Assembly (NCBI GenBank): GCA_019637295.1
Contig: JAHBVX010000014.1
Coordinates: 1 to 64,000 of the forward strand
DNA: 64,000 bases
Origin: Polyangiaceae bacterium
GTDB taxonomy: Bacteria > Myxococcota_A > Polyangia > Polyangiales > Polyangiaceae
Direction: 5' to 3'
Shown here: piece after piece, positions 1-64,000 of the stretch
Layout: each line of letters opens with the position of its first letter
Numbering within the stretch: the first letter of the stretch is position 1
Notes under the pieces: model-generated
What the model was told of the DNA's origin: nothing
What the model saw: only the letters and a program-made list of their open reading frames with translations
The model's database searches: none
Translations under genes and position numbers: made by a program

Positions 1-609
1 AACCCGCTGGCGCTCGATCACGCCCTTGGCTTCGAGCTTCACGCTGCCCACGGTGAGCTCGCCCTGCTCGATGTCGACCCGCGTGCCGTCCAATGCCAGC
101 TCTCCGCGCCCCCGCAGCCCGAGCTCGAGGTCGTGAACGCGCTGCTTGGCGAGCCACGGCTGTTCGAGCGCCAGCTTGGAGAGCTTACCGGTGCCGTGGC
201 CTTTGACCCGTCGGCCGTCGGCCGTGAGCCGCAGCGCCACGTCGGCCTGCACGGTGCTGCTGGCCACGTCCGACAGCCCGAGGTCGCCCTCCCGCACGCC
301 GAGCAACCCCAGGCTCACGGGCCCACCAGAGACGGAGAGCTCCACCTCTCCACTTCCGAGTGGCAACTCGAGGCTCACGCGCAGCGGCTGCGGCGCGGCC
401 AGCGCTTCGTCGTCCCCAGAGCGCCCGTAGCGCACGCCCCACGCGCGTTCCGGCTCGCCCCCCGCCAGCGCTCCGCTCCACTCGACGTTCAGTCCCGCGA
501 CCTCGATCGCCGCTGTCGATGAAGACGCGGAACCGCCGACCCGCGGCCGCCGCGCGGCATAGGCCAGAAGCTGTCGGCGCACGTCCTCGAGAGAGCCGCG
601 CCGCCGCCG
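1..609 (-). CDS. Partial AsmA-like protein, possibly the non-catalytic part of a peptidoglycan transglycosylase
   Basis: An open minus-strand frame runs off the window at base 1. It reads as real protein from about base 600 downward (RGSLEDVRRQLLAYAARR..., then alternating beta-strand segments such as GSGEVELSVSGGPVSLGLL and LDGTRVDIEQGELTVGSVKL). This strand-rich pattern resembles AsmA-type or DUF3971-like repeats, which in some myxobacterial proteins precede a GT51 transglycosylase domain; that assignment is a guess. There is no start codon with a leader: the frame is closed by a TGA at 664-666, directly inside the YD-repeat gene. The N-terminal part is therefore missing, and the fragment is fused head-on to an unrelated gene. 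It may be an assembly join or a deletion. Confidence 0.4.
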
Positions 610-3600
610 CGCCGCCGCCGCCGGCGCCGTTCGAGTCGGCGCACGTGCTAGTGGACGCGCACTTCACCAGGCCGTCCTTGTCGTACGCGTACGAGATCGT
701 CCCTGCAGCGCCCGCGGGGACGTAAGTCTCGCTGGTGACCTGCAGCAGGTCGTTGAACGTGCGGTCCACCGAGCCGCTGATGGCGCCGCTCCAGGTGGTC
801 TTCTTGTGCAGACTGCCCAGGTACTCGAAGGCCAAGTTCACGCCGGCGGGGCCGGTGATGGTCGCCAGCTGGCCGGCGCCGTGACCCGGGGCGGCGTGGT
901 AGGTGTAGGAGAGATTGCCGAGCGGGTGCGTCACGTCCGTGAGCCTGCCGCTCTGCTGATCGTAGCTGTGCGCGAGGTACAGGCCGTCGGGGCGCAGCTC
1001 GATGTCGAGGCTCTTGTTGGGCTTGTACGTGTAGAGCGTCAGCGGGCTGCCTTGTTGGAGATCCGGGGGCACGTAGCCGGAGAGCAGATCTTGCGTCGTG
1101 TAGTTCATCGCGTGGGTGGGCTTGCCGGGCGGCGTCAGGCTCTTCAGGTTGCTGCTCGCGTCCCACGCGAACTGAGTGGTCGCGGTCTGCGCCCCGGTGC
1201 CGAAGGTCTCGCTCAGGACGCGACCGAGCGCGTCCGGCACCAGCGTGCGGCTCTGGGACAGCGCGTCGGTCGTGGTGTGGAGGTAGCCGTTCTTGAGGTC
1301 GCTGCTGCCGGTGGCGTAGTACGCCAGGGACTGCTCGCGGGTGCCTTGCGTGATGGTGGTCAGCCGGCCGTGGGAGTCGTAGTTCATCTCCACGTCCAGG
1401 ATACCAGGTCGGGACACGGTGCGCACGCGGCCGCCAGCGTCGAGCAGCTCGGCGATGGTGCGGCCCTCGCTGCTGGTCGTGGTGCGCGTGGACGTGGACG
1501 CGGTGAACTGAACGGAGCTTGCCGGCGTGATGCCGTTGACCGTCGTGGTCTCGGTCCAGTCGCCGCCGCTGGAGGTGCGCGTGCGCGTGACGGTGCGCGT
1601 GTGCGTGGTGCCGATCGTCGTGACCTCCGTCTTGTAGTACGGGCTCTGCATACCCAGTACTGGATCCGGCGCGGGGGTGGCGTCCACCGACATGGTGTTG
1701 GGGTGCGCCACCGTCAGGGTGCCGTCCGCCTTCTTCTGGTCGATGCGCACGGTGCCGTCGGGCTCGGTGACGGTGCGCTTCAGACCACCGGCGGGGATGC
1801 GCTCCACCTCGTACTTGGAGACCAGGCCGGAGGCGTCTTCGTGGTGAACCTCGTAGCCCTCGGTGGCAGCGGGCTGCGGGAGCGGACGCGACAGGTACTG
1901 GGTCGCGCCGGAGGGAGCGCGATCTTCGATCAGTCGCCCCGCTCCGTCGAACTTGAAGATGTGATTGTACCCGCGCGCGTCCACCAGCTTGGTGAGCAGG
2001 CCGCTCGCCAGGTGGGTGAGCTCGATGTGATCGGGTGCCGACTGACCCGCAGACGTCACGGGGTAGGTGAGGGAGGACAGATAACCGTTCGAGTCCGTGT
2101 CGATCAGGGTCTCGTGTCCGAAGGGGCCCAGGATCTTGATCGGCGCGCCCGCGGTGTCGCGTACGATCTCCGTCACCAGATCCTGCGGGCTGGTGACGCC
2201 CGGGTGCTTGCGGCGAACCTCGGTGATGCGTTCGTGCGAGTCGCGCGTGATGGTGAGCACGGTGGCCCCGGTTCGCACGTTGCGTGTCTCGAGGTGGCGC
2301 CCGGCGGCGTCGAAGACGGCCTCGTGGTCGGCGTCGAGCGCCACGGAGATGTCCCCGGTGACCGGGCGCTCCGGGAGAGCAGCGCGAACCCGGAACACGA
2401 CGCCCCCCGTGTTCACGGCGTAGAGTGAGCCGTCGGGGGCGACGGTCACATGATACGCGGTGTTGAGGTTGACCCCGAGAGCTGGGGCGCCGGTCGCGAG
2501 CGCGCCGCTGCCTCCCCCCGCTACAGCACGAACGATGCCGGCGCTGTCGACGTGCCGGATGATCGTGTTCCCGTCGCCACTGCCGAAGTAGAACGAGCCA
2601 TCCGGGGCGGCGGTCACACCCTTCGGAGCGCCCGGCTGGAACTCGATCGCGCGGACACCGTGCACCGAGCCACCTCCACCGGTGAGCGTGCCGACCACGT
2701 TCCAGATGGTTCCGTCGGAGCGGAGCTCGTACACCATGCCGAACGTCCGGCCGAAGAGCACGCTGCCCTGGGGGGTCACGGCGATGCCGGAGTATTGTCC
2801 GGGCAGCACGCACGTTTCGGTGCCGAGGACGCCGGGCGTCAGCGTGAAGGGGCTCTGACTACAGCCTCCATTACCCGCAACGTTGCGCATGTCGGTGCGC
2901 GCGGCGTCGATGCGCTTGACGACCTTGTTGTCTTGGCTCCTGTCCACTACGTACAGCGTGCCGTCCGGTGCGAATGCGAGCCCCCCTGCACTCAGCGCGG
3001 CGGACAGCGGAGGACCTTCACCGTTTCCAGGCGTGCCAGTGCCCGCGACGTGACGCAGTCGGTAGTGGGTCGGATCCATGGGATCCGTTCCGACGAAGGT
3101 GCGCCGAAGCACGCGGTAATTCGATGAGTCGCTGAAGTAGAGTTCCCCTTCCGGACTCTCGGCGATGCCCTCAGGCAACAATTCACAACTCGTCGGGTCC
3201 ACGTTGTCGCCGCACGGGTTCGTTCCTCCGCCAGCGATCAGCGTCGTGTTGCCGCCCGGAAGGATGCGGTACACGCCGCCGTAGCCACCAACGTACACTA
3301 CCCCCTGCGCGTCGACGGTGAGAGTATTGTAGGGCATACCGGTCTTTATTACTTCGACGACGTTGCCCACCGTCTCCACGGTCCTTCGCTGCCCCGTGCC
3401 CAGGTGCAGCTCGCGGCCCTGCGGATCGTACCAGTGCACGTCGCTGAGAGACCAGCCGCCGAGGTCGTGGACTCGAGCGTCCATGCCGCCCAGAGTGACT
3501 GGAAAGGAGCGAGTGATGCGGATCACCTGTCGGTCCGTCGAAGCTGCAGCCATGCCCGACAGACTGGAGGCGAAGGCGGCAAAGTCCTCCGCGTCGTAGT

Positions 3601-6600
3601 AGACGGCGGGATAGACCTCGGACACGAGCAGCTGGCCCCGCTCCTCGCCGAGCGTGTACCGGCCGTACGCATCCTTCCCGTCCCACACGACCTGCTGGGT
3701 CGAGCCGTAGGCGTACTTGGAGTACTTCGACCAGTTGGTGATTCGCCCGCCGATGTTGAGCTGCGCCTCGAACCACATTCGCGCGTCCTTGGGCGTACTG
3801 GGCAGTCGGAAGGTCACGGTGCGCCGGCTGGCGTCTCCGGGAGTCCGGCTGCTGCGGTAGTGCAGCGACTGATCCGTGCCCGCCAGCGGTAGCGTCTCAC
3901 CGAGGGTCTGCGACTCGCACTCGATGATCGAGCCGGACTTGGTCGAGCTGCAGTCCGGGTCCGGGTCCGGTCCGGTGGCCGTGCCTTCGTCGTCGTTGTA
4001 GCAAGGGCCGCCGTCGTCGCAGCGCGGGGGGCCGTAGGGCCAGTTCAGGTCCCATGGCGTGAAGTGCGTCATGCGCGCGCGCCAGAGCTCGTCGCCAACC
4101 GAGTACGTGTCTCCCAGCGCGTCGAGCTCTTCGTCGGTGAAGCCCAGCTCCGAAGGCAGAGTGTCCGGATCGAGATCGCCGCCGGGCAGTCCGCTGTCGA
4201 GGTCGATCTCGGCGCGCCCGTTGGTGATGTCCGCGATGCGGATCACCCGGCCGCTCTCGGCGGCCTTCCAGTAGCCCGCTTCCTTGTCGTAGTAGCCGAG
4301 CGGCACGTTCGCGCCGACGCGGAAGCCGAGGAAGTTGTCGACGTAGAACGGGATGGCCACCGGCGTGGGCTCCGTCTCGCCGTCGTGGAACTCGACGCTT
4401 TCCGCGCCGTCGACGCCCAGCTCGACGGCGTAGGTGTAGCCGCTGGCTGCGGGCAGGTCGCCGGGCATGGAGTTGGTCGCGGCGCCCTCGCTCCACTGGG
4501 TGTACTCGCTGATCCGGATGCGGATTTGGCTCGGCTGGGAGCTGCCCGAGCCGGTCTCCACGGTCGCGGCTACGCCGTCCGGGATGAACAGCCGGCCACG
4601 GCGCTCGCGGTCGTCCGCGGAGGGCCCCTCGCTTACCAGCGGCCCGGTCACCATCTGCCCGGGTCCACTCGACGACGGGTTGAGGGTCACGTCAGCAAAG
4701 GTCGAGGTTGGCTTCACCAGGATCACGTCGTCGAGCGGGACGTACTCGTTCCAGGGCAGGACCTTGGTCGTGCGCTGGGACGCGAGGTAGCCCTCGCGCT
4801 CGAAGGTCACGGTGAGCGGAGCGCCGCCCTCTACCGCCAGGTCGAACCAGCCGTCGTCGCGGGTGAGCGTCTGTCCCCACGAGTCCTTCTTGCCGAGGAT
4901 GCTCACGACCACGCCTGGCAGGGGGAGCTCCGCGCCCGACTTGCTGATGCAGGTTGCTGGCGCAGTGCAGTCGCGACCGAGCACGCGACCGCGCAGCACC
5001 GTCACGCGCTTCGGATCGAGCGGGTCGATGGACGCGCCCGCGGGCTTGGCCTGAATGGGGTCTTGCCCGGCGTAGAGGAACGCGGTCGCGTCCGTAATCC
5101 AAGTGGCTGCCGTCGGATCGATGGGCGAGGGCACCGGCTCGGGCGCCGACTCCGCCGGCTCGTCGCAGCGGCCCGCGCCGTCGCACTCCATGCCTCCACT
5201 GTTGCAGCCGGCGGGGGTAGCCCCACGTGGGAGCGGCGTGTTCAGCACGCCGAGAAAAGCGTCACAGCTGTCAGCCGTGCAGGGGTTGCCGTCGTCGACG
5301 TCCGGAGCGGTGCCGCTCTGGCACGTGCCCGAGCCGTTGCACAGCTCCACGCCGTTGCAGGGATTGCCGTCGCTGCACACGGTGCCGGACGCCACCGGCG
5401 TCGCGCTGCACGTTCCAGAGCCATCGCACTCGTTGATGGTGCAGGGGTTGCCATCGTCGCAGGGCGAGCCCGAGGGCTTGGGGTCCGTGTACTCCGGACC
5501 CCCTCTCCCATCGCGGCACTCGAAGCACTCGTAGCCGGCCGGAGGCGCCGGATCGGGCAGGGCCACGCACTGGCCGCTCTGACACTCGGACCCGCCCGAG
5601 CACGAGCCACCCCAGACGCACGTGGTGCCGTCCGTCGCCGGCTCGGCGCTCATTCCGAGCACGGGATCGCAGGAGTAGACGAGGCAAGGGTCCCCGCCGC
5701 CGAATCCCGAACCGGCGCACCAGCCTCCCCGGCACGTCGCCGGGCCGTCGCAGGGGTTGCCTGTCGTGCACACCTCATCGTCCGGCAGCGGGACGTTCTG
5801 CACGCCATTGACGGGATCGCAAGAGTCGATGGTGCAAGAGTTGCCGTCGTCGGGGTTCACGCTGGCATGCCACACGCTGTGGGTCTGCTCATCGCAGAAG
5901 TCGAGCGTGCACGGGTTGCCGTCGTCCGTCGGGTTCGTCGCGGCGACGCACTGGTGGCTGGAGTTGCACTCCTCTGCGCCGTTGCACCACAGCCCGTCTT
6001 CGCAGCTCGTTCCCACCGTGTCGAAGATACTGCAGGGCTGTCGTAACGCCGCGTAGGCCTCCCCCTCCGTGTACGAGCCTGCCGTCGCCGTCACGAGCGC
6101 GAGCAGATCCGCCTTGCCGTCTCCGTTCACGTCGGCGGCGTGGCACTCGTCGCTGCCCGCGCAGAAGTCGTCGTGCGCCAGCGAGGCGGTCGAGAACGCG
6201 CTCCCGGTGGACAGCGAGACGGTCACCGAGCGCGGGGTCTGCCCCGACTCCGGGAACACCACCAGATCCGCCTTGCCGTCACCATCGACGTCACCGAGCC
6301 GCGTACGCTCACCGCTCCCGGCCAGGTTCGAGTGCCAGGTGCTGGCGGTGCCGAAGGAGCTTCCCGTGGACAGGGCGACTCTCACCACGTTCGAGCCGTC
6401 GATGCTGACGATGTCCGCCTTGCCGTCGCCATCCACGTCAGCCACGAGCGGAACGTGGCCGGCGGGAGCGAAGCTCGAGTGCCACACGTACGGGCCGTCG
6501 AAGCCGTCCCCGTTGGTCAGCCCGGAGCCCGTGGACAGGTACACCAGCACGGTGCCCGGCGAGTCCTGATCGAACGCCACGAGATCGGCGAGTCCATCGC

Positions 6601-7048
6601 CATTCGCGTCGGCCAGAAACATCGGCCCGGGCGGCTCCTCCTCCGACCAGACATCCGCGGCGTTCACGTCGAAGGACCAGCCCGTCGACGGAAACACGGC
6701 GATGCCGGTCTGCTCGAAGTAGACCACCATGTCGGCCTTGCCGTCGCCGTCCACGTCTCCGAACCCCGTCCACTCGCCGAGGAAGAAGTTCAGCCAGGCC
6801 ACGGGCCGATCGACCCCTTGCGTGGTCCCGAGCGCGACGTTGAAGTCCGCGTCGAACCAGCCTTTGTATTCGTGGGCGATGGTGTCGGCCAGGCCATCTC
6901 CGTTCACGTCTGCCACCCAACATGGGGTTCCCTGACAGGCCGTCACCGACGTGTACCAGATCGTCTCGGGGCCGAACCCCTCCGCCGTGGCGCGCCGGGC
7001 GAGCGCGAGGCTCGCGACCAGGACCAGCGCCGCAATCGTCCATTTCAT
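185..7048 (-). CDS. Giant secreted FG-GAP / Cys-rich / NHL / YD-repeat (RHS, teneurin-like) protein, 3' end disrupted
   Basis: The start is put at the Met of MKWTIAALVLVASLALARR, which gives a clean Sec signal peptide; an upstream ATG at 7108 adds 20 non-signal residues. In order: six FG-GAP/VCBS calcium-binding repeats (DVNGDGLAD, DVDGDGKAD and similar, about residues 45-315); a Cys-rich stretch with repeated DGNPCT-type motifs (about 340-640); a carboxypeptidase-regulatory-like fold; an NHL-type propeller (about 1270-1590); then YD repeats (YDSHGRLTTI, YTYHAAPGH). RHS/teneurin-like proteins form large surface or secreted shells and often carry a C-terminal toxin or adhesive tip. Here the frame loses all resemblance to RHS after STCADSNGAGGGG (near base 620). 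The last 140 or so residues down to the stop at 185 are an out-of-frame reading of a different gene, so no RHS core signature or tip domain is present. Confidence 0.8.
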   Translation of the reverse strand: MKWTIAALVLVASLALARRATAEGFGPETIWYTSVTACQGTPCWVADVNGDGLADTIAHEYKGWFDADFNVALGTTQGVDRPVAWLNFFLGEWTGFGDVDGDGKADMVVYFEQTGIAVFPSTGWSFDVNAADVWSEEEPPGPMFLADANGDGLADLVAFDQDSPGTVLVYLSTGSGLTNGDGFDGPYVWHSSFAPAGHVPLVADVDGDGKADIVSIDGSNVVRVALSTGSSFGTASTWHSNLAGSGERTRLGDVDGDGKADLVVFPESGQTPRSVTVSLSTGSAFSTASLAHDDFCAGSDECHAADVNGDGKADLLALVTATAGSYTEGEAYAALRQPCSIFDTVGTSCEDGLWCNGAEECNSSHQCVAATNPTDDGNPCTLDFCDEQTHSVWHASVNPDDGNSCTIDSCDPVNGVQNVPLPDDEVCTTGNPCDGPATCRGGWCAGSGFGGGDPCLVYSCDPVLGMSAEPATDGTTCVWGGSCSGGSECQSGQCVALPDPAPPAGYECFECRDGRGGPEYTDPKPSGSPCDDGNPCTINECDGSGTCSATPVASGTVCSDGNPCNGVELCNGSGTCQSGTAPDVDDGNPCTADSCDAFLGVLNTPLPRGATPAGCNSGGMECDGAGRCDEPAESAPEPVPSPIDPTAATWITDATAFLYAGQDPIQAKPAGASIDPLDPKRVTVLRGRVLGRDCTAPATCISKSGAELPLPGVVVSILGKKDSWGQTLTRDDGWFDLAVEGGAPLTVTFEREGYLASQRTTKVLPWNEYVPLDDVILVKPTSTFADVTLNPSSSGPGQMVTGPLVSEGPSADDRERRGRLFIPDGVAATVETGSGSSQPSQIRIRISEYTQWSEGAATNSMPGDLPAASGYTYAVELGVDGAESVEFHDGETEPTPVAIPFYVDNFLGFRVGANVPLGYYDKEAGYWKAAESGRVIRIADITNGRAEIDLDSGLPGGDLDPDTLPSELGFTDEELDALGDTYSVGDELWRARMTHFTPWDLNWPYGPPRCDDGGPCYNDDEGTATGPDPDPDCSSTKSGSIIECESQTLGETLPLAGTDQSLHYRSSRTPGDASRRTVTFRLPSTPKDARMWFEAQLNIGGRITNWSKYSKYAYGSTQQVVWDGKDAYGRYTLGEERGQLLVSEVYPAVYYDAEDFAAFASSLSGMAAASTDRQVIRITRSFPVTLGGMDARVHDLGGWSLSDVHWYDPQGRELHLGTGQRRTVETVGNVVEVIKTGMPYNTLTVDAQGVVYVGGYGGVYRILPGGNTTLIAGGGTNPCGDNVDPTSCELLPEGIAESPEGELYFSDSSNYRVLRRTFVGTDPMDPTHYRLRHVAGTGTPGNGEGPPLSAALSAGGLAFAPDGTLYVVDRSQDNKVVKRIDAARTDMRNVAGNGGCSQSPFTLTPGVLGTETCVLPGQYSGIAVTPQGSVLFGRTFGMVYELRSDGTIWNVVGTLTGGGGSVHGVRAIEFQPGAPKGVTAAPDGSFYFGSGDGNTIIRHVDSAGIVRAVAGGGSGALATGAPALGVNLNTAYHVTVAPDGSLYAVNTGGVVFRVRAALPERPVTGDISVALDADHEAVFDAAGRHLETRNVRTGATVLTITRDSHERITEVRRKHPGVTSPQDLVTEIVRDTAGAPIKILGPFGHETLIDTDSNGYLSSLTYPVTSAGQSAPDHIELTHLASGLLTKLVDARGYNHIFKFDGAGRLIEDRAPSGATQYLSRPLPQPAATEGYEVHHEDASGLVSKYEVERIPAGGLKRTVTEPDGTVRIDQKKADGTLTVAHPNTMSVDATPAPDPVLGMQSPYYKTEVTTIGTTHTRTVTRTRTSSGGDWTETTTVNGITPASSVQFTASTSTRTTTSSEGRTIAELLDAGGRVRTVSRPGILDVEMNYDSHGRLTTITQGTREQSLAYYATGSSDLKNGYLHTTTDALSQSRTLVPDALGRVLSETFGTGAQTATTQFAWDASSNLKSLTPPGKPTHAMNYTTQDLLSGYVPPDLQQGSPLTLYTYKPNKSLDIELRPDGLYLAHSYDQQSGRLTDVTHPLGNLSYTYHAAPGHGAGQLATITGPAGVNLAFEYLGSLHKKTTWSGAISGSVDRTFNDLLQVTSETYVPAGAAGTISYAYDKDGLVKCASTSTCADSNGAGGGGAAAARLSRGRAPTASGLCRAAAAGRRFRVFIDSGDRGRGTERRVERSAGGGRAGTRVGRALRALWGRRSAGRAAAAAREPRVATRKWRGGALRLWWAREPGVARRAGGRPRAVGRGQQHRAGRRGAAAHGRRPTGQRPRHR

Positions 7049-7205
7049 GATGGCGGGCTTTCGCCCCACCACCGACCCGGGCCAACGCCCCGCCACCGTG
7101 CTCGACATCGTGCAGCGAGCCTACGGCATGGTCGCGGCGGCCCGCGCACGGCGCGCTGGACTGATTGTTGGGGACTCGTGCGGAGTTAGGGTCACGCGAC
7201 GGCGG

Positions 7206-7328
7206 GTTTGGGAAAGTCACCGCTGCAGGGGACCGCGGCGTTGTCGCGGTCACTGACCGGACGCTGACCGAGCTCTGACTTCGATCGCGCATTGCGCCGC
7301 GTTTCGGCTTCCATCGGCTTTCCCAAAC
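7206..7328. promoter_or_regulatory. Inverted 11-bp sites in a divergent intergenic region
   Basis: The roughly 350-bp gap between the divergent YD-repeat gene (minus) and the lipoprotein gene (plus) contains a perfect 11-bp inverted pair, GTTTGGGAAAG at 7206-7216 and CTTTCCCAAAC at 7318-7328, separated by 101 bp. Symmetric sites between divergent promoters suggest one regulator acting on both genes. This is inference: no regulator is encoded nearby and no clear -35/-10 pair was found. Confidence 0.35.
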
Positions 7329-7402
7329 GCGCGGCAACGCGTTGCATTCCTTGGCGCATCCTCGTGCGCGGCGCTTGCCCGCAGGCGCGCGTGGTGTAGG
7401 GT

Positions 7403-9412
7403 GTGGTCGTGGTCGGCACGGCGCGGGGTCGCGGGCGGAACGAGCTTGAACGGTGCGGCGCGCTGTTGCTGATGAGCGCGCTCGGGGCTGCCGGTTGCGG
7501 TGGCGACGATCCGGCGCAATCGCGCGTGCCCGGCGGTGATGCCGCAGTGGACGTGGAGGCGGGCGTCGACGCGACCGTCGACGGCGCCCTCGACGCCGGC
7601 GTGGACGGCGACGGCGGGGCCGACGCTACCCTCGACGCGAGCGACGCGGCGACCGAAGCGAGCGACGACGCGGCAGCGGACGGCAGCGACGACGCGGCAG
7701 CGGACGGCAGCGACGACGCGGCGGAGCCTGATGCAGGGGACGGGTCCGAGCCTGATGCGTCCGACGCGGAAACGGGTGTTGACGGAGGTGACGGCGGGCT
7801 ACTGGTCTGTACGCCCGGTCACACCGAGCCCTGCTACAGCGGGCCCGCGGGCACCCTCGGGGTCGGCGCGTGCAAAGCGGGCATCGAAGTGTGCCTGACC
7901 GACGGCTCGGGCTACGGCGCCTGTTTCGGCGAGGTCACACCCGTGGCCGAGACTTGCGCGACCGCGGTGGACGACGACTGCGACGGGGAGGTCAACGAAG
8001 AGGGTGACTTCTGCGTGTGCAGTCCAGGCCACACCATCGAGTGCTACACCGGCCCCGCGGGCACGGGCGGAGTTGGGCTGTGCAGCCCGGGCGTTCGAAG
8101 CTGCAACACCCTCGGCTCCGGCTATGGTGCGTGTCAAGGCGAGGTCCTGCCCGCGCCGGAGTCGTGCGCGACGTATTTCGACGAAGACTGCGATCGCGTG
8201 CCCGAGTGTCCGGGGGACGTGAAGACCGTGACTACGCTGGGCCTCGGGCCCGGGGACGAGCTGCTAGCCGTCGACAAGCTCCAGTATGAGAACCGTACTG
8301 CGGTCGCCGTACGGCGCGCGGGGCTCAGCGGCACGAACGAGGTCATCGACTTCCTCCACGGTGGCGGGATGCAGGTGCGCTACATATTCCCTACCGAGGC
8401 CGTCCCGACGAGCATGTGGGGGGACACCGAGTACCGCACGGTCGCCGGCGTGTACTCCGGCGCGCCCGACCTGGGGACCGGACCGCTGCCGCAGGCGCCC
8501 TCGGGGCTGTTCGCGGTGCGCCAGCACGTCGCTGGGCACAGCTACTGGGTAGCGGGGCGGGCAGCGACGTTCACGGGGCCGGCGAAGGTTTGGGCCACGG
8601 TCGTGGACTTCGTCGGGGAGCCGATGGCCATCCTCTCCAACGCGACCGCCATCGATTTCGGAAGCGGGCTACAGGCGACGAGTGGTCCCACCATCGTCTA
8701 CGAGAGGCTCCTACTCCCGTATGACTACCCCCCTCGTCCGCTCAAGCTCGCGGGTACGGGTACCGTGACCGCGCTGACGCTGAACATGAACGATCAGAGC
8801 TTGGTCGTCTCGGGCACCGTGTCGGGCACCGCGGATCTGGGCACGGGTCCCCTCACGAACGGCGCGTTCATGGTCAGCATCCTGCCGAGCACCGGCGTCG
8901 CAAAGCTGCTCAAGTTCGCGCCCCTCGACGGGGTCATCCCCGCGAAGCACCATGCGTGGTTGCCGATGCTGGTCGGGCACGCCAACTCTCCGTACGACTA
9001 TGGCACCGGGGTGCTGCCCGCGGGGATGATCGTGCTGCCGCTCTACACGAGCGGGGTCATGCCTTGGTCGCGGTCCGTACCGGGATGCACGCCGCTCGGC
9101 GCTGCAGGTTACGTGCTCAGCGAGGCCGTCGTGTTCGTCATCGCGCAGTGCACGTCGAGCGTCGATCTCGGCAGTGGGCTCGTGCCGCCGGGCCGCGTGC
9201 TCTTCCGCTTCGCGGCCGACCCCGCCAAGCAGTGGGCGCGCCCGCTGCCCGCGAGCGGGTGGGACCCCGCGTACGTGGTGCACGGGTTCCCATTGCCACC
9301 CGCTCATGGGCCGGAGCTCATTGGCGTCGCCTCCACCCCGCTCGACTTCGGCACGGGCCCACCGGTCTACGGCTCGTCTGTGTTCGTGGCCCATTCGGTG
9401 CCTTGGCAGTAG
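7403..9412 (+). CDS. MopE-like secreted lipoprotein with Asp/Ala-rich linker
   Basis: The protein has 669 residues from a GTG start. The N-terminus has Arg-rich charges, a short hydrophobic segment and a lipobox (SALGAAGC), so it should be lipid-anchored. It is followed by a very acidic linker of about 90 residues containing in-frame 21-bp repeats (DGSDDAAA). Then come two copies of a Cys-rich module (C-x-PGHT-x-x-CY-x-GPAGT-x-GVG...GSGYGAC-x-GEV), each ending in a DDDCDG- or DEDCD-type acidic motif like the metal-binding repeat of myxobacterial MopE-type proteins. The remaining 400 residues contain recurring DLGTGPL-type strands, suggesting a beta-propeller or beta-sandwich. Function unknown; a surface or spore-coat role is possible. 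It is divergent from the YD-repeat gene. Confidence 0.75.
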   Translation: MVVVGTARGRGRNELERCGALLLMSALGAAGCGGDDPAQSRVPGGDAAVDVEAGVDATVDGALDAGVDGDGGADATLDASDAATEASDDAAADGSDDAAADGSDDAAEPDAGDGSEPDASDAETGVDGGDGGLLVCTPGHTEPCYSGPAGTLGVGACKAGIEVCLTDGSGYGACFGEVTPVAETCATAVDDDCDGEVNEEGDFCVCSPGHTIECYTGPAGTGGVGLCSPGVRSCNTLGSGYGACQGEVLPAPESCATYFDEDCDRVPECPGDVKTVTTLGLGPGDELLAVDKLQYENRTAVAVRRAGLSGTNEVIDFLHGGGMQVRYIFPTEAVPTSMWGDTEYRTVAGVYSGAPDLGTGPLPQAPSGLFAVRQHVAGHSYWVAGRAATFTGPAKVWATVVDFVGEPMAILSNATAIDFGSGLQATSGPTIVYERLLLPYDYPPRPLKLAGTGTVTALTLNMNDQSLVVSGTVSGTADLGTGPLTNGAFMVSILPSTGVAKLLKFAPLDGVIPAKHHAWLPMLVGHANSPYDYGTGVLPAGMIVLPLYTSGVMPWSRSVPGCTPLGAAGYVLSEAVVFVIAQCTSSVDLGSGLVPPGRVLFRFAADPAKQWARPLPASGWDPAYVVHGFPLPPAHGPELIGVASTPLDFGTGPPVYGSSVFVAHSVPWQ

Positions 9413-9643
9413 GACTGGCCGGCATCTCCCATCGCGTCGATCGCGGCGCTCGATCAAGGGCTCGAGCTGTTCCTCGGACTTACGAGCGAGCCGTAGCACT
9501 TTCATCGATCACCTCGGAGATCGCGGCTCGCCGCGCTGGCGCGGGCTCGGGACGTCGGCTCGGGCCGGGCTCGGCGTGAGAGAGCGGGTCGCGAGCTTGG
9601 AGCTTGGCTGCCGGTCCACCGCTCCGCGGGCCGCGCCGCCACG

Positions 9644-10039
9644 TCAAGCAAGCACGAAGCCCGCGAGGCGTGCCGCCTTCCGGTCGAACGTCAGCGTATG
9701 CCGGCACCCGGCCTTCTCGCCGAGCGCTGCGATCAGGGCGTCGGCGAAGGAGCCTGCGCCCTCCGCTAGCGCGGTCATTGCGGCGAATACTTGCTGTTCG
9801 TCCTCGACGACCAACGCTTCGACTTGCAGCATTCGCTCGATGGCCGATGCAATCTCTGCGGCAGCGAGGCCGTAGGCCCGCTCCAATACCCATGCCGTCT
9901 CCGCCATCACGACGACGCTGACGAAACCGGGATTGTCGACGCTCAGCTCGCTCTCGATGATGCGCGTCGCGGTCTGCGACTGCCGGGCATCGTCCTGGAC
10001 CAGGTAGCGAACGAGAATGTTCGTATCGAGGCCAATCAT
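9644..10039 (-). CDS. vapC: VapC-family PIN-domain toxin (ribonuclease)
   Basis: 131 residues with PIN-domain landmarks: MIGLDTNILVRYL carries the first catalytic Asp (D5); a Glu in MAETAWVLERAYGL (near 46) and the segment SFADALIAALGEKAG provide the distal acidic residues; HTLTFDRKAARL closes the fold. VapC toxins are Mg2+-dependent ribonucleases that block translation by cutting tRNA or rRNA. The start codon overlaps the last 4 bases of the antitoxin gene, so the two are translationally coupled and antitoxin is made first. The length is normal for the family and all catalytic positions look present, so the toxin should be active. Confidence 0.9.
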   Translation of the reverse strand: MIGLDTNILVRYLVQDDARQSQTATRIIESELSVDNPGFVSVVVMAETAWVLERAYGLAAAEIASAIERMLQVEALVVEDEQQVFAAMTALAEGAGSFADALIAALGEKAGCRHTLTFDRKAARLAGFVLA

Positions 10040-10302
10040 TGTCTGGGGCGGCGCCGCGCCTTGTCGAGTGCGCCGCCGGCCACGGCTTCATTCATTTCCT
10101 CGAGCGTCACGGCGCGGCCTTTGCGACCGAGCATCCCGCGCATCGCCGAAGCCGGAAGCTTGGGCAACAGGACGACCGTTCCGTTCGGGTGTTTGAAGAA
10201 CTTCACCCGGTCGCCGGGCTTCAGCTTGAGATACTCGCGGATCTCTTTGGGGATTGTCGCCTGTCCCTTGGCTGTGATCGCGGACTCCAACTCGGCCTCC
10301 AT
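10036..10302 (-). CDS. vapB: AbrB/SpoVT-type antitoxin of the VapBC pair
   Basis: 88 residues. The N-terminal half is a swapped-hairpin AbrB domain (SAITAKGQATIPKEIREYL...LKPGDRVKFF), which dimerises and binds DNA. The C-terminal tail (MRGMLGRKGRAVTLEEMNEAVAGGA) is the amphipathic helix that normally plugs the toxin active site. It is the first gene of the pair, and its ATG lies inside a perfect inverted repeat that also covers the -10 box, so autorepression by the VapBC complex is likely. Confidence 0.9.
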   Translation of the reverse strand: MEAELESAITAKGQATIPKEIREYLKLKPGDRVKFFKHPNGTVVLLPKLPASAMRGMLGRKGRAVTLEEMNEAVAGGALDKARRRPRQ

Positions 10303-10345
10303 TACTTTCTATGGAAAGTAATACCAACCGAACGGCGTGTGTCAA
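10301..10345 (-). promoter_or_regulatory. vapBC promoter with operator palindrome over the -10 box and start codon
   Basis: Reading the minus strand, a perfect -35 box TTGACA (10345-10340) is followed after 16 bp by TATTAC (10323-10318) as -10. A perfect 9-bp inverted repeat, ATTACTTTC/GAAAGTAAT with a 4-nt spacer (arms 10322-10314 and 10309-10301), covers the -10 box, the likely transcription start and the first bases of the vapB ATG. Only about ten bases of leader would remain. The AT-rich site stands out from the surrounding GC-rich DNA. Confidence 0.7.
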
Positions 10346-10427
10346 GCGCGGGGCACGCAACCTCGAGACGAGCGCGGCGAGGCCGCGGCCGCGCCCGCTC
10401 GTCCGCGTGGTGCTATCGTCGCGCGCC

Positions 10428-11753
10428 GTGACACTGCAGAACCTCGAGGCCGCGGACCTGGAGCGCGCGTGCGCGTTGCTGGAGCGCCTGTACGATCAGC
10501 GAAACGTCATCCATGACAAGGGCGTGCGGGTGCCGTCCACCTTCGCGGCCGCGGATCTGGCGTGGCTCGACGAGCGAGGGCTCGCGCCCAACCAGCGCAC
10601 GCGCGTGACCCACGACGCGCTGGTGACGCGCATCGTGAAGAGCAAGCGCACCCGGTCCATCGCGGACGCGGCGCGGCTGTTCGTGGCGAGCCTCGATGGC
10701 GATGGACCGCCGCACGGCGCGTATCTGGAGGCGGGGCTGCTCGCAGCCCGGCTGCCGGCCCACCGCTTCGCGGGCGGCGCCAAGGGCTCCGCGTCGTGCC
10801 CGATCTGTGGGCTCGAGCGCGAGGTGGTGCGCGACCGCGCCGAGGAGTTCATGCAGTGGCACCGCTGGGGCAGCGGCATCCCGGGCGACCTGCCGTGGGC
10901 GGCGCTGGCGCTCGAGCAGTGGCCGCGCGGGCCTGCGAAGCCGTCGCCCGCGGCGCGCCGACACCTAGCCGCCATCCTGCTGGCGCTCGACGCGTTGCCG
11001 CCGGCCGCGCGGGCGGGCGCAGCGTTCTCGGCGGTCCGCGCGCTGGGACTGTTCGCCGAAGATCGCCACGGCGCCGCGTCGCGCAGCGTGGTCGAGACGC
11101 TGGCGTTCGCCGGGATCCTCGAGGCGCCGCCGCACGTGGGCATGGCCACGCGCTTCGTGTCTCACCGCGAGCGCGACGCGCGGCCTACGGTCCGCACCGA
11201 GGTCGACGCTCCCCTAGGCTTCTGGCGCGGCGCGAACGGCGTGAGCTGGAGCAACGCCAAGACCCTGTTCGGGGTCACCAAGGCGACGGCGACGCGTGAT
11301 GCGAAGCGCGCCGCGCCTGCCGCCGCCCGCCCGCCACCGCGCCGCTCGCGACCGGCTGCCGCCAAACCGGTCCGCGGCCTCCCCCGCCGGCCCGCCGCCC
11401 CGGGCGACGTGTGGGCCGTTCGCGTTCGGGAGGACGCCTGGGTCCTCGCCTACGTGTGGCGCACCCAGCGCTCCGGCGGGCGCGTGTGGGCGCTGGCCGA
11501 GTACCTCGACTGGTTCGGCAGCGCTCCACCGGAGGCGAGCGCGCTCCGTGGCATCGGCGTGCGCGGCCGCCACGATGGGCGCTGGCAGACTCGCGCGCAC
11601 GGCTTGGAGAAGACCACCGGACTTCTGCTCGTCGCCGAGAAGGTGCCCGCGCCGAAGACGCGCGGGCCCGCACCGGATCGCATCCCGTCGGGCGGCGCGA
11701 AGGATCTGCTCCAGCTCGCGGACTGGTGCTTCTCCGAACTCGACGAGCTCTGA
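10428..11753 (+). CDS. Hypothetical protein with CxxC site and basic Pro/Ala linker
   Basis: 441 residues from GTG at 10428; an upstream in-frame ATG at 10311 lies inside the vapBC operator and its first 39 residues look non-coding. No known family was recognised. The N-terminal 100 residues are helical with basic patches (LVTRIVKSKRTRSI). A CPICG motif near residue 124 could be half of a zinc site or a redox pair. A basic, proline-rich linker (about residues 290-320) leads to a C-terminal domain with VWAVRVREDAWVLAYVWRTQ, which reads like a small beta-barrel. No signal peptide, so cytoplasmic. It converges with the RiPP-like locus but shows no link to it. Confidence 0.6.
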   Translation: MTLQNLEAADLERACALLERLYDQRNVIHDKGVRVPSTFAAADLAWLDERGLAPNQRTRVTHDALVTRIVKSKRTRSIADAARLFVASLDGDGPPHGAYLEAGLLAARLPAHRFAGGAKGSASCPICGLEREVVRDRAEEFMQWHRWGSGIPGDLPWAALALEQWPRGPAKPSPAARRHLAAILLALDALPPAARAGAAFSAVRALGLFAEDRHGAASRSVVETLAFAGILEAPPHVGMATRFVSHRERDARPTVRTEVDAPLGFWRGANGVSWSNAKTLFGVTKATATRDAKRAAPAAARPPPRRSRPAAAKPVRGLPRRPAAPGDVWAVRVREDAWVLAYVWRTQRSGGRVWALAEYLDWFGSAPPEASALRGIGVRGRHDGRWQTRAHGLEKTTGLLLVAEKVPAPKTRGPAPDRIPSGGAKDLLQLADWCFSELDEL

Positions 11754-11849
11754 ATGCGCCCGCAAGCTGCAATCAGGGCATCGGGCAAGTCGCGTGAAGT
11801 CTCCCTACGGTGACTTCATCGCCGTCGCCTGCGCTCGAGCGTCGAAGGC

Positions 11850-12206
11850 TCACCAGCAGCACATGACGGTGGTCTGGGGATGGGTAAGTGGGCTCTTGAG
11901 CGGGGGTCCCTTCAAGGTGGGGAGCTGCTGGATCTTGACCGTGGGCGCGGGCGCGCTCGAGCCGCCGGTTCCACCCACGACGCCGTCGAGCTGGCTGTCG
12001 GACAGCTGTGGGTTGATGGTCTGCTCCGTGGCGTCCATCACTTGGATCAGCTCCTCACGGGTGAAGGAGAAGCCCGCGCTCTCGCCCTCGGCGAGGGCCA
12101 GACGAATGTACGCCTCCCGCCCTTCGGCGTCGTCTAGACGCGCCTTCAGCTCGGCGTTGGTGAGGACATGGCCCTCGAAGAACTTCACGAAGCTTTCCAT
12201 GGACAT
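11850..12206 (-). CDS. Nif11-type RiPP precursor peptide
   Basis: 118 residues. The start is fixed by an AGGAG eight bases upstream of ATG 12206. Residues 1-79 match a Nif11-class leader: N-terminal helix MSMESFVKFFEG, the (D)AEGREAYIRLA helix, GFSFTREELIQVM, then the terminal LSDSQLDGVVGG double-glycine motif where C39-type peptidases cut. The predicted 39-residue core starts near T80 and is rich in Pro, Ser/Thr and Lys; it contains KIQQLPTLKGPPLK and ends TTVMCCW. Leaders of this family direct RiPP enzymes to the core. Upstream on the same strand lie a glycosyltransferase and a radical SAM/SPASM enzyme, the likely modifying enzymes. No transporter or peptidase gene is adjacent. Confidence 0.85.
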   Translation of the reverse strand: MSMESFVKFFEGHVLTNAELKARLDDAEGREAYIRLALAEGESAGFSFTREELIQVMDATEQTINPQLSDSQLDGVVGGTGGSSAPAPTVKIQQLPTLKGPPLKSPLTHPQTTVMCCW

Positions 12207-12214
12207 CGATCGAA

Positions 12215-12219
12215 CTCCT
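12215..12219 (-). promoter_or_regulatory. Shine-Dalgarno site that fixes the precursor start
   Basis: AGGAG on the minus strand, 8 bases before ATG 12206. A longer open frame reaches back into the glycosyltransferase gene, but this site marks the short 118-residue form. It lies in the 124-bp gap after the glycosyltransferase stop, so the peptide may be translated independently and at a higher level. Confidence 0.7.
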
Positions 12220-12330
12220 GTCTGGCGGAGGCGAGGCTGTGCACGCGCACCTCCCGGTTCCCTGCGCCGTGATGATGCCACACTTCCAGGCCGCATGGAG
12301 GTCCGATTGCGGAGGCCGGCGGGGAGCCCC

Positions 12331-13473
12331 TCACCATCCTCGCCCCGCGCGAGCGGCGTCGCGGTACACCTCCAGGTGCGCCGTCGCGGACCGGTGCCAC
12401 GAGAACTCGCGGCTGCGCTCGAGGCCGGCGTGGGACAGCTCACGCCACAGGGTCGCGTCGTGAGCGATGCGCTCGAGCGCACGCGACAGCGCCTCGGCGC
12501 GCAGTGGGACGTGCAGCGCCGCCCCGCCCATCACCTCGCGGAGCGGCGCGATGTCACTGGCGACGACGGGGGTGCCGCAGGCGGCCGCCTCGAGCACCGG
12601 CAGGCCGAAGCCCTCGAAGCGGGAGAACTGCACCAGGGCCGTGGCTCCCTGCAGCAGCTCGAGCAGCTCCGAGTCGGTGACGGCAGGTAGGGAGAGGAGC
12701 CGATGGCGGATCCCGAGGCGTCGCGCCTCGGCTTCGAGCCCGCGGCCCCAACGGCTCTTGTACAGCCGTTGCAGCAGCACGAGCCGGTAGTTCTTGGGCA
12801 ACCGCGCCCGCGCGAAGGCGTGCAGAACCGCTGCGTGGTTCTTGCTCGGCGTGTTCTGGCCCACGACGAGGAAGTAGGGGTCCACAATCCCGAGTCGCTC
12901 GTCGAGCCGCCGCTCCACCGCCGCGCGCTCTGCGGGCGGGCGAAAGCGCGCATCCACACCGTGGGGGATGACTCGGAGTCGAGGCGCGGCCCGTGGCGCG
13001 CGAGCGAGGATAGCGTCGGCGCTGGCGCTACTGATGGTCACGATGCGGGTCGCTCGCGTGAGAGCGCGCAGGATCCCATCTCGGTAGAACAACACCTTGG
13101 CCGGAAGCAGCGGCGAGACGGCCTCGCACAGCGTGGGTCGGTCGAGCCACATCAAGTCATGGATGGTCACGACCGTCGGCACCTGGAGCCCGCGACCGAG
13201 CAGGTTGAACGGCGCGTGAAGCACATCGATGTCCTTCAAGTCGCCGAGGCGGCTCGGACGGAGCAGCGTGCCCAGACCGTTGGCGGGGGCGCGCACGACG
13301 GTCTCGGTCACCGTCGGCTCGGACGAGAGAGGTCGCGGCGCGCGCGGGTGGACCCATAGCTCGAAGGTCGAGTCCGGCGCGAGCCGGGGCAAGCGCTCGA
13401 TGAGTGCGCCCACGTAAGCGCCGATGCCGCTCGGGCGCTCACGAACGTAGCGACTGTCGAGGCACACGCGCAT
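12331..13473 (-). CDS. GT4-family glycosyltransferase of the RiPP-like locus
   Basis: 380 residues with a GT-B fold. The N-terminal domain begins MRVCLDSRYVRERPSGIGAY, whose Gly-rich loop is typical of retaining GT4 enzymes. The C-terminal domain has FLVVGQNTPSKNH (start of the nucleotide-binding domain), IPHGVDARF, and the E-x7-E signature EGFGLPVLEAAACGTPVV. No membrane segments. It transfers a sugar from a nucleotide-sugar to an unknown acceptor. Its ATG is 3 bases after the radical SAM stop (TGAGTCATG), so the two are co-translated, and the precursor gene follows 124 bp later. That context suggests peptide glycosylation, but GT4 enzymes also act on lipids and polysaccharides, so the acceptor is open. 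Confidence 0.85.
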   Translation of the reverse strand: MRVCLDSRYVRERPSGIGAYVGALIERLPRLAPDSTFELWVHPRAPRPLSSEPTVTETVVRAPANGLGTLLRPSRLGDLKDIDVLHAPFNLLGRGLQVPTVVTIHDLMWLDRPTLCEAVSPLLPAKVLFYRDGILRALTRATRIVTISSASADAILARAPRAAPRLRVIPHGVDARFRPPAERAAVERRLDERLGIVDPYFLVVGQNTPSKNHAAVLHAFARARLPKNYRLVLLQRLYKSRWGRGLEAEARRLGIRHRLLSLPAVTDSELLELLQGATALVQFSRFEGFGLPVLEAAACGTPVVASDIAPLREVMGGAALHVPLRAEALSRALERIAHDATLWRELSHAGLERSREFSWHRSATAHLEVYRDAARAGRGW

Positions 13474-13476
13474 GAC

Positions 13477-14490
13477 TCACACCACCGGCAAGTGCCGTCG
13501 CTCGCCGCGGCTGGGCTCGGCCTTGCCCTCCGCGGGCTCGAGCATCTGGTCGAAGCGCCCACCCCAGGCCAGGTTCTCCTCGACGACGCGCGCGCACCAG
13601 CACTCGGAGCAGCCGCCCCGAACGAGGCGATCGAACGCCGTGCCCGCGCCGACCTCGACCACATTCGGAGCGTCGTGGGCGCGACTGACCTGGCCGCAGT
13701 GATGTAAATCCCCCTCGGGGCCCAGGGTGACGTTGATGATGCCGGCGGCGCAAGGTACCCGCGTGGGCTCGGGGTAGCGACGGAAGTGTCGCAGGCTGCT
13801 CCAGCGATTGTGGACCGGGCTGCCGCCGCGCTTGCGCGCTTCCACGCGCCGGAACGCGCGCCGCACCTGAGCAGCGGCCGGCACGAAGCTCGACCCGTCC
13901 CGAGGGCTGTCCAAGAACAGGCTGGGCCGCACCGGCTGAAATACGATCGGCAGGCCCCGGGCCTCGACGAAGTCGAGCAGCTCGTCGACGAGCTCGTAGT
14001 TGTGAAGGCCAATCACGCAGGTGAGCTCGACCGGCGCTCCGGCCTCGCGGGCCGCGTCGATGCCGGCCATCGCCTTGTCGAAGGCGCCGGCGCCGCGCAT
14101 GCGATCGTGCGCTGTGCGAGGTCCATCCAGGCTGATCTTCACGCGCGACACCAGCCGAATGGTCGCCAGGCGCTTGGGCACCAGGATGCCGTTGGTGTTC
14201 ATGTGTACGGTGACACCGTGCTGCACGAGGAAGGCGGCGATCTCGTGGACGTGAGGGTGGGTCAGGGGCTCGCCGCCGTCGAGCGAGACGACGCGGGTGC
14301 CGAGCTCGACGAACTGGGCGAGCGCGCCGAGGATCTGCTCGCGGCTCATCTCCGTGGAAGAAGGCGTGTGGCGATCGCAGTACGTGCACGCGAGGTTGCA
14401 CAGATGCGTGAGCTCGAACCCGAGCGAGTGGGGGACCGGCGCGATGCCCGCACGAGCGCCCAGGATGCGCGCCAAAGCCAAGGGTTGCAT
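13477..14490 (-). CDS. Radical SAM/SPASM-domain enzyme, candidate RiPP maturase
   Basis: The radical SAM cluster motif CNLACTYC (CxxxCxxC) lies near residue 30 after SLGFELTHL; DGGEPLTHP is the GGE motif that binds the SAM amino group; KISLDGPRTAHD follows. The C-terminal third is a SPASM-like region with CAAGIINVTLGPEGDLHHCGQ and later CSECWCARVVEEN, enough Cys for an auxiliary 4Fe-4S cluster. Such enzymes install thioether, C-C or epimerised residues in RiPPs (sactipeptide, PqqE and mycofactocin types). I use ATG 14490; a GTG at 14577 gives 29 more residues without a ribosome site. It is the first gene of the three-gene unit with the glycosyltransferase and Nif11 precursor. Confidence 0.85.
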   Translation of the reverse strand: MQPLALARILGARAGIAPVPHSLGFELTHLCNLACTYCDRHTPSSTEMSREQILGALAQFVELGTRVVSLDGGEPLTHPHVHEIAAFLVQHGVTVHMNTNGILVPKRLATIRLVSRVKISLDGPRTAHDRMRGAGAFDKAMAGIDAAREAGAPVELTCVIGLHNYELVDELLDFVEARGLPIVFQPVRPSLFLDSPRDGSSFVPAAAQVRRAFRRVEARKRGGSPVHNRWSSLRHFRRYPEPTRVPCAAGIINVTLGPEGDLHHCGQVSRAHDAPNVVEVGAGTAFDRLVRGGCSECWCARVVEENLAWGGRFDQMLEPAEGKAEPSRGERRHLPVV

Positions 14491-14602
14491 CCGCGATCGC
14501 CAGTGCAACCCGCATGCCGCACCGATGCGGCGCAGATCCGTCGCACCGTGCGCGTGGCGCACAGGGCGAGGGTTCACAGGTGTCGCCGACGGGAGGCTAT
14601 GC

Positions 14603-15748
14603 TCAGTCCGTACTGGCGTCGCCCGCGCCGGCGTCAGCGCCAGCGTCCGGCGTTGCGCAGGACGCGTTGTCCGCGCCGCCGTCCGGGCCGTCGAAGGCCG
14701 TGCCGAGCTCCACGTTGGCGAGCACCGCGTAGGCGTCGAACGGGATGTTCACCGAGTCCCCGGTGGGGATCGTGAAGGTCGTGCCGCTGACCTGCCCGTT
14801 GGTCATCGCGCCAGCGGGCAAGCCCGCCGAACCGACGCCGAAGTCGTCGAGCACGGCGAGCAGGTGCTTGGTGCCGCTGCCGACGACGAAGCCCTCGACC
14901 GTGAACGGCGACGTGCCGGAGAGATCCCCGCACAACGCGCTGCCGAGACCCCAGACGTTCGTGGTCGGGGCGACCTGGACGCCATCGACGGCGACGAAGG
15001 TCAGCGGGCCTTGGCCGTCCCCCTTGGGGCTCGCGCCAGACGCGCGACTGACGGTCAACGCCAGCTTCCGGAGCGCGATCAGCTTGCGCACGATCCCCGT
15101 GCCCTCACCCGCGGTGAGCGAGAGCTCGTAGAGCGGCGGGGTGCCCCCGATGCCGTCGATGAGGTCTATTCCGGCGAACCACACCCCGGGCAACGGCGCC
15201 CCGGCGCTCAGCACCGCGTCGTTGTCGACGAAGATGGCGCGCGCGTACAGCTTGTCCGTCGCGGACAGTCCGTCGAATCGGATCGGAGCCGCGGTGAGCT
15301 GAGCCAGCGTCGCCTCCACGAACCCCGCGTCCGCGCCGCCATCTTGGGCGGGCAGCAGCTGACTCGCTATCGGCGTCGCGCCCAGCGCCGGCGTGGGCGT
15401 GTCGAAGATCTCGACGAACAAAACGCCCTTACCGTCGAACGCCGGGTTCGACGGGAGGAACTGGATGGTCTCTGGCTCGAGCGCGAGGCACAGGGCTGCC
15501 TTCGTCGAATCCGAGGGGTCGTCGCAGGGCACAGTGGTTCCGCCGTCGCCCGCCGTGCCCCCGCTGCCTGCGGCGGCTGCGCTGCCACCCGTGCCCGCCC
15601 CGCCTCCGCCGGTGCCGCCGGTGCCGCCCACGCTCCCGCCGGTGCCGCCGGTGCCGCTGGGCGGACGAGGTCGGTCATCGTCGTCGCTCCCGCACGCCCA
15701 CAGCAGCAAAGCTCCCGTCGCAACCGCCCACAAGAATCGCTGGCTCAT
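14603..15748 (-). CDS. Secreted lipoprotein with Gly/Thr-rich linker
   Basis: 381 residues from ATG 15748. The signal peptide MSQRFLWAVATGALLLWACG has a lipobox Cys. A 45-residue linker made almost entirely of Gly, Thr, Ser and Ala (GGTGGTGGSVGG type) leads to a 270-residue domain with no recognised family. That domain is strand-rich, with phrases such as VLFVEIFDTPTPALGATPI and LTFVAVDGVQVAPTTNVWG, and ends in an Asp/Ala-rich tail with paired Cys. The long linker style is typical of Polyangia surface lipoproteins and probably spaces the domain from the outer membrane. The gene ends 113 bp upstream of the radical SAM start on the same strand; a functional tie is not evident. Confidence 0.7.
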   Translation of the reverse strand: MSQRFLWAVATGALLLWACGSDDDDRPRPPSGTGGTGGSVGGTGGTGGGGAGTGGSAAAAGSGGTAGDGGTTVPCDDPSDSTKAALCLALEPETIQFLPSNPAFDGKGVLFVEIFDTPTPALGATPIASQLLPAQDGGADAGFVEATLAQLTAAPIRFDGLSATDKLYARAIFVDNDAVLSAGAPLPGVWFAGIDLIDGIGGTPPLYELSLTAGEGTGIVRKLIALRKLALTVSRASGASPKGDGQGPLTFVAVDGVQVAPTTNVWGLGSALCGDLSGTSPFTVEGFVVGSGTKHLLAVLDDFGVGSAGLPAGAMTNGQVSGTTFTIPTGDSVNIPFDAYAVLANVELGTAFDGPDGGADNASCATPDAGADAGAGDASTD

Positions 15749-15841
15749 CCCTGGCCTCCTAGTGGGCGGAGCATAGCCCGCGGCCCGCCGTGAAGCGCCA
15801 GAAATTGGGCCCGCGGGCGCAAACCATGACAGGCCGGACCC

Positions 15842-17170
15842 ATGAGCTACCGCGCAACCACCACGCTCCTCGTCGGCTGGGCCGCGCTTCTGCTCCTCGG
15901 CGGCTGCAACGGCGACGGGGAAAAGGGTCCGGCGCTCGCCAAGGCCGACGAGGACGGTGAGATCCCGAGCGTCCCCATCCCAGCGGAGAATGGCCCCAAG
16001 CTCGGCGCCATCGCGGAGGTGGTGCCCGTGCTCGAGCGGCCCTCTCCGACGGGGCGGCAGCTGGGCTACTTGCACGCCGGAGCCCTCGTCGCCCGCGCCG
16101 AGCAGCCCTACTCGAAGCAAGGCTGCGAGGGTGGCTGGTACCCGATCCGGCCGCGAGGCTTCGTGTGCGCCGGCGAGGCGGCCACCACGGATCTGACGCA
16201 CCCGACCCTGGCGGCGATGGCGCTGGCGCCCAAGCTCGAGCAGCCCCTGCCCTACACCTACGCCACTGCGCACAAGGAGACGCCCATCTTCGAGCGCGAC
16301 GCCGAGCGCGAGAACGCGGTGAAGGAGGTGGGCAAGCTCCGCCGCCGCAGCGTGATCGCCGTGGTGGGCTCCTGGTCCGCGCTGGATCCGGGCGGGAACA
16401 TGCAGCGCTTGGCGCTGACGACCAACGGGCGCTTCGTGCGCGCCACGGATCTCGAGCCCTCCAAGGGCAGCACGTTCCAAGGGGTCGAGCTGAGCGACAA
16501 GGTGGATCTGCCCCTCGCCTTCATCGTCAAGCGTGGCATTCGCTACTGGGACGTGGAGAAGGGCGAGGCCGAGAAGCTCGGTCCCATCGAGTACCACTCG
16601 ATCATCCCCCTCACCGGCCGGTTCCGCACCGTCGGACCCCTGAAGTACTGGGCCACGCCGGACAACAAGTACATCCGCCATCGCGACGCCACCGTCGTGC
16701 GCAAGCGCAACGCGTGGCCGAACTTCGCGCAGGGCGATCAGAAGTGGATCGACGTCAGCATCGTGACCGGCACCGCCGTGATGTACGAGGGCAGGAAGGC
16801 GCTGTTCGTGACGCTGGTGAGCGTGGGCCGTGATCGGCTGGGCGATCCGCAGACTTCCGCCTCAACCGCGCAGGGCAGCTTCGAGGTGGTGGGCAAGCAC
16901 ATCACCGCGGCCAAGCTGGACCCCAAGAGCGTGGAAGAGCACTTCGACGCCTACGACGTGCCCTACGCCGTCGAGCTGTCTAGCGGGCAACTCCTGCACG
17001 GCGCCAGCTGGCACAGCCGCTTCGGCATCGAGCGCAGTGAAGGGAACGTGCAGCTCAGCCCAGCCGACGCGCAGCGCGTCTGGCAATGGGCGGAGCCCGA
17101 GGTGCCGAGTCAGTGGCACGGGATCACGCAGCCCGCCGAGCGCCGGACCATCGTCCACATCCGCAAGTGA
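15842..17170 (+). CDS. YkuD-like (L,D-transpeptidase fold) lipoprotein lacking the catalytic Cys
   Basis: 442 residues. The signal peptide ends in the lipobox LLLLGGC. Residues 50-110 look like an SH3-type module (AIAEVVPVLERPSPTGRQLGYL). The C-terminal 130 residues follow the YkuD pattern: SFEVVGKHITAAKLDP, VPYAVELSSGQLLHGASWHSRFG, then SEGNVQLSPADAQRVW. Active enzymes have S-H-G-C-V/R-x-L at the last motif; here His is Glu and the nucleophile Cys is Asn, while the HGA-x-WH-x-x-FG part is kept. L,D-transpeptidases crosslink peptidoglycan or attach lipoprotein; this copy should not form the acyl-enzyme and may be a binding or structural relative. Confidence 0.75.
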   Translation: MSYRATTTLLVGWAALLLLGGCNGDGEKGPALAKADEDGEIPSVPIPAENGPKLGAIAEVVPVLERPSPTGRQLGYLHAGALVARAEQPYSKQGCEGGWYPIRPRGFVCAGEAATTDLTHPTLAAMALAPKLEQPLPYTYATAHKETPIFERDAERENAVKEVGKLRRRSVIAVVGSWSALDPGGNMQRLALTTNGRFVRATDLEPSKGSTFQGVELSDKVDLPLAFIVKRGIRYWDVEKGEAEKLGPIEYHSIIPLTGRFRTVGPLKYWATPDNKYIRHRDATVVRKRNAWPNFAQGDQKWIDVSIVTGTAVMYEGRKALFVTLVSVGRDRLGDPQTSASTAQGSFEVVGKHITAAKLDPKSVEEHFDAYDVPYAVELSSGQLLHGASWHSRFGIERSEGNVQLSPADAQRVWQWAEPEVPSQWHGITQPAERRTIVHIRK

Positions 17171-17302
17171 CTCGTCCGGCGCGTGTGGCAACCCGGCAAC
17201 ACTGAGGCGCCGGCGCGCGCGGCTGACGCGGCGCAGCGGACGGCGATCACCCGGAGAATGGCGCCCCGGGCGGGCGGCACGCCGCTTGCTGCTGCAGCGA
17301 GC

Positions 17303-17938
17303 ATGAGGCTCCGCTGCTCGCTGTTGCTGCCACCCGTCGTTCTCACCCTGCTGGCACCTGCGCCGAGCGTCGCCCGTGAGACGCTGCACGATCAGGGCGT
17401 GGACGCGCCCCTCGACGGGGAGCGTGAGGCCCGCGCCGGCAGCGTCGAGCTCGGCGCCCGCGGCCTCGCTGCGGTGGGCAGCGACGCGGCCTTCGCCGTG
17501 GGCGGCGTGTCGCTCGGCTATCGGCTGTTCCCCTCACTGGAGCTGGGCGCGTACGGCGAGCTGGCCAGCCTCTCGGAGGAGCTGGGCGAGCGCCGCTGCG
17601 CGGAAGCCGGCAAGTGCTCCGGCAACTTTCAGCGCTTCGGGCTGCGCGGCGCGCTGCACTTGCTGCCCGAGTTCGTGATCGATCCCTGGCTGGGCGCGGC
17701 CCTCGGCGGCGTGCACCTGAGCTCGCCGCACGCGGGCGACGCGCTGCGGGGCGACGTGACCCTGGAGGTGGGTGTCGACGTGCAGCCGACGACGTGGCTC
17801 GCCCTGGGGCCGTACGTGACCGTCGCGCGTGCCATGGAGTCGCGCACCGACTACGACGGCTTCTCGGGCGTGGGCCTGCGCTTGACGGTCGCCCTCGAGC
17901 CCGGCGTGGCGGCGCGCCACATGGCCGCGCGGTTCTGA
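17303..17938 (+). CDS. Small outer-membrane beta-barrel-like protein
   Basis: 211 residues from ATG 17303, chosen because MRLRCSLLLPPVVLTLLAPAPSVA is a good signal peptide; an upstream frame adds 40 unlikely residues. The mature part alternates amphipathic strands (ELGARGLAAVG, FAVGGVSLGYRLF, LEVGVDVQPTTWLALGPYV, GVGLRLTVAL) and ends ARF with a C-terminal Phe, as needed for BAM-mediated insertion. The likely product is an 8-stranded OmpA/OmpW-style barrel of unknown role. One disulphide-capable pair (RRCAEAGKC) sits in a predicted outer loop. Confidence 0.65.
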   Translation: MRLRCSLLLPPVVLTLLAPAPSVARETLHDQGVDAPLDGEREARAGSVELGARGLAAVGSDAAFAVGGVSLGYRLFPSLELGAYGELASLSEELGERRCAEAGKCSGNFQRFGLRGALHLLPEFVIDPWLGAALGGVHLSSPHAGDALRGDVTLEVGVDVQPTTWLALGPYVTVARAMESRTDYDGFSGVGLRLTVALEPGVAARHMAARF

Positions 17939-18033
17939 GCGAGTCAGACCGGATCGAGCTCGATACCCTCGTACACGGCGTCGACCGGCAAGCTCGCCTG
18001 GTATCCCACATTTCTCGCCCGCGATCACGCGGC

Positions 18034-18599
18034 TCACAGCTCGAGCCCCGCCTCGCGATCGCAGATGAAGCCAGCGAGGCTGTTGCCGCTCTGGCCCAGG
18101 GACACCGCACACTCGAGCTCGTTGAACGCGAGCGGCGGGTCGTACACCGAGCCTGCGAAGCTCATCGACTCGCTGGCCATGACCAGCGCGGTGCTGGCGG
18201 TGGGCTGCACCGCGAGGGTACCGACCTGGCTCAGCGTGCCGTCCAGGGTCATGTCGTAGTTCTCCCCCGGCTCGTCGTCTCGCGACAGGTAGCGGCAGGT
18301 CTCGAACACGTAGCTGAGCTGCACCTCGGTGGAGCCTTGGAGCGCGTTGGAGTACGCCTCGCCGAACACGCGGGCCTGACCCCCGAGCGGACACGGGGTC
18401 GTGGCATCTTGCGGTCCCACGGGCTGCCCCTGAAGCTTGAGGTTGTACACCAGCTTCGCCATCTCGCGCAGCGCGCGCAGCGCGACCGCGTCTTGACACT
18501 CCCGTTCGCAGGGCGGCGCCTTGGGCGGGTCTTGCGCGCCGCAGGCAAGACAGGTCAGCACGACCACGCTCGCGATCAGACGTGAACACAGCGGCGTCA

Positions 18600-18600
<1 letters not shown>
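18034..18600 (-). CDS. Lipoprotein encoded with the TonB-dependent receptor
   Basis: 188 residues. The ATG at 18600 is preceded by AAGGAGGG and overlaps the receptor stop (TGATG), so the two are translationally coupled. The signal peptide MTPLCSRLIASVVVLTCLACG has a lipobox. The mature part has Cys pairs (CERECQ, CPLGG, CRYL, CAVSL, CDRE) and no family I recognise. Its position after a TonB-dependent receptor suggests a surface or periplasmic partner of that receptor, for instance a ligand-binding or plug-assisting lipoprotein. Confidence 0.7.
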
Positions 18601-20998
<2,398 letters not shown>

Positions 20999-21002
<4 letters not shown>

Positions 21003-22030
21003 CAGTCCGCGATGACCGAGCCCCAGGTGAAACCCGAGCCGAAGGCGACCATCGCGATCTTCATACCACGCTTCAAGCGGCCCGAACGCTCCGCCTCCGC
21101 GAGCAGGATGGGGATCGTGGCCGCGGTGGTGTTGCCGTAGCGCTGGATGTTGTGGACCACCTTGTCTTCGGGCAGCCCGATCTGCTGCGCGACGTACTGG
21201 TTGATCCGCATGTTGGCCTGGTGGAAGAAGAACAAGTCGATGTCGTCGCGGGTCAGGTTCTGATCCATGCACGCCTGCATCAGCGCGCCGATCATGCGCT
21301 CCACCGCGTTGCGGAACACGAGCTTGCCGTCCATGTGCGCCCACATGTGCGAGGGCTGAACCTGTCCAACGCCCTGCTCGTTCAGCGGGATGAAGGGTCG
21401 CTGCTTGATGTCCCACACCTTCTGCGAGAGCACGTCCGCGTGCCGCCCGTCCGCCCCCAGGTACCAGCCGCGAATGCCGCGGTCCTCCTCGGTGGCGCTG
21501 ACGACGACGGCGCCCGCGCCGTCTCCGAACAAGGACGAGATGGTCCGCCCGTCGGTGGACAGGTCGAGGGCCGCGGAGTGGGTCTCGGCGCCCACCAGCA
21601 GCACGTGCTTGCAGCGACCCGACTCGACCATGCTGCTCGCGGTGGCCAAGCCGTAGACGAAGCCCGAACACTGGTTGCGAATGTCCAGCGCCGGTACGAA
21701 CTTGGGGCTGTCTCCGGTGCACAACCCGAGCTTCTCTTGCAGGTACACGCCGGACCCGGGGAAGGCGTGATCCGGAGAGAGCGTGGCCAGCAGGATCATG
21801 TCCAGATCCCGCGGCGTCAGCCCCGCGCGCTCGATGGCGTCGCGGGACGCGTGCAGCGCCAGATCGCTCGTGCCCACGCCCGCTGCAGCGAAGCGGCGCT
21901 CCTCGATCCCCGTACGCTGCACGATCCACTCGTGGGTCGTGTCGATCCCGTACTTCTCCCGCAGGACTTCGTTGCTGACGACCTCGGGCGGCACGTAGAA
22001 GCCGGTGCCGGAGATGTAGGCGTGAGTCAT
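20999..22030 (-). CDS. fabH: 3-oxoacyl-ACP synthase III (KASIII, FabH-like)
   Basis: 343 residues from ATG 22030 (MTHAYISGTGFYVP). The thiolase-fold triad is complete: Cys in DIRNQCSGF, His in FFFHQANMRI and Asn in QRYGNTTAATIP; the C-terminal GSGFTWGS loop is also typical. FabH starts fatty acid synthesis by condensing acyl-CoA with malonyl-ACP. Here it heads an operon with a TonB receptor and a lipoprotein rather than sitting with fabD/fabG/acpP, so it may be an extra copy serving branched or special starter units. The 4-bp GTGA overlap with the receptor gene shows coupling. Confidence 0.9.
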
Positions 22031-22124
22031 TTCCGCCCCATACCTCAGAAGCGCGGGCGGGTCGAAGCCGGGGGGCCGGACAGGGCGTTTCGCCCGGCGC
22101 GCCGGCGTGGCATGAGTCGAGGCC

Positions 22125-23114
22125 GTGCGACGACTCGTGAGCGTGCTGGCCAGCGGAGCGGCGCTCGCTGGCTGCGGGCCTGGTCCCATGCCGGCGCGCA
22201 CCCGGGCGGACGCGCCGGAGATGCCGCGCGAGCGTGAGTCTCGGGAGCGGCAGCGCGCCGCCGACTGCGCAGCCGAGACGGCGCTGTTCTTTCCTGGGCT
22301 CGGCCACGTGTGTCAGGGCCGGACCGCGGAGGCCGCGGTGTTCATGGGGCTCGCCGCCGCGGAGCTGGGCACGGCCGCGGCGGTGATGGTGCACCGGGAC
22401 GAAGGGCTCGAGGGTGCGAGTCACCCCGCCGCCGCCGCACCGCTCATCGCGCTGCAGAACCTGTGGGCCTACAGCTACGCCGACGCTTTGTTCGAGGAGC
22501 AGCGCGCCGGTGGCATGCGCTACGTCCCCCAGGACACGCCGGCCGAGCTGGCGACCGCGCCCTTCAACCCGAGCGTGCTTCGTCACACGGACGTGTGGCT
22601 GGGCACGCTGGTGATGGCGACGCTGGGCGTGGGGCTCTCGCTGTGGGTGGAGCCGGACGCCGGTCGGAGCCGCGCCGGTGAGGATCCCAACTTGTTCGGG
22701 CGGACCGTGGATCGGAGCTGGGGCTACCCCGCCGCGGGCGCGATCGGTGTCGGTCTGTTCCAACACGTGGCGATGGGCGAGGAGGCCTTGTTCCGCGGCA
22801 TCATCCAGTCGGAGATGACGCGACGCTCCGACGAGACGGCGGGCTGGGTTGGTGGCTCCCTGTTCTTCGGCTTCGCGCACGCGACCAACGCGCTGGCGGT
22901 GCCAGGCGACCAGAGCGTGCGTTACTTGCTGTACGGCGTTCCGTACATCACCACCGTGGGCAGCTTCTTGGGACACTCGTACCGCACGCACTCCTTCAGC
23001 TTGGCCCCGCCGGTCGCGATTCACTTCTGGTACAACCTGCTGCTCAGCGCCGCGTTCTTCGCGCTCGATCCGACGGACTCGCCCCTGTCCGCGCGGGTGA
23101 GCCTGCCGTTCTGA
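22125..23114 (+). CDS. CPBP-family intramembrane metalloprotease with lipoprotein-like N-terminus
   Basis: 329 residues. The GTG start gives MRRLVSVLASGAALAGCG, a lipobox-like N-terminus. The C-terminal half holds the CPBP motifs: GEEALFRG (EExxxR) at about 222-226, FFGFAHATN (FxxxH) and AIHFWYN, the glutamates and histidines that coordinate zinc in the membrane. Several hydrophobic segments (VFMGLAAAELGTAAAVMV, LGTLVMATLGVGLSL, GAIGVGLFQHVAM) match the multi-pass fold. The family includes Rce1-like CAAX proteases and bacterial bacteriocin-immunity or sigma-regulating proteases. The substrate is unknown. Confidence 0.8.
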   Translation: MRRLVSVLASGAALAGCGPGPMPARTRADAPEMPRERESRERQRAADCAAETALFFPGLGHVCQGRTAEAAVFMGLAAAELGTAAAVMVHRDEGLEGASHPAAAAPLIALQNLWAYSYADALFEEQRAGGMRYVPQDTPAELATAPFNPSVLRHTDVWLGTLVMATLGVGLSLWVEPDAGRSRAGEDPNLFGRTVDRSWGYPAAGAIGVGLFQHVAMGEEALFRGIIQSEMTRRSDETAGWVGGSLFFGFAHATNALAVPGDQSVRYLLYGVPYITTVGSFLGHSYRTHSFSLAPPVAIHFWYNLLLSAAFFALDPTDSPLSARVSLPF

Positions 23115-23163
23115 GCGACGCGGGAACGTGGGTGGGCGCACGGAACTGTGGCATGCTGCGCTC

Positions 23164-23676
23164 ATGACAGGTCGGGCCCTCTACCCAGCCGTGCTCGCGG
23201 GCGCGCTCTTGGCGGCTGGCTGTAGCAAGCCCGAGATGCCGAAGATCACGCCGCACTCGTTCAAGCTCAGCGGCGGAGACGCGACCGGCATCAAGCTGAG
23301 CGTGGAGCTCTCGGTCGAGAACCCGAACTCCTTCCGCATCAGCGTGCGCGAGGTGCGCGGCAAGCTGAGCGTGGGCTCGGGCGTGGAGGTCGGCCAGGCG
23401 CAGACCGCGTCGAGCGCCAGCGTGGACGGCAAGGCGACCGCCATCGTCGCGACGGACATGATGGTGCCGTGGTCGAACGTCAGCGCGCTGTCCTCGCTGT
23501 TGGCGTCGCCCAAGGTCCCCTACACCTTCGACGGTCACGCCAACCTCGGCACGGACAAGTGGAACGTGGACGTGCCGTTCAAGCTGAAGGGCGAGGTCGA
23601 CCGCGCTGAGCTCGTGGCGGCCGGGCTGCGCGGGTACAAGCTTCCATCCCTCCCCTTCTTGCCGACGCCACAGTGA
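23164..23676 (+). CDS. LEA2/WHy-domain lipoprotein
   Basis: 170 residues. The signal peptide ends LLAAGC, a lipobox. The mature domain (FKLSGGDATGIKLSVELSVENPNSFRISVREVRGKL) has the NPN motif that marks the WHy/LEA2 domain, a fibronectin-like beta-sandwich linked to desiccation or stress protection in plants and bacteria. The stop overlaps the next start (GTGA), so it is in one operon with trmO. It probably resides in the periplasm or at the outer membrane. Confidence 0.8.
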   Translation: MTGRALYPAVLAGALLAAGCSKPEMPKITPHSFKLSGGDATGIKLSVELSVENPNSFRISVREVRGKLSVGSGVEVGQAQTASSASVDGKATAIVATDMMVPWSNVSALSSLLASPKVPYTFDGHANLGTDKWNVDVPFKLKGEVDRAELVAAGLRGYKLPSLPFLPTPQ

Positions 23677-24491
23677 CCGGGTCGTCGGACCGTCAGCCGC
23701 GCTCCAGCTACGTGGTCGAACCCATCGGGGTGGTGCGCTCGCCCTTCGCCGATCCGGCGGCAGCGCCCCGCCAGCCGGCTGCCGCGCGCGACGTGGAGGG
23801 GACGATCGAGCTGGAGGCGGGGCGCGGCTTCGAGTTCGCGCTCGAGGATCTCGAGGTGGGCGACGCGCTGTGGATCGTGTTCTGGTTTCATCGCAGCCCC
23901 GGCTGGCACGCCAAGGTGAGGCCGCCGCGCAGCCCCAAGCGTCGCGGGCTGTTCGCGACGCGCTCACCGCACCGACCCAACCCCATCGGCCTGAGCGTGG
24001 TCGAGCTGCTGGCCATCGACGGGCTGTCGCTGCGGGTGCGCGGCGTCGACATGCTCGACGGTACGCCCGTGCTCGACATCAAGCCGTACGTTCCCTACGC
24101 CGACGCGGTGGCGAGCGGCGGACCCGGCTGGCTCGGAGCGCCCGAGGATCCGGCGCCGGGCTTCGAGGTGAGCTTCGCGGAGCTCGCCAGCGCGCAGCTG
24201 GAGTTCCTGCAGAGCCTCGGCGTCGAGCTGCGCGCGGGCCTGATCAGCGCCCTCGCGCTCGGTCCCTCCCCCCATCCGTATCGTCGGATCCGACGCGACG
24301 GCGAGGGCTTCATCCTCGCGCACAAAGAGTGGCGAGCACGCTTCGAGGTGAGCGAGCGACGAGTGACGGTAGCGTCGCTGTTCACCGGGTACCGCGCGCG
24401 CGAGCTATTCAAGGACTCCGATCCTTCCCTGCAACCACACCGCGCCTTCGTGGCGCGGTTTGGCTACCCGGGTGACGCGCGGGCGTCGTAG
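23673..24491 (+). CDS. trmO: tRNA (N6-threonylcarbamoyladenosine-37-N6)-methyltransferase, TrmO/TsaA family
   Basis: 272 residues from GTG 23673. The TsaA beta-barrel is clear: VVEPIGVVRSPFADP, then DALWIVFWFH, and the family signature RRGLFATRSPHRPNPIGLSVVELL, followed by GVDMLDGTPVLDIKPYVPY. TrmO uses SAM to methylate t6A37 of tRNA-Thr, improving decoding. The C-terminal extension of about 110 residues (GFEVSFAELASAQLEFL to the end) matches the extra domain of bacterial TrmO. It is coupled to the LEA2 gene. Confidence 0.88.
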   Translation: MTGSSDRQPRSSYVVEPIGVVRSPFADPAAAPRQPAAARDVEGTIELEAGRGFEFALEDLEVGDALWIVFWFHRSPGWHAKVRPPRSPKRRGLFATRSPHRPNPIGLSVVELLAIDGLSLRVRGVDMLDGTPVLDIKPYVPYADAVASGGPGWLGAPEDPAPGFEVSFAELASAQLEFLQSLGVELRAGLISALALGPSPHPYRRIRRDGEGFILAHKEWRARFEVSERRVTVASLFTGYRARELFKDSDPSLQPHRAFVARFGYPGDARAS

Positions 24492-24875
24492 CGCCTACGG
24501 AGAGATCGGCGGCGGCGGCGGCGAGATCGGAGGTCGAGCTGCAGCGCTGAGGCGCCTGGAGCGGCTCCGGGACACCCGACGCAAGTGCGGCCTCATCCGG
24601 GCTCGCGGCCTCGTCCGGCACCCAGTCTCGAGGGCGCTCGCCGGGCCCAAGTGAGTAGCTGAGGGCGGACGGGGCCCGTCGGCCGAACCCAGCCGAGCGC
24701 GTGTCTTGCATGGCAGTAATTGCTATCCGTTATAACAGACGCCTGTCAAGCGCAACCTTCCGTTGGTATAGCTCCGCAGTCCGTTATAACGTACAGTCGA
24801 ACCAAGACACGGCGGCAGGGGCTCCGGCGCCTGCCGCGGTAGAGTGCTTGGGCGCCGCGCGTCCACGAGGTTCCC
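24492..24875. promoter_or_regulatory. Control region of the sulfate-binding protein with three operator-like repeats
   Basis: A 384-bp gap with no gene. Three direct copies of a TCCGTT-based site lie upstream of the sulfate-binding protein: CCGTTATAAC at 24727-24736, CCGTTGGTAT at 24760-24769 and CCGTTATAAC at 24781-24790. The offsets of 33 and 21 bp are close to whole helical turns. Two copies contain the 8-bp palindrome GTTATAAC, which also resembles a -10 box. The first 200 bp of the gap show only GC-rich low complexity. A sulfur-responsive regulator is plausible but not identified. Confidence 0.5.
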
Positions 24876-25901
24876 ATGTTCGATCGCTCGTACTCCCTCA
24901 CCCTGGCTCTGGCCCTGGCTCTGACGCTCGGGGCAGCGGGCTGCAAGAAGTCTCCCGCTGACGAGCTGACGCTGCTCAACGTGAGCTACGATCCGACCCG
25001 CGAGCTGTACACGGAGGTCAATCGCGAGTTCTCCGCGCACTGGCAGCAGAAGTCCGGCAAGTCCGTGAACGTCCGGATGTCACACGGGGGTGCGGGGAAG
25101 CAGACGCGCGCCGTGATCGATGGACTGGAGGCAGACGTCGTGACCCTGGCGGTGTCCCACGACATCGACATGATGCACGAGAAGGCGAACCTGTTGCCGA
25201 AGGACTGGCAGCAGCGGCTGCCGCACGACAGCGCGCCCTACACGACCACGATCGTGCTCCTGGTGCGCGCGGGCAACCCCAAGGGCATCCGCGATTGGGA
25301 CGATCTGGCCAAAGAGGGCGTCAGCGTCATCACGCCGAATCCGAAGACCTCCGGCGGCGCGCGGCTGAACTACCTGGCGGCGTGGGGTCACGCCCGGAAC
25401 AAGCCCGGCGGAAGCGACCAAGCGGCGCGGGAGTTGGTCGAGAAGATCTACAAGAACGTGCCCGTGCTCGACTCGGGAGCTCGCGGCTCCACGACTACGT
25501 TCGTCGAGCGGCGGATGGGCGACGTGCTGATCACGTGGGAGAACGAGGCGCTCATGACCGTGAACGAGGTGGGCAACGGCAAGTTCGAGATCGTGATGCC
25601 CTCCACGAGCATCAGCGCCGAGCCTCCCGTCGCGCTAATCGACAAGTACGTCGACAAACACGGGACGCGCGAGGTCGCCCAGGCCTACCTCGAGTTTCTG
25701 TACACGCCCACCGGCCAGGAGCTCGCCGCCAAGCACTACTACCGCCCGCGGAGCCCCGAGGTCCTGGCCAAGTACGCCGCGCGCTTCCCGGCCATCCAGC
25801 GCTTCAGCGTCAAGGAGGTGTTCACCAGCTGGGCCGAGGTGCAGCGGGTCCACTTCGACGACGGCGGCACGTTCGACCAGATCTACCGTCCGACGAGGTA
25901 G
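24876..25901 (+). CDS. sbp: Sulfate/thiosulfate ABC transporter substrate-binding lipoprotein
   Basis: 341 residues. The signal peptide ends LGAAGC (lipobox). The mature protein follows the Sbp/CysP family: LLNVSYDPTRELYTEVNREF, KSVNVRMSHGGAGKQTRAVIDGLEADVVTLAV, VRAGNPKGIRDWDDLAKEGVSVITPNPKTSGGARLNYLAAWG, and AQAYLEFLYTPTGQELAAKHYYRPR. These segments form the oxyanion site. Sbp delivers sulfate to the CysTWA permease; no cysT, cysW or cysA follows here, so the permease must be elsewhere. The gene sits behind the triple operator-like region, which fits control by sulfur supply. Confidence 0.9.
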   Translation: MFDRSYSLTLALALALTLGAAGCKKSPADELTLLNVSYDPTRELYTEVNREFSAHWQQKSGKSVNVRMSHGGAGKQTRAVIDGLEADVVTLAVSHDIDMMHEKANLLPKDWQQRLPHDSAPYTTTIVLLVRAGNPKGIRDWDDLAKEGVSVITPNPKTSGGARLNYLAAWGHARNKPGGSDQAARELVEKIYKNVPVLDSGARGSTTTFVERRMGDVLITWENEALMTVNEVGNGKFEIVMPSTSISAEPPVALIDKYVDKHGTREVAQAYLEFLYTPTGQELAAKHYYRPRSPEVLAKYAARFPAIQRFSVKEVFTSWAEVQRVHFDDGGTFDQIYRPTR

Positions 25902-25968
25902 CGTGAGCGGGCGCCGGTGTCGCGGGGGGCTGGTGCGGCGGGGGCCCAGCCCGTACACTGAGGCCATC

Positions 25969-26994
25969 ATGAGTGTCGCGACCACCCAGCCTCGCGTGGA
26001 CGAGCTCGCGCGCGCGGCCGAGGTCTGCGTGCGCACGGCCCTGCAGCTCCAGGCGGGCGAGCGCTTGGTGCTGGTGCACGATCGCGTCGCGGCGGATGCG
26101 GCTCGAGCGCTAGTGCACTGCGCGCGAGCTCTCGGCGCGGAGGTGCGCGCGGTGGATCTCGCCAAGCTGGGCCGACGGCCGCTGCCGGCGCTCCCGGACT
26201 GGGTCGCGGGCGCGCTCGAGAACGCTCACGCCAGCGTGTTCATCGCGTCGGCGCTCCCGGGTGAGCTCGGCCTGCGGCAGCAGGTGCTGCACCGCGTCCG
26301 GCAGCTGGGGCTGCGTCACGCCCACATGCCTGGGATCAGCACGCTGGCCTTTTGTCGAGGTCAGCGCATCGACTACGACCGCGTCGCTCAGTGCGGCGAG
26401 CGTGTGCTCGCGAAGCTACGGGGGGCGCGGCAGCTCGAGGTGCACAGCCCGTCCGGTACGGCGCTGCACGTGGAGCTCGCCGAGTCGTGTCGCTGGTTCG
26501 CTCAGCTCGGTCGCCTCGCGCCGGGGCGCTGGGGGAACCTGCCCGCCGGAGCGCTGTACGCGTCCCCGGCTCGGGTGGACGGCGTGTTTGCCGTCGATGC
26601 CAGCCTGGGCGAGTACTTCGGCGCACGCGAAGGCCAGCTCGGTGACCGGCCCGTGCAGCTGCGCATCGAGAGCAGTCGCGTGGTGGCGGTGCACGCGCCC
26701 GGCGCGGCCGCGCTGGAGCGGGAGATTGGCGCCATGCTGCACTTCGCCGAGAACTCGGATCGCGTCGGTCTGGTCGCCCTGGGGGTGAACTACGGCATCG
26801 AGCAGGCCACGGGTGAGGCGCTCGTGGATCAGAACCTCCCGGGGCTACACCTCGCGGTGGGGGATCCCGCCGCGCGGGTGACGGGCGCGACCTGGAGCGC
26901 GCGCACCAGCTTCGCGGCGTGCGGCGCCCACGCGACCGTGCTCGTGGACGGCGTGCCCGTGACGGTCCGCGGCAAGCTGCTCGCGACGAACTGA
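25969..26994 (+). CDS. M29-like aminopeptidase (thermophilic metalloprotease family)
   Basis: 341 residues from ATG 25969. The layout follows the M29 (aminopeptidase T/PepS) family: an N-terminal Rossmann-like half (LQLQAGERLVLVHDRVAADAARALV, FIASALPG) and a C-terminal metal-binding half with GALYASPARVDGVFAVDAS, FGVNYGIEQATGE-like text and QNLPGLHLAVGD. These correspond to the Glu/His positions that hold two metal ions. Aminopeptidases of this kind remove N-terminal residues from peptides in the cytoplasm. It is somewhat shorter than the usual 400 residues, so activity is not certain. Confidence 0.7.
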   Translation: MSVATTQPRVDELARAAEVCVRTALQLQAGERLVLVHDRVAADAARALVHCARALGAEVRAVDLAKLGRRPLPALPDWVAGALENAHASVFIASALPGELGLRQQVLHRVRQLGLRHAHMPGISTLAFCRGQRIDYDRVAQCGERVLAKLRGARQLEVHSPSGTALHVELAESCRWFAQLGRLAPGRWGNLPAGALYASPARVDGVFAVDASLGEYFGAREGQLGDRPVQLRIESSRVVAVHAPGAAALEREIGAMLHFAENSDRVGLVALGVNYGIEQATGEALVDQNLPGLHLAVGDPAARVTGATWSARTSFAACGAHATVLVDGVPVTVRGKLLATN

Positions 26995-27053
26995 GACGCG
27001 CTCGCGCGGCCAGGGTTGGGTTCTGGGGCCAGGGGGGCTATGGACTGACCGCG

Positions 27054-28436
27054 ATGGCGAAGCACGATCTGGTGGTCCTGGGAGCGGGTCCGGGAGGATA
27101 CACGGCGGCGATCCGCGCCGCCCAGCTCGGACTGGACGTGGCCTGTGTGGAGCGGGAGCCCGCGCTCGGTGGGACCTGCCTGCGCGTGGGCTGCATCCCG
27201 AGCAAGGCGCTGCTCGAGTCGAGCGAGAAGTTCCACGAAGCCAAGGATGGGTTGCGGCGGTTTGGGGTGATCGTGAGCGGCGTCGAGCTGGACTTGCCGG
27301 CCATGCTCGAGAAGAAGGACGACATCGTCCGCACGCTGACCCAGGGCGTGGCGGGGTTGTTGAAGAAGAACAAGATCAGGCGCTACGCGGGTCACGCCAG
27401 CTTCCTGGCGCCGGATCGCGTCCAGATCGAGGGGGACGACGTGGTCGAGGTCGAGGCCAAGAACGTGCTGATCGCGACCGGCAGCAACGTGGCCGCGCTG
27501 CCGGGGGTGCCCTTCGACGGCGACCGGATCGGCACCAGCACCGAGGCGCTGGCGTATCCAACCGTGCCCGAGCATCTGGTCGTGATCGGCGCGGGCTACA
27601 TCGGGCTCGAGCTCGGCAGCGTGTGGCAGCGGCTCGGCGCCAGGGTCACGGTGCTCGAGTACCTCGACCGCATCTTGCCGGGAATGGACTCGGAGATCGC
27701 GCGCGAGGCCGAGCGCGTGTTCCGGCGACAAGGGCTCGAGCTCCGGCTCGGTAGCCGCGTCACGTCCGCCAGCGTGGAGGGGCAGACCGTCACCGTGCAC
27801 GTCGACGGCGCCGAGCCCATCACCTGCGATCGGCTGCTGGTCGCGGTCGGGCGGGTCCCCAACACCGACGGCCTCGGCCTCGAGCGCATTGGCGTCGAGC
27901 TCGACGGGCGGGGGCGCATCCAGGTGGGGCCGCACTTCGCCACCAACGTGAAGGGCGTCTACGCCGTGGGCGACGTGATCGCGGGACCCATGCTGGCGCA
28001 CAAGGCCGAAGAGGAGGGCGTCGCCTGCGTCGAGCACCTCGTGACGGGCTACGGCCACGTCAACTACGACGCCATCCCCGGCATCGTGTACACCCATCCC
28101 GAGATTGCGACCGTGGGCAAGAGCGAAGACGAGCTGCGCGAGGCGAACATCCCTTACCGCAAGGGCCTGTTCCCGTTCGCTGCCAACGGGCGTGCACGCG
28201 CGCTCGGCATGCCCGAGGGCCGCGTCAAGGTGCTCGCGCACGAACAGACGGACCGCATCCTCGGGGTGCACATCATCGGGCCCCGCGCGGGCGATCTGAT
28301 CGCAGAAGCGGCGGTCGCCATGGAGTTCGGCGCGAGCTCGGAGGATCTGGCTCGCGTCTGCCACGCGCATCCCACCCTGGCGGAGGCCGTCAAGGAGGCA
28401 GCGCTCGGCGTGGACGGTCGCTCGGTCAACATCTGA
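27054..28436 (+). CDS. lpdA: Dihydrolipoyl dehydrogenase (E3 subunit)
   Basis: 460 residues from ATG 27054. It has the FAD-binding VVLGAGPGGYTAAIRAAQ, the redox disulphide GGTCLRVGCIPSKALL, the NAD-binding VVIGAGYIGLELGSVWQRLG, the second FAD motif GVYAVGDVIAGPMLAHKAEEEG, and the C-terminal HAHPTLAEAVKEAAL with the catalytic His-Glu pair. E3 reoxidises the lipoyl arms of 2-oxoacid dehydrogenase complexes, passing electrons to NAD+. It is a single gene here; sucA and sucB of the 2-oxoglutarate complex lie 30 kb away on the other strand and could share it. Confidence 0.95.
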   Translation: MAKHDLVVLGAGPGGYTAAIRAAQLGLDVACVEREPALGGTCLRVGCIPSKALLESSEKFHEAKDGLRRFGVIVSGVELDLPAMLEKKDDIVRTLTQGVAGLLKKNKIRRYAGHASFLAPDRVQIEGDDVVEVEAKNVLIATGSNVAALPGVPFDGDRIGTSTEALAYPTVPEHLVVIGAGYIGLELGSVWQRLGARVTVLEYLDRILPGMDSEIAREAERVFRRQGLELRLGSRVTSASVEGQTVTVHVDGAEPITCDRLLVAVGRVPNTDGLGLERIGVELDGRGRIQVGPHFATNVKGVYAVGDVIAGPMLAHKAEEEGVACVEHLVTGYGHVNYDAIPGIVYTHPEIATVGKSEDELREANIPYRKGLFPFAANGRARALGMPEGRVKVLAHEQTDRILGVHIIGPRAGDLIAEAAVAMEFGASSEDLARVCHAHPTLAEAVKEAALGVDGRSVNI

Positions 28437-28444
28437 GCGGCGCG

Positions 28445-29095
28445 CTATCCCGCCAAGCCATCGGAGAGCAGCGGGGGGATCGCCGTCTGCGGCACGTCCG
28501 GCTCTGCCCGTGGCGCGAGCTGCACCACGCGCAGGGGAACCTCTCCCGCCCAGGTGTTCGACTCCAGGTCCCCCGGCAGATCCCGAGGGCCACCGCTGCG
28601 GAGCTTCGCGCTGCTCTCCGTCAGCTCCAAGGCAACGACCGCCGTCGCGGCCAGCTCCTCGTCGGACGCTGCTCGAGGGCTGACGCCGAGCGTGAGTCTC
28701 CGAACGAAGAGGTCGAGCAGTCTCCGTTTCTCGTCCGCGCCGTCGACCGAGCGAGCGCGACCGAACACGACCACCGAGCGATAGTTCATGCTGCAGCGAA
28801 ACGCGGAGCGCGCGATCACCAGGCCGTCCACCAGGGTCACCGTCACGCACACGGGCGCGCCCGACGCGAGCTCTTGCATCAGACGGCTGCCGCGCGACCC
28901 GTGCAGGACGAGCTCGTCGGCCACCCGCGCGTAGGCCATGGGCAGCACGAACGGACCCTCCGGCCCCGCGAGGCCCACGTGCGCCACGAGGCCCTGGTCC
29001 AGGATGTCCCTCACCCGGGCGCGCTCGTGGCTCCCGCGCTCCGGGTGGCGTTGCAGGCGGGTACGCGGGCTCGGGGCGGCGTCTCGGGCGGTCAT
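28445..29095 (-). CDS. Pyridoxamine 5'-phosphate oxidase-like flavin-binding protein
   Basis: 216 residues from ATG 29095 (a GTG at 29104 adds three). The split-barrel FMN-binding fold of the PNPOx-related/NimA-like family is visible: VRDILDQGLVAHVGLAGPEGPFVLPMAYARV, VLHGSRGSRLMQELASGAPVCVTVTLVDGLVIARS, and FRCSMNYRSVVVFGRAR. Members bind FMN, F420 or heme. The gene is divergent from a MocR/PdxR-type regulator with only about 45 bp between starts, so it is the probable regulatory target and may connect to vitamin B6 metabolism. Confidence 0.8.
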   Translation of the reverse strand: MTARDAAPSPRTRLQRHPERGSHERARVRDILDQGLVAHVGLAGPEGPFVLPMAYARVADELVLHGSRGSRLMQELASGAPVCVTVTLVDGLVIARSAFRCSMNYRSVVVFGRARSVDGADEKRRLLDLFVRRLTLGVSPRAASDEELAATAVVALELTESSAKLRSGGPRDLPGDLESNTWAGEVPLRVVQLAPRAEPDVPQTAIPPLLSDGLAG

Positions 29096-29123
29096 GGACG
29101 ACACCCTGGCGCCTCAGTGGCAT

Positions 29124-29162
29124 ACTGGATAGTACCAGTTTGAAGAATTCTACTAGACCAGT
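29124..29162. promoter_or_regulatory. Probable MocR operator: inverted plus direct ACTGG/CCAGT sites
   Basis: The short divergent region holds ACTGG at 29124-29128 facing CCAGT at 29135-29139 (6-bp spacer), and a further CCAGT at 29158-29162, 23 bp downstream of the previous one. An inverted pair plus an extra direct half-site is the arrangement described for some MocR/PdxR binding regions. The sites overlap the likely TTG start of the regulator, fitting autoregulation. Confidence 0.45.
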
Positions 29163-30600
29163 CGAGCTGCCCTTCGAGCTCCGGGGGGGCGCCGCCGAGC
29201 CCGTGTTCGCGCGCATCGCGCGCACCATCGGCGACGACATCCGACGCGGGCGCCTGAGGCCGGGCGCGCGGCTCCCGGGATCGCGGCGCCTGGCCGAGAG
29301 CCTCGGCGCTCATCGCAACACCGTGCTGCGCGCGCTCGCCGAACTGCAAGCCGAGGGCTGGCTGGAGACCGCGCCAGGGCGCGGAACCTTCGTGTCGGCG
29401 CGCATCCCCGCCGAGCGCCCGAGGCGCGCGAGTGAGCTGCGCGTGCCCCGCGATCCTGGGCGCGTGGGGTTCGCCCTGCCACGAGCTTCACGCGAGGGCC
29501 CGCCACCCAGCTCGGCGCCGCTCCCGATGGGGGGCGGTACGCCGGATGTGCGCTTGGTGCCGACCGCAGAGCTCGCCCGAGCGCTGCGTCGAGCGCTGCG
29601 GGACACGAGCTTGCTGGACTATGGAGACGCCCGCGGTGACGTGGCTCTGCGCGAGGCCCTCGCCCGGCACGTCGCACGGACCCGCGGCGTCGCCGCCGAT
29701 GCGGACGACGTGCTCGTGACTCGGGGAAGCCAGATGGCGCTCGATCTCCTGGCGCGAAGCGTCCTGTCGCCTGGGGACGTCGTGGCCGTCGAGGCTTGGG
29801 GCTATCGCGCGGCGTGGGCTGCCCTGCGCGCGAGCGGGGTTCAGCTGGTGCCCGTCGCCGTCGATCGACATGGCTTGTCCCTCGAGCACCTGGATCGAGT
29901 GCTCGCGTCCCACGCGGTTCGGGCCCTCTATCTCACACCACACCATCAGTACCCGACGACCGTGACCCTGTCGGCACCGCGACGGCTCGGACTGCTCGAG
30001 CGCGCCCGTCGGCACCGCTTCGCGATCCTCGAGGACGACTACGACCACGAGTTTCACTACGACGGACGTCCAGTCCTCCCGCTGGCCAGCGCCGACGACG
30101 CCGGAGTCGTGATCCATTTCGGTACGCTGTCCAAGATCCTCGCGCCGGGGTTGCGCGTGGGCTACGTCGTCGCGCCGCGCCCGGTGCTCGAGCGCATGAC
30201 GCGTGCTCGCGTGTTCGTGGATCGTCAGGGCGATCTCGTGCTCGAGCGCGCGCTGGCCGAGTTGTTCGAGGACGGTGAGGTGACGCGCCACGCGCACCGG
30301 ATGCGTCGCGTCTACCACGCGCGGCGGGATGCCATGGCGACGGAGCTTCGCGCCGCATTCGGCGACGCGCTCGACGTGAGGGTGCCCAGCGGAGGCATGG
30401 CCTTGTGGGTGCGCACCGAGTCGGCAGTGGACGTCGCGAGCTGGGCCGCGCGCGCGCTCGAGCGCGGCGTGTTCTTCCAGCCCGGGCAGCGCTTCGCGTT
30501 CGACGGCCGCGCCCAGCCCTTCCTGCGGCTGGGCTTCGCCGCGCTCGATGACCTCGAGCGGCAGCGCGGCATCGCGATCCTGCGCGAGACCTGGCGCTGA
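29140..30600 (+). CDS. MocR/PdxR-type transcription regulator (GntR HTH fused to aminotransferase domain)
   Basis: 486 residues. A GntR winged helix spans about residues 15-85 (FARIARTIGDDIRRGRLRPGARLPGSRRLAESLGAHRNTVLRALAEL). The rest is a fold-type I aminotransferase: SLLDYGDARGDVALREALARHV, VLVTRGSQMALDLLARSV, YLTPHHQYPTTVTL, ILEDDYDHEF, and the PLP-lysine region HFGTLSKILAPGLRVGYV. MocR regulators sense PLP or amino compounds rather than catalyse. The assigned start is TTG at 29140 with no clear ribosome site; a later start would still keep the HTH. It faces the PNPOx-like gene. Confidence 0.88.
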   Translation: MKNSTRPVELPFELRGGAAEPVFARIARTIGDDIRRGRLRPGARLPGSRRLAESLGAHRNTVLRALAELQAEGWLETAPGRGTFVSARIPAERPRRASELRVPRDPGRVGFALPRASREGPPPSSAPLPMGGGTPDVRLVPTAELARALRRALRDTSLLDYGDARGDVALREALARHVARTRGVAADADDVLVTRGSQMALDLLARSVLSPGDVVAVEAWGYRAAWAALRASGVQLVPVAVDRHGLSLEHLDRVLASHAVRALYLTPHHQYPTTVTLSAPRRLGLLERARRHRFAILEDDYDHEFHYDGRPVLPLASADDAGVVIHFGTLSKILAPGLRVGYVVAPRPVLERMTRARVFVDRQGDLVLERALAELFEDGEVTRHAHRMRRVYHARRDAMATELRAAFGDALDVRVPSGGMALWVRTESAVDVASWAARALERGVFFQPGQRFAFDGRAQPFLRLGFAALDDLERQRGIAILRETWR

Positions 30601-30606
30601 GGGGCG

Positions 30607-31689
30607 CTACCGGGGTCCGCGCATCACGCTGCCGCCCGCGCTCTGGAAGCCCGAGTTCGTCCAGTAGACGCAGTCCGTGTCCGCGGCGACTGCGCGGGGC
30701 ACGTGCTGCGCCGTCGCGATGGTCTCGAGCTGACCGCTGGTCTTGTCGTAGCGGTGCACTGCTCCTTCCGGTGCCCCCGCGCCGGCGGACTCCACGAAAT
30801 AGACGTGCGCCGCGGCGGCGTACACCCCGCGCACGAAGAAGCCGCCGCCGAACAGCGTGACGGGAGCGCCGCCGGCCTTCGCGACGCGTCCGAGGTCCGG
30901 GTTGGTGGAGTAGTAGACGTGCGTCGCGTCCACGGCGAGGGCGTGCATCCCGAGGTCGATCAGCGCCAGGGTCTCGGGCGGCGTGCCCGGCGACCAACTC
31001 GCGCCGAAGCGCTGGATGCGCGGCGACACGGACGTGCTCGTGCTCCCAGCCGTGTAGTAGAGCCACCCGCTGTGCTCGGCGAGGGCCCAGGCGTCGTTGA
31101 TGCCGTCGACGAGGACCTCCGGCTGACCGTCCGGGAGCGCGAGGCGCATCAGCTTGCCGCCCGGCGCGCTGGAGCGGACCCAGAACAACCACGAACCCGC
31201 GACCGCGATGCCCTCGGGGAAGTTCTGGAAGCTCGCGAGCACGGTGAGCGCCGCGCCGTCCTTGCGTACGCGCTTCACTTCGCCGGACGTGGGCGTGGTG
31301 AAGTAGACGTGGGTTTGATCCACGACCAGGCTGCGGGGCCGGCTCTGGCCAGCGGCCAGCGTCTCCACGGCGCCGCCGGTCTTGGGGACGCGCTGCACCA
31401 GGCCCGAGCCGCTGCTGGGCGCGCGCGTGAAGTAGACGTGCGACGCGTCCAGCGCGATGCCGTAGGCGTCGTGAGCCTCGCCGACCAACACCACCGGCGG
31501 ACTTCCAGGTGGACAGAGGCCCGCCTGGGCGTCGCTGCCGCCTGCTCCGCCCGAGCTCGCGCCTCCCGTCGCGGCGCCGCCCGAGCTGCCGCCGCTGGCG
31601 CTACCCGCCTCGTCGCTGGTGGACAACCCCGAGCGCGAGCCGCAGCTCGCGAGCAGCGAGACGAAGAGCAAGGCGACGGGCGGGCGCAC
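30607..31689 (-). CDS. Secreted lipoprotein with beta-propeller domain
   Basis: 360 residues from a GTG start. The signal peptide MRPPVALLFVSLLASCG has a lipobox, followed by a Gly/Ser/Ala linker. The main domain consists of about six repeats with a shared strand such as GIALDASHVYFTRAP, SLVVDQTHVYFTTP, ALAVDATHVYYSTN and AVAADTDCVYWTN, each followed by a basic turn (VPKTGGAVETLAA). This DUF5050/YVTN-like propeller pattern is common in myxobacterial surface lipoproteins. Ligand unknown. Confidence 0.75.
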   Translation of the reverse strand: MRPPVALLFVSLLASCGSRSGLSTSDEAGSASGGSSGGAATGGASSGGAGGSDAQAGLCPPGSPPVVLVGEAHDAYGIALDASHVYFTRAPSSGSGLVQRVPKTGGAVETLAAGQSRPRSLVVDQTHVYFTTPTSGEVKRVRKDGAALTVLASFQNFPEGIAVAGSWLFWVRSSAPGGKLMRLALPDGQPEVLVDGINDAWALAEHSGWLYYTAGSTSTSVSPRIQRFGASWSPGTPPETLALIDLGMHALAVDATHVYYSTNPDLGRVAKAGGAPVTLFGGGFFVRGVYAAAAHVYFVESAGAGAPEGAVHRYDKTSGQLETIATAQHVPRAVAADTDCVYWTNSGFQSAGGSVMRGPR

Positions 31690-31786
31690 GGGATACCCGC
31701 GCAGGGTCCTGCGTCACCCAGCTTGACGCAACCCCTTTGAGCCGAAGGATTGTCAGACTCGAGCATCGCGACTAGTGCAAGGAACG

Positions 31787-32506
31787 ATGGAGCCCGACGG
31801 TACGGTACTGCAGGCGCTGGTCCACCTCGAGCGCGAGGAGCTGGCGAACTACTGTCAAGACATCGAGATCAGCGGGGTCATCGCGCAGACGACGACGATC
31901 ACGCTGCGTCGCGGCCAGAGCCTGTGGTGCTCGCGCGGCTCGCTGCTCGCCTACTCCTATGGAATCAACTGGGCCCTGCGCATCCCCGGCGGCGCCGGCA
32001 AGGCGATGGGGAGACTGTTCTCGGGTGAGGGGGTGTCACTGACGCACGTCACCTGCGAGCGGGACGGCGCGCAGGTCGTGCTCTGCAACAACGAGCCGGG
32101 CCGGTTGGTCACTTGGGATTTGTCGCGCGGGCCCATCGTGTGCACGAGCGGTTCGTTCGTGGCGGGGCTCGGCGACGTCGAGATCGACGTGACGGTGGCT
32201 CGCTCGGCCGGCGCGATGCTGTTCGGCGGCGCAGGTCTGTTTCTGCAGCGGCTGTCCGGTTCTGGGATCGTGATCGTCCACGGCGCTGGGGACTTCATCG
32301 AGCGGCGGCTGCGCGGGCACGAGAAGCTGCTCGTGTCCACGGGCAACCTGGCGGTGTTCTCCGCCGAGGTGGGCTACTCCGTGCGGGGCGTGGGCGGCTG
32401 CCTCAAGTCGTTCTTCGGCGGCGAGGGGCTGTTCATGACGGAGCTGACCGGGCCGGGCTGGGTCATGCTGCAGAGCTTGAAGAAGCTGCCCCGACGGCGA
32501 GAGTGA
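31787..32506 (+). CDS. AIM24-family beta-helical protein
   Basis: 239 residues from ATG 31787, with AAGGA just upstream; a GTG four codons earlier is less likely. It matches the AIM24/TIGR00266 family of stacked beta repeats, with glycine-rich turns: LRIPGGAGKAMGRLFSGEGVSLTHVT, GDVEIDVTVARSAGAMLFGGAGLFLQRLSGSGIVIVHGAGDF, KSFFGGEGLFMTELTGPGWVMLQS. Function is unknown in bacteria (the yeast namesake is mitochondrial). No signal peptide, so cytoplasmic. Confidence 0.85.
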   Translation: MEPDGTVLQALVHLEREELANYCQDIEISGVIAQTTTITLRRGQSLWCSRGSLLAYSYGINWALRIPGGAGKAMGRLFSGEGVSLTHVTCERDGAQVVLCNNEPGRLVTWDLSRGPIVCTSGSFVAGLGDVEIDVTVARSAGAMLFGGAGLFLQRLSGSGIVIVHGAGDFIERRLRGHEKLLVSTGNLAVFSAEVGYSVRGVGGCLKSFFGGEGLFMTELTGPGWVMLQSLKKLPRRRE

Positions 32507-32515
32507 GCTTGGGGC

Positions 32516-33049
32516 TCAGCTGCCGCACACCGCCGGCTTGTTGACGCAGCAGTCGCCGAAGCCGACGCAGTCCGCGTCGCAATAACAAGCGGCCGTAGAC
32601 TGCTGCCAGGCCGGGGCGTCGCTGCCGCAATGCGCGGGTGTGCAGCCCGAGGTGCAGACCGGGTCGAAGTCGCCGCAGCAGTCGCCGTACTTGCTGCACT
32701 CGGCGTCGCACCAGCACGACTGATCGGGCGTCGAGCTACCACACAGCCCCTGGCAGCTCGGGCCGGCGCTCGGGACCTGTCCGCTCGAACCTCCTGCGGC
32801 GGGCGGTGGCGGCGCGCCCGCGTCGCTCGTGCCCGGCGCGCCCGCGTCGCTCGGGCCCGTGGTGCCCGTCGTTCCGCCGCTCGAGTAGGGTGGAGTCCCC
32901 GTGGTCGGCGTCGGGGCAGCAGCGCCGCCGCTGCCCTGCGACGCGGGTCCGAACAACGCGTCGGGGTCGCTGCTGCCACAGGCGCTCGTCAGGATGAGCA
33001 CTAGGCCGACGAGGGGTGAAGTGTGCGAACAGCGGAGCAAGAACGCCAT
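32516..33049 (-). CDS. Lipoprotein with two somatomedin-B-like Cys-knot domains
   Basis: 177 residues. A signal peptide with the lipobox LILTSAC is followed by a Gly/Thr/Pro linker of about 65 residues. The C-terminus has two Cys-rich modules: CQGLCGSSTPDQSCWCDAEC with KYGDCCGDFDPVC, then CGSDAPAWQQSTAACYCDADC with GFGDCCVNKPAVC. The CxCDxxCxxxxDCCxD pattern is that of somatomedin-B domains, best known from animal proteins such as vitronectin, where they bind protein partners. The gene lies 10 bp after the convergent AIM24 stop. A protein at the window's right end carries the same domain. Confidence 0.75.
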   Translation of the reverse strand: MAFLLRCSHTSPLVGLVLILTSACGSSDPDALFGPASQGSGGAAAPTPTTGTPPYSSGGTTGTTGPSDAGAPGTSDAGAPPPPAAGGSSGQVPSAGPSCQGLCGSSTPDQSCWCDAECSKYGDCCGDFDPVCTSGCTPAHCGSDAPAWQQSTAACYCDADCVGFGDCCVNKPAVCGS

Positions 33050-33222
33050 GGTGTGATCCGCGGTTGCGAAGCTCGTGCCAGTCGCGATCGCGCCGCCGCC
33101 CGCTGAATCGAGTGCGTCTGCTCAGGCATTCCGGACCTCCGCGGGATCCCGTCCGGACGGGTTGGCCATGCTCACCTCGAGCGGACCGAGCTCCTTGGCG
33201 GTCCGACGCGGGCACGGCGGGC

Positions 33223-33313
<91 letters not shown>

Positions 33314-33479
33314 AGGGGTGGCGGAGGCCGAAAGCTACCCGTAGCGCCGAGCCCGTCAAGAGGTATCCGCTTCGAGGGCCGCGCCAGCCAGCCCCGGCCT
33401 CAGCCGGACCGACAAACCCGGGGGTCTGATGGAGCGGCGGCGGCGCTCGTTCGCGTGCCTGTGGGTCCGCGCGCGCGCG

Positions 33480-33720
33480 TGCGATGGCGTGGGCCTGGCG
33501 CGTTCGCGGAGGCGTGTCGCGTGGGCGTGGGCGTGTCGCGAGGGCGTGGGCGTGTCGCGAGGGCGTGGGCGTGTCGCGTGTTGCGTGGGCGGGGGCGTGT
33601 CGCGTGGGCGGGGGCGTGTCGCGTGTTGCGTGGGCGGGGGCGGGTTGCGGGGGCGTGGGCGGGTTGCGATTGCGTGTGCGTGGGCGGGGGCGTGTTGCGG
33701 GGGCGTGGGCGAGGGGGGCT
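33480..33720. repeat. GTGGGCG-rich repeat block 1
   Basis: About 240 bp of imperfect tandem units built from GGGCGTG and GTGTCGCG, without start-stop structure that looks coding. Bases 33561-33619 are identical over 59 bp to 34467-34525 in block 2. The strand is very G-rich and could form G-quadruplexes. It begins about 165 bp beyond tRNA-Ser; bases 33314-33480 show nothing recognisable. Confidence 0.8.
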
Positions 33721-33741
33721 CGCTGCGGTCGTCTGACGGGT

Positions 33742-33955
33742 ACCGGCTTGCTCGGCGTCGTTCAGGCCGGGGCGGTGCTCGCCATGCTCGGTTTCGCCTG
33801 TGCGTGACTGCGCGCCGTGCGCGCTTCGCGCGCAGCCTGCGCTGCGGTCGTCTGAGTTTACCGGCTTGCTCGGCGTCGTCCAGGCCGGGGCGGTGCTCGC
33901 CATGCTCGGCTTCGCCTGCGCGTGGCTGCGCGCCGTGCGCGCTTCGCGCGCAGCC
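33742..33955. repeat. Tandem copies 1 and 2 of a 118-bp element
   Basis: The element starts ACCGGCTTGCTCGGCGTCGT at 33742 and again at 33860; each unit holds the shared tract GTCAGGCCGGGGCGGTGCTC (or TCCAGG) and the palindromic CGCGCTTCGCGCG. The two copies differ at about four transitions over 97 bp. A third, shortened copy lies at 34577. All copies follow a GTGGGCG block, so block plus element form one composite repeat that flanks the four-helix gene. Confidence 0.75.
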
Positions 33956-34038
33956 TGGACGGCGCCTGCGCGAGCCGGTGGCGGTGGGGGGACGACCGCC
34001 GCGCAGCGGGCGCGGGCGGCGAACCAGGAGTGTCTACG

Positions 34039-34371
34039 ATGCTACGAATCTATTCGGTGTTGCTCGAGTTGATCCGGGACTTGATGCCGCTGGTGCGGGA
34101 GCTCGAGCGACGGGAGCCGGATCTCGCGCGGCAGTGCCGGCGGGCGCTCGCGAGCGCGCCGCTCAACGTCGCGGAAGGGTCGCAGTCGCGGGGGCGAAAC
34201 CGCGGGGCGCGGTACGCGACGGCGCTCGGATCGCTGCGGGAGGCGCAGGCGTGCTTCGAGGTGGCCGAGGTCATGGGCTACTTGCCCGCGCTGTCGGCGG
34301 AGCGTGTCGCGAGCTTCAATCGCGTGATCGGCACGCTGGTGCGCGTCACCCAAGGGCCGGCGCGGCGCTGA
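34039..34371 (+). CDS. Four-helix-bundle protein (S23 / Avd-like family)
   Basis: 110 residues from ATG 34039. The text MLRIYSVLLELIRDLMPLVRELERREPDLARQCRRALASAPLNVAEGSQSRGRNRGARYATALGSLREAQACFEVAEVMGYL shows four amphipathic helices with the family hallmark LNVAEGSxSxGxNRxxRYxxALGSLRE. Such proteins were named from 23S rRNA intervening sequences and include Avd, the basic nucleic-acid-binding partner of diversity-generating retroelement reverse transcriptases. There is no reverse transcriptase here. The gene is enclosed between two composite repeats, which suggests a mobile or repeat-associated unit. Confidence 0.8.
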   Translation: MLRIYSVLLELIRDLMPLVRELERREPDLARQCRRALASAPLNVAEGSQSRGRNRGARYATALGSLREAQACFEVAEVMGYLPALSAERVASFNRVIGTLVRVTQGPARR

Positions 34372-34384
34372 CGCGGATCGCGCG

Positions 34385-34560
34385 ACGGGGGGGCGTGGGC
34401 GGGTTGCGTTTGCGTGGGCGGGTTGCGTGGGCGTGTTGCGATGGCGTGGGCGTGGCGCGAGGGCGTGGGCGTGGGCGTGTCGCGTGTTGCGTGGGCGGGG
34501 GCGTGTCGCGTGGGCGGGGGCGTGTTGCGTGGGCGTGTGCGTGGGCGGGTTGCGATCGCT
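34385..34560. repeat. GTGGGCG-rich repeat block 2
   Basis: A second array of GTGGGCG, GGGTTGCG and GTGTCGCG words, starting 14 bp after the four-helix gene stop and sharing a 59-bp identical segment with block 1. It has the same orientation, so the two blocks are direct repeats about 906 bp apart. Confidence 0.8.
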
Positions 34561-34576
34561 GCGGGCCTTCGATCGT

Positions 34577-34665
34577 ACCGGCTTGCTCGGCGTCGGTCAG
34601 GCCGGGGCGGTGCTCGCCATGCTCGGCGCTTCGCGCCTGCGCGTGGCTGCGCGCCGTGCGCTGGA
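34577..34665. repeat. Third copy of the ACCGGCTTG element
   Basis: It begins ACCGGCTTGCTCGGCGTCGG and continues with the shared core through GCTCGCCATGCTCGGC, then diverges with small changes and ends near GCGCGCCGTGCGC. It follows block 2, as copies 1 and 2 follow block 1, and it stops just before the K+ channel gene. Confidence 0.7.
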
Positions 34666-34707
34666 CACCACGGGAGCCCGGGGCACATACTCGCGCGCGA
34701 TCGTCGA

Positions 34708-36066
34708 ATGTCTGGCAACGCTCACATCTACGTCGAGCCCAAGCTCCCCGGCTGGTGGGACCGCGTCATCATCGCGCTGACGCTGGCCAGCATCGGGTTG
34801 CTCTTGGTGGACGCTCGCCTCGAAGGCGACCACGCCGCGGGTGCCATCATCAGCTACGTGGATCTGGGCGTGTGCGCGTTGTTCCTCACGGACTTCACCT
34901 GGCGGCTCGCGAAGGCGCAGCATCGCTGGGCGTTCCTTCGCAGGAACTGGATCGATCTGCTCGGCTCCATCCCCCTGATCGAGCCCCTGCGCGCTGCGCG
35001 GATCGTGCGCTTCGCGCGCCTGCTCCGGATCCTGCGCATCGTCGTGCTGGTCCGGCGCGTGTTCGAGCGACGGGGGGTGAAGCTGCCGCCCGCCGTCGGC
35101 TACCTGGTGATCGTGACGGTGTGCATTTGGCTCTTGGCGGGCGCCGGGTTCTACGCCTTCGAAGGGGGCGCGAACGAGAACGTGACGTCCCTCGACGACG
35201 CGCTGTGGTGGAGCATGACCACCCTGTCCACCGTGGGCTACGGTGATCTGTACCCGGCCACGGGCGGCGGGCGCGTCGTGGCGCTCGTGACCATGGTGCT
35301 GGGTATCGGCGTGCTGGGTACGCTCGCCGGAACGCTGGCCACGGCGTTCATGGACGCGCGCGAGCGCCGGCTGCGGGGGCTTGGGAGCTTCGTGATGAAG
35401 GACCACCTGTTGATACTGGGCTACAACGACCACGCCATGGCGTCGGTCGCGGAGTTTCGAGCCGATCCGCGCTTTGCCGACGCCGGGGTCGTGATCGTGG
35501 CGGACCTGGAGCGGACGCCGACGGAGGACGCTTCCGTTCGATTCGTCTGCGGCAGCCCCGCGCTGCGCGCGAGCCTGGACCGTGCGAGCGCGGCTGACGC
35601 GGGCGCGGCGCTCGTCCTGTCACGGGATCCGCGCGACCCGCGCTCGGACCTGGAGACCGCGGTCGTGGTCCACGCGCTGCGCCGCGTGAACCCGAAAGTC
35701 CCCATCGCCGCGGAGCTCGTGGATGCCAAGCACCGCGATGTGGTGAGCGAGGCGGGCGCGGACGCCGCTGTGAGCACCAGTCTGGTAGTATCGGCGCTGC
35801 TCGTGCGCAGCTTGCAGGACATCGGCGCCTTCGACCTGGTGATGGACTTGCTCTCCAATGAGCGCGGCTCGGAGTTCTATCGCGTGCAGGTGCCGGGCGA
35901 GTTCGTCGGCAAGGCGTTCGGGGACTACGCGCACGCCATGGTGGACAAGGCGATCAGCGTCGTCGCGATCGCGCGACAGCGCGAGCTGGAGGTCAACCCC
36001 GATCCAACTCAGACGCTGCGCGACGGCGACGAGGCCTTCGTCATCGCGCGGGATCCCCCCAAGTGA
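34708..36066 (+). CDS. Voltage-sensor-type potassium channel with cytoplasmic RCK (TrkA-N) domain
   Basis: 452 residues from ATG 34708. Transmembrane segments include VIIALTLASIGLLLVDA, VDLGVCALFLTDFTWRLA, a charged S4-like helix (RAARIVRFARLLRILRIVVLVRR), YLVIVTVCIWLLAGAGFYAF and VALVTMVLGIGVLGTLAG. The selectivity filter is TTLSTVGYGDLYP (TVGYGD near residue 174). After the last helix comes an RCK domain: DHLLILGYNDHAMASVAEF, a Rossmann-like start, then AGVVIVADLE and a C-terminal RCK_C (VQVPGEFVGKAFGDY). It conducts K+ across the inner membrane, gated by ligand and perhaps voltage. The G-rich repeats precede it, so its promoter may lie within repeat DNA. Confidence 0.9.
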   Translation: MSGNAHIYVEPKLPGWWDRVIIALTLASIGLLLVDARLEGDHAAGAIISYVDLGVCALFLTDFTWRLAKAQHRWAFLRRNWIDLLGSIPLIEPLRAARIVRFARLLRILRIVVLVRRVFERRGVKLPPAVGYLVIVTVCIWLLAGAGFYAFEGGANENVTSLDDALWWSMTTLSTVGYGDLYPATGGGRVVALVTMVLGIGVLGTLAGTLATAFMDARERRLRGLGSFVMKDHLLILGYNDHAMASVAEFRADPRFADAGVVIVADLERTPTEDASVRFVCGSPALRASLDRASAADAGAALVLSRDPRDPRSDLETAVVVHALRRVNPKVPIAAELVDAKHRDVVSEAGADAAVSTSLVVSALLVRSLQDIGAFDLVMDLLSNERGSEFYRVQVPGEFVGKAFGDYAHAMVDKAISVVAIARQRELEVNPDPTQTLRDGDEAFVIARDPPK

Positions 36067-36091
36067 CAGACCACCCCAAGCGAACACGATC

Positions 36092-38986
36092 ATGACCCTC
36101 ACGCTCGAAGGTCCCCTGCTGCTCACGCCGAGCACCCGCGACTACGCCTGGGGGGACTCGACCTTCATCCCCGCGCTGCTCGGGCTGCCGCCCGGCACCG
36201 GCCCGCTCGCGGAGGCCTGGTTCGGGGCTCACCCACTCGCTCCAGCTCGGGTTCACGTGCAGGGGCACCAGCTCCCGCTCGACGGCGTGGTGCGCGAGCA
36301 CGGCGCGGCCATCCTGGGCCCCGACATCCAACGAGAGTTCGGCGAGCTGCCCTACTTGCTCAAGCTCCTCTCGGCGCGAGTGCCGCTGTCGATTCAGGTG
36401 CACCCGAGCCGCGACCAGGCACGAGCGGGGTTTCTGCGGGAGGAGGCGGCCGGACTGCCGAGCGACGCGGCGGCGCGCTCGTACCGCGATCGAAATCACA
36501 AGCCCGAGCTCTTGGTCGCGCTCACCGAGTTCCACGCCCTCGGCGGGTTCCGGCCGGTCGCCGAGATCGCGCGCGCCCTCGACGGTCTACCTCGGATTCG
36601 CGAGCTGCTGCCGGACTTCGAGCCGGGGCCGGTCGGGCTGCGGAGGCTGCTCGGCGCGTACTTCGAGCTACCCGCCACTCGCGTCGAGCGCGCGTGGTCG
36701 CTCGAGCTCTCGCGGCTCACCGAACGAAACGAGCGGGTGGCCTTCTCGACGCGAGAGCCCGAACACTGGGCGCTCCTGGCGCATCGTGAGCTGTCCCGCG
36801 GCGGCGCCCCGGACCGCGGCCTCTTGTTCGTGTTCCTGCTCGCGCTCGTGAGGCTCGAGCCGGGGCAGGGGGTGTTCCTGCCCGCGGGCGTGCCGCACGC
36901 TTATCTGCGCGGCGCCGGCATCGAGCTGATGGCCAGCTCGGACAACGTGCTGCGGGCGGGGCTCACGCCCAAGCACGTGGACGTGAGTGAGCTCATGCAG
37001 GTGGTGCGCTTCGACTCGGGGCAGCTCGACGTGCTCGCGCCGAGCGAAGACCAGTCCGGAGTCGAGGCCCGCTACGCCACGCCGGCGTCCGAGTTCGAGC
37101 TCCGGCGGCTACGCCTCGACGAGCGGCGCGCCTTCGAGCGCGTCGCAGTCGGCCCGGAGACGCTGCTGGCGCTGCCGGACTCCCCCGACAGCGCCGTCAG
37201 GATCGCCTACGAGGGTGGGCAGATGTCACTCGCGCGCGGTGGAGCGTGCCTGATCCCGCACGGTGTTCGCTACCGGCTCGAGAGCGAGGCTGCGACGGTG
37301 ACGCTCGCCCGCGTGGCTGGCGGGGAGCGAGCCGCGGAGTTTCGTGGGCGAGAGCCCACGCGCTTGGCCTTCGGGACCAGCGGCCTCCGGGGCCTGGTGA
37401 CGGACATCACGGATCTCGAGGCCTACGTGAACACCCGAGGGTTCCTGGAACACTGCATCGCCTCGGGGGACTCCGTGTCCGGTACGACCGTCGCGCTGGC
37501 CGGCGATCTGCGAGCCAGCACGGATCGCATCCTGCGCGCCGTCGCGGCTGCGACGACGGACTTGGGCCTCGTCCCCGAGTACTGCGGTAAGCTCCCGACG
37601 CCTGCGCTCATGGCCCATGGGCTCGCTCGTGGTTGCCCCAGCGTGATGGTGACCGGGAGCCACATTCCCTTCGATCGCAACGGCATCAAGTTCAACAAGC
37701 GCTCCGGGGAGGTGCTCAAGTCCGACGAGGCGCCCATCTTGGCCGCGGTCGAGCGGGTGCGCTGTCGAGAGTACGCACGCGCACGCGCGACCTCGCCTTT
37801 CGACGACATCGGAGGCTACGCGCCCGGCCGCGCTGCGGAGGTCCCCGAGATTCGCGATGAGGCGCGCCACGCCTACGTCCGCCGCCTGCTCGACGTCGTC
37901 CCGGGCGGCGCGCTGTCTGGGCAGCGCATCCTGGTGTACGAGCACTCGGCGGTGGGTCGCGAGCTGCTCGCGGAGGTCCTCGCTGCTCTGGGTGCGGAGG
38001 TGCACGCGGTGGGGCGGTCCGAGAGCTTCGTACCCGTAGACACCGAAGCCATCTCGGACGAGAGCCTGAGGCTTCTGCAGTCGATGGCGGACGACGCGCG
38101 TGCCCGTCTGGGCCGGGTGGACGCCATCGTCTCCACGGATGGTGACAGCGACCGTCCGCTGCTGGTCGGGGTCGAGCCGGACGGACGCGTGCGTTTCTTT
38201 GGCGGGGATCAGCTCGGCATCGTGGTGGCTAGCTATTTGGATGCCGACGCCATCGCGGTACCGGTGAGCGCCACGGACGCGATCGAGCGCCATTTCACGG
38301 CGCGAGGCGTGCCGGTCGTGCGCACGCGCATCGGTTCCCCGTGGGTGATCGCCGCCATGGCGGAGCTCGAGGGCGAGCGCAAGGTCGGCTGGGAGGCCAA
38401 CGGTGGGTTTCTGACCGGCTCGGACATCACCCTCGAGCGCGGCACATTGCGCGCCCTACCCACCCGCGATGCCATGCTGCCCATCGTCGCGGCGCTGCAC
38501 GCCGCGCGGCTGGCGGGGTGCTCGCTGGTCGAGCTCTTCGCCAAGCTCCCCCCGCGCTTCGGCCAGAGCGCGCTGATGGATCACGTGAGCGCCGAGCGAA
38601 GCCGCGCTCTGCTCGCTCGCCTCGGCCCGGACCAGCCGTCGGTCCGCTCGCTACACTTCGACGCGGGCGTCGTGACCTGGACCGATCACGACGGAGCGCG
38701 CCATCCGGCAGAAGGACCGCTGGCGGCGCGGAGCGCGGAGCTCGAAGCCGTCATCGCCCGTCACTTCGGCCCGGACCGTGGCTTCGGCGCGCTCGAGGAG
38801 ATCGACTACCTGGACGGGACTCGCCTGCGCTTCGCGGGAGGAGACGTGGCCCACGTACGCCCGAGCGGCAACGCCCCGCAGCTGCGCATCTACGCCCTCG
38901 CCGACAGCGCCGAGCGCGCCGTGCGCATCGTGGACATGGCCCTCCAGACGCCGAGCGGTATCTTGCCTGCACTCCTGTCCGAGTGA
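36092..38986 (+). CDS. Bifunctional phosphomannose isomerase-phosphomannomutase fusion
   Basis: 964 residues from ATG 36092. Residues 1 to about 420 are a type I phosphomannose isomerase: STRDYAWGDSTFIPALLG, the zinc ligands in LSIQVHPS and NHKPELLVAL, GVFLPAGVPHAYLRG, and the C-terminal cupin (MSLARGGACLIPHGVRY). Residues 424-964 are an alpha-D-phosphohexomutase: LAFGTSGLRG, the phosphoserine loop VTGSHIPFDRNGIKFN, the Mg2+ loop STDGDSDRPLL, sugar-binding GWEANGGF, and phosphate-binding RPSGNAPQLRIY. Together they would turn fructose-6-P into mannose-6-P and mannose-1-P, feeding GDP-mannose for polysaccharide or glycoprotein. Both active sites look complete. It starts 25 bp after the channel stop. 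Confidence 0.92.
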   Translation: MTLTLEGPLLLTPSTRDYAWGDSTFIPALLGLPPGTGPLAEAWFGAHPLAPARVHVQGHQLPLDGVVREHGAAILGPDIQREFGELPYLLKLLSARVPLSIQVHPSRDQARAGFLREEAAGLPSDAAARSYRDRNHKPELLVALTEFHALGGFRPVAEIARALDGLPRIRELLPDFEPGPVGLRRLLGAYFELPATRVERAWSLELSRLTERNERVAFSTREPEHWALLAHRELSRGGAPDRGLLFVFLLALVRLEPGQGVFLPAGVPHAYLRGAGIELMASSDNVLRAGLTPKHVDVSELMQVVRFDSGQLDVLAPSEDQSGVEARYATPASEFELRRLRLDERRAFERVAVGPETLLALPDSPDSAVRIAYEGGQMSLARGGACLIPHGVRYRLESEAATVTLARVAGGERAAEFRGREPTRLAFGTSGLRGLVTDITDLEAYVNTRGFLEHCIASGDSVSGTTVALAGDLRASTDRILRAVAAATTDLGLVPEYCGKLPTPALMAHGLARGCPSVMVTGSHIPFDRNGIKFNKRSGEVLKSDEAPILAAVERVRCREYARARATSPFDDIGGYAPGRAAEVPEIRDEARHAYVRRLLDVVPGGALSGQRILVYEHSAVGRELLAEVLAALGAEVHAVGRSESFVPVDTEAISDESLRLLQSMADDARARLGRVDAIVSTDGDSDRPLLVGVEPDGRVRFFGGDQLGIVVASYLDADAIAVPVSATDAIERHFTARGVPVVRTRIGSPWVIAAMAELEGERKVGWEANGGFLTGSDITLERGTLRALPTRDAMLPIVAALHAARLAGCSLVELFAKLPPRFGQSALMDHVSAERSRALLARLGPDQPSVRSLHFDAGVVTWTDHDGARHPAEGPLAARSAELEAVIARHFGPDRGFGALEEIDYLDGTRLRFAGGDVAHVRPSGNAPQLRIYALADSAERAVRIVDMALQTPSGILPALLSE

Positions 38987-38993
38987 GCCGCAG

Positions 38994-40895
38994 TCAGCGC
39001 ACCACGGACTCGCTGGGCAGCGTCCAATACGGGCTGATGTTGTTGGCGGTGATCTCTTGGCCCGGCATCCACACCGGCGGCGCGCTGGGATCGACGGCGC
39101 TGGTGGCGCCCGCGGCGGGCAGCTTGTTCTTGGCTACGGCGCCGATCCAGATCTGCTTGCATTGCATGACGCCGTTGCCCACGCAGGACGCGGTCGTGTT
39201 GGCCGCCGTCAGGCGGTGACCGTAGTCCCGCTGAGAGGCGAACACGATCCACAGGTAGTCCGAGGACGCGCTCGGCGCCCAGTGAGGCCAGGTGATGTCG
39301 AGATCACCCTGACCGTTCATGTGCGCGAGCTCCACGTTCCAGTCGCCGTTCGCGTTGGTCAGCATCAGCCGCTGACCCGGAGAGCTGGCCACCTGGAAGT
39401 TGCGCCAGGGCCCGCGCGCGGCGTTGAACACGATCAGCGAGCCGTCCGGGGAGTAGCTGGGGAAGAAGAAGTTCTCGTAGCTGCCGCTCGGCAGCGTCAC
39501 CGCGCCTGACACCAGGAACTTCGGCGTGCCGAAGGTGTGGTTGCCGGCGTTGAATGCGTACGACATCGTCGCGATCGCGCTCTGCCCCACGTCGATCCAC
39601 TGGCCCGCGGTGGGCGTGGAGGCGAAGACGACGGACTTCCCGTCCGGCGACCAGTCCGGCATCGTCGCCGTGCGCGCTTGGTTCGGATCGCTCGGGTGCT
39701 GTCGCGAGACGGTGGCCACGTTCGAGGGCACCACGGCGCCGGTGTCCGGATCGTACAGTTCGAGGTTGTTCGTCGCCAGCGCGAACAAGGCCACGGACTG
39801 GCTGTCGTCCGCGAAGGGGTAGCCCACCGGTGCGAACGTGGAGTACGAGCCCTGGATCTGCTTGTTGTCCGCGTCCACGGCCTCCACCCAGGTCTTCGTC
39901 GCCTCGTCGAAGCGCATGAAGCCGCCGAACAGCTGGTTGCAGTCTCCGGCCACGCAGCGGCTGTAGCCGATGCGCTTTCCGGAGCGGGAGACCGAGTGGC
40001 AGCTGGTGCACGAACCCTTGATGGAGGTGGGCGCGTCCGTCTCGCTGAAGGTCTGCTCGAGCAGCTCACCCTGGCTGGACGCCCACCAATAGATGGCGGT
40101 GTCGTCGATGCTGTCCTTGGACAGGTTCAAGACGACGGGTTGGCTCACGTACTTCGTGGCGGGCGCTTGCGCATCGAGCGCCTCGACCTCGAACGTCACC
40201 GAGGCTCCCGCGATGGTGCTGGTCACGCTCTGCCACTCGAGCTCCGTCAGCTTTGCCTCGCGATTGCCGGTGAAGAAGCTGAGCTCGAGGTGCTGATTGC
40301 TGAGGCGCACGTGATAGACGTCCCCCGCGGGCGCCGCCCACTGCGCCTCGACGCTGGGGATGTTCCTGGGCGCCACGGCGCCGTCGAGTGGATACTCGAT
40401 CACTGGAGACTGGGTCGGGTCCGTGCTCGCTTGAGCTCCCGCGAACAGCGACGCGGCGTTCGCTGGCGCCGTCGCGTCGCTGAGCTGCCCGATCAGCTTG
40501 ACCGTGAGCGGGGACTGCGCGCTCGCGCCGCCGCAGGTCGCAGTAACCTGGGTGACGCCGCCGTGGGCCTTGAGGGTGAGCTGCGCCCCAGAGAACGCGC
40601 CGAACTCGGCGGGCACGCCCCAGCTACACTGGGTCGTCACGTCGGTCTGCTGGCCGGCGACCTGGGCGAAGGCTTTGTACGTTTGCTGCGCCGTCTTGCC
40701 GAGCTCGACCGTCGTGGTCACGCTCGCCGGCTCGATGGTCACGTTGCTGAGGGTGGCGGCGTCGCCGCCGCCGGTACCGCCGCCGCCATTGCCGCCAAAG
40801 GCCGCGTTGGAGGCGGTGCCACCTTCGTCGCTGCTGCACGCCACCGCGGTCAAGACTGCTGCTCCCAGAGCCCCGAGGGCCAGTGCGATGCGCAT
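38994..40895 (-). CDS. Secreted lipoprotein: Ig-like domain, CxxCH site and TolB-like propeller
   Basis: 633 residues from ATG 40895. A signal peptide with lipobox (AVLTAVAC) and Gly-rich linker is followed by a bacterial Ig-like segment (VTIEPASVTTTVELGKTAQQTYKAF). A CTSCHSVSRSGK sequence near 300 is a possible c-type heme site, with further Cys at CVAGDC. The second half has WD40-like TolB repeats (TMPDWSPDGKSVVFAST, FFPSYSPDGSLIVFNAA, WPHWAPSASSDYLWIVF). The overall plan resembles myxobacterial surface proteins of unknown role. Confidence 0.75.
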   Translation of the reverse strand: MRIALALGALGAAVLTAVACSSDEGGTASNAAFGGNGGGGTGGGDAATLSNVTIEPASVTTTVELGKTAQQTYKAFAQVAGQQTDVTTQCSWGVPAEFGAFSGAQLTLKAHGGVTQVTATCGGASAQSPLTVKLIGQLSDATAPANAASLFAGAQASTDPTQSPVIEYPLDGAVAPRNIPSVEAQWAAPAGDVYHVRLSNQHLELSFFTGNREAKLTELEWQSVTSTIAGASVTFEVEALDAQAPATKYVSQPVVLNLSKDSIDDTAIYWWASSQGELLEQTFSETDAPTSIKGSCTSCHSVSRSGKRIGYSRCVAGDCNQLFGGFMRFDEATKTWVEAVDADNKQIQGSYSTFAPVGYPFADDSQSVALFALATNNLELYDPDTGAVVPSNVATVSRQHPSDPNQARTATMPDWSPDGKSVVFASTPTAGQWIDVGQSAIATMSYAFNAGNHTFGTPKFLVSGAVTLPSGSYENFFFPSYSPDGSLIVFNAARGPWRNFQVASSPGQRLMLTNANGDWNVELAHMNGQGDLDITWPHWAPSASSDYLWIVFASQRDYGHRLTAANTTASCVGNGVMQCKQIWIGAVAKNKLPAAGATSAVDPSAPPVWMPGQEITANNISPYWTLPSESVVR

Positions 40896-40930
40896 GACGG
40901 CCAGTGTAGCGCCCTTCGCGCTCCAGCGCA

Positions 40931-41827
40931 TCAGGCCGTGAGAAACCCGTCCAGCTCCTGCAGGCTGCGCAACAGCCGAACGCGTGGCGGCAGCTCGCGC
41001 AGCGCCTCGGCAGCGCGCCCGCCGATCACGAGCTCCGTGCGCGGAGGCAGCCCTCGCGCCAGCGCATGGAGCTGCTCCGTCGCGCGCTCGGCGTCGAGGG
41101 AGACGATGGACAGCAAGACCGCGCGGGCGCCTGCTCGGTCTGCGGCCCGCTGGATCTCCGAGGCGGGCAGGTTGGGTCCGAGGTACACCGTGCGCCAGCC
41201 GCGGAGCGCCGCGGCGACCGCAGCCATCAGCGCACCGAGCTCGTGCAGCTCCCCACTCGGTGTGGTGGCGATGACCAGCGGAGCGGTGGCGGTGGGTCGC
41301 AGCGAGGACACCAGGTTGCTCAGGTGTCCGCGGACCAAGGCAGACGCCGCGTGCTCCTGCGCGATGCAGAAGCTGCCGTCCTGCCAGCGCTCTCCCACCG
41401 CTTCGAGCGCCGGCGCGAGCACTCGCTGAACGACCTCGAACGGCGACAGCGCGGTCGTCGCGCGGACCAGCACCCGCTCGGCGCCTTCGATGTCCATCGC
41501 GTCGATCGCGTCGAGGTAGCGTCGCACGATGGCGTCCGTCGAGCTGCCATCGGCGTCCGTGCTGCGATGGCGCGCGATCAGCTCGCTCAGCTCGCGGGCC
41601 GGCAGCGTCGCGATGTGACCGATGCTGTGGCCGTAGCCGAGCAAGGCTTTGATGATGCGCAGTCGCGCGACGTCGCCGTCGACGTACAGTCGATCTCCGG
41701 CTCCGGTCCGCTCGGGGCTCAGGGCGCCGTATCGGCGCTCCCAGGCGCGCAGCGCGTGGGTGGAGATGCCCACCATCTTGGCCACGGCGCCGATGCGATA
41801 GCGGGGGGTGTCGGTCGTCTCGTTCAT
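40931..41827 (-). CDS. carH: CarH/LitR-type MerR repressor with B12-binding light-sensor domain
   Basis: 298 residues from ATG 41827, which overlaps the previous gene's stop (ATGA). The MerR helix-turn-helix is YRIGAVAKMVGISTHALRAWERRYGAL. The C-terminus has the CarH signature W-x9-EH (ERWQDGSFCIAQEHAAS), then the cobalamin motif ExHxxG in GELHELGALM and the GG loop VIGGRAAEAL. In CarH, adenosylcobalamin holds a repressing tetramer on DNA in the dark; light breaks the Co-C bond and frees the operon. It is the last gene of the carotenoid operon, so it should repress its own transcription together with crtYEIB. Confidence 0.9.
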   Translation of the reverse strand: MNETTDTPRYRIGAVAKMVGISTHALRAWERRYGALSPERTGAGDRLYVDGDVARLRIIKALLGYGHSIGHIATLPARELSELIARHRSTDADGSSTDAIVRRYLDAIDAMDIEGAERVLVRATTALSPFEVVQRVLAPALEAVGERWQDGSFCIAQEHAASALVRGHLSNLVSSLRPTATAPLVIATTPSGELHELGALMAAVAAALRGWRTVYLGPNLPASEIQRAADRAGARAVLLSIVSLDAERATEQLHALARGLPPRTELVIGGRAAEALRELPPRVRLLRSLQELDGFLTA

Positions 41828-42411
41828 GACGGCGCTCGACCCAAGGCCGCCAGGGTCTCGGCCACCCCCGGGTAGCCCGCGAAGAACCAGGCCCACCAGC
41901 CCAGCATCATGATCAGGTGGCCCACGAAGATCCCGACGTGGCTCCACATCTCCACGCGGTCCGCCTGCTGGCTGACGTAGCGCCGCCAATGAAATACTTC
42001 GTCCACCAGGCTGTACACGAACGACAGCACCGTGAGCACCATCGCCGGAACCCAGAACAGCGCGCGCTGTTGGTAGGCGGCGCACAGGAGCACGCAGCTG
42101 CCGATGCCGCAGAAGATGGTGATGCCGTGGACCAACCCCTCGCCCCGACTGATCTCCTCCTTGTAGATGGTGCGGTGCCCGATGGTGTCGATCGAGATGC
42201 TGATCGCGAAGACCAGCGCGCCCAGCGGCACCATCCAGGCCTCCCCAGGGTAGGCGATGCCGCGTGAGTGGCCGAGCAGCAAGAACCCGCCGGTAGACAG
42301 CACGAGCCCGAGCATCAGCCCGACCCAACCGGCGTACACCGCCCAGTCGTTCTTCTCGAACTCGCGGATCCGACCCACGTAGACGGCGACGTCACTGGCA
42401 AAGGACGACAT
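41824..42411 (-). CDS. Five-TM membrane protein of the carotenoid operon, function unknown
   Basis: 195 residues. Hydrophobic helices: YAGWVGLMLGLVLSTGGFLLL, MVPLGALVFAISISID, VHGITIFCGIGSCVLLCAA, WVPAMVLTVLSFVYSLVDEV and HVGIFVGHLIMMLGWWAWFF. Several His lie near helix ends (DTIGHRTIY, LVHGIT, EVFHWRRY, WSHVGIFVGH), enough to suggest metal or heme ligation. I cannot match it to CarF, CrtZ or CruF. It overlaps crtB by 20 bp and carH by 4 bp, so its expression is tied to pigment synthesis and light. It may be a carotenoid-modifying enzyme or a membrane partner of the photoresponse. Confidence 0.8.
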   Translation of the reverse strand: MSSFASDVAVYVGRIREFEKNDWAVYAGWVGLMLGLVLSTGGFLLLGHSRGIAYPGEAWMVPLGALVFAISISIDTIGHRTIYKEEISRGEGLVHGITIFCGIGSCVLLCAAYQQRALFWVPAMVLTVLSFVYSLVDEVFHWRRYVSQQADRVEMWSHVGIFVGHLIMMLGWWAWFFAGYPGVAETLAALGRAPS

Positions 42412-43387
42412 CGGAGAACCTCACGGTAGAATGAATGGGTATTGGGCGGAACGGCGCGGCCCAGCGTCGGGGAAGCGAGCGTGCTTCGGAGAGCACGCTC
42501 TTGGCGACCCAGCCAAGCTTGGTGCCGGTGGGCACGAAGGCGCGGCCGCGGAGCACGTCGCACCCGCGCGCGCGGAGCTGCCCGCCGATGGCGGCGTAGA
42601 CCCGGCTGGCGGAGCGAATGGCGGTGGCGGCGCGGAACGAGAGATCGAACAGCCCCCGGTCGCCGGAGCGGTAGTAGACGTCTGCCAGGTCGAGGGCCCG
42701 ACGCACGACCTGACCGATGGCGTCGCGGTGCTCGGCCGGGAAGGGGCCGCCCCGCAGGGCGGTGAGGTCCGGCGCTCCAGCTTCGAGCAGCCACTCGGTC
42801 GGCAGGTACAGCCGGCCGCGCTGCCAGTCTTCCACCACGTCCCGGCAAATGTTCGTCAGCTGCATCGCCATGCCCAGGTGAGTGGCGTGCAGCAATGCGC
42901 GCTCGTGTCGGACTCCGAGCACGTGACACATCATCAGGCCCACCACGCCGGCCACGCGGTAACAGTAGAGCAAGAGGTCGGCGGACGTCTCGTAGCGCGC
43001 CCCGGTCGCGTCCATCTCCATCCCGCGCGCCAGCTCACGCGGGTAATCGGCGAAGATGTTGCGCTCGCTGGCGACGGAGCGGAACGCGGCCAACACCGGA
43101 TCGCCCGGGGGGCGGTCCGAGTACACGGCGTCCACCGTGGCGTTGACCCAGGCGAGCCGCGCGGTCGCCTCGCTCGCGGGCGCCTCGTCGATGGCGTCGT
43201 CGAGGCGCCTGCACAAGGCGTACACGACCGCAGCGTCGTCCCGCGCAGGTTGGGGTAGCAGGCGGCTCGCCAGCGCGAAGCTCTTGCCGTGCTCGGCGAG
43301 GATCGCCCGACACGTCAGCACGCGGCGGTCGTCGTCCGCCACCAGCGACGTGGCCGGCGAGGACGCTCCGAGTGCCGTCAGGCTCAC
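42392..43387 (-). CDS. crtB: Phytoene synthase
   Basis: 331 residues from GTG 43387, overlapping the crtI stop (GTGA). Trans-isoprenyl synthase motifs are in place: SFALASRLLPQPARDDAAVVYALCRRLDDAIDE (first Asp-rich), LLYCYRVAGVVGLMMCHVLG, and GMAMQLTNICRDVVEDWQRGRLYLP (second Asp-rich). It joins two GGPP molecules into phytoene, the committed carotenoid step. Length is typical. Confidence 0.95.
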   Translation of the reverse strand: MSLTALGASSPATSLVADDDRRVLTCRAILAEHGKSFALASRLLPQPARDDAAVVYALCRRLDDAIDEAPASEATARLAWVNATVDAVYSDRPPGDPVLAAFRSVASERNIFADYPRELARGMEMDATGARYETSADLLLYCYRVAGVVGLMMCHVLGVRHERALLHATHLGMAMQLTNICRDVVEDWQRGRLYLPTEWLLEAGAPDLTALRGGPFPAEHRDAIGQVVRRALDLADVYYRSGDRGLFDLSFRAATAIRSASRVYAAIGGQLRARGCDVLRGRAFVPTGTKLGWVAKSVLSEARSLPRRWAAPFRPIPIHSTVRFSDVVLCQ

Positions 43388-44934
43388 GCTGCCGTCCCCC
43401 GGGCGGCGCCCGCCGCGGGCAGCCCGAAATCCTCGAAGATGATGCGGGTGGTGGCCTTGGCCGAGTTGATCACCCCGGGCAGCCCGGCGCCCGGGTGCGT
43501 GCCCGCGCCCGCGATGTACAGGCCCGGGATCTTCGGATCCCGGTTGTGCGGGCGGAACCACGCGCTCTGGGTGAGCTTGGGCGCCACCGAGAACGCCGAG
43601 CCATGGAAGGCCGACAGCTCCGAGGCGAAGTCGTTCGGCGTGAACCAGCGGCGCGTGACCACGTGTTGCCGGAGGTCCGGCATCACGCGCTCGAGCGAAG
43701 CGAGGATCCGCTCCGCGTACGCCGGCGCTACGGCATCCCAGTCGATGTTGGCGTTACCGAGGTGCGGGACGGGGCTGAGCACGTAGAAGGCGGCCGAGCC
43801 GGGCGGAGCCAGCGAGGGATCCGTGACGCTCGGTGCGTGCAAGTAGAGGCTGAAGTCCTCGGGCAGCTCGCTGCCGTGGAAGATGTCCGCCAAGAGCTCC
43901 TTGTAGCGGGGCCCGAAGACGACGGTGTGATGGGCGACGTCGTAGGGCCGATTCGTCCCGAAGTAGAGCACGAACAGCGACATGCTCCAGTCCGCGCGCT
44001 CGAGCTTGCGCGCCGTCCGCTGCGCCGCTGGTTCGTCGGCGTAGAGCTTGTCGTAGGTGTGGTGCAGGTCCGCGTTCGAGACCACCAGGTCGAACGCCTC
44101 GGCGTCATGACCACGGCTCGCGACCCAATGGGTCGTGCCGTCCTCGCTGCTGAGCGCGCGGATCTTCTGCACTGGGGTGGACAGACGCAGCTCGCCGCCC
44201 AGCTCCTGATACAGCCGCACCAGCGCGGCTACGAGCGCGCCGGTGCCGCCCCGAGGGAAGAACACGCCCCACTTGCGCTCCAGGTAGTGGATCAACGTGT
44301 AGATGGCGCTGGTCTCGAACGGGTTACCGCCCACGAGCAGCGAGTGAAAGGACAGCGCTTGACGCACGTGCTCGTCCTTCACGAAGCGGCGCACGGTGTC
44401 GTACACGGAGCGGTCGGCCCGTAAACGCGCCAGCTGCGGCGCGACGCGGAGCATGTCCCCGAAGCGCAGGAACGGCGTCGCCGCCAGCTCCTCGTAGCCC
44501 TTCTGGAACACTTGCCGCGTGTACTCGACGAACCGCTGGTAGCCCTCGGCGTCCTGGGGGTCCCGAGCGCGGATCTGCTCGAGCATGTGATCGCCGTCGC
44601 CGTCGTAGTCGAAGGAGTCGCCGTCGTCCCACACCAGCCGGTAGAAGGGCTGGACCGGCAGCAGCTCAACGTAGTGACTCATCTCGCGACCACACAGCTC
44701 GAACAGCTCCGCGATGCAGTGCGGCGCGGTGATCACCGTCGGTCCCGCGTCGAACACGAACCCATCCTGCTCGTACACGTAGGCTCGACCTCCGGGCTTG
44801 TCCCGCGCTTCGAACAGCACCGTCTCGTAACCTGCCGCCTGCAACCGAATGGCCGCCGCCAGGCCGCCGAAGCCGCTGCCGATGATCGCGGCGCGCGGCC
44901 GCTTCGACCCCGCTTGCGAGCTGCGCTCAGCCAT
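43384..44934 (-). CDS. crtI: Phytoene desaturase
   Basis: 516 residues from ATG 44934, chosen over a start nine codons upstream because it overlaps the crtE stop closely. It begins with an FAD-binding AAIIGSGFGGLAAAIRLQAAGYETVLFEARDKPGGRAY and ends with the CrtI signature GLYIAGAGTHPGAGLPGVINSAK. It introduces the double bonds that turn phytoene into lycopene. Unlike Myxococcus, which uses two desaturases, only one copy is present here. Confidence 0.95.
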   Translation of the reverse strand: MAERSSQAGSKRPRAAIIGSGFGGLAAAIRLQAAGYETVLFEARDKPGGRAYVYEQDGFVFDAGPTVITAPHCIAELFELCGREMSHYVELLPVQPFYRLVWDDGDSFDYDGDGDHMLEQIRARDPQDAEGYQRFVEYTRQVFQKGYEELAATPFLRFGDMLRVAPQLARLRADRSVYDTVRRFVKDEHVRQALSFHSLLVGGNPFETSAIYTLIHYLERKWGVFFPRGGTGALVAALVRLYQELGGELRLSTPVQKIRALSSEDGTTHWVASRGHDAEAFDLVVSNADLHHTYDKLYADEPAAQRTARKLERADWSMSLFVLYFGTNRPYDVAHHTVVFGPRYKELLADIFHGSELPEDFSLYLHAPSVTDPSLAPPGSAAFYVLSPVPHLGNANIDWDAVAPAYAERILASLERVMPDLRQHVVTRRWFTPNDFASELSAFHGSAFSVAPKLTQSAWFRPHNRDPKIPGLYIAGAGTHPGAGLPGVINSAKATTRIIFEDFGLPAAGAARGTAA

Positions 44935-45967
44935 AGCTGACCTCCAGTGCGTCGATCGCACGCTTCAGCTCCGAGAGCACAGCCGACTGGGGCGCGACCC
45001 TCGCTAGATCGTCCAACGCTCCGCGCAGCTGCCTGCGGATCCGTTCGCGCGGGGTATCCCCGAGCCTCTCCCGCAGGCGCTCCGCCAGCACCTCCGGGTG
45101 CGTGTCTCGCCGCGCCACCTCCCGCGCCAGGTGCGTCAGCTTGGCGTAGCTCAGCTCGTCCACGGACTCGGCCAGCCAGGCCCAGGGCCAGGTCGCGCGG
45201 GAGTGCAGCAGATCTTCGTGCCCCTTGTGGCAACGCGACTCGCTGGCGAGGCCGCCCCAGTCGTCCGCCATCTGCAGGCCAACGCCGAGCTCCCGACCGA
45301 AGCGAGCCGCCGCGGCGATCTGCTCGGCGCGGCCCCCCGCGGCGATCACGCCGAGCTGCGCCCCGAGCTGCATCAACGCGCCAGTCTTCAGGCTGGTGAT
45401 CACGCGAACGACGGCGGGTAGCTCGCGCTGGGGCAGCTCCGCCACCCGCGTGGAGAGATCCAGTGCCTGCCCTTGATGCGCACGGAGCTGAGTCCGCGAG
45501 ATGGCGCGCCGCAAGGCCAGCTCGGTGCTGGGATGCAGCGCGAGCCGCGCGAGCAGTTGGTAGGGCCAGAAATACAGCCAGGAGCCGAGGTTCAGCGCCT
45601 TGGGCATGCCGATGGTGACGTGCAGCGCCGGCGCTCCGCGCCGGTAGGCCGAGCCGTCCTCGATGTCGTCGATCACGAGGGAGCCGGCGTGGAGCGCCTC
45701 CACGATCGCGAGCAGCTCCCCAGGCGCCTCGCCGCGACCGCCTCCGAGTCGATGTCCCGCCTCGACCAGGCGGGCTCGAAACTCCTTTCCGGGACGGCGC
45801 AGGAGCGTCGCGAGCGGCCCATACAGCGCCGACTCCCACACCTCCCAGGGCACCGAGGGTTCGTCCGGGCCGACGAGGTCGGCGAGCCCGTCGGTCGAGA
45901 ACTGCTCGTCGAGCAGCGCCGAGAGCAACGTGGGGCTGTCGCTCAGATCCAATGCAGTGTTCGTCAT
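44927..45967 (-). CDS. crtE: Geranylgeranyl diphosphate synthase
   Basis: 346 residues from ATG 45967, overlapping the crtY stop (ATGA). The first Asp-rich motif DDIED in SLVIDDIEDGSAYRRG is intact, and the helix LRRAISRTQLRAHQGQALDL follows. The second motif reads QMADDWGGLASE, so the third Asp of DDxxD is Gly; enzymes of this family tolerate change there but the usual K-x4-D context is altered. It makes GGPP from FPP or shorter prenyl donors for crtB. Confidence 0.88.
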   Translation of the reverse strand: MTNTALDLSDSPTLLSALLDEQFSTDGLADLVGPDEPSVPWEVWESALYGPLATLLRRPGKEFRARLVEAGHRLGGGRGEAPGELLAIVEALHAGSLVIDDIEDGSAYRRGAPALHVTIGMPKALNLGSWLYFWPYQLLARLALHPSTELALRRAISRTQLRAHQGQALDLSTRVAELPQRELPAVVRVITSLKTGALMQLGAQLGVIAAGGRAEQIAAAARFGRELGVGLQMADDWGGLASESRCHKGHEDLLHSRATWPWAWLAESVDELSYAKLTHLAREVARRDTHPEVLAERLRERLGDTPRERIRRQLRGALDDLARVAPQSAVLSELKRAIDALEVSYG

Positions 45968-47109
45968 GAAAAGGCTCCTCGACTGATGGCCATGGAGAGG
46001 GAGATCCCTCGGGGCGGCCGACCGCAAACGATTCGGGCGCGATCGGCGCCGGTGGTGTCATGCGCGTAGAAGCGGCGGATCGCGTCGCTCGGCAGGCCGT
46101 AGAACCGCTCGAGCACGTTGCGACGGTCCTCTGGCGCAAAGGCCGCGAACAGCAGCCGATTCAGCCAGGAGCTGAAGCGCAGCTGGCGCGCTTGTCGAGC
46201 GACCAGGCGATCGAGTGCAGGACCCGCCAGCGCTTCGGGTGCCGACGCGGCGATCAACTGTGCCAAGCGCAGCGCCAGCGGAAAGCTGTAGCCGGTGGTC
46301 GGATGAAACCAGCCCCCGCGGTAACCGGCGACGAGCGGCGTCGTGCTCCGTGACGGGGGCGCAGCGCGCCAGGGCAGCGGCAGGACCCCCTGCTCTTCCC
46401 GCTCGATGGCTTCGACGTGCAGTCCGCGTTCGGCAGCGTAGCGCAGCACCTCGCGACGCAGCCGTTCGATGTCGAGGGTGGGCGAGTCGGAGAAGTAGGT
46501 GTCCTCGACGAGCACGCGACGCGGCGAGAAGGGCAGCACATAGAAGAAGCGATAGCCGTCCGTCTGCGGCACGCACGCGTCCATCAGCACCGGCTCGGTC
46601 ACCGGTGCGTCTGCGGACAGGGTGAGCTCGAGGCCGACGAACTTCTGGTACGCCGCCTGGCCTTCCACGGCGCTCGGCTCGGGACCTCGCGCGTCCACCA
46701 CCAGGTCCCCCGACAACACCACGCCGTCGTCCAGGGTCACCTGGTGGGCGCCAACCTCCGCGGCCCGCTGCCCCGTGAGCAGGTGCCACCCGCGGCGCGC
46801 GAAGGTCTGCTCCACCACGTCCGCGAAGCGGGCGCTGGTCACGGCGCTGTAGGGCTCGGTCAGCCGCCGCACCCGGCGCGGGAAGCTCACGTCGTAGCCG
46901 GGCCACGTCCGCTCCACGAGGGGAGCGACCATCGCCTCGAGCCCCGCGGGGACGTCGCCGGCGTGGAAGCACCAGGTGTGGTTGCCCCCCACCCGGGCGC
47001 CCTGCTCGATCAGCGCCACCCGAGCCTCGGGTCGCGTTTGGTCGAGCGCCAGCGCGATCAAGCCGTTCTGTAGCCCTCCGCCCACGAGTAGGTAGTCGAC
47101 GTCTAGCAT
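45964..47109 (-). CDS. crtY: Lycopene beta-cyclase
   Basis: 381 residues from ATG 47109; upstream residues in the longer frame fall in the promoter. It has FAD/NAD-binding DYLLVGGGLQNGLIALAL, NHTWCFH, the CrtY motif PFSPRRVLVEDTYFSD, and GYRGGWFHPTTGYSFPLALRLA. It closes both ends of lycopene, giving beta-carotene. It is the first gene of the crtY-E-I-B-(membrane protein)-carH operon, each gene overlapping the next. No ketolase or hydroxylase is recognised nearby, so the end product is probably beta-carotene or something modified by the 5-TM protein. Confidence 0.92.
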   Translation of the reverse strand: MLDVDYLLVGGGLQNGLIALALDQTRPEARVALIEQGARVGGNHTWCFHAGDVPAGLEAMVAPLVERTWPGYDVSFPRRVRRLTEPYSAVTSARFADVVEQTFARRGWHLLTGQRAAEVGAHQVTLDDGVVLSGDLVVDARGPEPSAVEGQAAYQKFVGLELTLSADAPVTEPVLMDACVPQTDGYRFFYVLPFSPRRVLVEDTYFSDSPTLDIERLRREVLRYAAERGLHVEAIEREEQGVLPLPWRAAPPSRSTTPLVAGYRGGWFHPTTGYSFPLALRLAQLIAASAPEALAGPALDRLVARQARQLRFSSWLNRLLFAAFAPEDRRNVLERFYGLPSDAIRRFYAHDTTGADRARIVCGRPPRGISLSMAISRGAFS

Positions 47110-47128
47110 TTGTTCACTTGCTGTAGAA

Positions 47129-47182
47129 GTCTTAGGTGGACATCTACCCGTCGTCAACCCATAGTGTCTAACTAATGTCTAA
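47129..47182 (-). promoter_or_regulatory. Carotenoid operon promoter with 11-bp-phased CarH-like sites
   Basis: On the minus strand, TTGACG (47157-47152) and TAAGAC (47134-47129) with a 17-bp spacer form a housekeeping-type promoter 20 bp before the crtY ATG. Just upstream lie two direct copies of TTAGACA (47182-47176 and 47171-47165), exactly 11 bp apart; a third 11-bp unit in the same phase would cover the -35 box. CarH tetramers bind 11-bp direct repeats with a TnnACA core, which TTAGACA satisfies. Confidence 0.6.
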
Positions 47183-47270
47183 TAGAAGACCGGAGGTAGC
47201 CGCGCCCTGGAGCAGCGCGGGACTGCTGCCGAATGCCACGGCCATCCTCCGTCCGGGCGACACTGCTCCC

Positions 47271-48158
47271 GTGCTCCTTCAGGTCCGCGACGTGACCCAG
47301 CGCTACGGCGCCGCCCGGGCGCTCGATGGCCTGTCCCTCGCGGTGCGGCGGGGCGAGACCCTGGGCCTGCTCGGGCCGAACGGCGCCGGCAAGACCACGC
47401 TGATGCACTTGATGGCCGGCGTGCTCGCGCCCACCGGCGGCACGGTGCTGCTCGACGGACGGGGATCGCCGAGCAGCCCAGCGACTCGCCGCCGGATCGG
47501 CATCGCTCCCCAGGACCTCGCGCTCTACACCGAGCTGACCGCCGAGGAGAACCTGCGCTTCTTCGCGCGCCTGTACGGACTGCGGGGGCGGGCGCTGAGC
47601 CTGGCGGTCGAGCGAGCGTTGGCGCTCGCCGAGCTGACCGCACGGCGCCATCATCGCGTACACACCTTCTCGGGCGGGATGCAGCGTCGCCTGAACCTCG
47701 CGTGCGCGGTCGTGCACGGCCCGGACCTCGTGCTGCTCGACGAGCCCACCGTCGGCGTCGATCCGCAGTCGCGCGGCCACGTGTTCGACTCGCTCGAGCG
47801 ACTCAAGGCCCTCGGACACACGCTGGTGTACTCGACCCACTACATGGAAGAGGCAGAGCGGCTCTGCGATCGCATCGCCGTGATCGATCACGGACGGCTC
47901 CTGGCGTGCGGCACTCTGCACGAGCTCGTTCGGCGCCACGGCGGGGGCCACCGCGTCAGGGCGCGGCTGACGCGGCATCCCGACGATGTGTCCTCGGGCA
48001 CCATCGTCGGCGACGAGCAGGAGTGGGTGTTGCCGGACGCGGCGCAGGCCACGGAGCTCGCGCTGAAGCTCGGGTCCTCGGCCAGCTCGCTCGCCGTGCG
48101 GCCCCCCGACCTCGAGACCGTGTTCTTCACGCTCACCGGCCGGAGTCTGCGGGACTGA
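47271..48158 (+). CDS. ABC transporter ATP-binding protein (DrrA/NatA-like)
   Basis: The GTG at 47271 opens MLLQVRDVTQRYGAARALDGLSL, a standard domain start; an ATG at 47175 adds 32 unlikely residues and lies in the operator region. Walker A is GPNGAGKTT, the signature FSGGMQRRLNLA and Walker B LVLLDEPTVGVD, with the switch His in YSTHYMEEAERL. A 70-residue C-terminal extension is typical of DrrA-type drug or lipid exporters. It pairs with the permease starting 2 bp later. It is divergent from crtY, so light control is possible. Confidence 0.88.
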   Translation: MLLQVRDVTQRYGAARALDGLSLAVRRGETLGLLGPNGAGKTTLMHLMAGVLAPTGGTVLLDGRGSPSSPATRRRIGIAPQDLALYTELTAEENLRFFARLYGLRGRALSLAVERALALAELTARRHHRVHTFSGGMQRRLNLACAVVHGPDLVLLDEPTVGVDPQSRGHVFDSLERLKALGHTLVYSTHYMEEAERLCDRIAVIDHGRLLACGTLHELVRRHGGGHRVRARLTRHPDDVSSGTIVGDEQEWVLPDAAQATELALKLGSSASSLAVRPPDLETVFFTLTGRSLRD

Positions 48159-48160
48159 CC

Positions 48161-49228
48161 ATGGCCGCCGTCACCATCGCGCTCAAGGATCTTCGCCTGC
48201 TCGCACGCGACCGAGTTGCCCTGTTCTGGGTGCTGGGCTTTCCGCTGCTGTTCGCGCTGCTGTTCGGCAGCGTGCTGTCCGCGGCCGCGGACGACTCGGG
48301 CCGCACCTTCAATCTCGTGCTGGTGGACGACGTCGACTCGCCACAGTCGCGCGCGCTGCTCGCGGCGCTGGCCTCGGCGCCGGGCTTCTCCACGGAGCGC
48401 GCGAGCCGAGACGCGGCGCACACGCTCGTGCGGCGCGGCGAGCGGCTGGCCTTCGTGCGGGTACGCGACGTGTCGGGCGAGCTGGGGCTCGAGCTCGGCG
48501 TGGATCCGACCCGGGCCGGCGAGAGTCGCGCGCTCTCGGCGGCGCTCGCGCGGGTCACGATCCCCAGCGACGGCGCCGGCGCATTGCCACCGCTGAGCAT
48601 CGACACGACCGAGGTTGGGCGCACCTCCGAGGACTCGAGCTTCGCGATCGCTTTTCCCGCCGCGCTGCTCTGGGGTCTGATGGGCTCCGCGGCCACCTTC
48701 GCCGTGAGTTGGGTGGCGGAGCGCACCCGGGGCACGGATCTCCGCCTGCGGAGCGCGCCCATCTCGGGAGCGACCGTGCTCGCGGGCAAGGCCCTGGCTT
48801 GCTTTCTCGCCTGCCTGCTGGGCTCCGGCGTGCTGGTGGTGTTCGGGTGGGCAGCCCTCGGCATCGTTGCGGGCAGCTGGCTCGCCGTCGTCGCCTCCGT
48901 GGTCAGCATCGCGCTCTGCTTCGTCGGGCTGACGACGCTGCTGGGCATGCTCGGGCGCACCGAGCAGGCCGTGGCCGGTGCGGGCTGGGCGACGCTCATC
49001 CTGCTGGCGATGCTCGGCGGGGCCATGGTGCCCCTCGCCGCGATGCCCGACTGGCTGCGTCGCGCGAGCGACGTCTCCCCGGTCAAGTGGGGAATCAGCG
49101 CGCTGGAGGGCGCGTATTTCCGAGACTTCTCCGGACTCGAGCTGCTCGGACCCTGCGCCGTGCTCTTGGGCGTTGGCGTCGCCTCCTTCGCCCTGGGCCT
49201 CGAGCTGATGGCGCGACGCGCACGCTGA
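48161..49228 (+). CDS. ABC-2 type transporter permease
   Basis: 355 residues. An N-terminal helix LARDRVALFWVLGFPLLFALLFGSVL is followed by an extracytoplasmic domain of about 150 residues (DDSGRTFNLVLVDDVDSPQSRALLAALASAPGF...), then five helices (FPAALLWGLMGSAATFAVSW, ALACFLACLLGSGVLVVFGWAALGIVAGSWLAVVASVVSIALCFVGL, ATLILLAMLGGAMVPL, LLGPCAVLLGVGVASFALGL). This is the ABC-2 (NatB/YhaP-like) layout; it forms an exporter with the upstream ATPase. The substrate is unknown. Confidence 0.88.
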   Translation: MAAVTIALKDLRLLARDRVALFWVLGFPLLFALLFGSVLSAAADDSGRTFNLVLVDDVDSPQSRALLAALASAPGFSTERASRDAAHTLVRRGERLAFVRVRDVSGELGLELGVDPTRAGESRALSAALARVTIPSDGAGALPPLSIDTTEVGRTSEDSSFAIAFPAALLWGLMGSAATFAVSWVAERTRGTDLRLRSAPISGATVLAGKALACFLACLLGSGVLVVFGWAALGIVAGSWLAVVASVVSIALCFVGLTTLLGMLGRTEQAVAGAGWATLILLAMLGGAMVPLAAMPDWLRRASDVSPVKWGISALEGAYFRDFSGLELLGPCAVLLGVGVASFALGLELMARRAR

Positions 49229-49264
49229 GCCCTTCGAGCGAGAAACGGCGTACCCTACCGGGTG

Positions 49265-50044
49265 ATGGGAGTCTCGAGAGCCGCCGAGCTGCGCCCCGTC
49301 GCGCTGAGGCTGAGCGTCAACTGTAGCGGCTGCGGTCGCACGGTCGCGCTCGCCGGGCCCCTGCGCGCGGTGCGCTGCCCGGCGTGCGATCACCAGGTCG
49401 TGACCCCCGCGTCGGTGTGGCTCGAGCTGCTCGGCCTGGCAGACCGCGAGAGCTTCGCGGCGCCCCCCGCGGCGGGAGTGCAGCGGCACGAGGTGCAGAC
49501 GCCCGCCGGTCGCTTCAAGCTGGAGCTGACCTTCGTGGCGCCGTGCTGTGACCCCTGCGCGTTGCCGCTCGGCCTGCTGGAGACCGGGGCCACGGGCAAG
49601 GCTTCCTGCGCGCGCTGCGCAGCGACGCTCTACTCGCAGCCCGCGCCGCTCTGGCTGCGACACGAGCTGGCGACGGCCATGCAGATCTACGCGCCGTCGA
49701 TCGAGTCGGCGGACGGCGCGACGCGCGCCGTCGACGGTCGCTTCTGGGTCATCTTCCAGGGCACACCGCCGAGCCTTCGCGAGAAGCGAAACGAGCGGCT
49801 GCAAGCGGAGGCCCAAGAGCGCGCCGCGATCTCCAATCGACTGCTCGCCGAGGGCCCGGCGCCCGTGGTCGGCCCCGGCGGGCCCATGTTCCCCATCGGA
49901 GTCGTCCCCGAGAAGCCGCCGAACCGCACCTGGCTCGTGGCGTTGATCTTGGTCGTGCTCGTGGGGCTGATGGCCCTCAAGCTGATGCAGGACAGCCGCG
50001 AGGACGACGTGTTCGGCGCGCCCAAGAAGGGCCTCTTTCGCTGA
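49265..50044 (+). CDS. Membrane-anchored zinc-ribbon protein
   Basis: 259 residues. The N-terminus has a double CxxC zinc ribbon (VNCSGCGRTVALAGPLRAVRCPACDHQ), a second Cys group (CCDPCALPL...CARCAATL) may hold another metal, and a single C-terminal TM helix (TWLVALILVVLVGLMALKLM) precedes an acidic tail. No family recognised. It lies just upstream of the UbiB-like gene on the same strand. Confidence 0.65.
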   Translation: MGVSRAAELRPVALRLSVNCSGCGRTVALAGPLRAVRCPACDHQVVTPASVWLELLGLADRESFAAPPAAGVQRHEVQTPAGRFKLELTFVAPCCDPCALPLGLLETGATGKASCARCAATLYSQPAPLWLRHELATAMQIYAPSIESADGATRAVDGRFWVIFQGTPPSLREKRNERLQAEAQERAAISNRLLAEGPAPVVGPGGPMFPIGVVPEKPPNRTWLVALILVVLVGLMALKLMQDSREDDVFGAPKKGLFR

Positions 50045-50073
50045 CCGGGGGCTGCTAGAGTCCGCCCCCCGAG

Positions 50074-51378
50074 ATGCGTTGGCTCTCTCTGATAGCGAGG
50101 TTCTTCGCCATCCTGGTCGTGGGGCTCACGGTGCTGGTGCCCTTCGCGCTCAGGCGCATCGTGAAGCTTCGCGCGCCACTCGCCGAGCGGCAGGAGCTGT
50201 TCGGCGCGCATCTGGCGAGGCTGCTCGAGCGGCTGGGCGCGACGTTCATCAAGTTCGGTCAGATCCTGTCGACCCGTCCGGATCTGCTCAGCCCTCCCGT
50301 GCTGCTGGCGCTCGCCCGCCTCCAGGACGACGTTCCGCCCGCCAGCTTCGCGTGTGTGCGGCGAGTGCTCGACGAGGACCTCGGTGAGGACTGGCAAGCG
50401 GCCATCGTGGAGCTGGACGAGCGACCCGTCGCTGCCGCATCGGTGGCGCAGGTCCATCGCGGGGTGCTCGCGGATGGGCGCGAGGTCGCGGTCAAAGTGC
50501 AGCGTCCGGACGCGCCGGCGCAGATCGACAGGGACCTCGCCATCTTGACCTTCTGGGCGCGGGCGGTGGACCTCATCCCCGCGGTGCGCATGCTGAGCTT
50601 GCCCGGCGCGGTGGAGCGATTCGGAGAAGCCCTTCGCGGGCAGCTCGACTTTCGCCAGGAGGCCGCTAACAACCGGCGCTTCGCCAAGAACTTCGCGGAG
50701 GTGGAGGGCGTCGGGGTTCCGCCGCTGGTCGACGAGCTGTGCAGCGCGCGCGTGCTGGTGATGGACTTCATCGCTGGCGTGAAGGCCACCGAGCCGGAGC
50801 GCGTGGGTGGAGACCGCAAGAAGCTCGCGCGGGTCGGGGGCGAGACCGTCCTGCGCATGATCTTCCAGGACGGCTTCGTCCACGCGGACCTCCACCCGGG
50901 CAACATCATCCTGACGCCGGACGACCGCGTGGTGCTCATCGATCTGGGCATGGTCAGCGAGATCCCGCAGGACCTGCTGCGCCCCTGGGTCGAGACCTTC
51001 GTCGCGCTAGCGCAGCAGGATGGCGCCACCGCCGCGCGGCTGTTCTACACCTACGCGCCGAGCGTGGGCAGCGCGGACTACGCATCGTTCGAGCGCGACG
51101 TGATCGAGAACCTGGAGGGCTTGTATGGCAAGCGACTCGGCGAGGTCGAGGTCAGCGTGGCCGTCACCGGGATGATGAACGTCCTGCGTCGTCACCGCGT
51201 CCAGATCGACCCGACCTTCACGGTGGTGAACATCGCGCTGCTCGTCGCTGAAGGTCTGGGTAAGCAGCTCGATCCGGACATCGACTTGGTGCCGCTGGCA
51301 CAGCCCTATCTCGCGCGGGCCATGTTGCAGGCGCCTCCCGGGCGACCGCCCTGGCGCGAGGTGCCCAGCGCGCTCTAG
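50074..51378 (+). CDS. ABC1/UbiB-family atypical protein kinase-like protein
   Basis: 434 residues. An N-terminal hydrophobic stretch (LSLIARFFAILVVGLTVLVPFAL) anchors it. The family motif KxGQ appears as FIKFGQILSTRPDLLSPPVLLALARLQDDVPP, then the Ala-rich loop AAASVAQVHRG, VAVKVQRP, catalytic HADLHPGNI and DLGM. These proteins support ubiquinone synthesis or lipid handling, using an ATPase-like activity. No ubi genes flank it. Confidence 0.88.
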   Translation: MRWLSLIARFFAILVVGLTVLVPFALRRIVKLRAPLAERQELFGAHLARLLERLGATFIKFGQILSTRPDLLSPPVLLALARLQDDVPPASFACVRRVLDEDLGEDWQAAIVELDERPVAAASVAQVHRGVLADGREVAVKVQRPDAPAQIDRDLAILTFWARAVDLIPAVRMLSLPGAVERFGEALRGQLDFRQEAANNRRFAKNFAEVEGVGVPPLVDELCSARVLVMDFIAGVKATEPERVGGDRKKLARVGGETVLRMIFQDGFVHADLHPGNIILTPDDRVVLIDLGMVSEIPQDLLRPWVETFVALAQQDGATAARLFYTYAPSVGSADYASFERDVIENLEGLYGKRLGEVEVSVAVTGMMNVLRRHRVQIDPTFTVVNIALLVAEGLGKQLDPDIDLVPLAQPYLARAMLQAPPGRPPWREVPSAL

Positions 51379-51385
51379 GTCCGCT

Positions 51386-51778
51386 TCAGCTACGGCTCTT
51401 CGCCCGCGGCACGCGCACGTCGTCGTTGGTGCCCGCGCGGCCGTCCGGTCCGGGACTGATCACGGCCAAGCCGTCGTCGTCGCAGTGAATGCGCAGGCGC
51501 GAGCCCCAGGGATCTTCCGTGCTCGCTCCCTCCTTCAGGAACCGCTCGTGCTCGAGCTGCGAGAGGGTGGGGCAGCCGCTGGAGTCCGCGTTCTCGCTCT
51601 TCCAGGACTCGGCGGCCTCGAGCACCTGCTGCGCGCTGGTGAGCGCGCGGTCCACCTGCCCGGTCTCCTTCTTGAATGACAAGAGCCACGCCGCGCCGCT
51701 GACGACCACGGCGAGCATGGCCGCGCTCAGCGCGAGCTCGACGGTCGTGATGCCTCGCTGACGTGCTCGTTGCTTCAT
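51386..51778 (-). CDS. Type II secretion-like pseudopilin
   Basis: 130 residues. The short basic leader MKQRARQRG is followed by ITTVELALSAAMLAVVVSGAAWLL, which fits a prepilin peptidase site after Gly with Glu at mature position 5. The C-terminal part (EDPWGSRLRIHCDDDGLAVISPGPDGRAGTNDD) is the GspG-type calcium-loop region. It stands alone, away from gsp or pil genes, so it may serve a system encoded elsewhere. Confidence 0.75.
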   Translation of the reverse strand: MKQRARQRGITTVELALSAAMLAVVVSGAAWLLSFKKETGQVDRALTSAQQVLEAAESWKSENADSSGCPTLSQLEHERFLKEGASTEDPWGSRLRIHCDDDGLAVISPGPDGRAGTNDDVRVPRAKSRS

Positions 51779-51961
51779 GCTCGCGAGACTGAGCAACGAC
51801 CATGCCACGCGAAATCGTCCCGGATTCGCGGCGGATGCGTGCCTCTGTGAACCCGCAGGCGCGTCAGCTTGGCGACAGTCGCCGCTCGGGGTCAGCGAGC
51901 CGTGACAAGTTGTCATCTCGCTCCGACCCGGCGCCGGCAGGGCGGCTTGGGTCAGCGTTCT

Positions 51962-52726
51962 TCAACACCCGCCGCAGGCGGCGACGCCCTGCACGCAGTA
52001 CGAGTCCCACTCGACCTGGCAGCAGAACGAGTCCGACGCGCAGACGCAGGCTTGGATGCTCGAGTTGGTGCAGCCGGGAGTCGAGTGCACCTGGCAGCAG
52101 TTGTGCGTGCCTCCTCCGCCCGTGCACGAGCCGCACCCCTGGCTCACGCCCTGCACGCAGTACGAGTCCCACTCGACCTGGCAGCAGAAGGAGTCTGACG
52201 CGCACACGCAGCTCTGAATCGAGGGCACGCTGCAGCCGGGGTACGAGTGAGCCTGGCAGCAGTCGCCGGTGGACCCGCCTGTCCCACCCGTCCCGCCGGT
52301 TCCTCCGGAGCCGCTGGTTCCACCCGTCCCGCCGGTTCCGCCGAAGCCGCTGGTTCCGCCGAAGCCGCTCGTGCCCCCGGTGGCCCCAGTGCCGCCCGCG
52401 CCGGTGCCGCCCGCGCCGGTGCCGCCCGCGCCGGTGCCGCCCGCGCCGGTGCCGCCCGTCGCGCTGCTTCCGCCGAGGCCGCCGGTCGCGCCGGTGCCTC
52501 CGGCTCCGAAGCCGCCAAAGGCTGCCGCGTCGGTGCCCGCGTCTGCACCCCCGCCGCCGGGCAGGCCACCGAAGCCCGGAAAGCCGCCGCCCGGGTTCAC
52601 CCCGGTCTCCATGGCTCCACCGTCCGTCGGCGGGATCCCCGGACCGAGGTTCACGTCGGCCTCGGCACAGCCAGACAACCACAGGAGCCCGATCAGGGCG
52701 CCGCCCAAGGACGCTGCGCGCTTCAT
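51962..52726 (-). CDS. Lipoprotein with Gly/Thr linker and duplicated Cys-rich domain
   Basis: 254 residues from ATG 52726. The signal peptide ends LLWLSGC (lipobox). About 100 residues of GGTGAGGTGA-type linker come from exact 15-bp DNA repeats (four in a row near 52400-52450) plus GFGGTS repeats. The C-terminus has two copies of a roughly 45-residue module: CCQ-x-H-x-x-PGC, IQ-x-CVCASDSFCC and QVEWDSYCVQGV. The Cys spacing suggests disulphide-rich extracellular domains. The repeats make the linker prone to length change without breaking the frame. Confidence 0.75.
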   Translation of the reverse strand: MKRAASLGGALIGLLWLSGCAEADVNLGPGIPPTDGGAMETGVNPGGGFPGFGGLPGGGGADAGTDAAAFGGFGAGGTGATGGLGGSSATGGTGAGGTGAGGTGAGGTGAGGTGATGGTSGFGGTSGFGGTGGTGGTSGSGGTGGTGGTGGSTGDCCQAHSYPGCSVPSIQSCVCASDSFCCQVEWDSYCVQGVSQGCGSCTGGGGTHNCCQVHSTPGCTNSSIQACVCASDSFCCQVEWDSYCVQGVAACGGC

Positions 52727-53006
52727 CCGACCCTCACGCTAGCATAGGGCGCCGCCCCCGGCAGGCGGCGCGGCCCCTGGCTCTCGAGCAGGAGCTTCTC
52801 GGACTCTCTTCTGGTTGGTCCGCCGCGGAAACGCCAGCGAGCCAGCCCGTACCCGAGACCCGCCCACGGACACGCCTCATCGCAAGCTCCGCCGCAGCCC
52901 GACCGCAGCTGCGCCGCAAGGTTTCCCCGCCCTACGAACTCACATCGAGCCGCCGCGACCGTAGGCGCTACGACGCCCGCGCGTCACCCGGGTAGCCAAA
53001 CCGCGC

Positions 53007-54401
53007 CTACGGCTTGGGCGCACCCAGCGACGCGATGGGCACGCGTACGATGCTGCTGACGGCGCTCGAGGTGCCGGGGACGTGCTGCAGGTTGGCCCAC
53101 ACTTCGCCCTCTACCACCGCGAACGGCTCGGTCCAGCCCTTGTCCTTGGGGGGCGGCATGTCCACCCAGTGCCCGTCGCTGATGCGCACGGCGCGCAGGG
53201 TGTCGATGTCCTTGTAGTACACCCACCAGCCTTCGCCGAAGGCGGCGCGCACGAAGTTGCCGCTCGGGCTCTCGACGACGCGAACGAGCTTCGGCAGAAA
53301 CGCCGTCACGGGCTTCGTCAGCGGGCTCGTCCACAACTCTAGTATTCCGGTGTCCGTGAGCTCTTGCCAGACGTAGTTGGCGTCATCCTTCCGGAGCTTC
53401 GCCGCCCACGCCGTCGGTCGGTTGTGGAGCACGTCCACGGCTCCGTTCGTGCGCCGCACCGCGAATCCCGTGCTAGTCGGGCTGCCATATCGGGTGAACA
53501 CGACCTCGCTGCCGATTACGATGGGGGAGTGCTGCTCGGAGACGTCCGCGGGTCGCGGGATCTGCAACGGCTTGCCGGAGTAGTCCCAGACGTACACGTG
53601 CGGACTGAGGCCGGTGTACAACGCCATCATTGTGGCGGAGAAGCGGACATGGTTCACCGTGAACAGCGGGTTGTTGGTCACGGACTTGTCCATGTCCAGG
53701 TACGATGGGTTCGCGCCGAGCAGCGCCGGCAGCTCACCGTAGATGACGCGGTGGGCGCGCTCACCTGAGACCACCGGATAGCCGAAGCGCGAGCTCACGC
53801 CACCGTCCTCGCCGAACGTCGAGTCCCCCACCGAACACCCGATGAGTGTGTCTGCAGACCTCCAGACCGCGAGCGGCGTGGCGTCCAGCGCGAACACTGC
53901 GGCCGCGTGGTCGTACGTGCCCAGCATCACGCCTGCCGCGAACAGCGTCTTGCCGCCCTGTCGGACGGCGTGGTTGAGCGCGCCGAGCTTGCTGTGCGCG
54001 GCGGTCTTCTCGCCCGGTACCAGGGATGTATCCAGCATCTGGCAACCCGCGACGCCGTTCGCACAGTCGGTCCAGGTCATGGCGGGCAGCGCCTTCTTGG
54101 GATCCTTGGCCTGCAGATAGTTGCAGACTGCTGGATTCCAGGCCGGCGTCTTCCATACACTCGGGTCTACGGGCCAGCCGCCGTCGGCGGTCGCGCCGCC
54201 GGTGCCGCCCGCGGGCGTCGCGCCGCCGCTGCCGCCGGTGCTCCCGCCGGCGGCGCTGTCCCACTGCCAGCCTCCCGTGCCGCCCGTCGCGCCCCCTCCT
54301 CCGGCTGCGGCGTCGGCGGGCTTGGCCGGCGGCGACTCACCGTCGCACGCGGTGCAGCTCGCGAGCAGGCCCAGCGCGGCGGCGCCGGTCAGTCGGATCA
54401 C
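53007..54401 (-). CDS. Secreted lipoprotein, beta-propeller-like
   Basis: 464 residues from GTG 54401, which overlaps the stop of the protease gene by 4 bp (GTGA) and gives a tidy signal peptide ending GLLASCTAC; a GTG four codons earlier is also possible. A Gly/Thr/Ala linker follows, then strand-rich repeats (LFAAGVMLGTYDHAAAVFALDATPLAVW, PHVYVWDYSGKPLQIPRPA, GFAVRRTNGAVDVLHN). The family is unknown. Coupling to the trypsin-like gene implies joint expression, so it would share any phase switching of transcription or coupled translation. Confidence 0.7.
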   Translation of the reverse strand: MIRLTGAAALGLLASCTACDGESPPAKPADAAAGGGGATGGTGGWQWDSAAGGSTGGSGGATPAGGTGGATADGGWPVDPSVWKTPAWNPAVCNYLQAKDPKKALPAMTWTDCANGVAGCQMLDTSLVPGEKTAAHSKLGALNHAVRQGGKTLFAAGVMLGTYDHAAAVFALDATPLAVWRSADTLIGCSVGDSTFGEDGGVSSRFGYPVVSGERAHRVIYGELPALLGANPSYLDMDKSVTNNPLFTVNHVRFSATMMALYTGLSPHVYVWDYSGKPLQIPRPADVSEQHSPIVIGSEVVFTRYGSPTSTGFAVRRTNGAVDVLHNRPTAWAAKLRKDDANYVWQELTDTGILELWTSPLTKPVTAFLPKLVRVVESPSGNFVRAAFGEGWWVYYKDIDTLRAVRISDGHWVDMPPPKDKGWTEPFAVVEGEVWANLQHVPGTSSAVSSIVRVPIASLGAPKP

Positions 54402-57346
54402 TGCAGCGGCCACAAGAGCGGTCCTCCGTGGGGCGGCGCGAGGGCGCTGACGGGCAGCTCGCGCACCTGCAGCGTATTGCCCGGCCCCGCGACGCCGATG
54501 CTGAGCGCGCGGCGCGTCAGGAACGGCGGCGCGGCCAGCGTGCCGCTCGCCTGCAGCCGGCCCATGGCGTGGGCCACGTGCCCGGTCACCGACAGCTTCG
54601 CGATGCGATAACGGCTCGGGTTGCTACGCGAGCCCGAGAGCAACAGCGCGCCGTCCTCCGTGGGCGTGAGGTACACCTCCGAGCCGAGCGCGCCGCCGCC
54701 CGCGATGGCGAGGCGCTTCACGATGCCGCTAAGGCCGATGCGATAGAGGTGGACCGCGCCCGCGCCGGGTCCGTGCTTTTTCCCGACCGCGAAGAGCGCG
54801 TCGTGTTGGCTCAGGTACGTGAGCGCCAGGGGGTGCTCCGGGAGGTGCTGGCCGGTGAGCGGCGTCTCGGTCCAGGTGCGGGTCTCCAGCTCGTACACGT
54901 GCAGCCGCGCGTGGGGCTCGCCGGCAGCGCGTTCGAGCACGAAGACCTTGCCGTGCAGCGCCGACAGGGTGGCGGCGCTCGCTACGAGTGCCCCGCTCGC
55001 GCTGGTGGCCGCGAGCGGGCCGATGTCGCCGTCATCGAAGCGGCGTCCGTGCTCGGAGAAGCCGCCGTCCGCCCGCTGCGCGACCGCGCCCACGAAGCTG
55101 CGGGTCTGCAGGTCCAGGACCGCCACCCGCGGCGCGCTGCGAGCATCACGCAGCGCGAGCAGGCCGCCGTGCTCCGCGGCGGGGATCACGGTGGCGCCCG
55201 GGGTGCCGAGCAGGCTCAGGGCCGCGGGCGAGACGAGGTCGGTCAGATCCGACTGGACCGTCGGGGTCAGTCCGATGAGGGAGGGCTTGGCGTACGGGAA
55301 CACATAGAGCGGGACCGAGAAGCCGAAGCGGCAGTTGGGGTCGTTCTTGCAGGCGTCCTTCCACCATCCGGGCAGCTTGACGACCTCTTTGACGATGAAG
55401 ATGGAGCCCGAGCTGAGCCGGAAGCGCATCTGCATCGGCATCCAGTAGCTGGCCAGATCCCGCAGCCCCGGCGTGAGCACGAACTGAGAGTGGTTACGCA
55501 CGTTGCTGTGGATCAGTCCGTCGATGGCCACGTCCTTCGGATCCGTGAGCGGCAGCGTGGGGTTCGGCGTGCCCATGATCGCGAGCTGGTCGTTCTCGAA
55601 TCGCCAGTGGAAGCTGGGAAGGGGGTTCGGCGCCTGGTACGTGAACGTGTCGTTCGTGCCGGTCTCGGGCGTGCCCTTGTACTGGATGGGCGCCAGAGAA
55701 GGACTGATCGTCATCTCGTGCAGCAGGACCGACGTCCCGAAGTCGTCCGCGAGGGCCGGGCACGGGTTGAGTATCTCGAAGCAGTTTGTGAACCGGTCAG
55801 CTTGATCGTTGAACGGGGGGTTACACCGGCAGAAGCGATACCCCGTCTGGCCCACGCCGCTGCTCTGGATGGGCTCGAGCTGCGCGTGCCGCTGGATCAG
55901 CGCCGGCGCGGTCCACGTGCAGTTGCCACCCAGCAAGCAGTGGATGTCGGTGGGCGAGGGCGCGCCGTACTTGGTAGGGTCGAGCGTGATCTCCTTCTGC
56001 GCCGTCTCCGTACACGGCGTGGGATCGCAGGCGTCGCCGCGGTAGCGCTGGCGGTTCTCTGCGAGTAGCGGGTGCTCCGACAGCGACGGCAGTAGCGGGG
56101 TGCTGATGACGTGGTTCTCGCGGATCCGAGGGCGCGGGCCGAAGGCGAGTCGCTCGGCGTCGTCGTTGCAGTTGTCGTTCGTGTCCTGTGTGAAGGGCAC
56201 GTAGGGACACAGATCGCAGGCGTCTCCGGGATCCGCCGCCGAGGTTCGATCCCACGGATCGCTCGGGTCGTCCGAGTTCTCCTGATCCGGGTTGTAGTCG
56301 AGCGGGCAGTTGTCGTTCTGGTCGTAGATCAGATCGCAGTCCGGGTCCTTGGCGACGTCGCAGCCCGGATCGGACGCCGGGGCGCCCGGAGTGCCGAAGG
56401 CCGTTCGCACGTAGTCGACCTCGCCCTCAAAGCGGCCGTCGCCGTTGCGGTCGAGCTCGGCCTCGATCCAGGACTTGATCGATGGGGCGGTGATGTCGGC
56501 GTAGATGTCCACCACCCGGTCCTGGTCCTTGAAGAGATCGCAGAGACTGCCAAGCCCAGCGACAGGGCACTTCCCCCGCGAGAAGCCCGAGAGAACCCCC
56601 AACACGTCACGGGCCGCCGGCGTAGTTGGATGCTGCTGGAACAACGGGCCGCCGGAGTCGCCGGGGATGGTGTGGGGCTCGCCCGCGGAGAGCTCCCGCA
56701 GGGACGAGCGCAACCAGACGGCGAACCCTCCACCCACGTCGTGTCGGGTCACACGAAGGTTCCCCGACTCGAAGACCTGCCGGCGCAACGGAGGGATGAA
56801 CTCGAGTCCTCCGGCCATGACCTCGGGTACCCCGCCGTAGCCAGAGCCCCCGCCAGGAAACTCGGCGCGGTGTTGCCCGTTGATGAGGCTCGTCGGGGGA
56901 CGGGCGAAGGTTGGCTTGGCGGGCGAGGCATCCATGGTGACCGGCGGCCAGAACCAAACCAGCGCCACATCCTTGGCACGCACGGACAGCGGGGTATCGT
57001 CGGATAGGAACCAACTCGCTGGCGTTCGCTCCCGCACGTCCCGCACGATCCGGGTCGCTCGCGACGGGAGCGGGGTGGGCGCAGAGGGATTGTTCACGCC
57101 GAAGCTGAGAACGTTCCCGACGCTGACTCGGCAGTGGACCGCTGTCAGCCCCACGGTGGAGGTGATCAAGGAGCCAGAGCACATACCCGTATTCGTCCGC
57201 ACATGGAACGTCGCGTTGTTCATCGGCGCGTCGAGGTCATCCACGCCGTTGACAATCGGCTGGCTCACCGAAGCGACCGGCGCGCTGGGCTGCTCAGACT
57301 CGACGTTCCCGCAGGCGGGCATCACTGCTACTCCGAGCAGAAACAA
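54398..57346 (-). CDS. Trypsin-like serine protease with calcium-type repeats; N-terminus out of frame behind a 7-bp repeat
   Basis: 982 residues in the present frame from a weak TTG. The S1 peptidase domain has IVNGVDDLDAP (activation site), CSGSLITSTVGLTAVHC (His), KDVALVWF (Asp) and HTIPGDSGGPLF (Ser). Next come thrombospondin-3-like Asp-rich loops (DLIYDQNDNCPLDYNPDQ) and a C-terminal propeller (HVYELETRTWTETPL). The real N-terminus is probably ATG 57453, which has AGAGGGG five bases upstream and would give MSKA, a basic repeat, then RAIACGLFLLGVAVMPAC, a full lipoprotein signal. In this sequence that ATG is one frame away, because 11 copies of a 7-bp repeat lie between, so translation from it stops at 57328-57330. 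Gain of one copy or loss of two would join them. Confidence 0.8.
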   Translation of the reverse strand: MFLLGVAVMPACGNVESEQPSAPVASVSQPIVNGVDDLDAPMNNATFHVRTNTGMCSGSLITSTVGLTAVHCRVSVGNVLSFGVNNPSAPTPLPSRATRIVRDVRERTPASWFLSDDTPLSVRAKDVALVWFWPPVTMDASPAKPTFARPPTSLINGQHRAEFPGGGSGYGGVPEVMAGGLEFIPPLRRQVFESGNLRVTRHDVGGGFAVWLRSSLRELSAGEPHTIPGDSGGPLFQQHPTTPAARDVLGVLSGFSRGKCPVAGLGSLCDLFKDQDRVVDIYADITAPSIKSWIEAELDRNGDGRFEGEVDYVRTAFGTPGAPASDPGCDVAKDPDCDLIYDQNDNCPLDYNPDQENSDDPSDPWDRTSAADPGDACDLCPYVPFTQDTNDNCNDDAERLAFGPRPRIRENHVISTPLLPSLSEHPLLAENRQRYRGDACDPTPCTETAQKEITLDPTKYGAPSPTDIHCLLGGNCTWTAPALIQRHAQLEPIQSSGVGQTGYRFCRCNPPFNDQADRFTNCFEILNPCPALADDFGTSVLLHEMTISPSLAPIQYKGTPETGTNDTFTYQAPNPLPSFHWRFENDQLAIMGTPNPTLPLTDPKDVAIDGLIHSNVRNHSQFVLTPGLRDLASYWMPMQMRFRLSSGSIFIVKEVVKLPGWWKDACKNDPNCRFGFSVPLYVFPYAKPSLIGLTPTVQSDLTDLVSPAALSLLGTPGATVIPAAEHGGLLALRDARSAPRVAVLDLQTRSFVGAVAQRADGGFSEHGRRFDDGDIGPLAATSASGALVASAATLSALHGKVFVLERAAGEPHARLHVYELETRTWTETPLTGQHLPEHPLALTYLSQHDALFAVGKKHGPGAGAVHLYRIGLSGIVKRLAIAGGGALGSEVYLTPTEDGALLLSGSRSNPSRYRIAKLSVTGHVAHAMGRLQASGTLAAPPFLTRRALSIGVAGPGNTLQVRELPVSALAPPHGGPLLWPLQ

Positions 57347-57363
57347 CCCGCACGCGATTGCGC

Positions 57364-57440
57364 GTGCTGCGTGCTGCGTGCTGCGTGCTGCGTGCTGCGT
57401 GCTGCGTGCTGCGTGCTGCGTGCTGCGTGCTGCGTGCTGC
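57364..57440 (-). repeat. Eleven perfect 7-bp tandem repeats, candidate phase-variation tract
   Basis: GTGCTGC repeated 11 times on the plus strand (GCAGCAC on the coding minus strand), with partial units at both ends. The repeat encodes Arg-Ser-Thr-Gln-His-Ala-Ala in every reading frame and contains no stop, so length changes only shift the downstream frame. It lies between a good ATG with Shine-Dalgarno (57453) and the signal-peptide core of the protease. The distance is 107 bp, which becomes a multiple of three with 12 or 9 copies. Confidence 0.9.
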
Positions 57441-57593
57441 GTGCCTTGGACATGATCACCCCTCTGGTGGTAGGTGACGTCAGAATACGCGGGGCGTCGT
57501 GAGGTTCAAGCGCTTCGGCGCCGTCCGACGCAGTTTGGTGGGAGAGTGTCGCACGTCGCTAGGGTGAGAGCGGCGACACGCCGTCGCCCCCGC

Positions 57594-58295
57594 TCAGAAG
57601 TGGAACGTCGCCGTCCCGAGCAGCCGCGATCGCCGGCTCAGGATCGGCTCCCACAGCCCCACCGTGGAGTCGCGCGGCACCCCGTTCATGTCGACGAAGG
57701 TCGCCTCGTAGCGCGCGCCGAGGGACAGCTGGTGCAGGATCCGAAACTGCGGGCCGATGCCCAGCGTGGCGTAGGCGGTGGAGGTCGTATCTTCGTAGCT
57801 CGCGTCCGGCGTCGTCATGCGCGCGTGCATGCGGAGGCTGCCGACGGTTCCCTCCGCGAGCAGGCGCAGCGGGCCGACGATCGGAACGTAGACCCGCAGC
57901 CCCACGCCCATCGCCAGCGTCGACAGCTCGTCACGAACCGGGCTCTGATCCTCGAGCTGGCCCTTGCGGGTGAGCCCCCCCATCGCCTCGATCTCGCCGA
58001 TGGCGTAGAAGCGTGCCGGGAAACCGCGGTACATGCCGCCCACGCCGAGGGTGCCGCCCACCAAGCGAGCCGGATCTGGGCCGAGCAGCAGCCCGCCGCC
58101 CAGCTCGGCGAGGAAGAAGGTCGGCCGCGGGCCGCGGCGACGGGGCTCCGGCGGCTCGAGCTCGAGCCGCTGCTCGGCGCCCGGCTCGACCAGCACCTCG
58201 TCCGACTCGTCGACGTCACCCGGCGAGCGCGCGGCGGCGGGAGCAGCGAGGGTGAGCACGGCGACGAGCCAGGAGAGCCGGAACGCGGGGGACAT
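57594..58295 (-). CDS. Outer-membrane beta-barrel-like protein
   Basis: 233 residues from ATG 58295 (a start six codons upstream is less good). The signal peptide is MSPAFRLSWLVAVLTLAAPAAA. An acidic and Pro/Arg linker precedes strands such as FFLAELGGGLLLGPDPARLVGG, LAMGVGLRVYVPIVGPLRLLAEGTVG, YATLGIGPQFRILHQLSLGARYEA, and the end is LLGTATFHF with terminal Phe. An OmpA- or OmpW-like barrel is the best guess. Confidence 0.65.
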   Translation of the reverse strand: MSPAFRLSWLVAVLTLAAPAAARSPGDVDESDEVLVEPGAEQRLELEPPEPRRRGPRPTFFLAELGGGLLLGPDPARLVGGTLGVGGMYRGFPARFYAIGEIEAMGGLTRKGQLEDQSPVRDELSTLAMGVGLRVYVPIVGPLRLLAEGTVGSLRMHARMTTPDASYEDTTSTAYATLGIGPQFRILHQLSLGARYEATFVDMNGVPRDSTVGLWEPILSRRSRLLGTATFHF

Positions 58296-58442
58296 CGCAG
58301 CCTGCGATCGCAAAGGTCGTGCCCAGCTCCTCCCGCGCGTACTGCCGCCGATTGCCGCAGGATCTGAGGAGTCGGGCGCCAGGTGTGCACCCGGGTCACA
58401 CCCGGGGCTCGAGCCGCGGCGTGACCGCTCGTTCTCGCCGGC

Positions 58443-59732
58443 TCAGGTCTCGAGCAGGATGCGGGTGGGCGCCTCCACGCACTCCTTGATGCGCTTGAGG
58501 AACGTAACCGCCTCCCGCCCGTCGATCAGCCGGTGATCGTAGGTCAGCGCGATGTACATCATGGGCCGGATCACGACCTGGCCGGCTCGCGCCACCGGTC
58601 GGTCCGAGATCGCGTGCAGCCCGAGGATGCCGCTCTGCGGCGGGTTGACGATGGGGGTGGACATGAGCGAGCCGTAGATGCCGCCGTTGGAGATGGTGAA
58701 CGTGCCGCCCTGCAGCTCGTCGAGGGTGAGCTTGTTGCTGCGCGCTCGCTCGCCGAAGTCCGCGATGGACTTCTCGACCTCCGCGAAGCTCTTGCGATCC
58801 GCGCCGCGGATCACGGGCACGACCAGCCCGCGACCGCCACCAACCGCCACGCCGATGTCGTAGAAGCTCTTGTAGACGATGTCGGTGCCGCGGATCTCCG
58901 CGTTGACGGCAGGGATGAGCTTGAGCGCCTCGATGGCCGCCTTCACGAAGAAGGACATGAAGCCGAGCTTGACGCCGTGCCGCTCGGTGAACTGCGCTTG
59001 ATGCTCCTTGCGCAGCGCCATCACCTCCGACATGTCCACCTCGTTGAAGGTGGTGAGCAGCGCCGCGCTCTGCTGTGACTCCACGAGCCGCTCGGCGATG
59101 CGCCGGCGCATCAGCGTCATGGGCACGATCTCTTCGCCCCCGCCGGCCTCGACGCGCTCCGGCGCGGCGGCGGCCGCGTGCAGGGTGACCTGGGCCGAGC
59201 GCTGGGCGGCGCGCATCACGTCTTCCTTGAGCACGCGCCCACCGGGACCGGTGGCCGTGACTTGGTCCGGGCTGAGCCCCTCCTGCGCCATGGCGCGCCG
59301 GGCGCTCGGCATCACGCGCGCGAGGCTGGGGGGCGGCTCGGAGTGCTTGGCGGCCGGCGGTTGGGGCGCCGCCGCCGCGGGCTGGGTGACCGCCGGCGCG
59401 TGGGTGACCGAGGCCGGCGGGCGCTCGGGCTTCGGGGCCTCGGGCTTCGGGGCCTCGCTCGGCTTGCTGGGCGCCGGACTCGGGGAGGTGAGCGCCCCGT
59501 CCTGCAGGATCCCGATCACGTCACCAACGCTCGCGGTCTGCCCCTGCTTGACCCGCACCTCGGCGATCACCCCATCCATCGGTGCGGGCAGCTCGACGGT
59601 GACCTTGTCGGTCTCGATCATCACGATTGTCTCGTCGCGTCGCACCGCGTCGCCCACGCCCTTCAGCCACTCGCCGATCTGCACCTCCGTGATCGACTCA
59701 CCCACACTTGGAACTTTCAGCTCGACGGTCAT
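58443..59732 (-). CDS. sucB: 2-oxoglutarate dehydrogenase E2 (dihydrolipoyl succinyltransferase)
   Basis: 429 residues, with AAGGAG upstream of ATG 59732. The lipoyl domain spans residues 1-77 with the modified Lys in [11 protein letters not shown]. An Ala/Pro linker follows, then the peripheral subunit-binding domain ([32 protein letters not shown]). The catalytic domain ends with [12 protein letters not shown], holding the active His. It moves succinyl groups to CoA in the TCA cycle. It lies 49 bp after sucA. Confidence 0.95.
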
Positions 59733-59781
59733 GTGCGACGACTCCTTGCGCGATCGGTCAGGGTAGGAGCAGGGTGCGGCT

Positions 59782-62622
59782 TCACCGCGAGAAGGCCTTC
59801 TCCAGGATCTCTTCTTGCTCGAGCTTGTGAGCTCCGGGGGAGCCCGTGGCGGGGCTCGCGGACTCGGCGCGGGACACGCAGGTGAACGGGTGGCGCCGGA
59901 ACAGTCGGCCACCGAAGCGCGCGCGCAGGTGGCGCCAAGCGCCCATGTTCTCGGGCTCGTCTTGCACCCAGACCACGGGCACGTCTGCCGGCATGCCCTC
60001 GAGGGCGTCCCTCAGGTACGAGTCCGGCAGCGGGTAGAACTGCTCGATGCGGACGATGGCGACGTCGTTACGGCCGAGAGCTTCGCGTCGAGCAACCAGC
60101 TCGTAGTAGATCTTGCCGCTGCACGCCAGCACGCGGGAGACGGACGCGGGGACCACGTCCGGATCGGCGATGACGCGCCGAAAGCGTCCGCTCGTGAAGT
60201 CCGCGATCACGCTGGTGCAGCGCGGATGCCGCAGCAGGCTCTTGGGCGTCATCACGATCAGCGGCTTGCGCCAGGGGCGCAGGACCTGACGGCGCAGCAG
60301 ATGGAAGTATTGAGCGGGGGTGCTGGGCTGGGTGACCTGGATGTTCTCTTCGGCGCTGAGCACCAAGAAGCGCTCGAGGCGCGCGCTCGAGTGCTCCGGG
60401 CCCTGACCCTCGAAGCCGTGCGGCAGGAGCATGACGAGGCCCGAGAGGCGCTTCCACTTGTCCTCGGCGCTGGTGATGAACTGATCGATGATCACCTGGG
60501 CGGCGTTCGCGAAGTCGCCGAACTGCGCCTCCCAGATGACCAAGCCATCCGGGTAGTCCAGGCTGAAGCCGTACTCGAAGCCGAGCACACCCGCCTCGCT
60601 GAGCGCGCTGTTGAGCACGTCCGCCGGCGCCTGGCTCGGCGACAGATGGCGCAGCGGCATGAAGGAGTGGCCGTCCTCCACGTCGTAGAAGCGGACGTGC
60701 CGGTGACTGAAGGTTCCGCGGCTGGCGTCCTGGCCGTGCACCCGCACGCGAAACCCGCTAGTGACCAGCGTGGACCAGGCGAGCAGCTCCGCGGCCCCCC
60801 AGTCCAGGGGTCGCTCACCGCGGGACATGTCACGGCGCAGCTCGAGCAGGCGCTCGATCTTCTTGTGCGGGTTGAAGCTCGGCGGCAGCTCGGTCAGCTT
60901 GCCGAGCAGCTCGGACAGGCGGTCCTTGTCGAAGCCCGTGTCCACCTCGGGCACGTCCGTCTCGGGACCGCCGGAGTAACCCTGCCAATAGCCGCCCAGC
61001 CAGTCGCTGGTGCGCACGTAGTCGCTGGTGCGCGCCTGGGCGAGCTCTTGCTCGAGGTGCTCGCGCCGCTCGACGGCGATCTGGTCGGCCTCCTCTCGCG
61101 CCACGCCGCCGAGGCGAGACAGGTGGTCCAGGTAGCCGTCACGCACGCTCTTGCGCTTGGCGATGGCGGCGTACAAGAGCGGCTGGGTGAAGGAGGGCTC
61201 GTCCCCTTCGTTGTGTCCGTGGCGCCGGTAGCCGTACATGTCGATCACGACGTCCCGCTGAAACGTCGCGCGGAAGTCCATCGCCAAGAGCACCACCTGG
61301 GCCACGGCCTCCGGGTCCTCGCCGTTGACGTGGAAGATCGGGATCTGCAGCATCTTGGCCACGTCCGTGGCGTACACGCTCGAGCGGCTCTGGGATGGCG
61401 GCGTGGTGAAGCCGATCTGGTTGTTCACGATCACGTGGATCGTGCCACCGGTGCGGGTGGCATGCAGCTCGCTGAGGTTGAGGGTCTCTTGAACGATGCC
61501 CTCCCCGGCGAACGCGGCGTCGCCGTGGATGAGCAGGGCGAGCTTGCGCCGTCGCTCCCGATCGCCCACTCGGTCTTGCTTGGCCCGCACGCGCCCGAGC
61601 ACGACCGTGTTGACGTACTCGAGGTGGCTCGGGTTGAAGCAGAGCGAGAGGTGAACGCGCTGCCCGCCGGCGGTCGTGTAGTCCGAGCTGTACCCCATGT
61701 GGTACTTGACGTCCCCGCTGCCGAAATAGAGCCGCGGATCCCGATCGTCGAACTCACGAAAGATGGCGCGAGCGCTCTTGCCCATGATGTTCGCGAGCAC
61801 GTTCAGCCGGCCGCGGTGGGCCATCCCGAGCACCACCTCGTCGACCCCGTGCTCGGCGGCGCGCTCGATCGAGAACACGAGCAGGGGGATCAAGCTCTCC
61901 GAACCCTCGAGCGAGAAGCTCTTGGCGCCGAGGTACTTCTTCTGGATGAACTCCTCGAAGATCACGGCGTCGGTCAGCTTCGTCAGAATACGCAGCTGCT
62001 CGTCCCGCGACAGCTCGAGCCGATTCTCCGAGCTCTCCATGCGCTCCTGCAGCCAGTGCTTCACGCTCAGATCGTCGATGTGCATGAACTGCACCCCGAT
62101 CGAGCGGCAGTAGGTCGCGCGCAGCCGGTCGATGATTTGACGCAGCGTGAGCACCGCCGGGCCAGAGATGGTGCGGCTAGAGAACACCCGGTCCAGATCG
62201 TCGTTGGTCAGGCCGTAGAACTGCGGGTCGAGCTCGGGCTGATCGGGCCGGAGCAGGCCGAGGGGATCGATCTGCGCGTTCATGTGGCCGCGCACGCGGT
62301 AGGCCCGCACCAGCTGGTCGACGCGATCCTGGCGCACCGCGAGCTCGAAGGGGTCGGCCCCGGCGAGCACCGCCGACGCGCCGTTGCCCGAGGGGCCGGG
62401 CGCGCCGTTGCCGCGGGCGGCCGGCACCCGTCCACCGTTGGGATTGAACACGCTGCGCGGCTGGAAGCTGGGGCCGAGCTGCAGCTTTGGCTCCGCGGGA
62501 AGCTCCGCGAAGTAGTCGCGCCAGCTCGAGTCGACGGAGCTCGGATCACGCAGGTAGTCGGCGTACAGCGCCTCGACGAACGGGAGATTGCTGGGGTTGG
62601 GCCAGCGTTTGGCCTGAGACAT
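59782..62622 (-). CDS. sucA: 2-oxoglutarate dehydrogenase E1
   Basis: 946 residues from ATG 62622. The N-terminus [26 protein letters not shown] is the E2-binding region of OdhA/SucA. ThDP motifs: [20 protein letters not shown], and [41 protein letters not shown]. The C-terminus ([28 protein letters not shown]) is typical. It decarboxylates 2-oxoglutarate onto the lipoyl arm of SucB. The E3 partner is probably the lpdA at 27 kb. Confidence 0.96.
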
Positions 62623-62742
62623 GGGGCGCCAATGCTTGTGCTCCGCGGGGTGATGGGGGTCAAGGCCCGCCGCCGCGCACCACGAAAAACGCGCGACGCC
62701 GAGGCGCACGGGGTCCTCGGCGGCGGCGGCTCGAGGGACTCG

Positions 62743-64000
62743 CTACTGCGCCGCGCACTCCGCGGCGTAGTCGCTGCAGCAGTCCCCGTACTGCGAGCAC
62801 GCCGCGTCGCACCAGCAATTGCCGCTGGGCGCGGAGCCACCGCACGAAGCACGGCACGACGAGCCCATGGGCGAGTTGGGCGGGACGACGACCAGCTCGC
62901 CGTCGTCGCTCGGATCCGCGGGCGGCGGCGCTGCGGGCAGGCGCGTCGCGGACAGGTGCACGCCGTGCCCGACGTACTTCAGCCCGAGCAGGCCGCCCGG
63001 GTGCTTGCCCTGAGCGACGACGTGGAACAGGCTCGGCGGCACGAAGTAGCCGGTGCCCGAGTCGTCTCGCGGACCGGTGACCTTGCGAGCCTGCTCGAGC
63101 AGCGGCTCGATGGCGGCGCGGAACGCGGCGTAGCTGGCGTGGGGCGTCTTGACGACGTTCACGAGCGCGCCGAAGAGCTGCTCCACTGCCTGACGGCGCG
63201 GATCCGACGCGGGCATCTGGTCCATGCTCATGGCCTCGAGGATGCCGGGCTTCATGGCCTCGAGCAGCTGACCTTGCACCGGGGCGAGCTGCTCGCCGAG
63301 CTGCTCGCGCGGCACGTGGGTGCGCAGGAACTGCTCGAGCATGTCCGCCATGGTCATGGGCTTGAAGGCGAGCTTCAGCCGCTCCACGGCCGGATCCGGC
63401 GAGTACGACCACGCGGACTTCAGCGTCTCGGGCGCCAGCGTGAGCTTGACGTACTTGACCTTGTCGTTGTCGTTCATGGTCGTGAACGCGCTGGGCTGAC
63501 CGGCGTTGTGCTTGTCCACCTCGGCCACGAACGCGTCCCACGTCGCCTGGCCCACGAGGGGCACGAAGGTGTCCGCGTTGAGCGGGAAATGCATGCCGGC
63601 GCTCATGCCCAGGAAGGCCAACTCCGCGCAATACACCAGGTTCTTGGGGTCTTCGAAGAACGCCTGGGCGTCCGTGTCGCCGGTGATGGCCTGCACCATC
63701 TTGACCACGTGGGTCTCGAGCCTGCCGATGTCGTGCGCGGCGAGCGGATCGCCGCCGTTGTAGTCGCCGGGGAAGTCGCTGACGGCGTTGAAGGCCGTGA
63801 TCATGGTGCGCAGGTTGTCGTTGAACGCCTTGATCTGATTGGCGTCGAGGTAGCTCGGCCAGGCGGGCTTCAAGAAGATCATGGAGTAGACCTTGTTGCC
63901 GAACAGGCCGCCCTCGTAGTTCTGCGGGTTGTTCAGCGTGATCGCGCCTGGCTGCCCGTCCCGCTCCACACCGACGACGATCTGGATGTGCGTGTCCTGG
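62743..64000 (-). CDS. Partial secreted protein with C-terminal somatomedin-B-like domain
   Basis: The frame runs off the right end, upstream of the GTG at 63969 (coding text DTHIQIVVGVERDG continues), so the N-terminus and signal are not seen. The visible 419 residues have an upstream His (THIQIVV) and YCAELAFLGMS, which loosely recalls the His/Cys pair of permuted NlpC/P60 amidases, but this is weak. Helical middle segments are of unknown family. The last 40 residues, SSCRASCGGSAPSGNCWC then DAACSQYGDCCSDYAAEC, match the somatomedin-B Cys pattern seen in the lipoprotein at 32.5-33.0 kb. Confidence 0.7.
   Translation of the reverse strand, partial: QDTHIQIVVGVERDGQPGAITLNNPQNYEGGLFGNKVYSMIFLKPAWPSYLDANQIKAFNDNLRTMITAFNAVSDFPGDYNGGDPLAAHDIGRLETHVVKMVQAITGDTDAQAFFEDPKNLVYCAELAFLGMSAGMHFPLNADTFVPLVGQATWDAFVAEVDKHNAGQPSAFTTMNDNDKVKYVKLTLAPETLKSAWSYSPDPAVERLKLAFKPMTMADMLEQFLRTHVPREQLGEQLAPVQGQLLEAMKPGILEAMSMDQMPASDPRRQAVEQLFGALVNVVKTPHASYAAFRAAIEPLLEQARKVTGPRDDSGTGYFVPPSLFHVVAQGKHPGGLLGLKYVGHGVHLSATRLPAAPPPADPSDDGELVVVPPNSPMGSSCRASCGGSAPSGNCWCDAACSQYGDCCSDYAAECAAQ

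Follow-up and report, generated by a model that had tools for sequence, protein, structure and literature searches.

In the Srp system, the brominase SrpI is guided by the leader, depends on this leader as well as on a Trp at the C-terminus, and modifies the LCCCW core of the precursor SrpE (PMC10286304). In the Mpp system, MppI is a halogenase working on a Nif11-leader lanthipeptide, with MppE as precursor and MppM as LanM (PMC11791876). The precursor genes of the prochlorosins are scattered over the genome (PMC10783134).

The locus discussed here lies in a window (the whole stretch of 64,000 nucleotides that was analyzed) and contains a Nif11-type precursor gene that has a paralog on another contig (C20) of this genome. 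The precursors and the C20 cluster share with Srp (PMC10286304) a long leader, a run of C-terminal Cys followed by a terminal Trp and a tryptophan halogenase, here putatively leader-guided; Srp, however, has a leader of proteusin type and relies on a YcaO cyclodehydratase, whereas here a Nif11 leader, a split LanB and MBL proteins are found and one halogenase carries a leader-binding-type N-terminus. The likeness to Mpp (PMC11791876) concerns the Nif11-like leader, the combination (predicted here) of dehydration or ring formation with Trp halogenation, and an L(X)4L spacing upstream of the site of cleavage, but Mpp has another core and uses a LanM in place of split LanB and MBL proteins, and is not known to have a remote second precursor. 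As for the prochlorosins (ProcM/ProcA, PMC10783134), the leaders belong to the Nif11 family and a precursor gene lies away from the modifying enzyme, but they have a LanM and many precursors, in contrast to the single remote precursor and the LanB/MBL/halogenase set described below. Finally, as in split-LanB or thiopeptide-type dehydratases (Lant_dehydr_N plus SpaB_C, TIGR03891), the two halves reside on separate proteins; unlike them, the C20 SpaB_C half is fused to an MBL fold and neither LanC nor YcaO was seen in its cluster. The Srp, Mpp and prochlorosin precedents are analogies, and do not establish that the C20 enzymes act in the same way.

The window precursor and its paralog

The preliminary description had placed three genes on the minus strand between positions 11850 and 14490 of the window, and coordinates and Pfam matches bear this out: a radical SAM enzyme of 337 aa (13477..14490; Radical_SAM, 3.8e-24), a GT4-family glycosyltransferase of 380 aa (12331..13473; Glycos_transf_1, 3.7e-21) and a Nif11-type RiPP precursor of 118 aa (11850..12206), recognized by its Nif11 match and its C20 paralog. 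The TGA stop of the radical SAM gene is followed after 3 bp (GTC) by the GT4 ATG at 13473, and 124 bp separate the GT4 gene from the precursor ORF on the same strand. A scan of positions 11500-14800 detected neither a same-strand terminator-like site nor a sigma-70-like promoter, a result which says little for a high-GC host whose promoter types are unknown. Because of the common strand, the short gap and the lack of a terminator-like site, co-transcription of the precursor with GT4 is possible. No maturation or export gene stands beside the precursor. Directly downstream of it and convergent to it, a 480-aa protein without Pfam match is encoded (10311-11753, plus strand); further along, on the minus strand, are a VapBC-like pair of PIN-domain toxin and MazE/AbrB-type antitoxin (9644-10302) and a 2307-aa protein (185-7108) in which FG-GAP-like and YD/RHS-like repeats were recognized by eye.

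An AGGAG ribosome-binding site was read from the sequence at 12215..12219, ahead of the precursor ORF. The leader (residues 1-79, 11970..12206) contains the L(X)4L spacing and ends in LSDSQLDGVVGG, with its GG cleavage site, after which comes, as in Nif11-leader precursors, a core of 39 aa (residues 80-118, 11853..11969), TGGSSAPAPTVKIQQLPTLKGPPLKSPLTHPQTTVMCCW. The core finishes with T-V-M-C-C-W-stop (11850..11870), a tail common to the precursors located at MBL/LanB genes in G000:C20, G009:C712 and G150:C360. The Nif11 model PF07862 matches the peptide at 2e-5 and 25.2 bits, over its cut-off of 23.8, and the NCBIfam Nif11 leader model TIGR03798 gives 30.5 bits, slightly below its cut-off of 32.3. 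Searches of 145 genomes from the order and 379 from the phylum gave a single homolog, the paralog of the same genome at G000:C20:394795-395163, with 54% identity (61% in the leader, 41% in the core). Both peptides carry the site PQLSD[SN]QL[DE]GVVGGTG and a VKxQxLPxLKxP stretch in the core and end with T[VI]MCCW, and the last 24 nt of the two genes are 96% identical. Their dN/dS is about 0.38 overall, 0.26 for the leader and 0.74 for the core (NG86, approximate values since synonymous changes are near saturation), which suggests that both copies are kept by selection. Since the paralog keeps the length, the leader, the GG site and the C-terminus, the window ORF is not a fortuitous one, and its sequence features identify it, as first proposed, as a genuine RiPP-type (Nif11) precursor. 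The genome does possess maturation and export genes, but these are beside the C20 paralog, away from the window copy.

The radical SAM/GT4 pair across genomes

In the radical SAM enzyme, about 30 residues stand ahead of the first Cys of the motif C31-x3-C35-x2-C38, and GGE is at 72-74. The "SPASM-like Cys set" previously attributed to it stands only in part: five C-terminal Cys are invariant among the orthologs (C247-x12-G-x4-C265 and C294-x2-C297-x-C299), whereas the canonical SPASM motif has seven, and the Pfam SPASM model gave no match at E 0.1. The C-terminus thereby resembles a reduced SPASM or twitch domain. Pfam detected no RRE (leader-binding) domain in this enzyme or in the scanned neighboring genes of the window, although divergent RREs can evade Pfam. 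Membership in a known radical SAM equivalog was considered and rejected, the 25 best NCBIfam families all being far below cut-off (best 87 bits versus 500). Both sequence and fold designate as the closest solved relative the cytosylglucuronate decarboxylase BlsE (about 21% identity), which decarboxylates a sugar acid carried on a nucleoside; the RiPP maturases SkfB and SuiB come behind BlsE, and PqqE is also matched. The AlphaFold model is good only over the barrel and poor beyond residue 272, so it is chiefly the rSAM barrel that underlies these fold matches. Among NCBIfam families, the GT4 enzyme is nearest to TIGR04047 (MSMEG_0565 family; 111 against a cut-off of 260), and neither enzyme belongs by score to the family of its nearest match.

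Clear orthologs of the radical SAM enzyme (48-63% identity) are present in seven genomes among the 184 of the order that were searched, subsequent matches falling below 40%. A GT4 ortholog adjoins them in four (L124, L125, L127 and L129), in an operon-like arrangement for the first three and convergently in L129; the other three have no adjacent GT4. None of the seven genomes, three of which are 77-84% complete, has a Nif11 peptide match at E 0.01, and the control genome was positive. Most of the inspected pair loci leave little space for another precursor: L124 and L127 are packed, L125 having more intergenic space, upstream. A hidden precursor at the orthologous loci was also looked for, with only chance-level matches to either precursor. 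The preliminary description had taken radical SAM and GT4 for maturases of the peptide and proposed to look for their co-occurrence with it; these counts, with the pair in four other genomes and no Nif11 peptide in any of the seven, do not support the maturase reading and led us to reject the trio as one cluster. It had named as contrary evidence homologous pairs found regularly without a precursor and within polysaccharide clusters: the former were encountered, whereas clear polysaccharide clusters were not seen around the orthologs.

Relatives of the GT4 enzyme are common in the order (34 of 180 genomes at E 1e-60), mostly without this radical SAM gene or such a peptide alongside. At the eight GT4 loci inspected the neighbors vary, seven having no relative of the window radical SAM beside GT4; at one of the eight (L211), a different radical SAM gene adjoins it. 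A role directed at a sugar or a lipid seems most likely for the pair, a view we hold with low confidence. Two side observations can be added. The GT4 ortholog match in L127 (G468:C610:4036-5133), in a genome of low completeness, has one in-frame TAA, due to either a sequencing error or decay. More distant radical SAM relatives (29-36%) occur in several genomes (L124:224-4627, L125, L136, L138 and L140), some of them adjoining a gene whose product begins with VKVAFVYPPFYAKPFNENLPTVDDEFGLFPHIGFG, and could represent a separate conserved pathway.

The C20 cluster and the T-x-M-C-x-W tail

The paralog opens a large RiPP cluster (G000:C20:374367-395163; loci L084 and L141). On the minus strand and starting from the precursor, the genes encode a 754-aa MBL/SpaB_C fusion, a 580-aa MBL protein whose tail is weakly TIGR04500-like, a 686-aa protein with the LanB glutamylation domain (Lant_dehydr_N), a cyclic-nucleotide-binding protein of bacteriocin-transport type (TIGR03896, below cut-off), an NHLM HlyD, an NHLM ABC1 with a C39 peptidase, an NHLM ABC2, an adenylate/guanylate cyclase, a tryptophan halogenase whose N-terminus is extended by about 350 aa, and a Cupin_8/JmjC protein. 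On the opposite strand lies a second halogenase of similar build, with 53% identity over the halogenase part. The genes are tightly packed, with gaps of 87, 9, -4, 49 and -8 bp. Lant_dehydr_N scores 77.4 bits (9.1e-22) against a cut-off of 28, and SpaB_C 71.8 against 24.4 (TIGR03891: 84.9 bits against 48.45), so C20 would harbor a LanB-type (class I-like) RiPP system. The exporter matches are strong (941 bits for ABC1, 292 for HlyD, 826 for ABC2), as are those of the halogenases to Trp_halogenase (9e-106 and 2e-113). The GGGTAG and WCWNIP motifs of flavin-dependent halogenases are intact in both halogenases and HxHxDH is kept in both MBL proteins. The extension of the first halogenase matches TIGR03882, a TOMM leader-peptide-binding protein, at 7.6e-8 and 32.7 bits, below the cut-off of 36.9; that of the second gives no TIGR03882 match. 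Among the cluster proteins scanned there is no LanC, radical SAM enzyme or glycosyltransferase, and no YcaO was seen in the cluster. Pairs of halogenase and Cupin_8 are known from non-RiPP contexts too.

We scanned 379 genomes for the tail pattern T-x-M-C-x-W and obtained 23 matches, spread over 19 genomes. Of these matches only four end a convincing precursor ORF, the others appearing to be out of frame or due to chance; as the pattern was drafted after viewing these four sequences, their agreement with it is no independent test. Within the source genome, only the window peptide and its C20 paralog match. Relatives of the MBL/SpaB_C protein exist in 10 of the 379 genomes at 1e-15, most matching the MBL part only. 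In G009:C712, a precursor ending with STVMCPW precedes such a relative, in a cluster (L156:46-11331) which comprises an MBL protein, the LanB halves, a B12-binding radical SAM enzyme, a CAAX-type protease and a DMATS-type aromatic prenyltransferase of Trp type (PF11991). The G150:C360 cluster (L157:5317-13714) has a precursor with a signal-like N-terminus and the ending STTMCPW, along with a B12-binding radical SAM enzyme. An elimination-type domain (SpaB_C, TIGR03891), fused or separate, is found in all three tail clusters, weakly in G150 (19.4 bits). In the Nif11 search, neither the G009 nor the G150 precursor came out as a Nif11 peptide, so precursors with unlike leaders have in common the tail and its terminal Trp. 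No halogenase is encoded in these two clusters, distant relatives being only on other contigs. The Trp-type prenyltransferase of G009 again points to the tail Trp, which makes a Trp-directed enzyme family in two of the three tail clusters. In G081, a distant MBL/LanB relative (L158) is present and a T-x-M-C-x-W precursor was not found. By eye, a 270-aa protein of the G150 cluster resembles the product of L158:9572-10384, neither having a convincing Pfam family.

Two probable units side by side and the alternatives

We consider it likely that the window precursor and the radical SAM/GT4 pair are two unrelated units and that the peptide serves as a remote second substrate of the C20 RiPP system. 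The basis of this reading is homology, synteny, co-occurrence and motif conservation; we infer from it all the chemical steps, as well as the in-trans relation of the window peptide to the C20 enzymes. The Nif11 leader of the window peptide would recruit these enzymes in trans, and the split LanB would dehydrate Thr/Ser near the precursor C-terminus. The MBL proteins may carry out metal-assisted chemistry on Cys residues, possibly ring closure, given that the C20 cluster showed no LanC. A halogenase would modify the C-terminal Trp of T-x-M-C-C-W, and the C39/NHLM exporter would cleave after GG and then export the product. On this view the window peptide probably undergoes dehydration and, at its C-terminal Trp, halogenation; what LanB and the MBL proteins do, which halogen is introduced and on which substrate the halogenases act are family-level assignments. 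Radical SAM and GT4 would constitute an independent conserved module that most likely produces and transfers a modified sugar or has a lipid, rather than the peptide, as its substrate. Several points go against this scenario: the possible co-transcription of precursor and GT4, the incompleteness of three of the seven ortholog genomes, the 41% identity between the paralog cores, the non-Nif11 leaders and the absence of a halogenase in the G009 and G150 clusters, and the halogenase/Cupin_8 pairs of non-RiPP contexts.

The same strand, the close spacing and the lack of a same-strand terminator-like site between the genes, together with the matches to SkfB, SuiB and PqqE, would fit a radical-modified and glycosylated RiPP matured by its own neighbors. 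This is nevertheless quite improbable, and local modification of the peptide unlikely: the pair is conserved without a Nif11 peptide and mostly with little room for a precursor, the radical SAM enzyme has no detected leader-binding domain, a Cys set short of SPASM and the sugar-acting BlsE as top match, and the C20 cluster of the paralogous peptide lacks both enzymes. The only homolog of the peptide is accompanied by another, complete set of RiPP enzymes. One could also regard the window gene as a copy of the C20 precursor that is in decay or not expressed and no longer yields a product, given its diverged core and the absence of maturation and export genes alongside; the intact ORF, the ribosome-binding site, the dN/dS of about 0.38 and the retention of the leader, the GG site and the tail, with its nearly identical last 24 nt, make this improbable. 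We give similarly little credit to a distal system of PEARL type (peptide aminoacyl-tRNA ligase), in which the LanB-like protein would add amino acids to the C-terminal Trp of a disposable scaffold peptide. Lant_dehydr_N is indeed a separate protein in C20 and pathways are already known in which a scaffold peptide is built upon at its C-terminal Trp, but all three tail clusters contain the elimination-type domain (that of G150 weakly), which PEARLs are not known to have.

The open-access papers searched yielded no description of a Nif11/radical SAM/GT4 set or of an MBL/split-LanB RiPP, and the C20 pathway is apparently an undescribed variant of LanB/halogenase RiPP pathways, "undescribed" referring to the open-access papers and family libraries searched and the comparison genomes being a sample of one phylum. 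More tentatively, and with doubt prevailing, one may imagine a RiPP class defined by a T-x-M-C-[C/P]-W tail on unrelated leaders, in which MBL proteins, one of them fused to the LanB elimination domain, replace LanC for the ring or thiol step, the terminal Trp receives a halogen or a prenyl group, and a second substrate is encoded far from the cluster. For the window itself, the analysis corrects a pathway assignment that relied solely on gene adjacency and was plausible but is probably false, and it indicates a better one. If the C20 proposal is true, a Nif11 leader, a split LanB, an MBL fold and a Trp halogenase of leader-binding type would be newly combined, with no example in the open-access literature searched; with the short conserved tail, substrates would be easy to predict and genomes easy to mine, and RiPP cyclases of MBL fold would represent new enzymology.

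Follow-up and report, generated by a model that had tools for sequence, protein, structure and literature searches.

The window, the whole 64,000-nt stretch of Polyangiaceae bacterium DNA analysed here, carries the gene for a Nif11-leader RiPP precursor. Sequence comparison shows that its C-terminal tail, T-[VI]-M-C-C-W, has been retained as protein sequence in two phyla. We propose, with a probability of roughly 0.64, that this gene is a second, unlinked precursor copy that is matured in trans by enzymes encoded on contig C20 of the same genome, which would act on this tail. The window copy is not linked to the C20 cluster, which weighs against this proposal and makes processing in trans our inference. 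To judge from its gene content, the likely product of the C20 system is a halogenated peptide natural product not described before, and an orphan precursor is now tied to a testable set of enzymes.

Precursor and conserved tail

Read on the minus strand, window:11850-12206 translates into MSMESF...SQLDGVVGG followed by the core TGGSSAPAPTVKIQQLPTLKGPPLKSPLTHPQTTVMCCW and a stop codon at 11850-11852 (Table 1). The first-pass annotation had described a 39-residue core behind a double Gly, ending in MCCW, with the Cys pair as its only Cys and the Trp as its only aromatic residue. The translation agrees with this description: the core comprises residues 80-118 and ends in TTVMCCW, VVGG occupies residues 76-79, the entire precursor has no Cys other than Cys116 and Cys117, Trp118 is its sole Trp, and no other Phe, Tyr or Trp was found in the core. 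The core had been placed at 11850-11966, which is one codon off, since that span covers 38 residues plus the stop; residues 80-118 correspond to 11853-11969. The leader is assigned to Nif11 by PF07862 (E 2e-5, 25.2 bits, above the cut-off of 23.8), and it scores slightly below the cut-off of TIGR03798 (E 3.3e-7, 30.5 bits compared with 32.3). In the AlphaFold2 model, helices span residues 2-14, 18-26, 30-44 and 50-64, and residues 65-118 have a pLDDT below 50.

Table 1. Features of the window, genes of the C20 cluster and C-terminal tails of the wider family.
Feature	Location	Strand	Basis
Nif11-leader RiPP precursor gene, 118 aa, orphan copy	window 11850..12206	-	translation, family matches
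Ribosome-binding site AGGAG	window 12215..12219	-	8 nt 5′ of ATG, read from sequence
Leader, residues 1-79	window 11970..12206	-	predicted four-helix Nif11 part (residues 2-64), then disorder up to VVGG
Leader-core boundary Gly78-Gly79	window 11970..11975	-	translation
Residues 89-101 (TVKIQQLPTLKGP), probable recognition element	window 11904..11942	-	eight-precursor alignment, V90 invariant in 8/8
Conserved C-terminal tail T113-V-M-C-C-W118, proposed modification site	window 11853..11870	-	sequence comparisons
GT4-family glycosyltransferase, judged outside the system	window 12331..13473	-	PF00534/PF13439
Radical SAM protein, judged outside the system	window 13477..14577	-	PF04055
754-aa protein, MBL-fold part and LanB elimination domain (PF14028, SpaB_C)	C20		TIGR03891 over cut-off
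580-aa MBL protein, second of the cluster, end resembling TIGR04500	C20		
686-aa LanB N-domain protein	C20		PF04738; profile closest to MibB/NisB/TbtB
Cyclic-nucleotide-binding protein	C20		
NHLM HlyD, C39-peptidase ABC1 and ABC2 exporter genes	C20		over cut-off (C39 exporter: TIGR03796)
Nucleotide cyclase	C20		
852-aa tryptophan halogenase P0005, RRE/E1-like N-terminal part	C20		PF04820, E 8e-106
Cupin_8 protein	C20		
Tail STVMCPW	G045		
Tails KTIMCPSW and KTVMCPSW, two to four copies per locus	G164, G167, G169		
Tail STVMCPQWY	G170		
Tail TRMCSGWT	G158		
Tail STIMCAF	G255		
Tail STVMCAF	G256		

Searching the own genome, which is 98.5% complete at 7.65 Mb in 25 contigs, recovered one paralogue, located on contig C20, 54% identical to the window precursor and ending in STIMCCW. 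Identity amounts to 48/79 in the leader, 11/33 in the core middle and 5/6 over the last six residues, which is the outcome foreseen for an alignment of homologues, in which the CCW tail would be conserved and the middle would vary. The element V-K-[IV]-Q-x-L-P-x-L-K and the MCCW end are identical in both copies. These two are the only such tail ends of the genome; four other matches to a T-x-M-C end pattern turned out not to be precursor ends. Being unlinked to the enzymes and adjoining unrelated genes, the window copy might be a non-functional duplicate of the C20 precursor. Its reading frame is intact, however, the ribosome-binding site is good, and leader and tail motifs have persisted at 54% identity alongside many synonymous changes. 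The codon differs synonymously at 24 of the 60 identical non-Met/Trp residues, which points to selection on the protein and speaks against a decaying duplicate, an explanation that we regard as unlikely.

Outside the own genome, a class-wide profile search (317 genomes) yielded one more precursor, G281, ending in GTIMCCW, and a first scan of the genome collection with leader patterns gave no relative. When 84,980 species genomes were scanned for sequence that encodes T-[IV]-M-C-C-W-stop, 74 stretches were retrieved, six of which are the ends of Nif11/Gly-Gly precursors (four Nostoc, one Trichormus and one Sorangium MAG, the latter carrying the G281 sequence); the other stretches end short or unrelated frames and look like chance, with an expectation of about 45 by a rough hand estimate. 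In total, the MCCW end was found in eight further precursors, namely the own-genome paralogue, that of the Sorangium MAG and six from cyanobacteria. V90, T113, M115, C116, C117 and W118 are invariant in an alignment of eight precursors, besides some leader positions; as five of its eight rows were recovered via the tail itself, unbiased support for the tail comes from the paralogue, G281 and G642. Myxobacterial and cyanobacterial relatives keep T-[VI]-M-C-C-W while the remainder of the core diverges, and the tail codons vary between clades (TGT/TGC, ATT/ATC/GTC), so that conservation acts at the protein level. The earlier view of the tail as the likely modified site is supported as regards site and conservation, T113 and M115-W118 being invariant in the eight, and not as regards the vicinal Cys pair, which is not essential in the wider family: position 117 is occupied there by C, P, A or S.

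In cyanobacterial precursors, the element V-[NK]-I-R-S-I-x-S-V-N-G-I-K-A-R-P (also written V-x-I-R-S-I-x-S-V-N-G-I-K-A-R-P) precedes Gly-Gly, and the core behind Gly-Gly is only about 14-15 residues long. This element aligns with residues 89-101 of the window precursor (TVKIQQLPTLKGP), a stretch that in this precursor and its myxobacterial relatives follows Gly-Gly. Owing to the counterpart before Gly-Gly in cyanobacteria, the Pro/Lys/Thr-rich middle of the window core much of which aligns with this element, is likelier to be recognition or spacer sequence than product, with residues 89-101 as the probable recognition element.

Genes beside the two precursor copies

The neighbours of the window copy offer a different source of modification, in which the radical SAM protein would form a thioether or Cys-Trp cross-link and the GT4-family protein would glycosylate the peptide. 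Both genes lie directly upstream of the precursor on the same strand, the C-terminal region of the radical SAM protein is Cys-rich, and the Cys pair adjoins a Trp. Yet homologues of the two occur close together in three relatives (G014, G036 and G023, loci L193, L194 and L195; identity 53-60% for the radical SAM protein and 45-61% for GT4) in which the precursor search gave no match, and neither is found among the neighbours of the C20 paralogue, despite its having the same tail. For these reasons they were judged not to be partners, and the pair was rejected as cognate enzymes. In addition, the radical SAM protein reached no cut-off of the RiPP-maturase models and was not classed as a sactipeptide or ranthipeptide maturase. 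The S-glycosyltransferases of glycocins are of the GT2 type, which the GT4 protein does not resemble; no GT2-type S-glycosyltransferase was found at the precursor locus, and the gene was not classed as a glycocin precursor. Modification by these neighbours is very improbable. The S-glycosyl linkage considered in the first-pass annotation thereby loses its candidate enzyme, as the GT4 protein travels with the radical SAM protein in precursor-free relatives; a thioether or Cys-Trp bond in the tail is possible.

Elsewhere in the window, a putative PIN-domain (VapC-like) gene, recognized by reading, lies beside a putative AbrB-like antitoxin gene (9644-10302, minus strand). A very long ORF with FG-GAP/RHS-like repeats (185-7108, minus strand) becomes low-complexity Arg/Ala towards its C-terminus; a frameshift near its 3′ end is suggested.

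The genes of the C20 cluster were read and family-scanned, and lie beside the paralogue on the same strand. NHLM exporter genes are present in this cluster, and the window copy has none next to it. The MBL part of the 754-aa fusion matches the CmlA profile with E 1.5e-18 and is therefore called CmlA-like. Its HxHxDH, Glu and Asp ligand positions are invariant in nine homologues and align with CmlA and 8a90; an invariant histidine for the last CmlA ligand position was not found among the nine, so that diiron binding, as predicted from these ligands, is likely rather than certain. For the halogenase P0005, the closest solved chain is MibH (5uao, E 7e-126), and the protein carries the motifs GVGEAT, K-x-G-I-x-F, WCWNIP and EPLEST. 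By model match, its N-terminal third resembles LynD, MccB, TruD and McbB, all of them RiPP proteins in which a precursor-binding RRE is combined with an E1-like fold. The LanB of class I lanthipeptides is present in split form, as a PF04738 protein and a PF14028 domain, and no LanC was seen among the C20 genes scanned or in the cyanobacterial clusters read.

YcaO gave no PF02624 match in the own genome, and 6/9 genomes searched do match. A single partial TfuA-domain match in the own genome (G000:C12:353136-353402, L218) is unlinked and was dropped as a cluster member, no other cluster gene lying beside it; no adjacent YcaO-TfuA pair was found in this genome, and the system was not classed as a thioamidated RiPP. 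The C-terminus of P0003 is a domain of about 100 aa that resembles part of TIGR04500 and recurs in L112, L114, L115, L118 and L155. Across loci, this domain is attached to an MBL protein, a CmlA-like protein or TfuA, or stands alone, and is possibly a shared precursor-handling domain.

Related loci and proposed maturation

The cyanobacterial loci encode the precursor together with SpaB_C, Cupin_8, a C39 exporter, YcaO, TfuA, the RRE-halogenase, LanB_N and a standalone CmlA-like protein; contig breaks split parts of this set at two loci. The MBL/TIGR04500-like protein is 46-49% identical to its C20 counterpart, and YcaO and TfuA are adjacent and closest to McrA thioamidation models. In G281, a single contig carries the start of a CmlA-SpaB_C fusion, the precursor, the halogenase, LanB_N, TfuA and YcaO. 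In six genomes, one contig holds both a tryptophan halogenase and an MCCW precursor, the window copy being unlinked. The RRE-halogenase is encoded in all six tail-hit genomes and in the enzyme-found G642, and gave no match in the stretches read around non-CCW tails, a distribution that fits the Trp of the CCW context as its target. Most cyanobacterial loci contain a second halogenase-family flavoprotein beside the RRE-halogenase, for example at L148:12704-14203 (minus strand), which lacks the WxWxIP motif; in the Nostoc loci this second enzyme may hydroxylate rather than halogenate.

In other myxobacteria, CmlA-like homologues lie beside precursors with different leaders and related tails (Table 1). 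A search of Nostocales by CmlA-like profile, made without reference to the tail, matched 3/388 genomes, of which G642 was new and has a full cluster with a precursor ending in KSTIMCCW. An ORF ending in T-x-M-C-x(1-2)-[W/F] (plus 0-1 residue) was present at 10/10 loci found through the CmlA-like enzyme, although G642 is the only strictly blind case, because the pattern was first noticed on some of the ten. The same pattern occurred in none of fourteen control loci (about 237 kb) and 0.0 times per locus in shuffled sequence. The LanB N-domain and elimination domain are present in most loci, and a separate SpaB_C was found wherever LanB_N was seen and both locus ends were readable. No LanB was seen in the G255 and G256 stretches, whose tails end in MCAF; LanB is hence not universal, and of the modifying enzymes the CmlA-like one alone was seen with every tail. 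At G165, a CmlA-like gene is accompanied by a tail-like MCPSR frame and no LanB, and this locus looks degenerate and was set aside; no precursor was found in G171, where the contig ends just upstream.

The tail motif is a simple handle for genome mining, as it retrieves clusters of several different leader types. An even-handed assessment would give equal weight for and against an undescribed RiPP superfamily of myxobacteria, cyanobacteria and perhaps Streptomyces, in which a CmlA-like oxygenase acts on a T-x-M-C-x(1-2)-[W/F] tail whatever the leader, with the RRE/E1-like-fused halogenase (CCW branch) and YcaO-TfuA (in some) as clade-specific additions. Arrays of two to four short-leader precursors (...LTLVDLDDLRAAFGGE...KTIMCPSW) lie upstream of the CmlA-like, LanB_N and SpaB_C genes at L115, L116 and L117 (G164, G167 and G169) and may represent a branch of this RiPP family that does without Nif11.

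For the window precursor we envisage five steps, listed here in our ranking from most to least likely. The RRE/E1-like-fused, MibH-type flavin halogenase would bind the precursor and halogenate Trp118. This is the clearest prediction that we draw from the cluster, and one that the first-pass annotation had not named; a halogenase-family flavoprotein might just as well hydroxylate a C-terminal Trp or oxidize it in another way. The CmlA-like diiron oxygenase would hydroxylate or oxidize Trp118, Met115 or Cys116. The split LanB, made up of the N-domain protein and the CmlA-fused elimination domain, would dehydrate Thr113, and the T-x-x-C spacing from Thr113 to Cys116 would suit a four-residue methyllanthionine ring. 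In YcaO-TfuA relatives, the backbone may also be thioamidated or cyclized at cysteines, a route not open to the own genome. Finally, the C39 NHLM exporter would cut after Gly79 and secrete the product.

The third of these steps could itself be the principal modification: after dehydration of Thr113 (and Thr112 or Ser) by the split LanB, addition of Cys116 would close a four-residue T-x-M-C methyllanthionine ring, Trp halogenation being secondary; this overlaps with the favoured explanation. About 22 tails contain T-x-M-C, with a search pattern that favoured it, and most loci have both LanB parts. Consistent with a lanthionine ring, Streptomyces sp. ADI95-16 carries on plasmid pADI95-16a (L213, 11998-22305) a CmlA-like gene beside LanC, LanB, SpaB_C and a GrrM-type cyclophane radical SAM gene, together with a 93-aa ORF containing YTTMCTTF, although this ORF is a candidate precursor only. 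The missing LanC in the C20 and cyanobacterial clusters read and the LanB-free MCAF loci of G255 and G256 weigh against a lanthipeptide in this sense, which we hold to be possible and somewhat unlikely.

LanB N-domain proteins that lack a fused elimination domain can also be peptide aminoacyl-tRNA ligases. The 686-aa protein lacks such a domain, as PEARLs do, and the amino acid on which CmlA itself works is bound to an NRPS carrier. The precursor might thus be a pearlin-like carrier peptide, with LanB_N extending Trp118 and the tail later being released as a small molecule. However, a separate SpaB_C accompanies LanB_N wherever both locus ends are readable, as in split dehydratases, the LanB_N profile is closest to the dehydratases MibB, NisB and TbtB, and the C39 exporter and Gly-Gly cleavage fit a secreted peptide. 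Such a carrier role is quite improbable, and we retain maturation of the window copy in trans by the C20 enzymes.

Comparison with known systems

The nearest described system is srp. The core of SrpE ends in LCCCW; the YcaO protein SrpC forms thiazolines from its cysteines, and bromination of the C-terminal Trp is the work of SrpI (PMC10858898). LCCCW and the MCCW of the window precursor share consecutive Cys followed by a C-terminal Trp; SrpI is a leader-dependent flavin halogenase acting on this Trp, and relatives of the window precursor likewise carry YcaO. The SrpE leader, in contrast, is nitrile-hydratase-like and that of the window precursor Nif11, SrpI has no RRE whereas P0005 is fused to RRE and E1-like domains, and the C20 cluster adds the CmlA-like, split LanB and second MBL proteins in a genome without YcaO.

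In the consulted part of PMC11791876, MppE is a Nif11 precursor with the Trp brominase MppI and a LanM. Like the window system, it combines a Trp halogenase with a Nif11-like leader that contains Gly-Gly; its core, ACWRWSG, differs in that the Trp is internal and the LanM is of class II, and that part of the paper describes no CmlA-like or split LanB protein. The portion consulted of a survey of TfuA-linked clusters reports Nostocales clusters, some with Nif11-like precursors (PMC8120280), and the Nostoc loci found here may be among them; that portion makes no mention of the CCW tail, the halogenase, the CmlA-like enzyme or myxobacterial relatives.

The NAI-107 enzymes provide the closest solved homologues of the halogenase and the LanB N-domain, the chlorinase MibH (PDB 5uao) and the dehydratase MibB (5ehk), with the difference that MibH acts on a leaderless peptide and is not RRE-fused, and that MibB is a full-length LanB. 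Within the scope of one library, a literature search found no description of an RRE-fused halogenase in the parts of the sources consulted, and no relevant combination of CmlA with RiPPs. A halogenase with its own precursor-binding domain would be useful for peptide tagging. CmlA, the diiron β-hydroxylase of chloramphenicol biosynthesis (PDB 4jo0), shares with the C20 homologue the metallo-β-lactamase fold and the HxHxDH, Glu and Asp positions. The substrate of CmlA is held on an NRPS carrier, whereas the C20 homologue belongs to a RiPP cluster and is fused to SpaB_C; should such a diiron oxygenase modify a ribosomally made peptide, it would carry NRPS-carrier chemistry over to RiPPs.

What the first reader, a model, noticed from the sequence alone, without database searches (positions are those of the whole stretch)
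33480..34665. Composite repeats in direct orientation enclosing a four-helix (S23/Avd-like) gene
Two GTGGGCG-rich blocks sharing a 59-bp identical stretch, each followed by an ACCGGCTTG element (two tandem copies left, one right), bracket a single 110-residue gene of a nucleic-acid-binding family. The symmetry suggests a unit that moves or duplicates, or a repeat array with a dedicated protein. Position beside tRNA-Ser is typical of insertion hot spots.
Basis: partly seen in the sequence, partly recalled or inferred. Interest (0 to 1): 0.62.

Follow-up and report, generated by a model that had tools for sequence, protein, structure and literature searches.

The report
Dispersed hairpin-and-S23-gene repeat
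A small repeated DNA unit, made of a conserved hairpin, one gene for a four-helix protein of the S23 family and locus-specific hexamer repeats, is scattered through this soil myxobacterium and its relatives and looks like an undescribed selfish mobile element.

Summary
The window holds one copy of a dispersed unit: hexamer array, hairpin (33848-33985), S23/IVP gene (34039-34371), array. Two truncated hairpin copies lie beside it. The genome has six more copies (90-98% protein identity); all six non-window matches of the 106-bp element lie next to an S23 gene. In relatives the same hairpin, with diverged sequence, precedes S23 genes: 76 of 90 examined. Its stems covary strongly in two alignments (91 and 103 compensated cells, against 25 and 33 in shuffles). 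G-U pairs are no commoner than A-C mismatches, so the hairpin is probably read as DNA. Arrays of 6-7 bp units lie upstream of 59 of 86 S23 genes, against 3 of 620 background windows. The unit sequence differs between loci but is often the same on both sides of one locus. Copies are under purifying selection, decayed copies exist, and flanks in related species lack the unit. Best reading: a selfish element whose DNA hairpin is the cis site and S23 the bound protein; the strand-moving enzyme is unknown. It is not an rRNA IVS, DGR, integron or Rfam family. tRNA-Ser next door looks incidental.

The parts
33481..33716 (+). left GC-rich array, mostly 6-bp steps (GCGTGG/GCGGGG/GTTGCG), G-rich strand = coding strand of the S23 gene
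   Evidence: TRF; the repeat finder; orientation
33721..33839 (+). hairpin copy 1 with leader CGCTGCGGTCGTCTGA; truncated, lost on the S23 side just past the hairpin apex
33840..33855 (+). 16-nt leader before the full hairpin, identical to 33721-33736; it recurs in other copies and alone in solo array locus L273
33848..33985 (+). complete hairpin (model R1 match, 50.9 bits)
   Evidence: fold (z -2.7); covariation of the family
34039..34371 (+). S23/IVP four-helix-bundle gene, 110 aa
   Evidence: AlphaFold2 pLDDT 94, four helices; fold matches 2gsc, 2rld, 4dwl; dN/dS 0.08-0.31 among copies
34372..34390 (+). 3' end of the shared core (CGCGGATCGCGCG..GGGGG), after which copies diverge
   Evidence: alignment of 7 copies
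34391..34554 (+). right array, direct orientation, sharing 59 identical bp with the left array
   Evidence: TRF
34565..34671 (+). hairpin copy 3, degenerate and truncated (19.4 bits); leader type CGATCGTACC as in copy L015, so probably a separate event

Best explanation
It is one copy of an undescribed, multi-copy selfish element of the order to which this myxobacterium belongs. SHOWN: the unit is leader, a long conserved hairpin (two covarying helices around near-invariant GTGCTCG and CTGCGC-type strands, variable apex), then one S23 gene and a short 3' tail; hexamer or heptamer arrays usually flank it; it is dispersed, sometimes in tandem or convergent pairs, under protein-level selection, with decayed copies and element-free flanks in relatives. 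INFERRED: the hairpin acts as folded DNA and is the cis-acting site; the S23 protein, which has the fold of the DGR accessory protein Avd, binds it and hands it to a polymerase or recombinase supplied by the host or another element; integration happens in, or seeds, simple-repeat arrays, and slippage or recombination in the arrays makes tandems, deletions and solo arrays. The enzyme that moves the strand is not identified.
For: Copies: 7 S23 genes at 90-100% identity in this genome, 6 of 6 non-window hairpin matches beside them. Hairpin before S23 genes: 76 of 90. In 8 genomes 43 of 57 hairpins are followed by S23 within 300 nt, and G070, one contig of 11.4 Mb, has neither. Covariation: 91 doubly changed cells vs 25.0 shuffled, score 0.502 vs 0.111; second set with no shared rows 103 vs 33.1, 0.608 vs 0.143. 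DNA-like: G-U 6, A-C 7 of 494 cells; 8 and 12 of 475; tRNAs G-U 15 of 173, p 1e-5. Arrays: 70 of 86 vs 26 of 620 windows. Same unit on both sides of a locus: 9-mer similarity 0.37 vs 0.037 between loci. Purifying selection: dN/dS 0.08-0.31. Element-free flanks in relatives. Decayed or truncated copies.
Against: No transposition was observed and no enzyme found. No two-sided empty site: left and right flanks of the G148 loci tried fall on different contigs in relatives, so neither target duplication nor exact ends are known. 34 of 77 PF05635 genes in 8 genomes had no R1 hit. 14 of 57 hairpins lack a detected S23 gene, some apparently never had one. An AAGGAG-like ribosome-binding sequence between hairpin and start codon also suits an mRNA leader. 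Hairpins for both covariation sets were chosen partly by pairing of the upper helix, which inflates its paired fraction; the lower helix was not used for choice and still covaries.
Confidence: 0.55

Rival explanations
1. Autoregulatory RNA leader of a host gene family: the hairpin is the 5' untranslated region bound by S23 to control its own synthesis; copies multiply by recombination between arrays, with no dedicated mobility.
For: Hairpin lies just upstream of the start codon on the coding strand in 76 of 90 genes; long stem folds well; purifying selection on the protein.
Against: G-U wobble is rare and no commoner than A-C, unlike tRNAs. Hairpins also sit without S23, as in L093, L116 and L238. 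Absence from most relatives (46 of 183 genomes with a hit at 1e-15).
Confidence: 0.2
2. Retrotransposition in trans: an RNA complementary to the S23 strand, ending in the hexamer array, is copied by a resident reverse transcriptase by target priming; truncated copies then keep the array side, as LINE copies keep their tail end.
For: Truncated copies tend to keep the array and hairpin-leader side: window copies 1 and 3, L016, L093 and L118, L273. S23 has the fold of Avd, partner of the DGR reverse transcriptase. Two reverse transcriptases above cut-off in the genome.
Against: An opposite truncation exists (L266 keeps only the 3' end). A-C is not clearly commoner than G-U (27 vs 17, p 0.17). The two enzymes look group-II-like, below the curated cut-off, with no DGR. 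Co-occurrence with an enzyme was not tested.
Confidence: 0.12
3. Insertion into pre-existing microsatellites only: the arrays are ordinary target DNA, split by the element, and the element is a simple site-selective transposon.
For: Unit sequence differs between loci but is shared by both sides. 13 of 20 GCGKGG array loci lack S23. Short GCT or AGC tracts at element-free sites in L176 and L163.
Against: Many single units have inverted, not direct, arrays on the two sides. In this genome the G-rich strand is the S23 strand in 7 of 7 loci. Some solo arrays contain element fragments.
Confidence: 0.1

Closest known systems
23S rRNA intervening sequences (IVS) encoding S23p (Coxiella, Leptospira)
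   Same: Single small gene of the same family; called a selfish element; Coxiella IVS has tandem heptamers (GACAGAT) just before the S23p start; a mobility role of the ORF was proposed long ago (PMC4990558: abstract, Discussion and passages read).
   Different: Intergenic, not in rRNA; conserved upstream hairpin with GTGCTCG/CTGCGC; many dispersed copies; protein under purifying selection.
Diversity-generating retroelements (Avd protein; DNA hairpin of the target)
   Same: S23 model matches Avd 4dwl and DGR complex 8ub7 at TM about 0.7. DGR targeting uses a DNA hairpin or cruciform whose stem structure matters while its sequence can vary (PMC3240598, abstract read).
   Different: No DGR reverse transcriptase, template repeat or variable repeat found; hairpin much longer.
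REP/BIME and MITE-like dispersed hairpin repeats (general knowledge)
   Same: Short dispersed palindromic units, some without any gene.
   Different: Carries its own S23 gene; no transposase-type ends or target duplications seen.
Integron cassettes with attC hairpins (general knowledge)
   Same: Folded-DNA hairpin with conserved boxes, stems conserved in structure, variable apex, next to one gene.
   Different: 0 of 51 hairpins have RYYYAAC...GTTRRRY; hairpin is 5' of the gene.

Membership tests
S23/IVP protein family (PF05635) | profile score above curated cut-off | tested here: met
   39.4 bits vs 33.8; TIGR02436 39.8 vs 24
S23/IVP protein family (PF05635) | four-helix bundle fold | tested here: met
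   AlphaFold2 pLDDT 94.1, four helices; best fold matches 2gsc and 2rld
23S rRNA IVS element | location inside a 23S rRNA gene | tested here: not met
   intergenic between tRNA-Ser and a potassium channel gene; no Rfam match at 33300-34800
23S rRNA IVS element | excision by RNase III | not testable with these tools
   needs RNA experiments
Diversity-generating retroelement | DGR reverse transcriptase with template and variable repeats nearby | tested here: not met
   the RT hits in the genome are on other contigs and the two scanned are group-II-like; repeats are arrays and hairpins, not TR/VR
Diversity-generating retroelement | Avd fold of the accessory protein | tested here: met
   4dwl TM 0.64-0.72
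Integron attC site | RYYYAAC and GTTRRRY core boxes (recalled consensus) | tested here: not met
   0 of 51 hairpins
REP with RAYT/Y1 transposase | linked or resident Y1 transposase | not tested
   no search for such a transposase was made
MITE or IS derivative | terminal inverted repeats and target-site duplication | tested here: inconclusive
   arrays hide the ends; no two-sided empty site
Known structured RNA (Rfam 15) | match to a curated family | tested here: not met
   none in window region; in 16 loci only sub-threshold isrG matches on the simple repeats of L042

The most novel reading that the evidence does not exclude
A new class of mobile element: an S23 (Avd-fold) protein and a folded-DNA hairpin form the mobility complex, recruit a host or resident polymerase, and write or expand locus-specific hexamer arrays at both ends on integration. 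The rRNA IVS and DGR Avd would be domesticated or specialised branches of the same system, and S23-less hairpins its non-autonomous followers.
Probability: 0.3. Interest if true: 0.88.

Novelty: new variant of a known kind. Interest (0 to 1): 0.72.

Why it matters
S23 genes are widespread but without known function. The idea that the S23 ORF of rRNA intervening sequences was a mobility component is old and unsettled (PMC4990558, Discussion). Here the same protein family sits alone with a conserved cis hairpin in many copies, so both partners of a possible mobility complex can be named and tested. The locus-specific arrays, alike in unit on both sides but direct or inverted, are a pattern that I know from no described element (recall).

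Tried and rejected
Reading the hairpin only as a structured RNA: weakened by the scarcity of G-U. tRNA-directed island: rejected by orientation. Phage or plasmid cargo: no relative of the S23 protein L028 in plasmids or phages and none for A4 in viral contigs. Defence system: no PADLOC or PHROGs hit for the S23 protein. Arrays as a fixed part of the core: rejected, since dispersed cores in genus g43 align only from about 11 nt before the hairpin to about 38 nt after the stop.

Dead ends: Rfam isrG matches in L042 are simple repeats. Window R1 hits below 20 bits, other than copies 1 and 3, are taken as background of a GC-rich model. Two-sided empty sites were not obtained. The ion-channel flank has no close relative in the genus: 3 of 39 genomes had a match, our own included.

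Selection and dropped rows. One search examined 94 S23 genes. 67 hairpins with pairing score 11 or more and not hand-excluded for a wrong motif pair were kept, 51 after removing near-duplicates; A1 used 26 of these 51 and A6 used the other 25. One search dropped loci with under 350 nt upstream, runs of N or an identical 150-nt upstream. One search counts 38 loci, of which L055 repeats L025 and L072 repeats L049, so 36 are distinct. One search used R1 matches of 27 bits or more typed; two of its 14 misses (L025, L084) have a hairpin by motif. cap the candidates scored per genome, so the counts are lower bounds.

Full report
WHAT IS THERE. The gene product is an S23/IVP protein. Its profile matches the solved Xcc0516 structure at 1e-11, and its model is a confident four-helix bundle, nearest to the S23-family structures 2gsc and 2rld and then to the DGR accessory protein Avd.

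COPIES IN THE GENOME. The 106-bp element matches at 9 places, 3 of them in the window, and all 6 others lie immediately 5' of a near-identical S23 gene. Seven S23 genes are 90-100% identical, one of them cut at codon 82; four more are 33-50% identical. Among the six full copies dN/dS is 0.08-0.31, so the protein is kept by selection. The shared core runs from the leader before the hairpin to about 18 nt after the stop codon.

THE HAIRPIN. In the same order 46 of 183 genomes have S23 genes at E 1e-15 or better, often several per genome. Reading upstream of them showed a hairpin of diverged sequence but one architecture: a lower helix, GTGCTCG against CTGCGC with an internal loop, an upper 14-bp helix, a variable apex, then in many copies an AAGGAG-like sequence before the start codon. 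Twenty-six hairpins aligned by MAFFT give 92.5% paired cells and 91 doubly changed cells against 25.0 (sd 3.9) in shuffles, and slid structures give 12-24. A second set of 25 with no shared row gives 93.3%, and 103 against 33.1. The upper helix was used in choosing sequences, the lower was not; the lower is 91.5% and 96.8% paired and covaries in 4 and 5 of 5 pairs. Model R1 finds a hairpin just upstream of 76 of 90 S23 genes held.

DNA OR RNA. An RNA helix tolerates G-U on its own strand, while a DNA hairpin has no reason to prefer G-T over A-C. In A1 there are 6 G-U and 7 A-C of 494 cells, in the larger model-fitted A2 (79 rows) 17 and 27, in A6 8 and 12 of 475. Eight tRNAs of the same sequences have 15 G-U of 173 pairs (Fisher p 1e-5). 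The yardstick is small, and ARAGORN lists only paired cells. I read this as folding at the DNA level, as with the DGR target hairpin whose stem structure, not sequence, matters (PMC3240598, abstract), but not as proof.

THE ARRAYS. A tandem array lies in the 640 nt examined upstream of 70 of 86 S23 genes against 26 of 620 background windows of this genome; for periods 6, 7, 12 or 14 the counts are 59 of 86 and 3 of 620. The background is from this genome alone, while the 86 loci are from many. The unit differs between loci (GCGTGG, GGGCAGT, CCGCTT, GACGAG and many more), yet left and right arrays of one locus share 9-mers far more than arrays of different loci (0.37 vs 0.037). Where alike, they run direct in this genome and in most convergent S23 pairs, inverted in several single units elsewhere (L042, L068, L077, L084, L091). 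The GCGKGG pattern has 20 loci in the genome; 7 hold an S23 unit, always with the G-rich strand as coding strand, and 13 do not. None of these 13 has a convincing hairpin (best 17.6 bits), but L273 keeps the leader and L266 a sequence like the 3' junction, so at least some solo arrays may be scars. What makes the arrays is unexplained.

ASSOCIATION AND MOBILITY. In eight genomes 43 of 57 hairpins are followed by S23 on the same strand; of the other 14, L113, L137 and L114 precede a decayed gene, L093 is cut just after the hairpin, and others show no S23. G070, one contig of 11.4 Mb, has no hairpin and no PF05635 gene. G083 has five tandem units about 0.64 kb apart. In genus g43, flanks of G148 units were found in sister species without the unit beside them: the L125 right flank in L172, L173, L174, L191 and L185, the L068 left flank in L176 to L180; L176 and L163 show short GCT or AGC tracts there. 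Left and right flanks never lay together, so a clean empty site is missing. In g43 one subfamily carries an ECF sigma factor gene downstream of S23, and both pieces recur together at several places, which looks like cargo.

HOST RANGE. The hairpin occurs in 26 of 377 genomes of the phylum, 24 of them of this order; the one hit inspected in each of the other two (L238, L242) lacks S23. Named records that encode close relatives are Myxococcota, delta-proteobacterium or unnamed bacterium MAGs, several of them Polyangiaceae (22 loci). None was found in plasmids, phages or viral contigs.

WHAT IS KNOWN. A paper search for PF05635, TIGR02436 or 23S_rRNA_IVP returned three papers; further searches on four-helix bundle protein with mobile, repeat, hairpin or myxobacterial terms listed nothing on such a unit (listings only). 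One cas-gene survey notes the family in CRISPR loci (PMC3936711, passages); one DGR paper notes its likeness to Avd (PMC10053308, passages). The Coxiella IVS paper calls the IVS a selfish element, reports heptamer repeats before S23p and recalls the mobility hypothesis (PMC4990558, abstract, Discussion and passages). I found no description of this unit in that library; subscription journals are mostly outside it and bioRxiv is not held.

VERDICT. A dispersed, selected, hairpin-bearing S23 unit is well supported (I put that part at about 0.8). That it is a mobile element working through folded DNA is the best reading (0.55 for the whole statement). The enzyme, the ends and the origin of the arrays are open.

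Noticed in passing
L116 1501-1600: An S23-less hairpin of the same model lies between the N-terminal leucine-zipper part and the catalytic part of an IS66 transposase gene, as if inserted; a tail GGGCGATGGGC..GCCTCCGGCGGGGGCTC follows it, and similar tails recur at L129, L236 and twice in L238.
   Followed up: partly
L134 1501-1602: S23-less hairpin next to an integrase-core (rve) transposase gene in the same genome G164.
   Followed up: partly
L196 600-2500: In G147 an ECF sigma factor gene is enclosed by two convergent S23 genes, like a composite; S23 plus sigma recurs at several places in genus g43.
   Followed up: partly
L021 493-2742: Unusual long reverse transcriptase about 10 kb from the S23 copy on contig C12; group-II-like but far below the curated cut-off.
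   Followed up: partly
window 57362-57444: Heptamer array GCGTGCT, 11.9 copies, not at an S23 gene.
   Followed up: no
window 33223-33313 and C1 copy (L096): Two of seven unit copies lie beside a tRNA gene (tRNA-Ser here, tRNA-Arg at C1).
   Followed up: no
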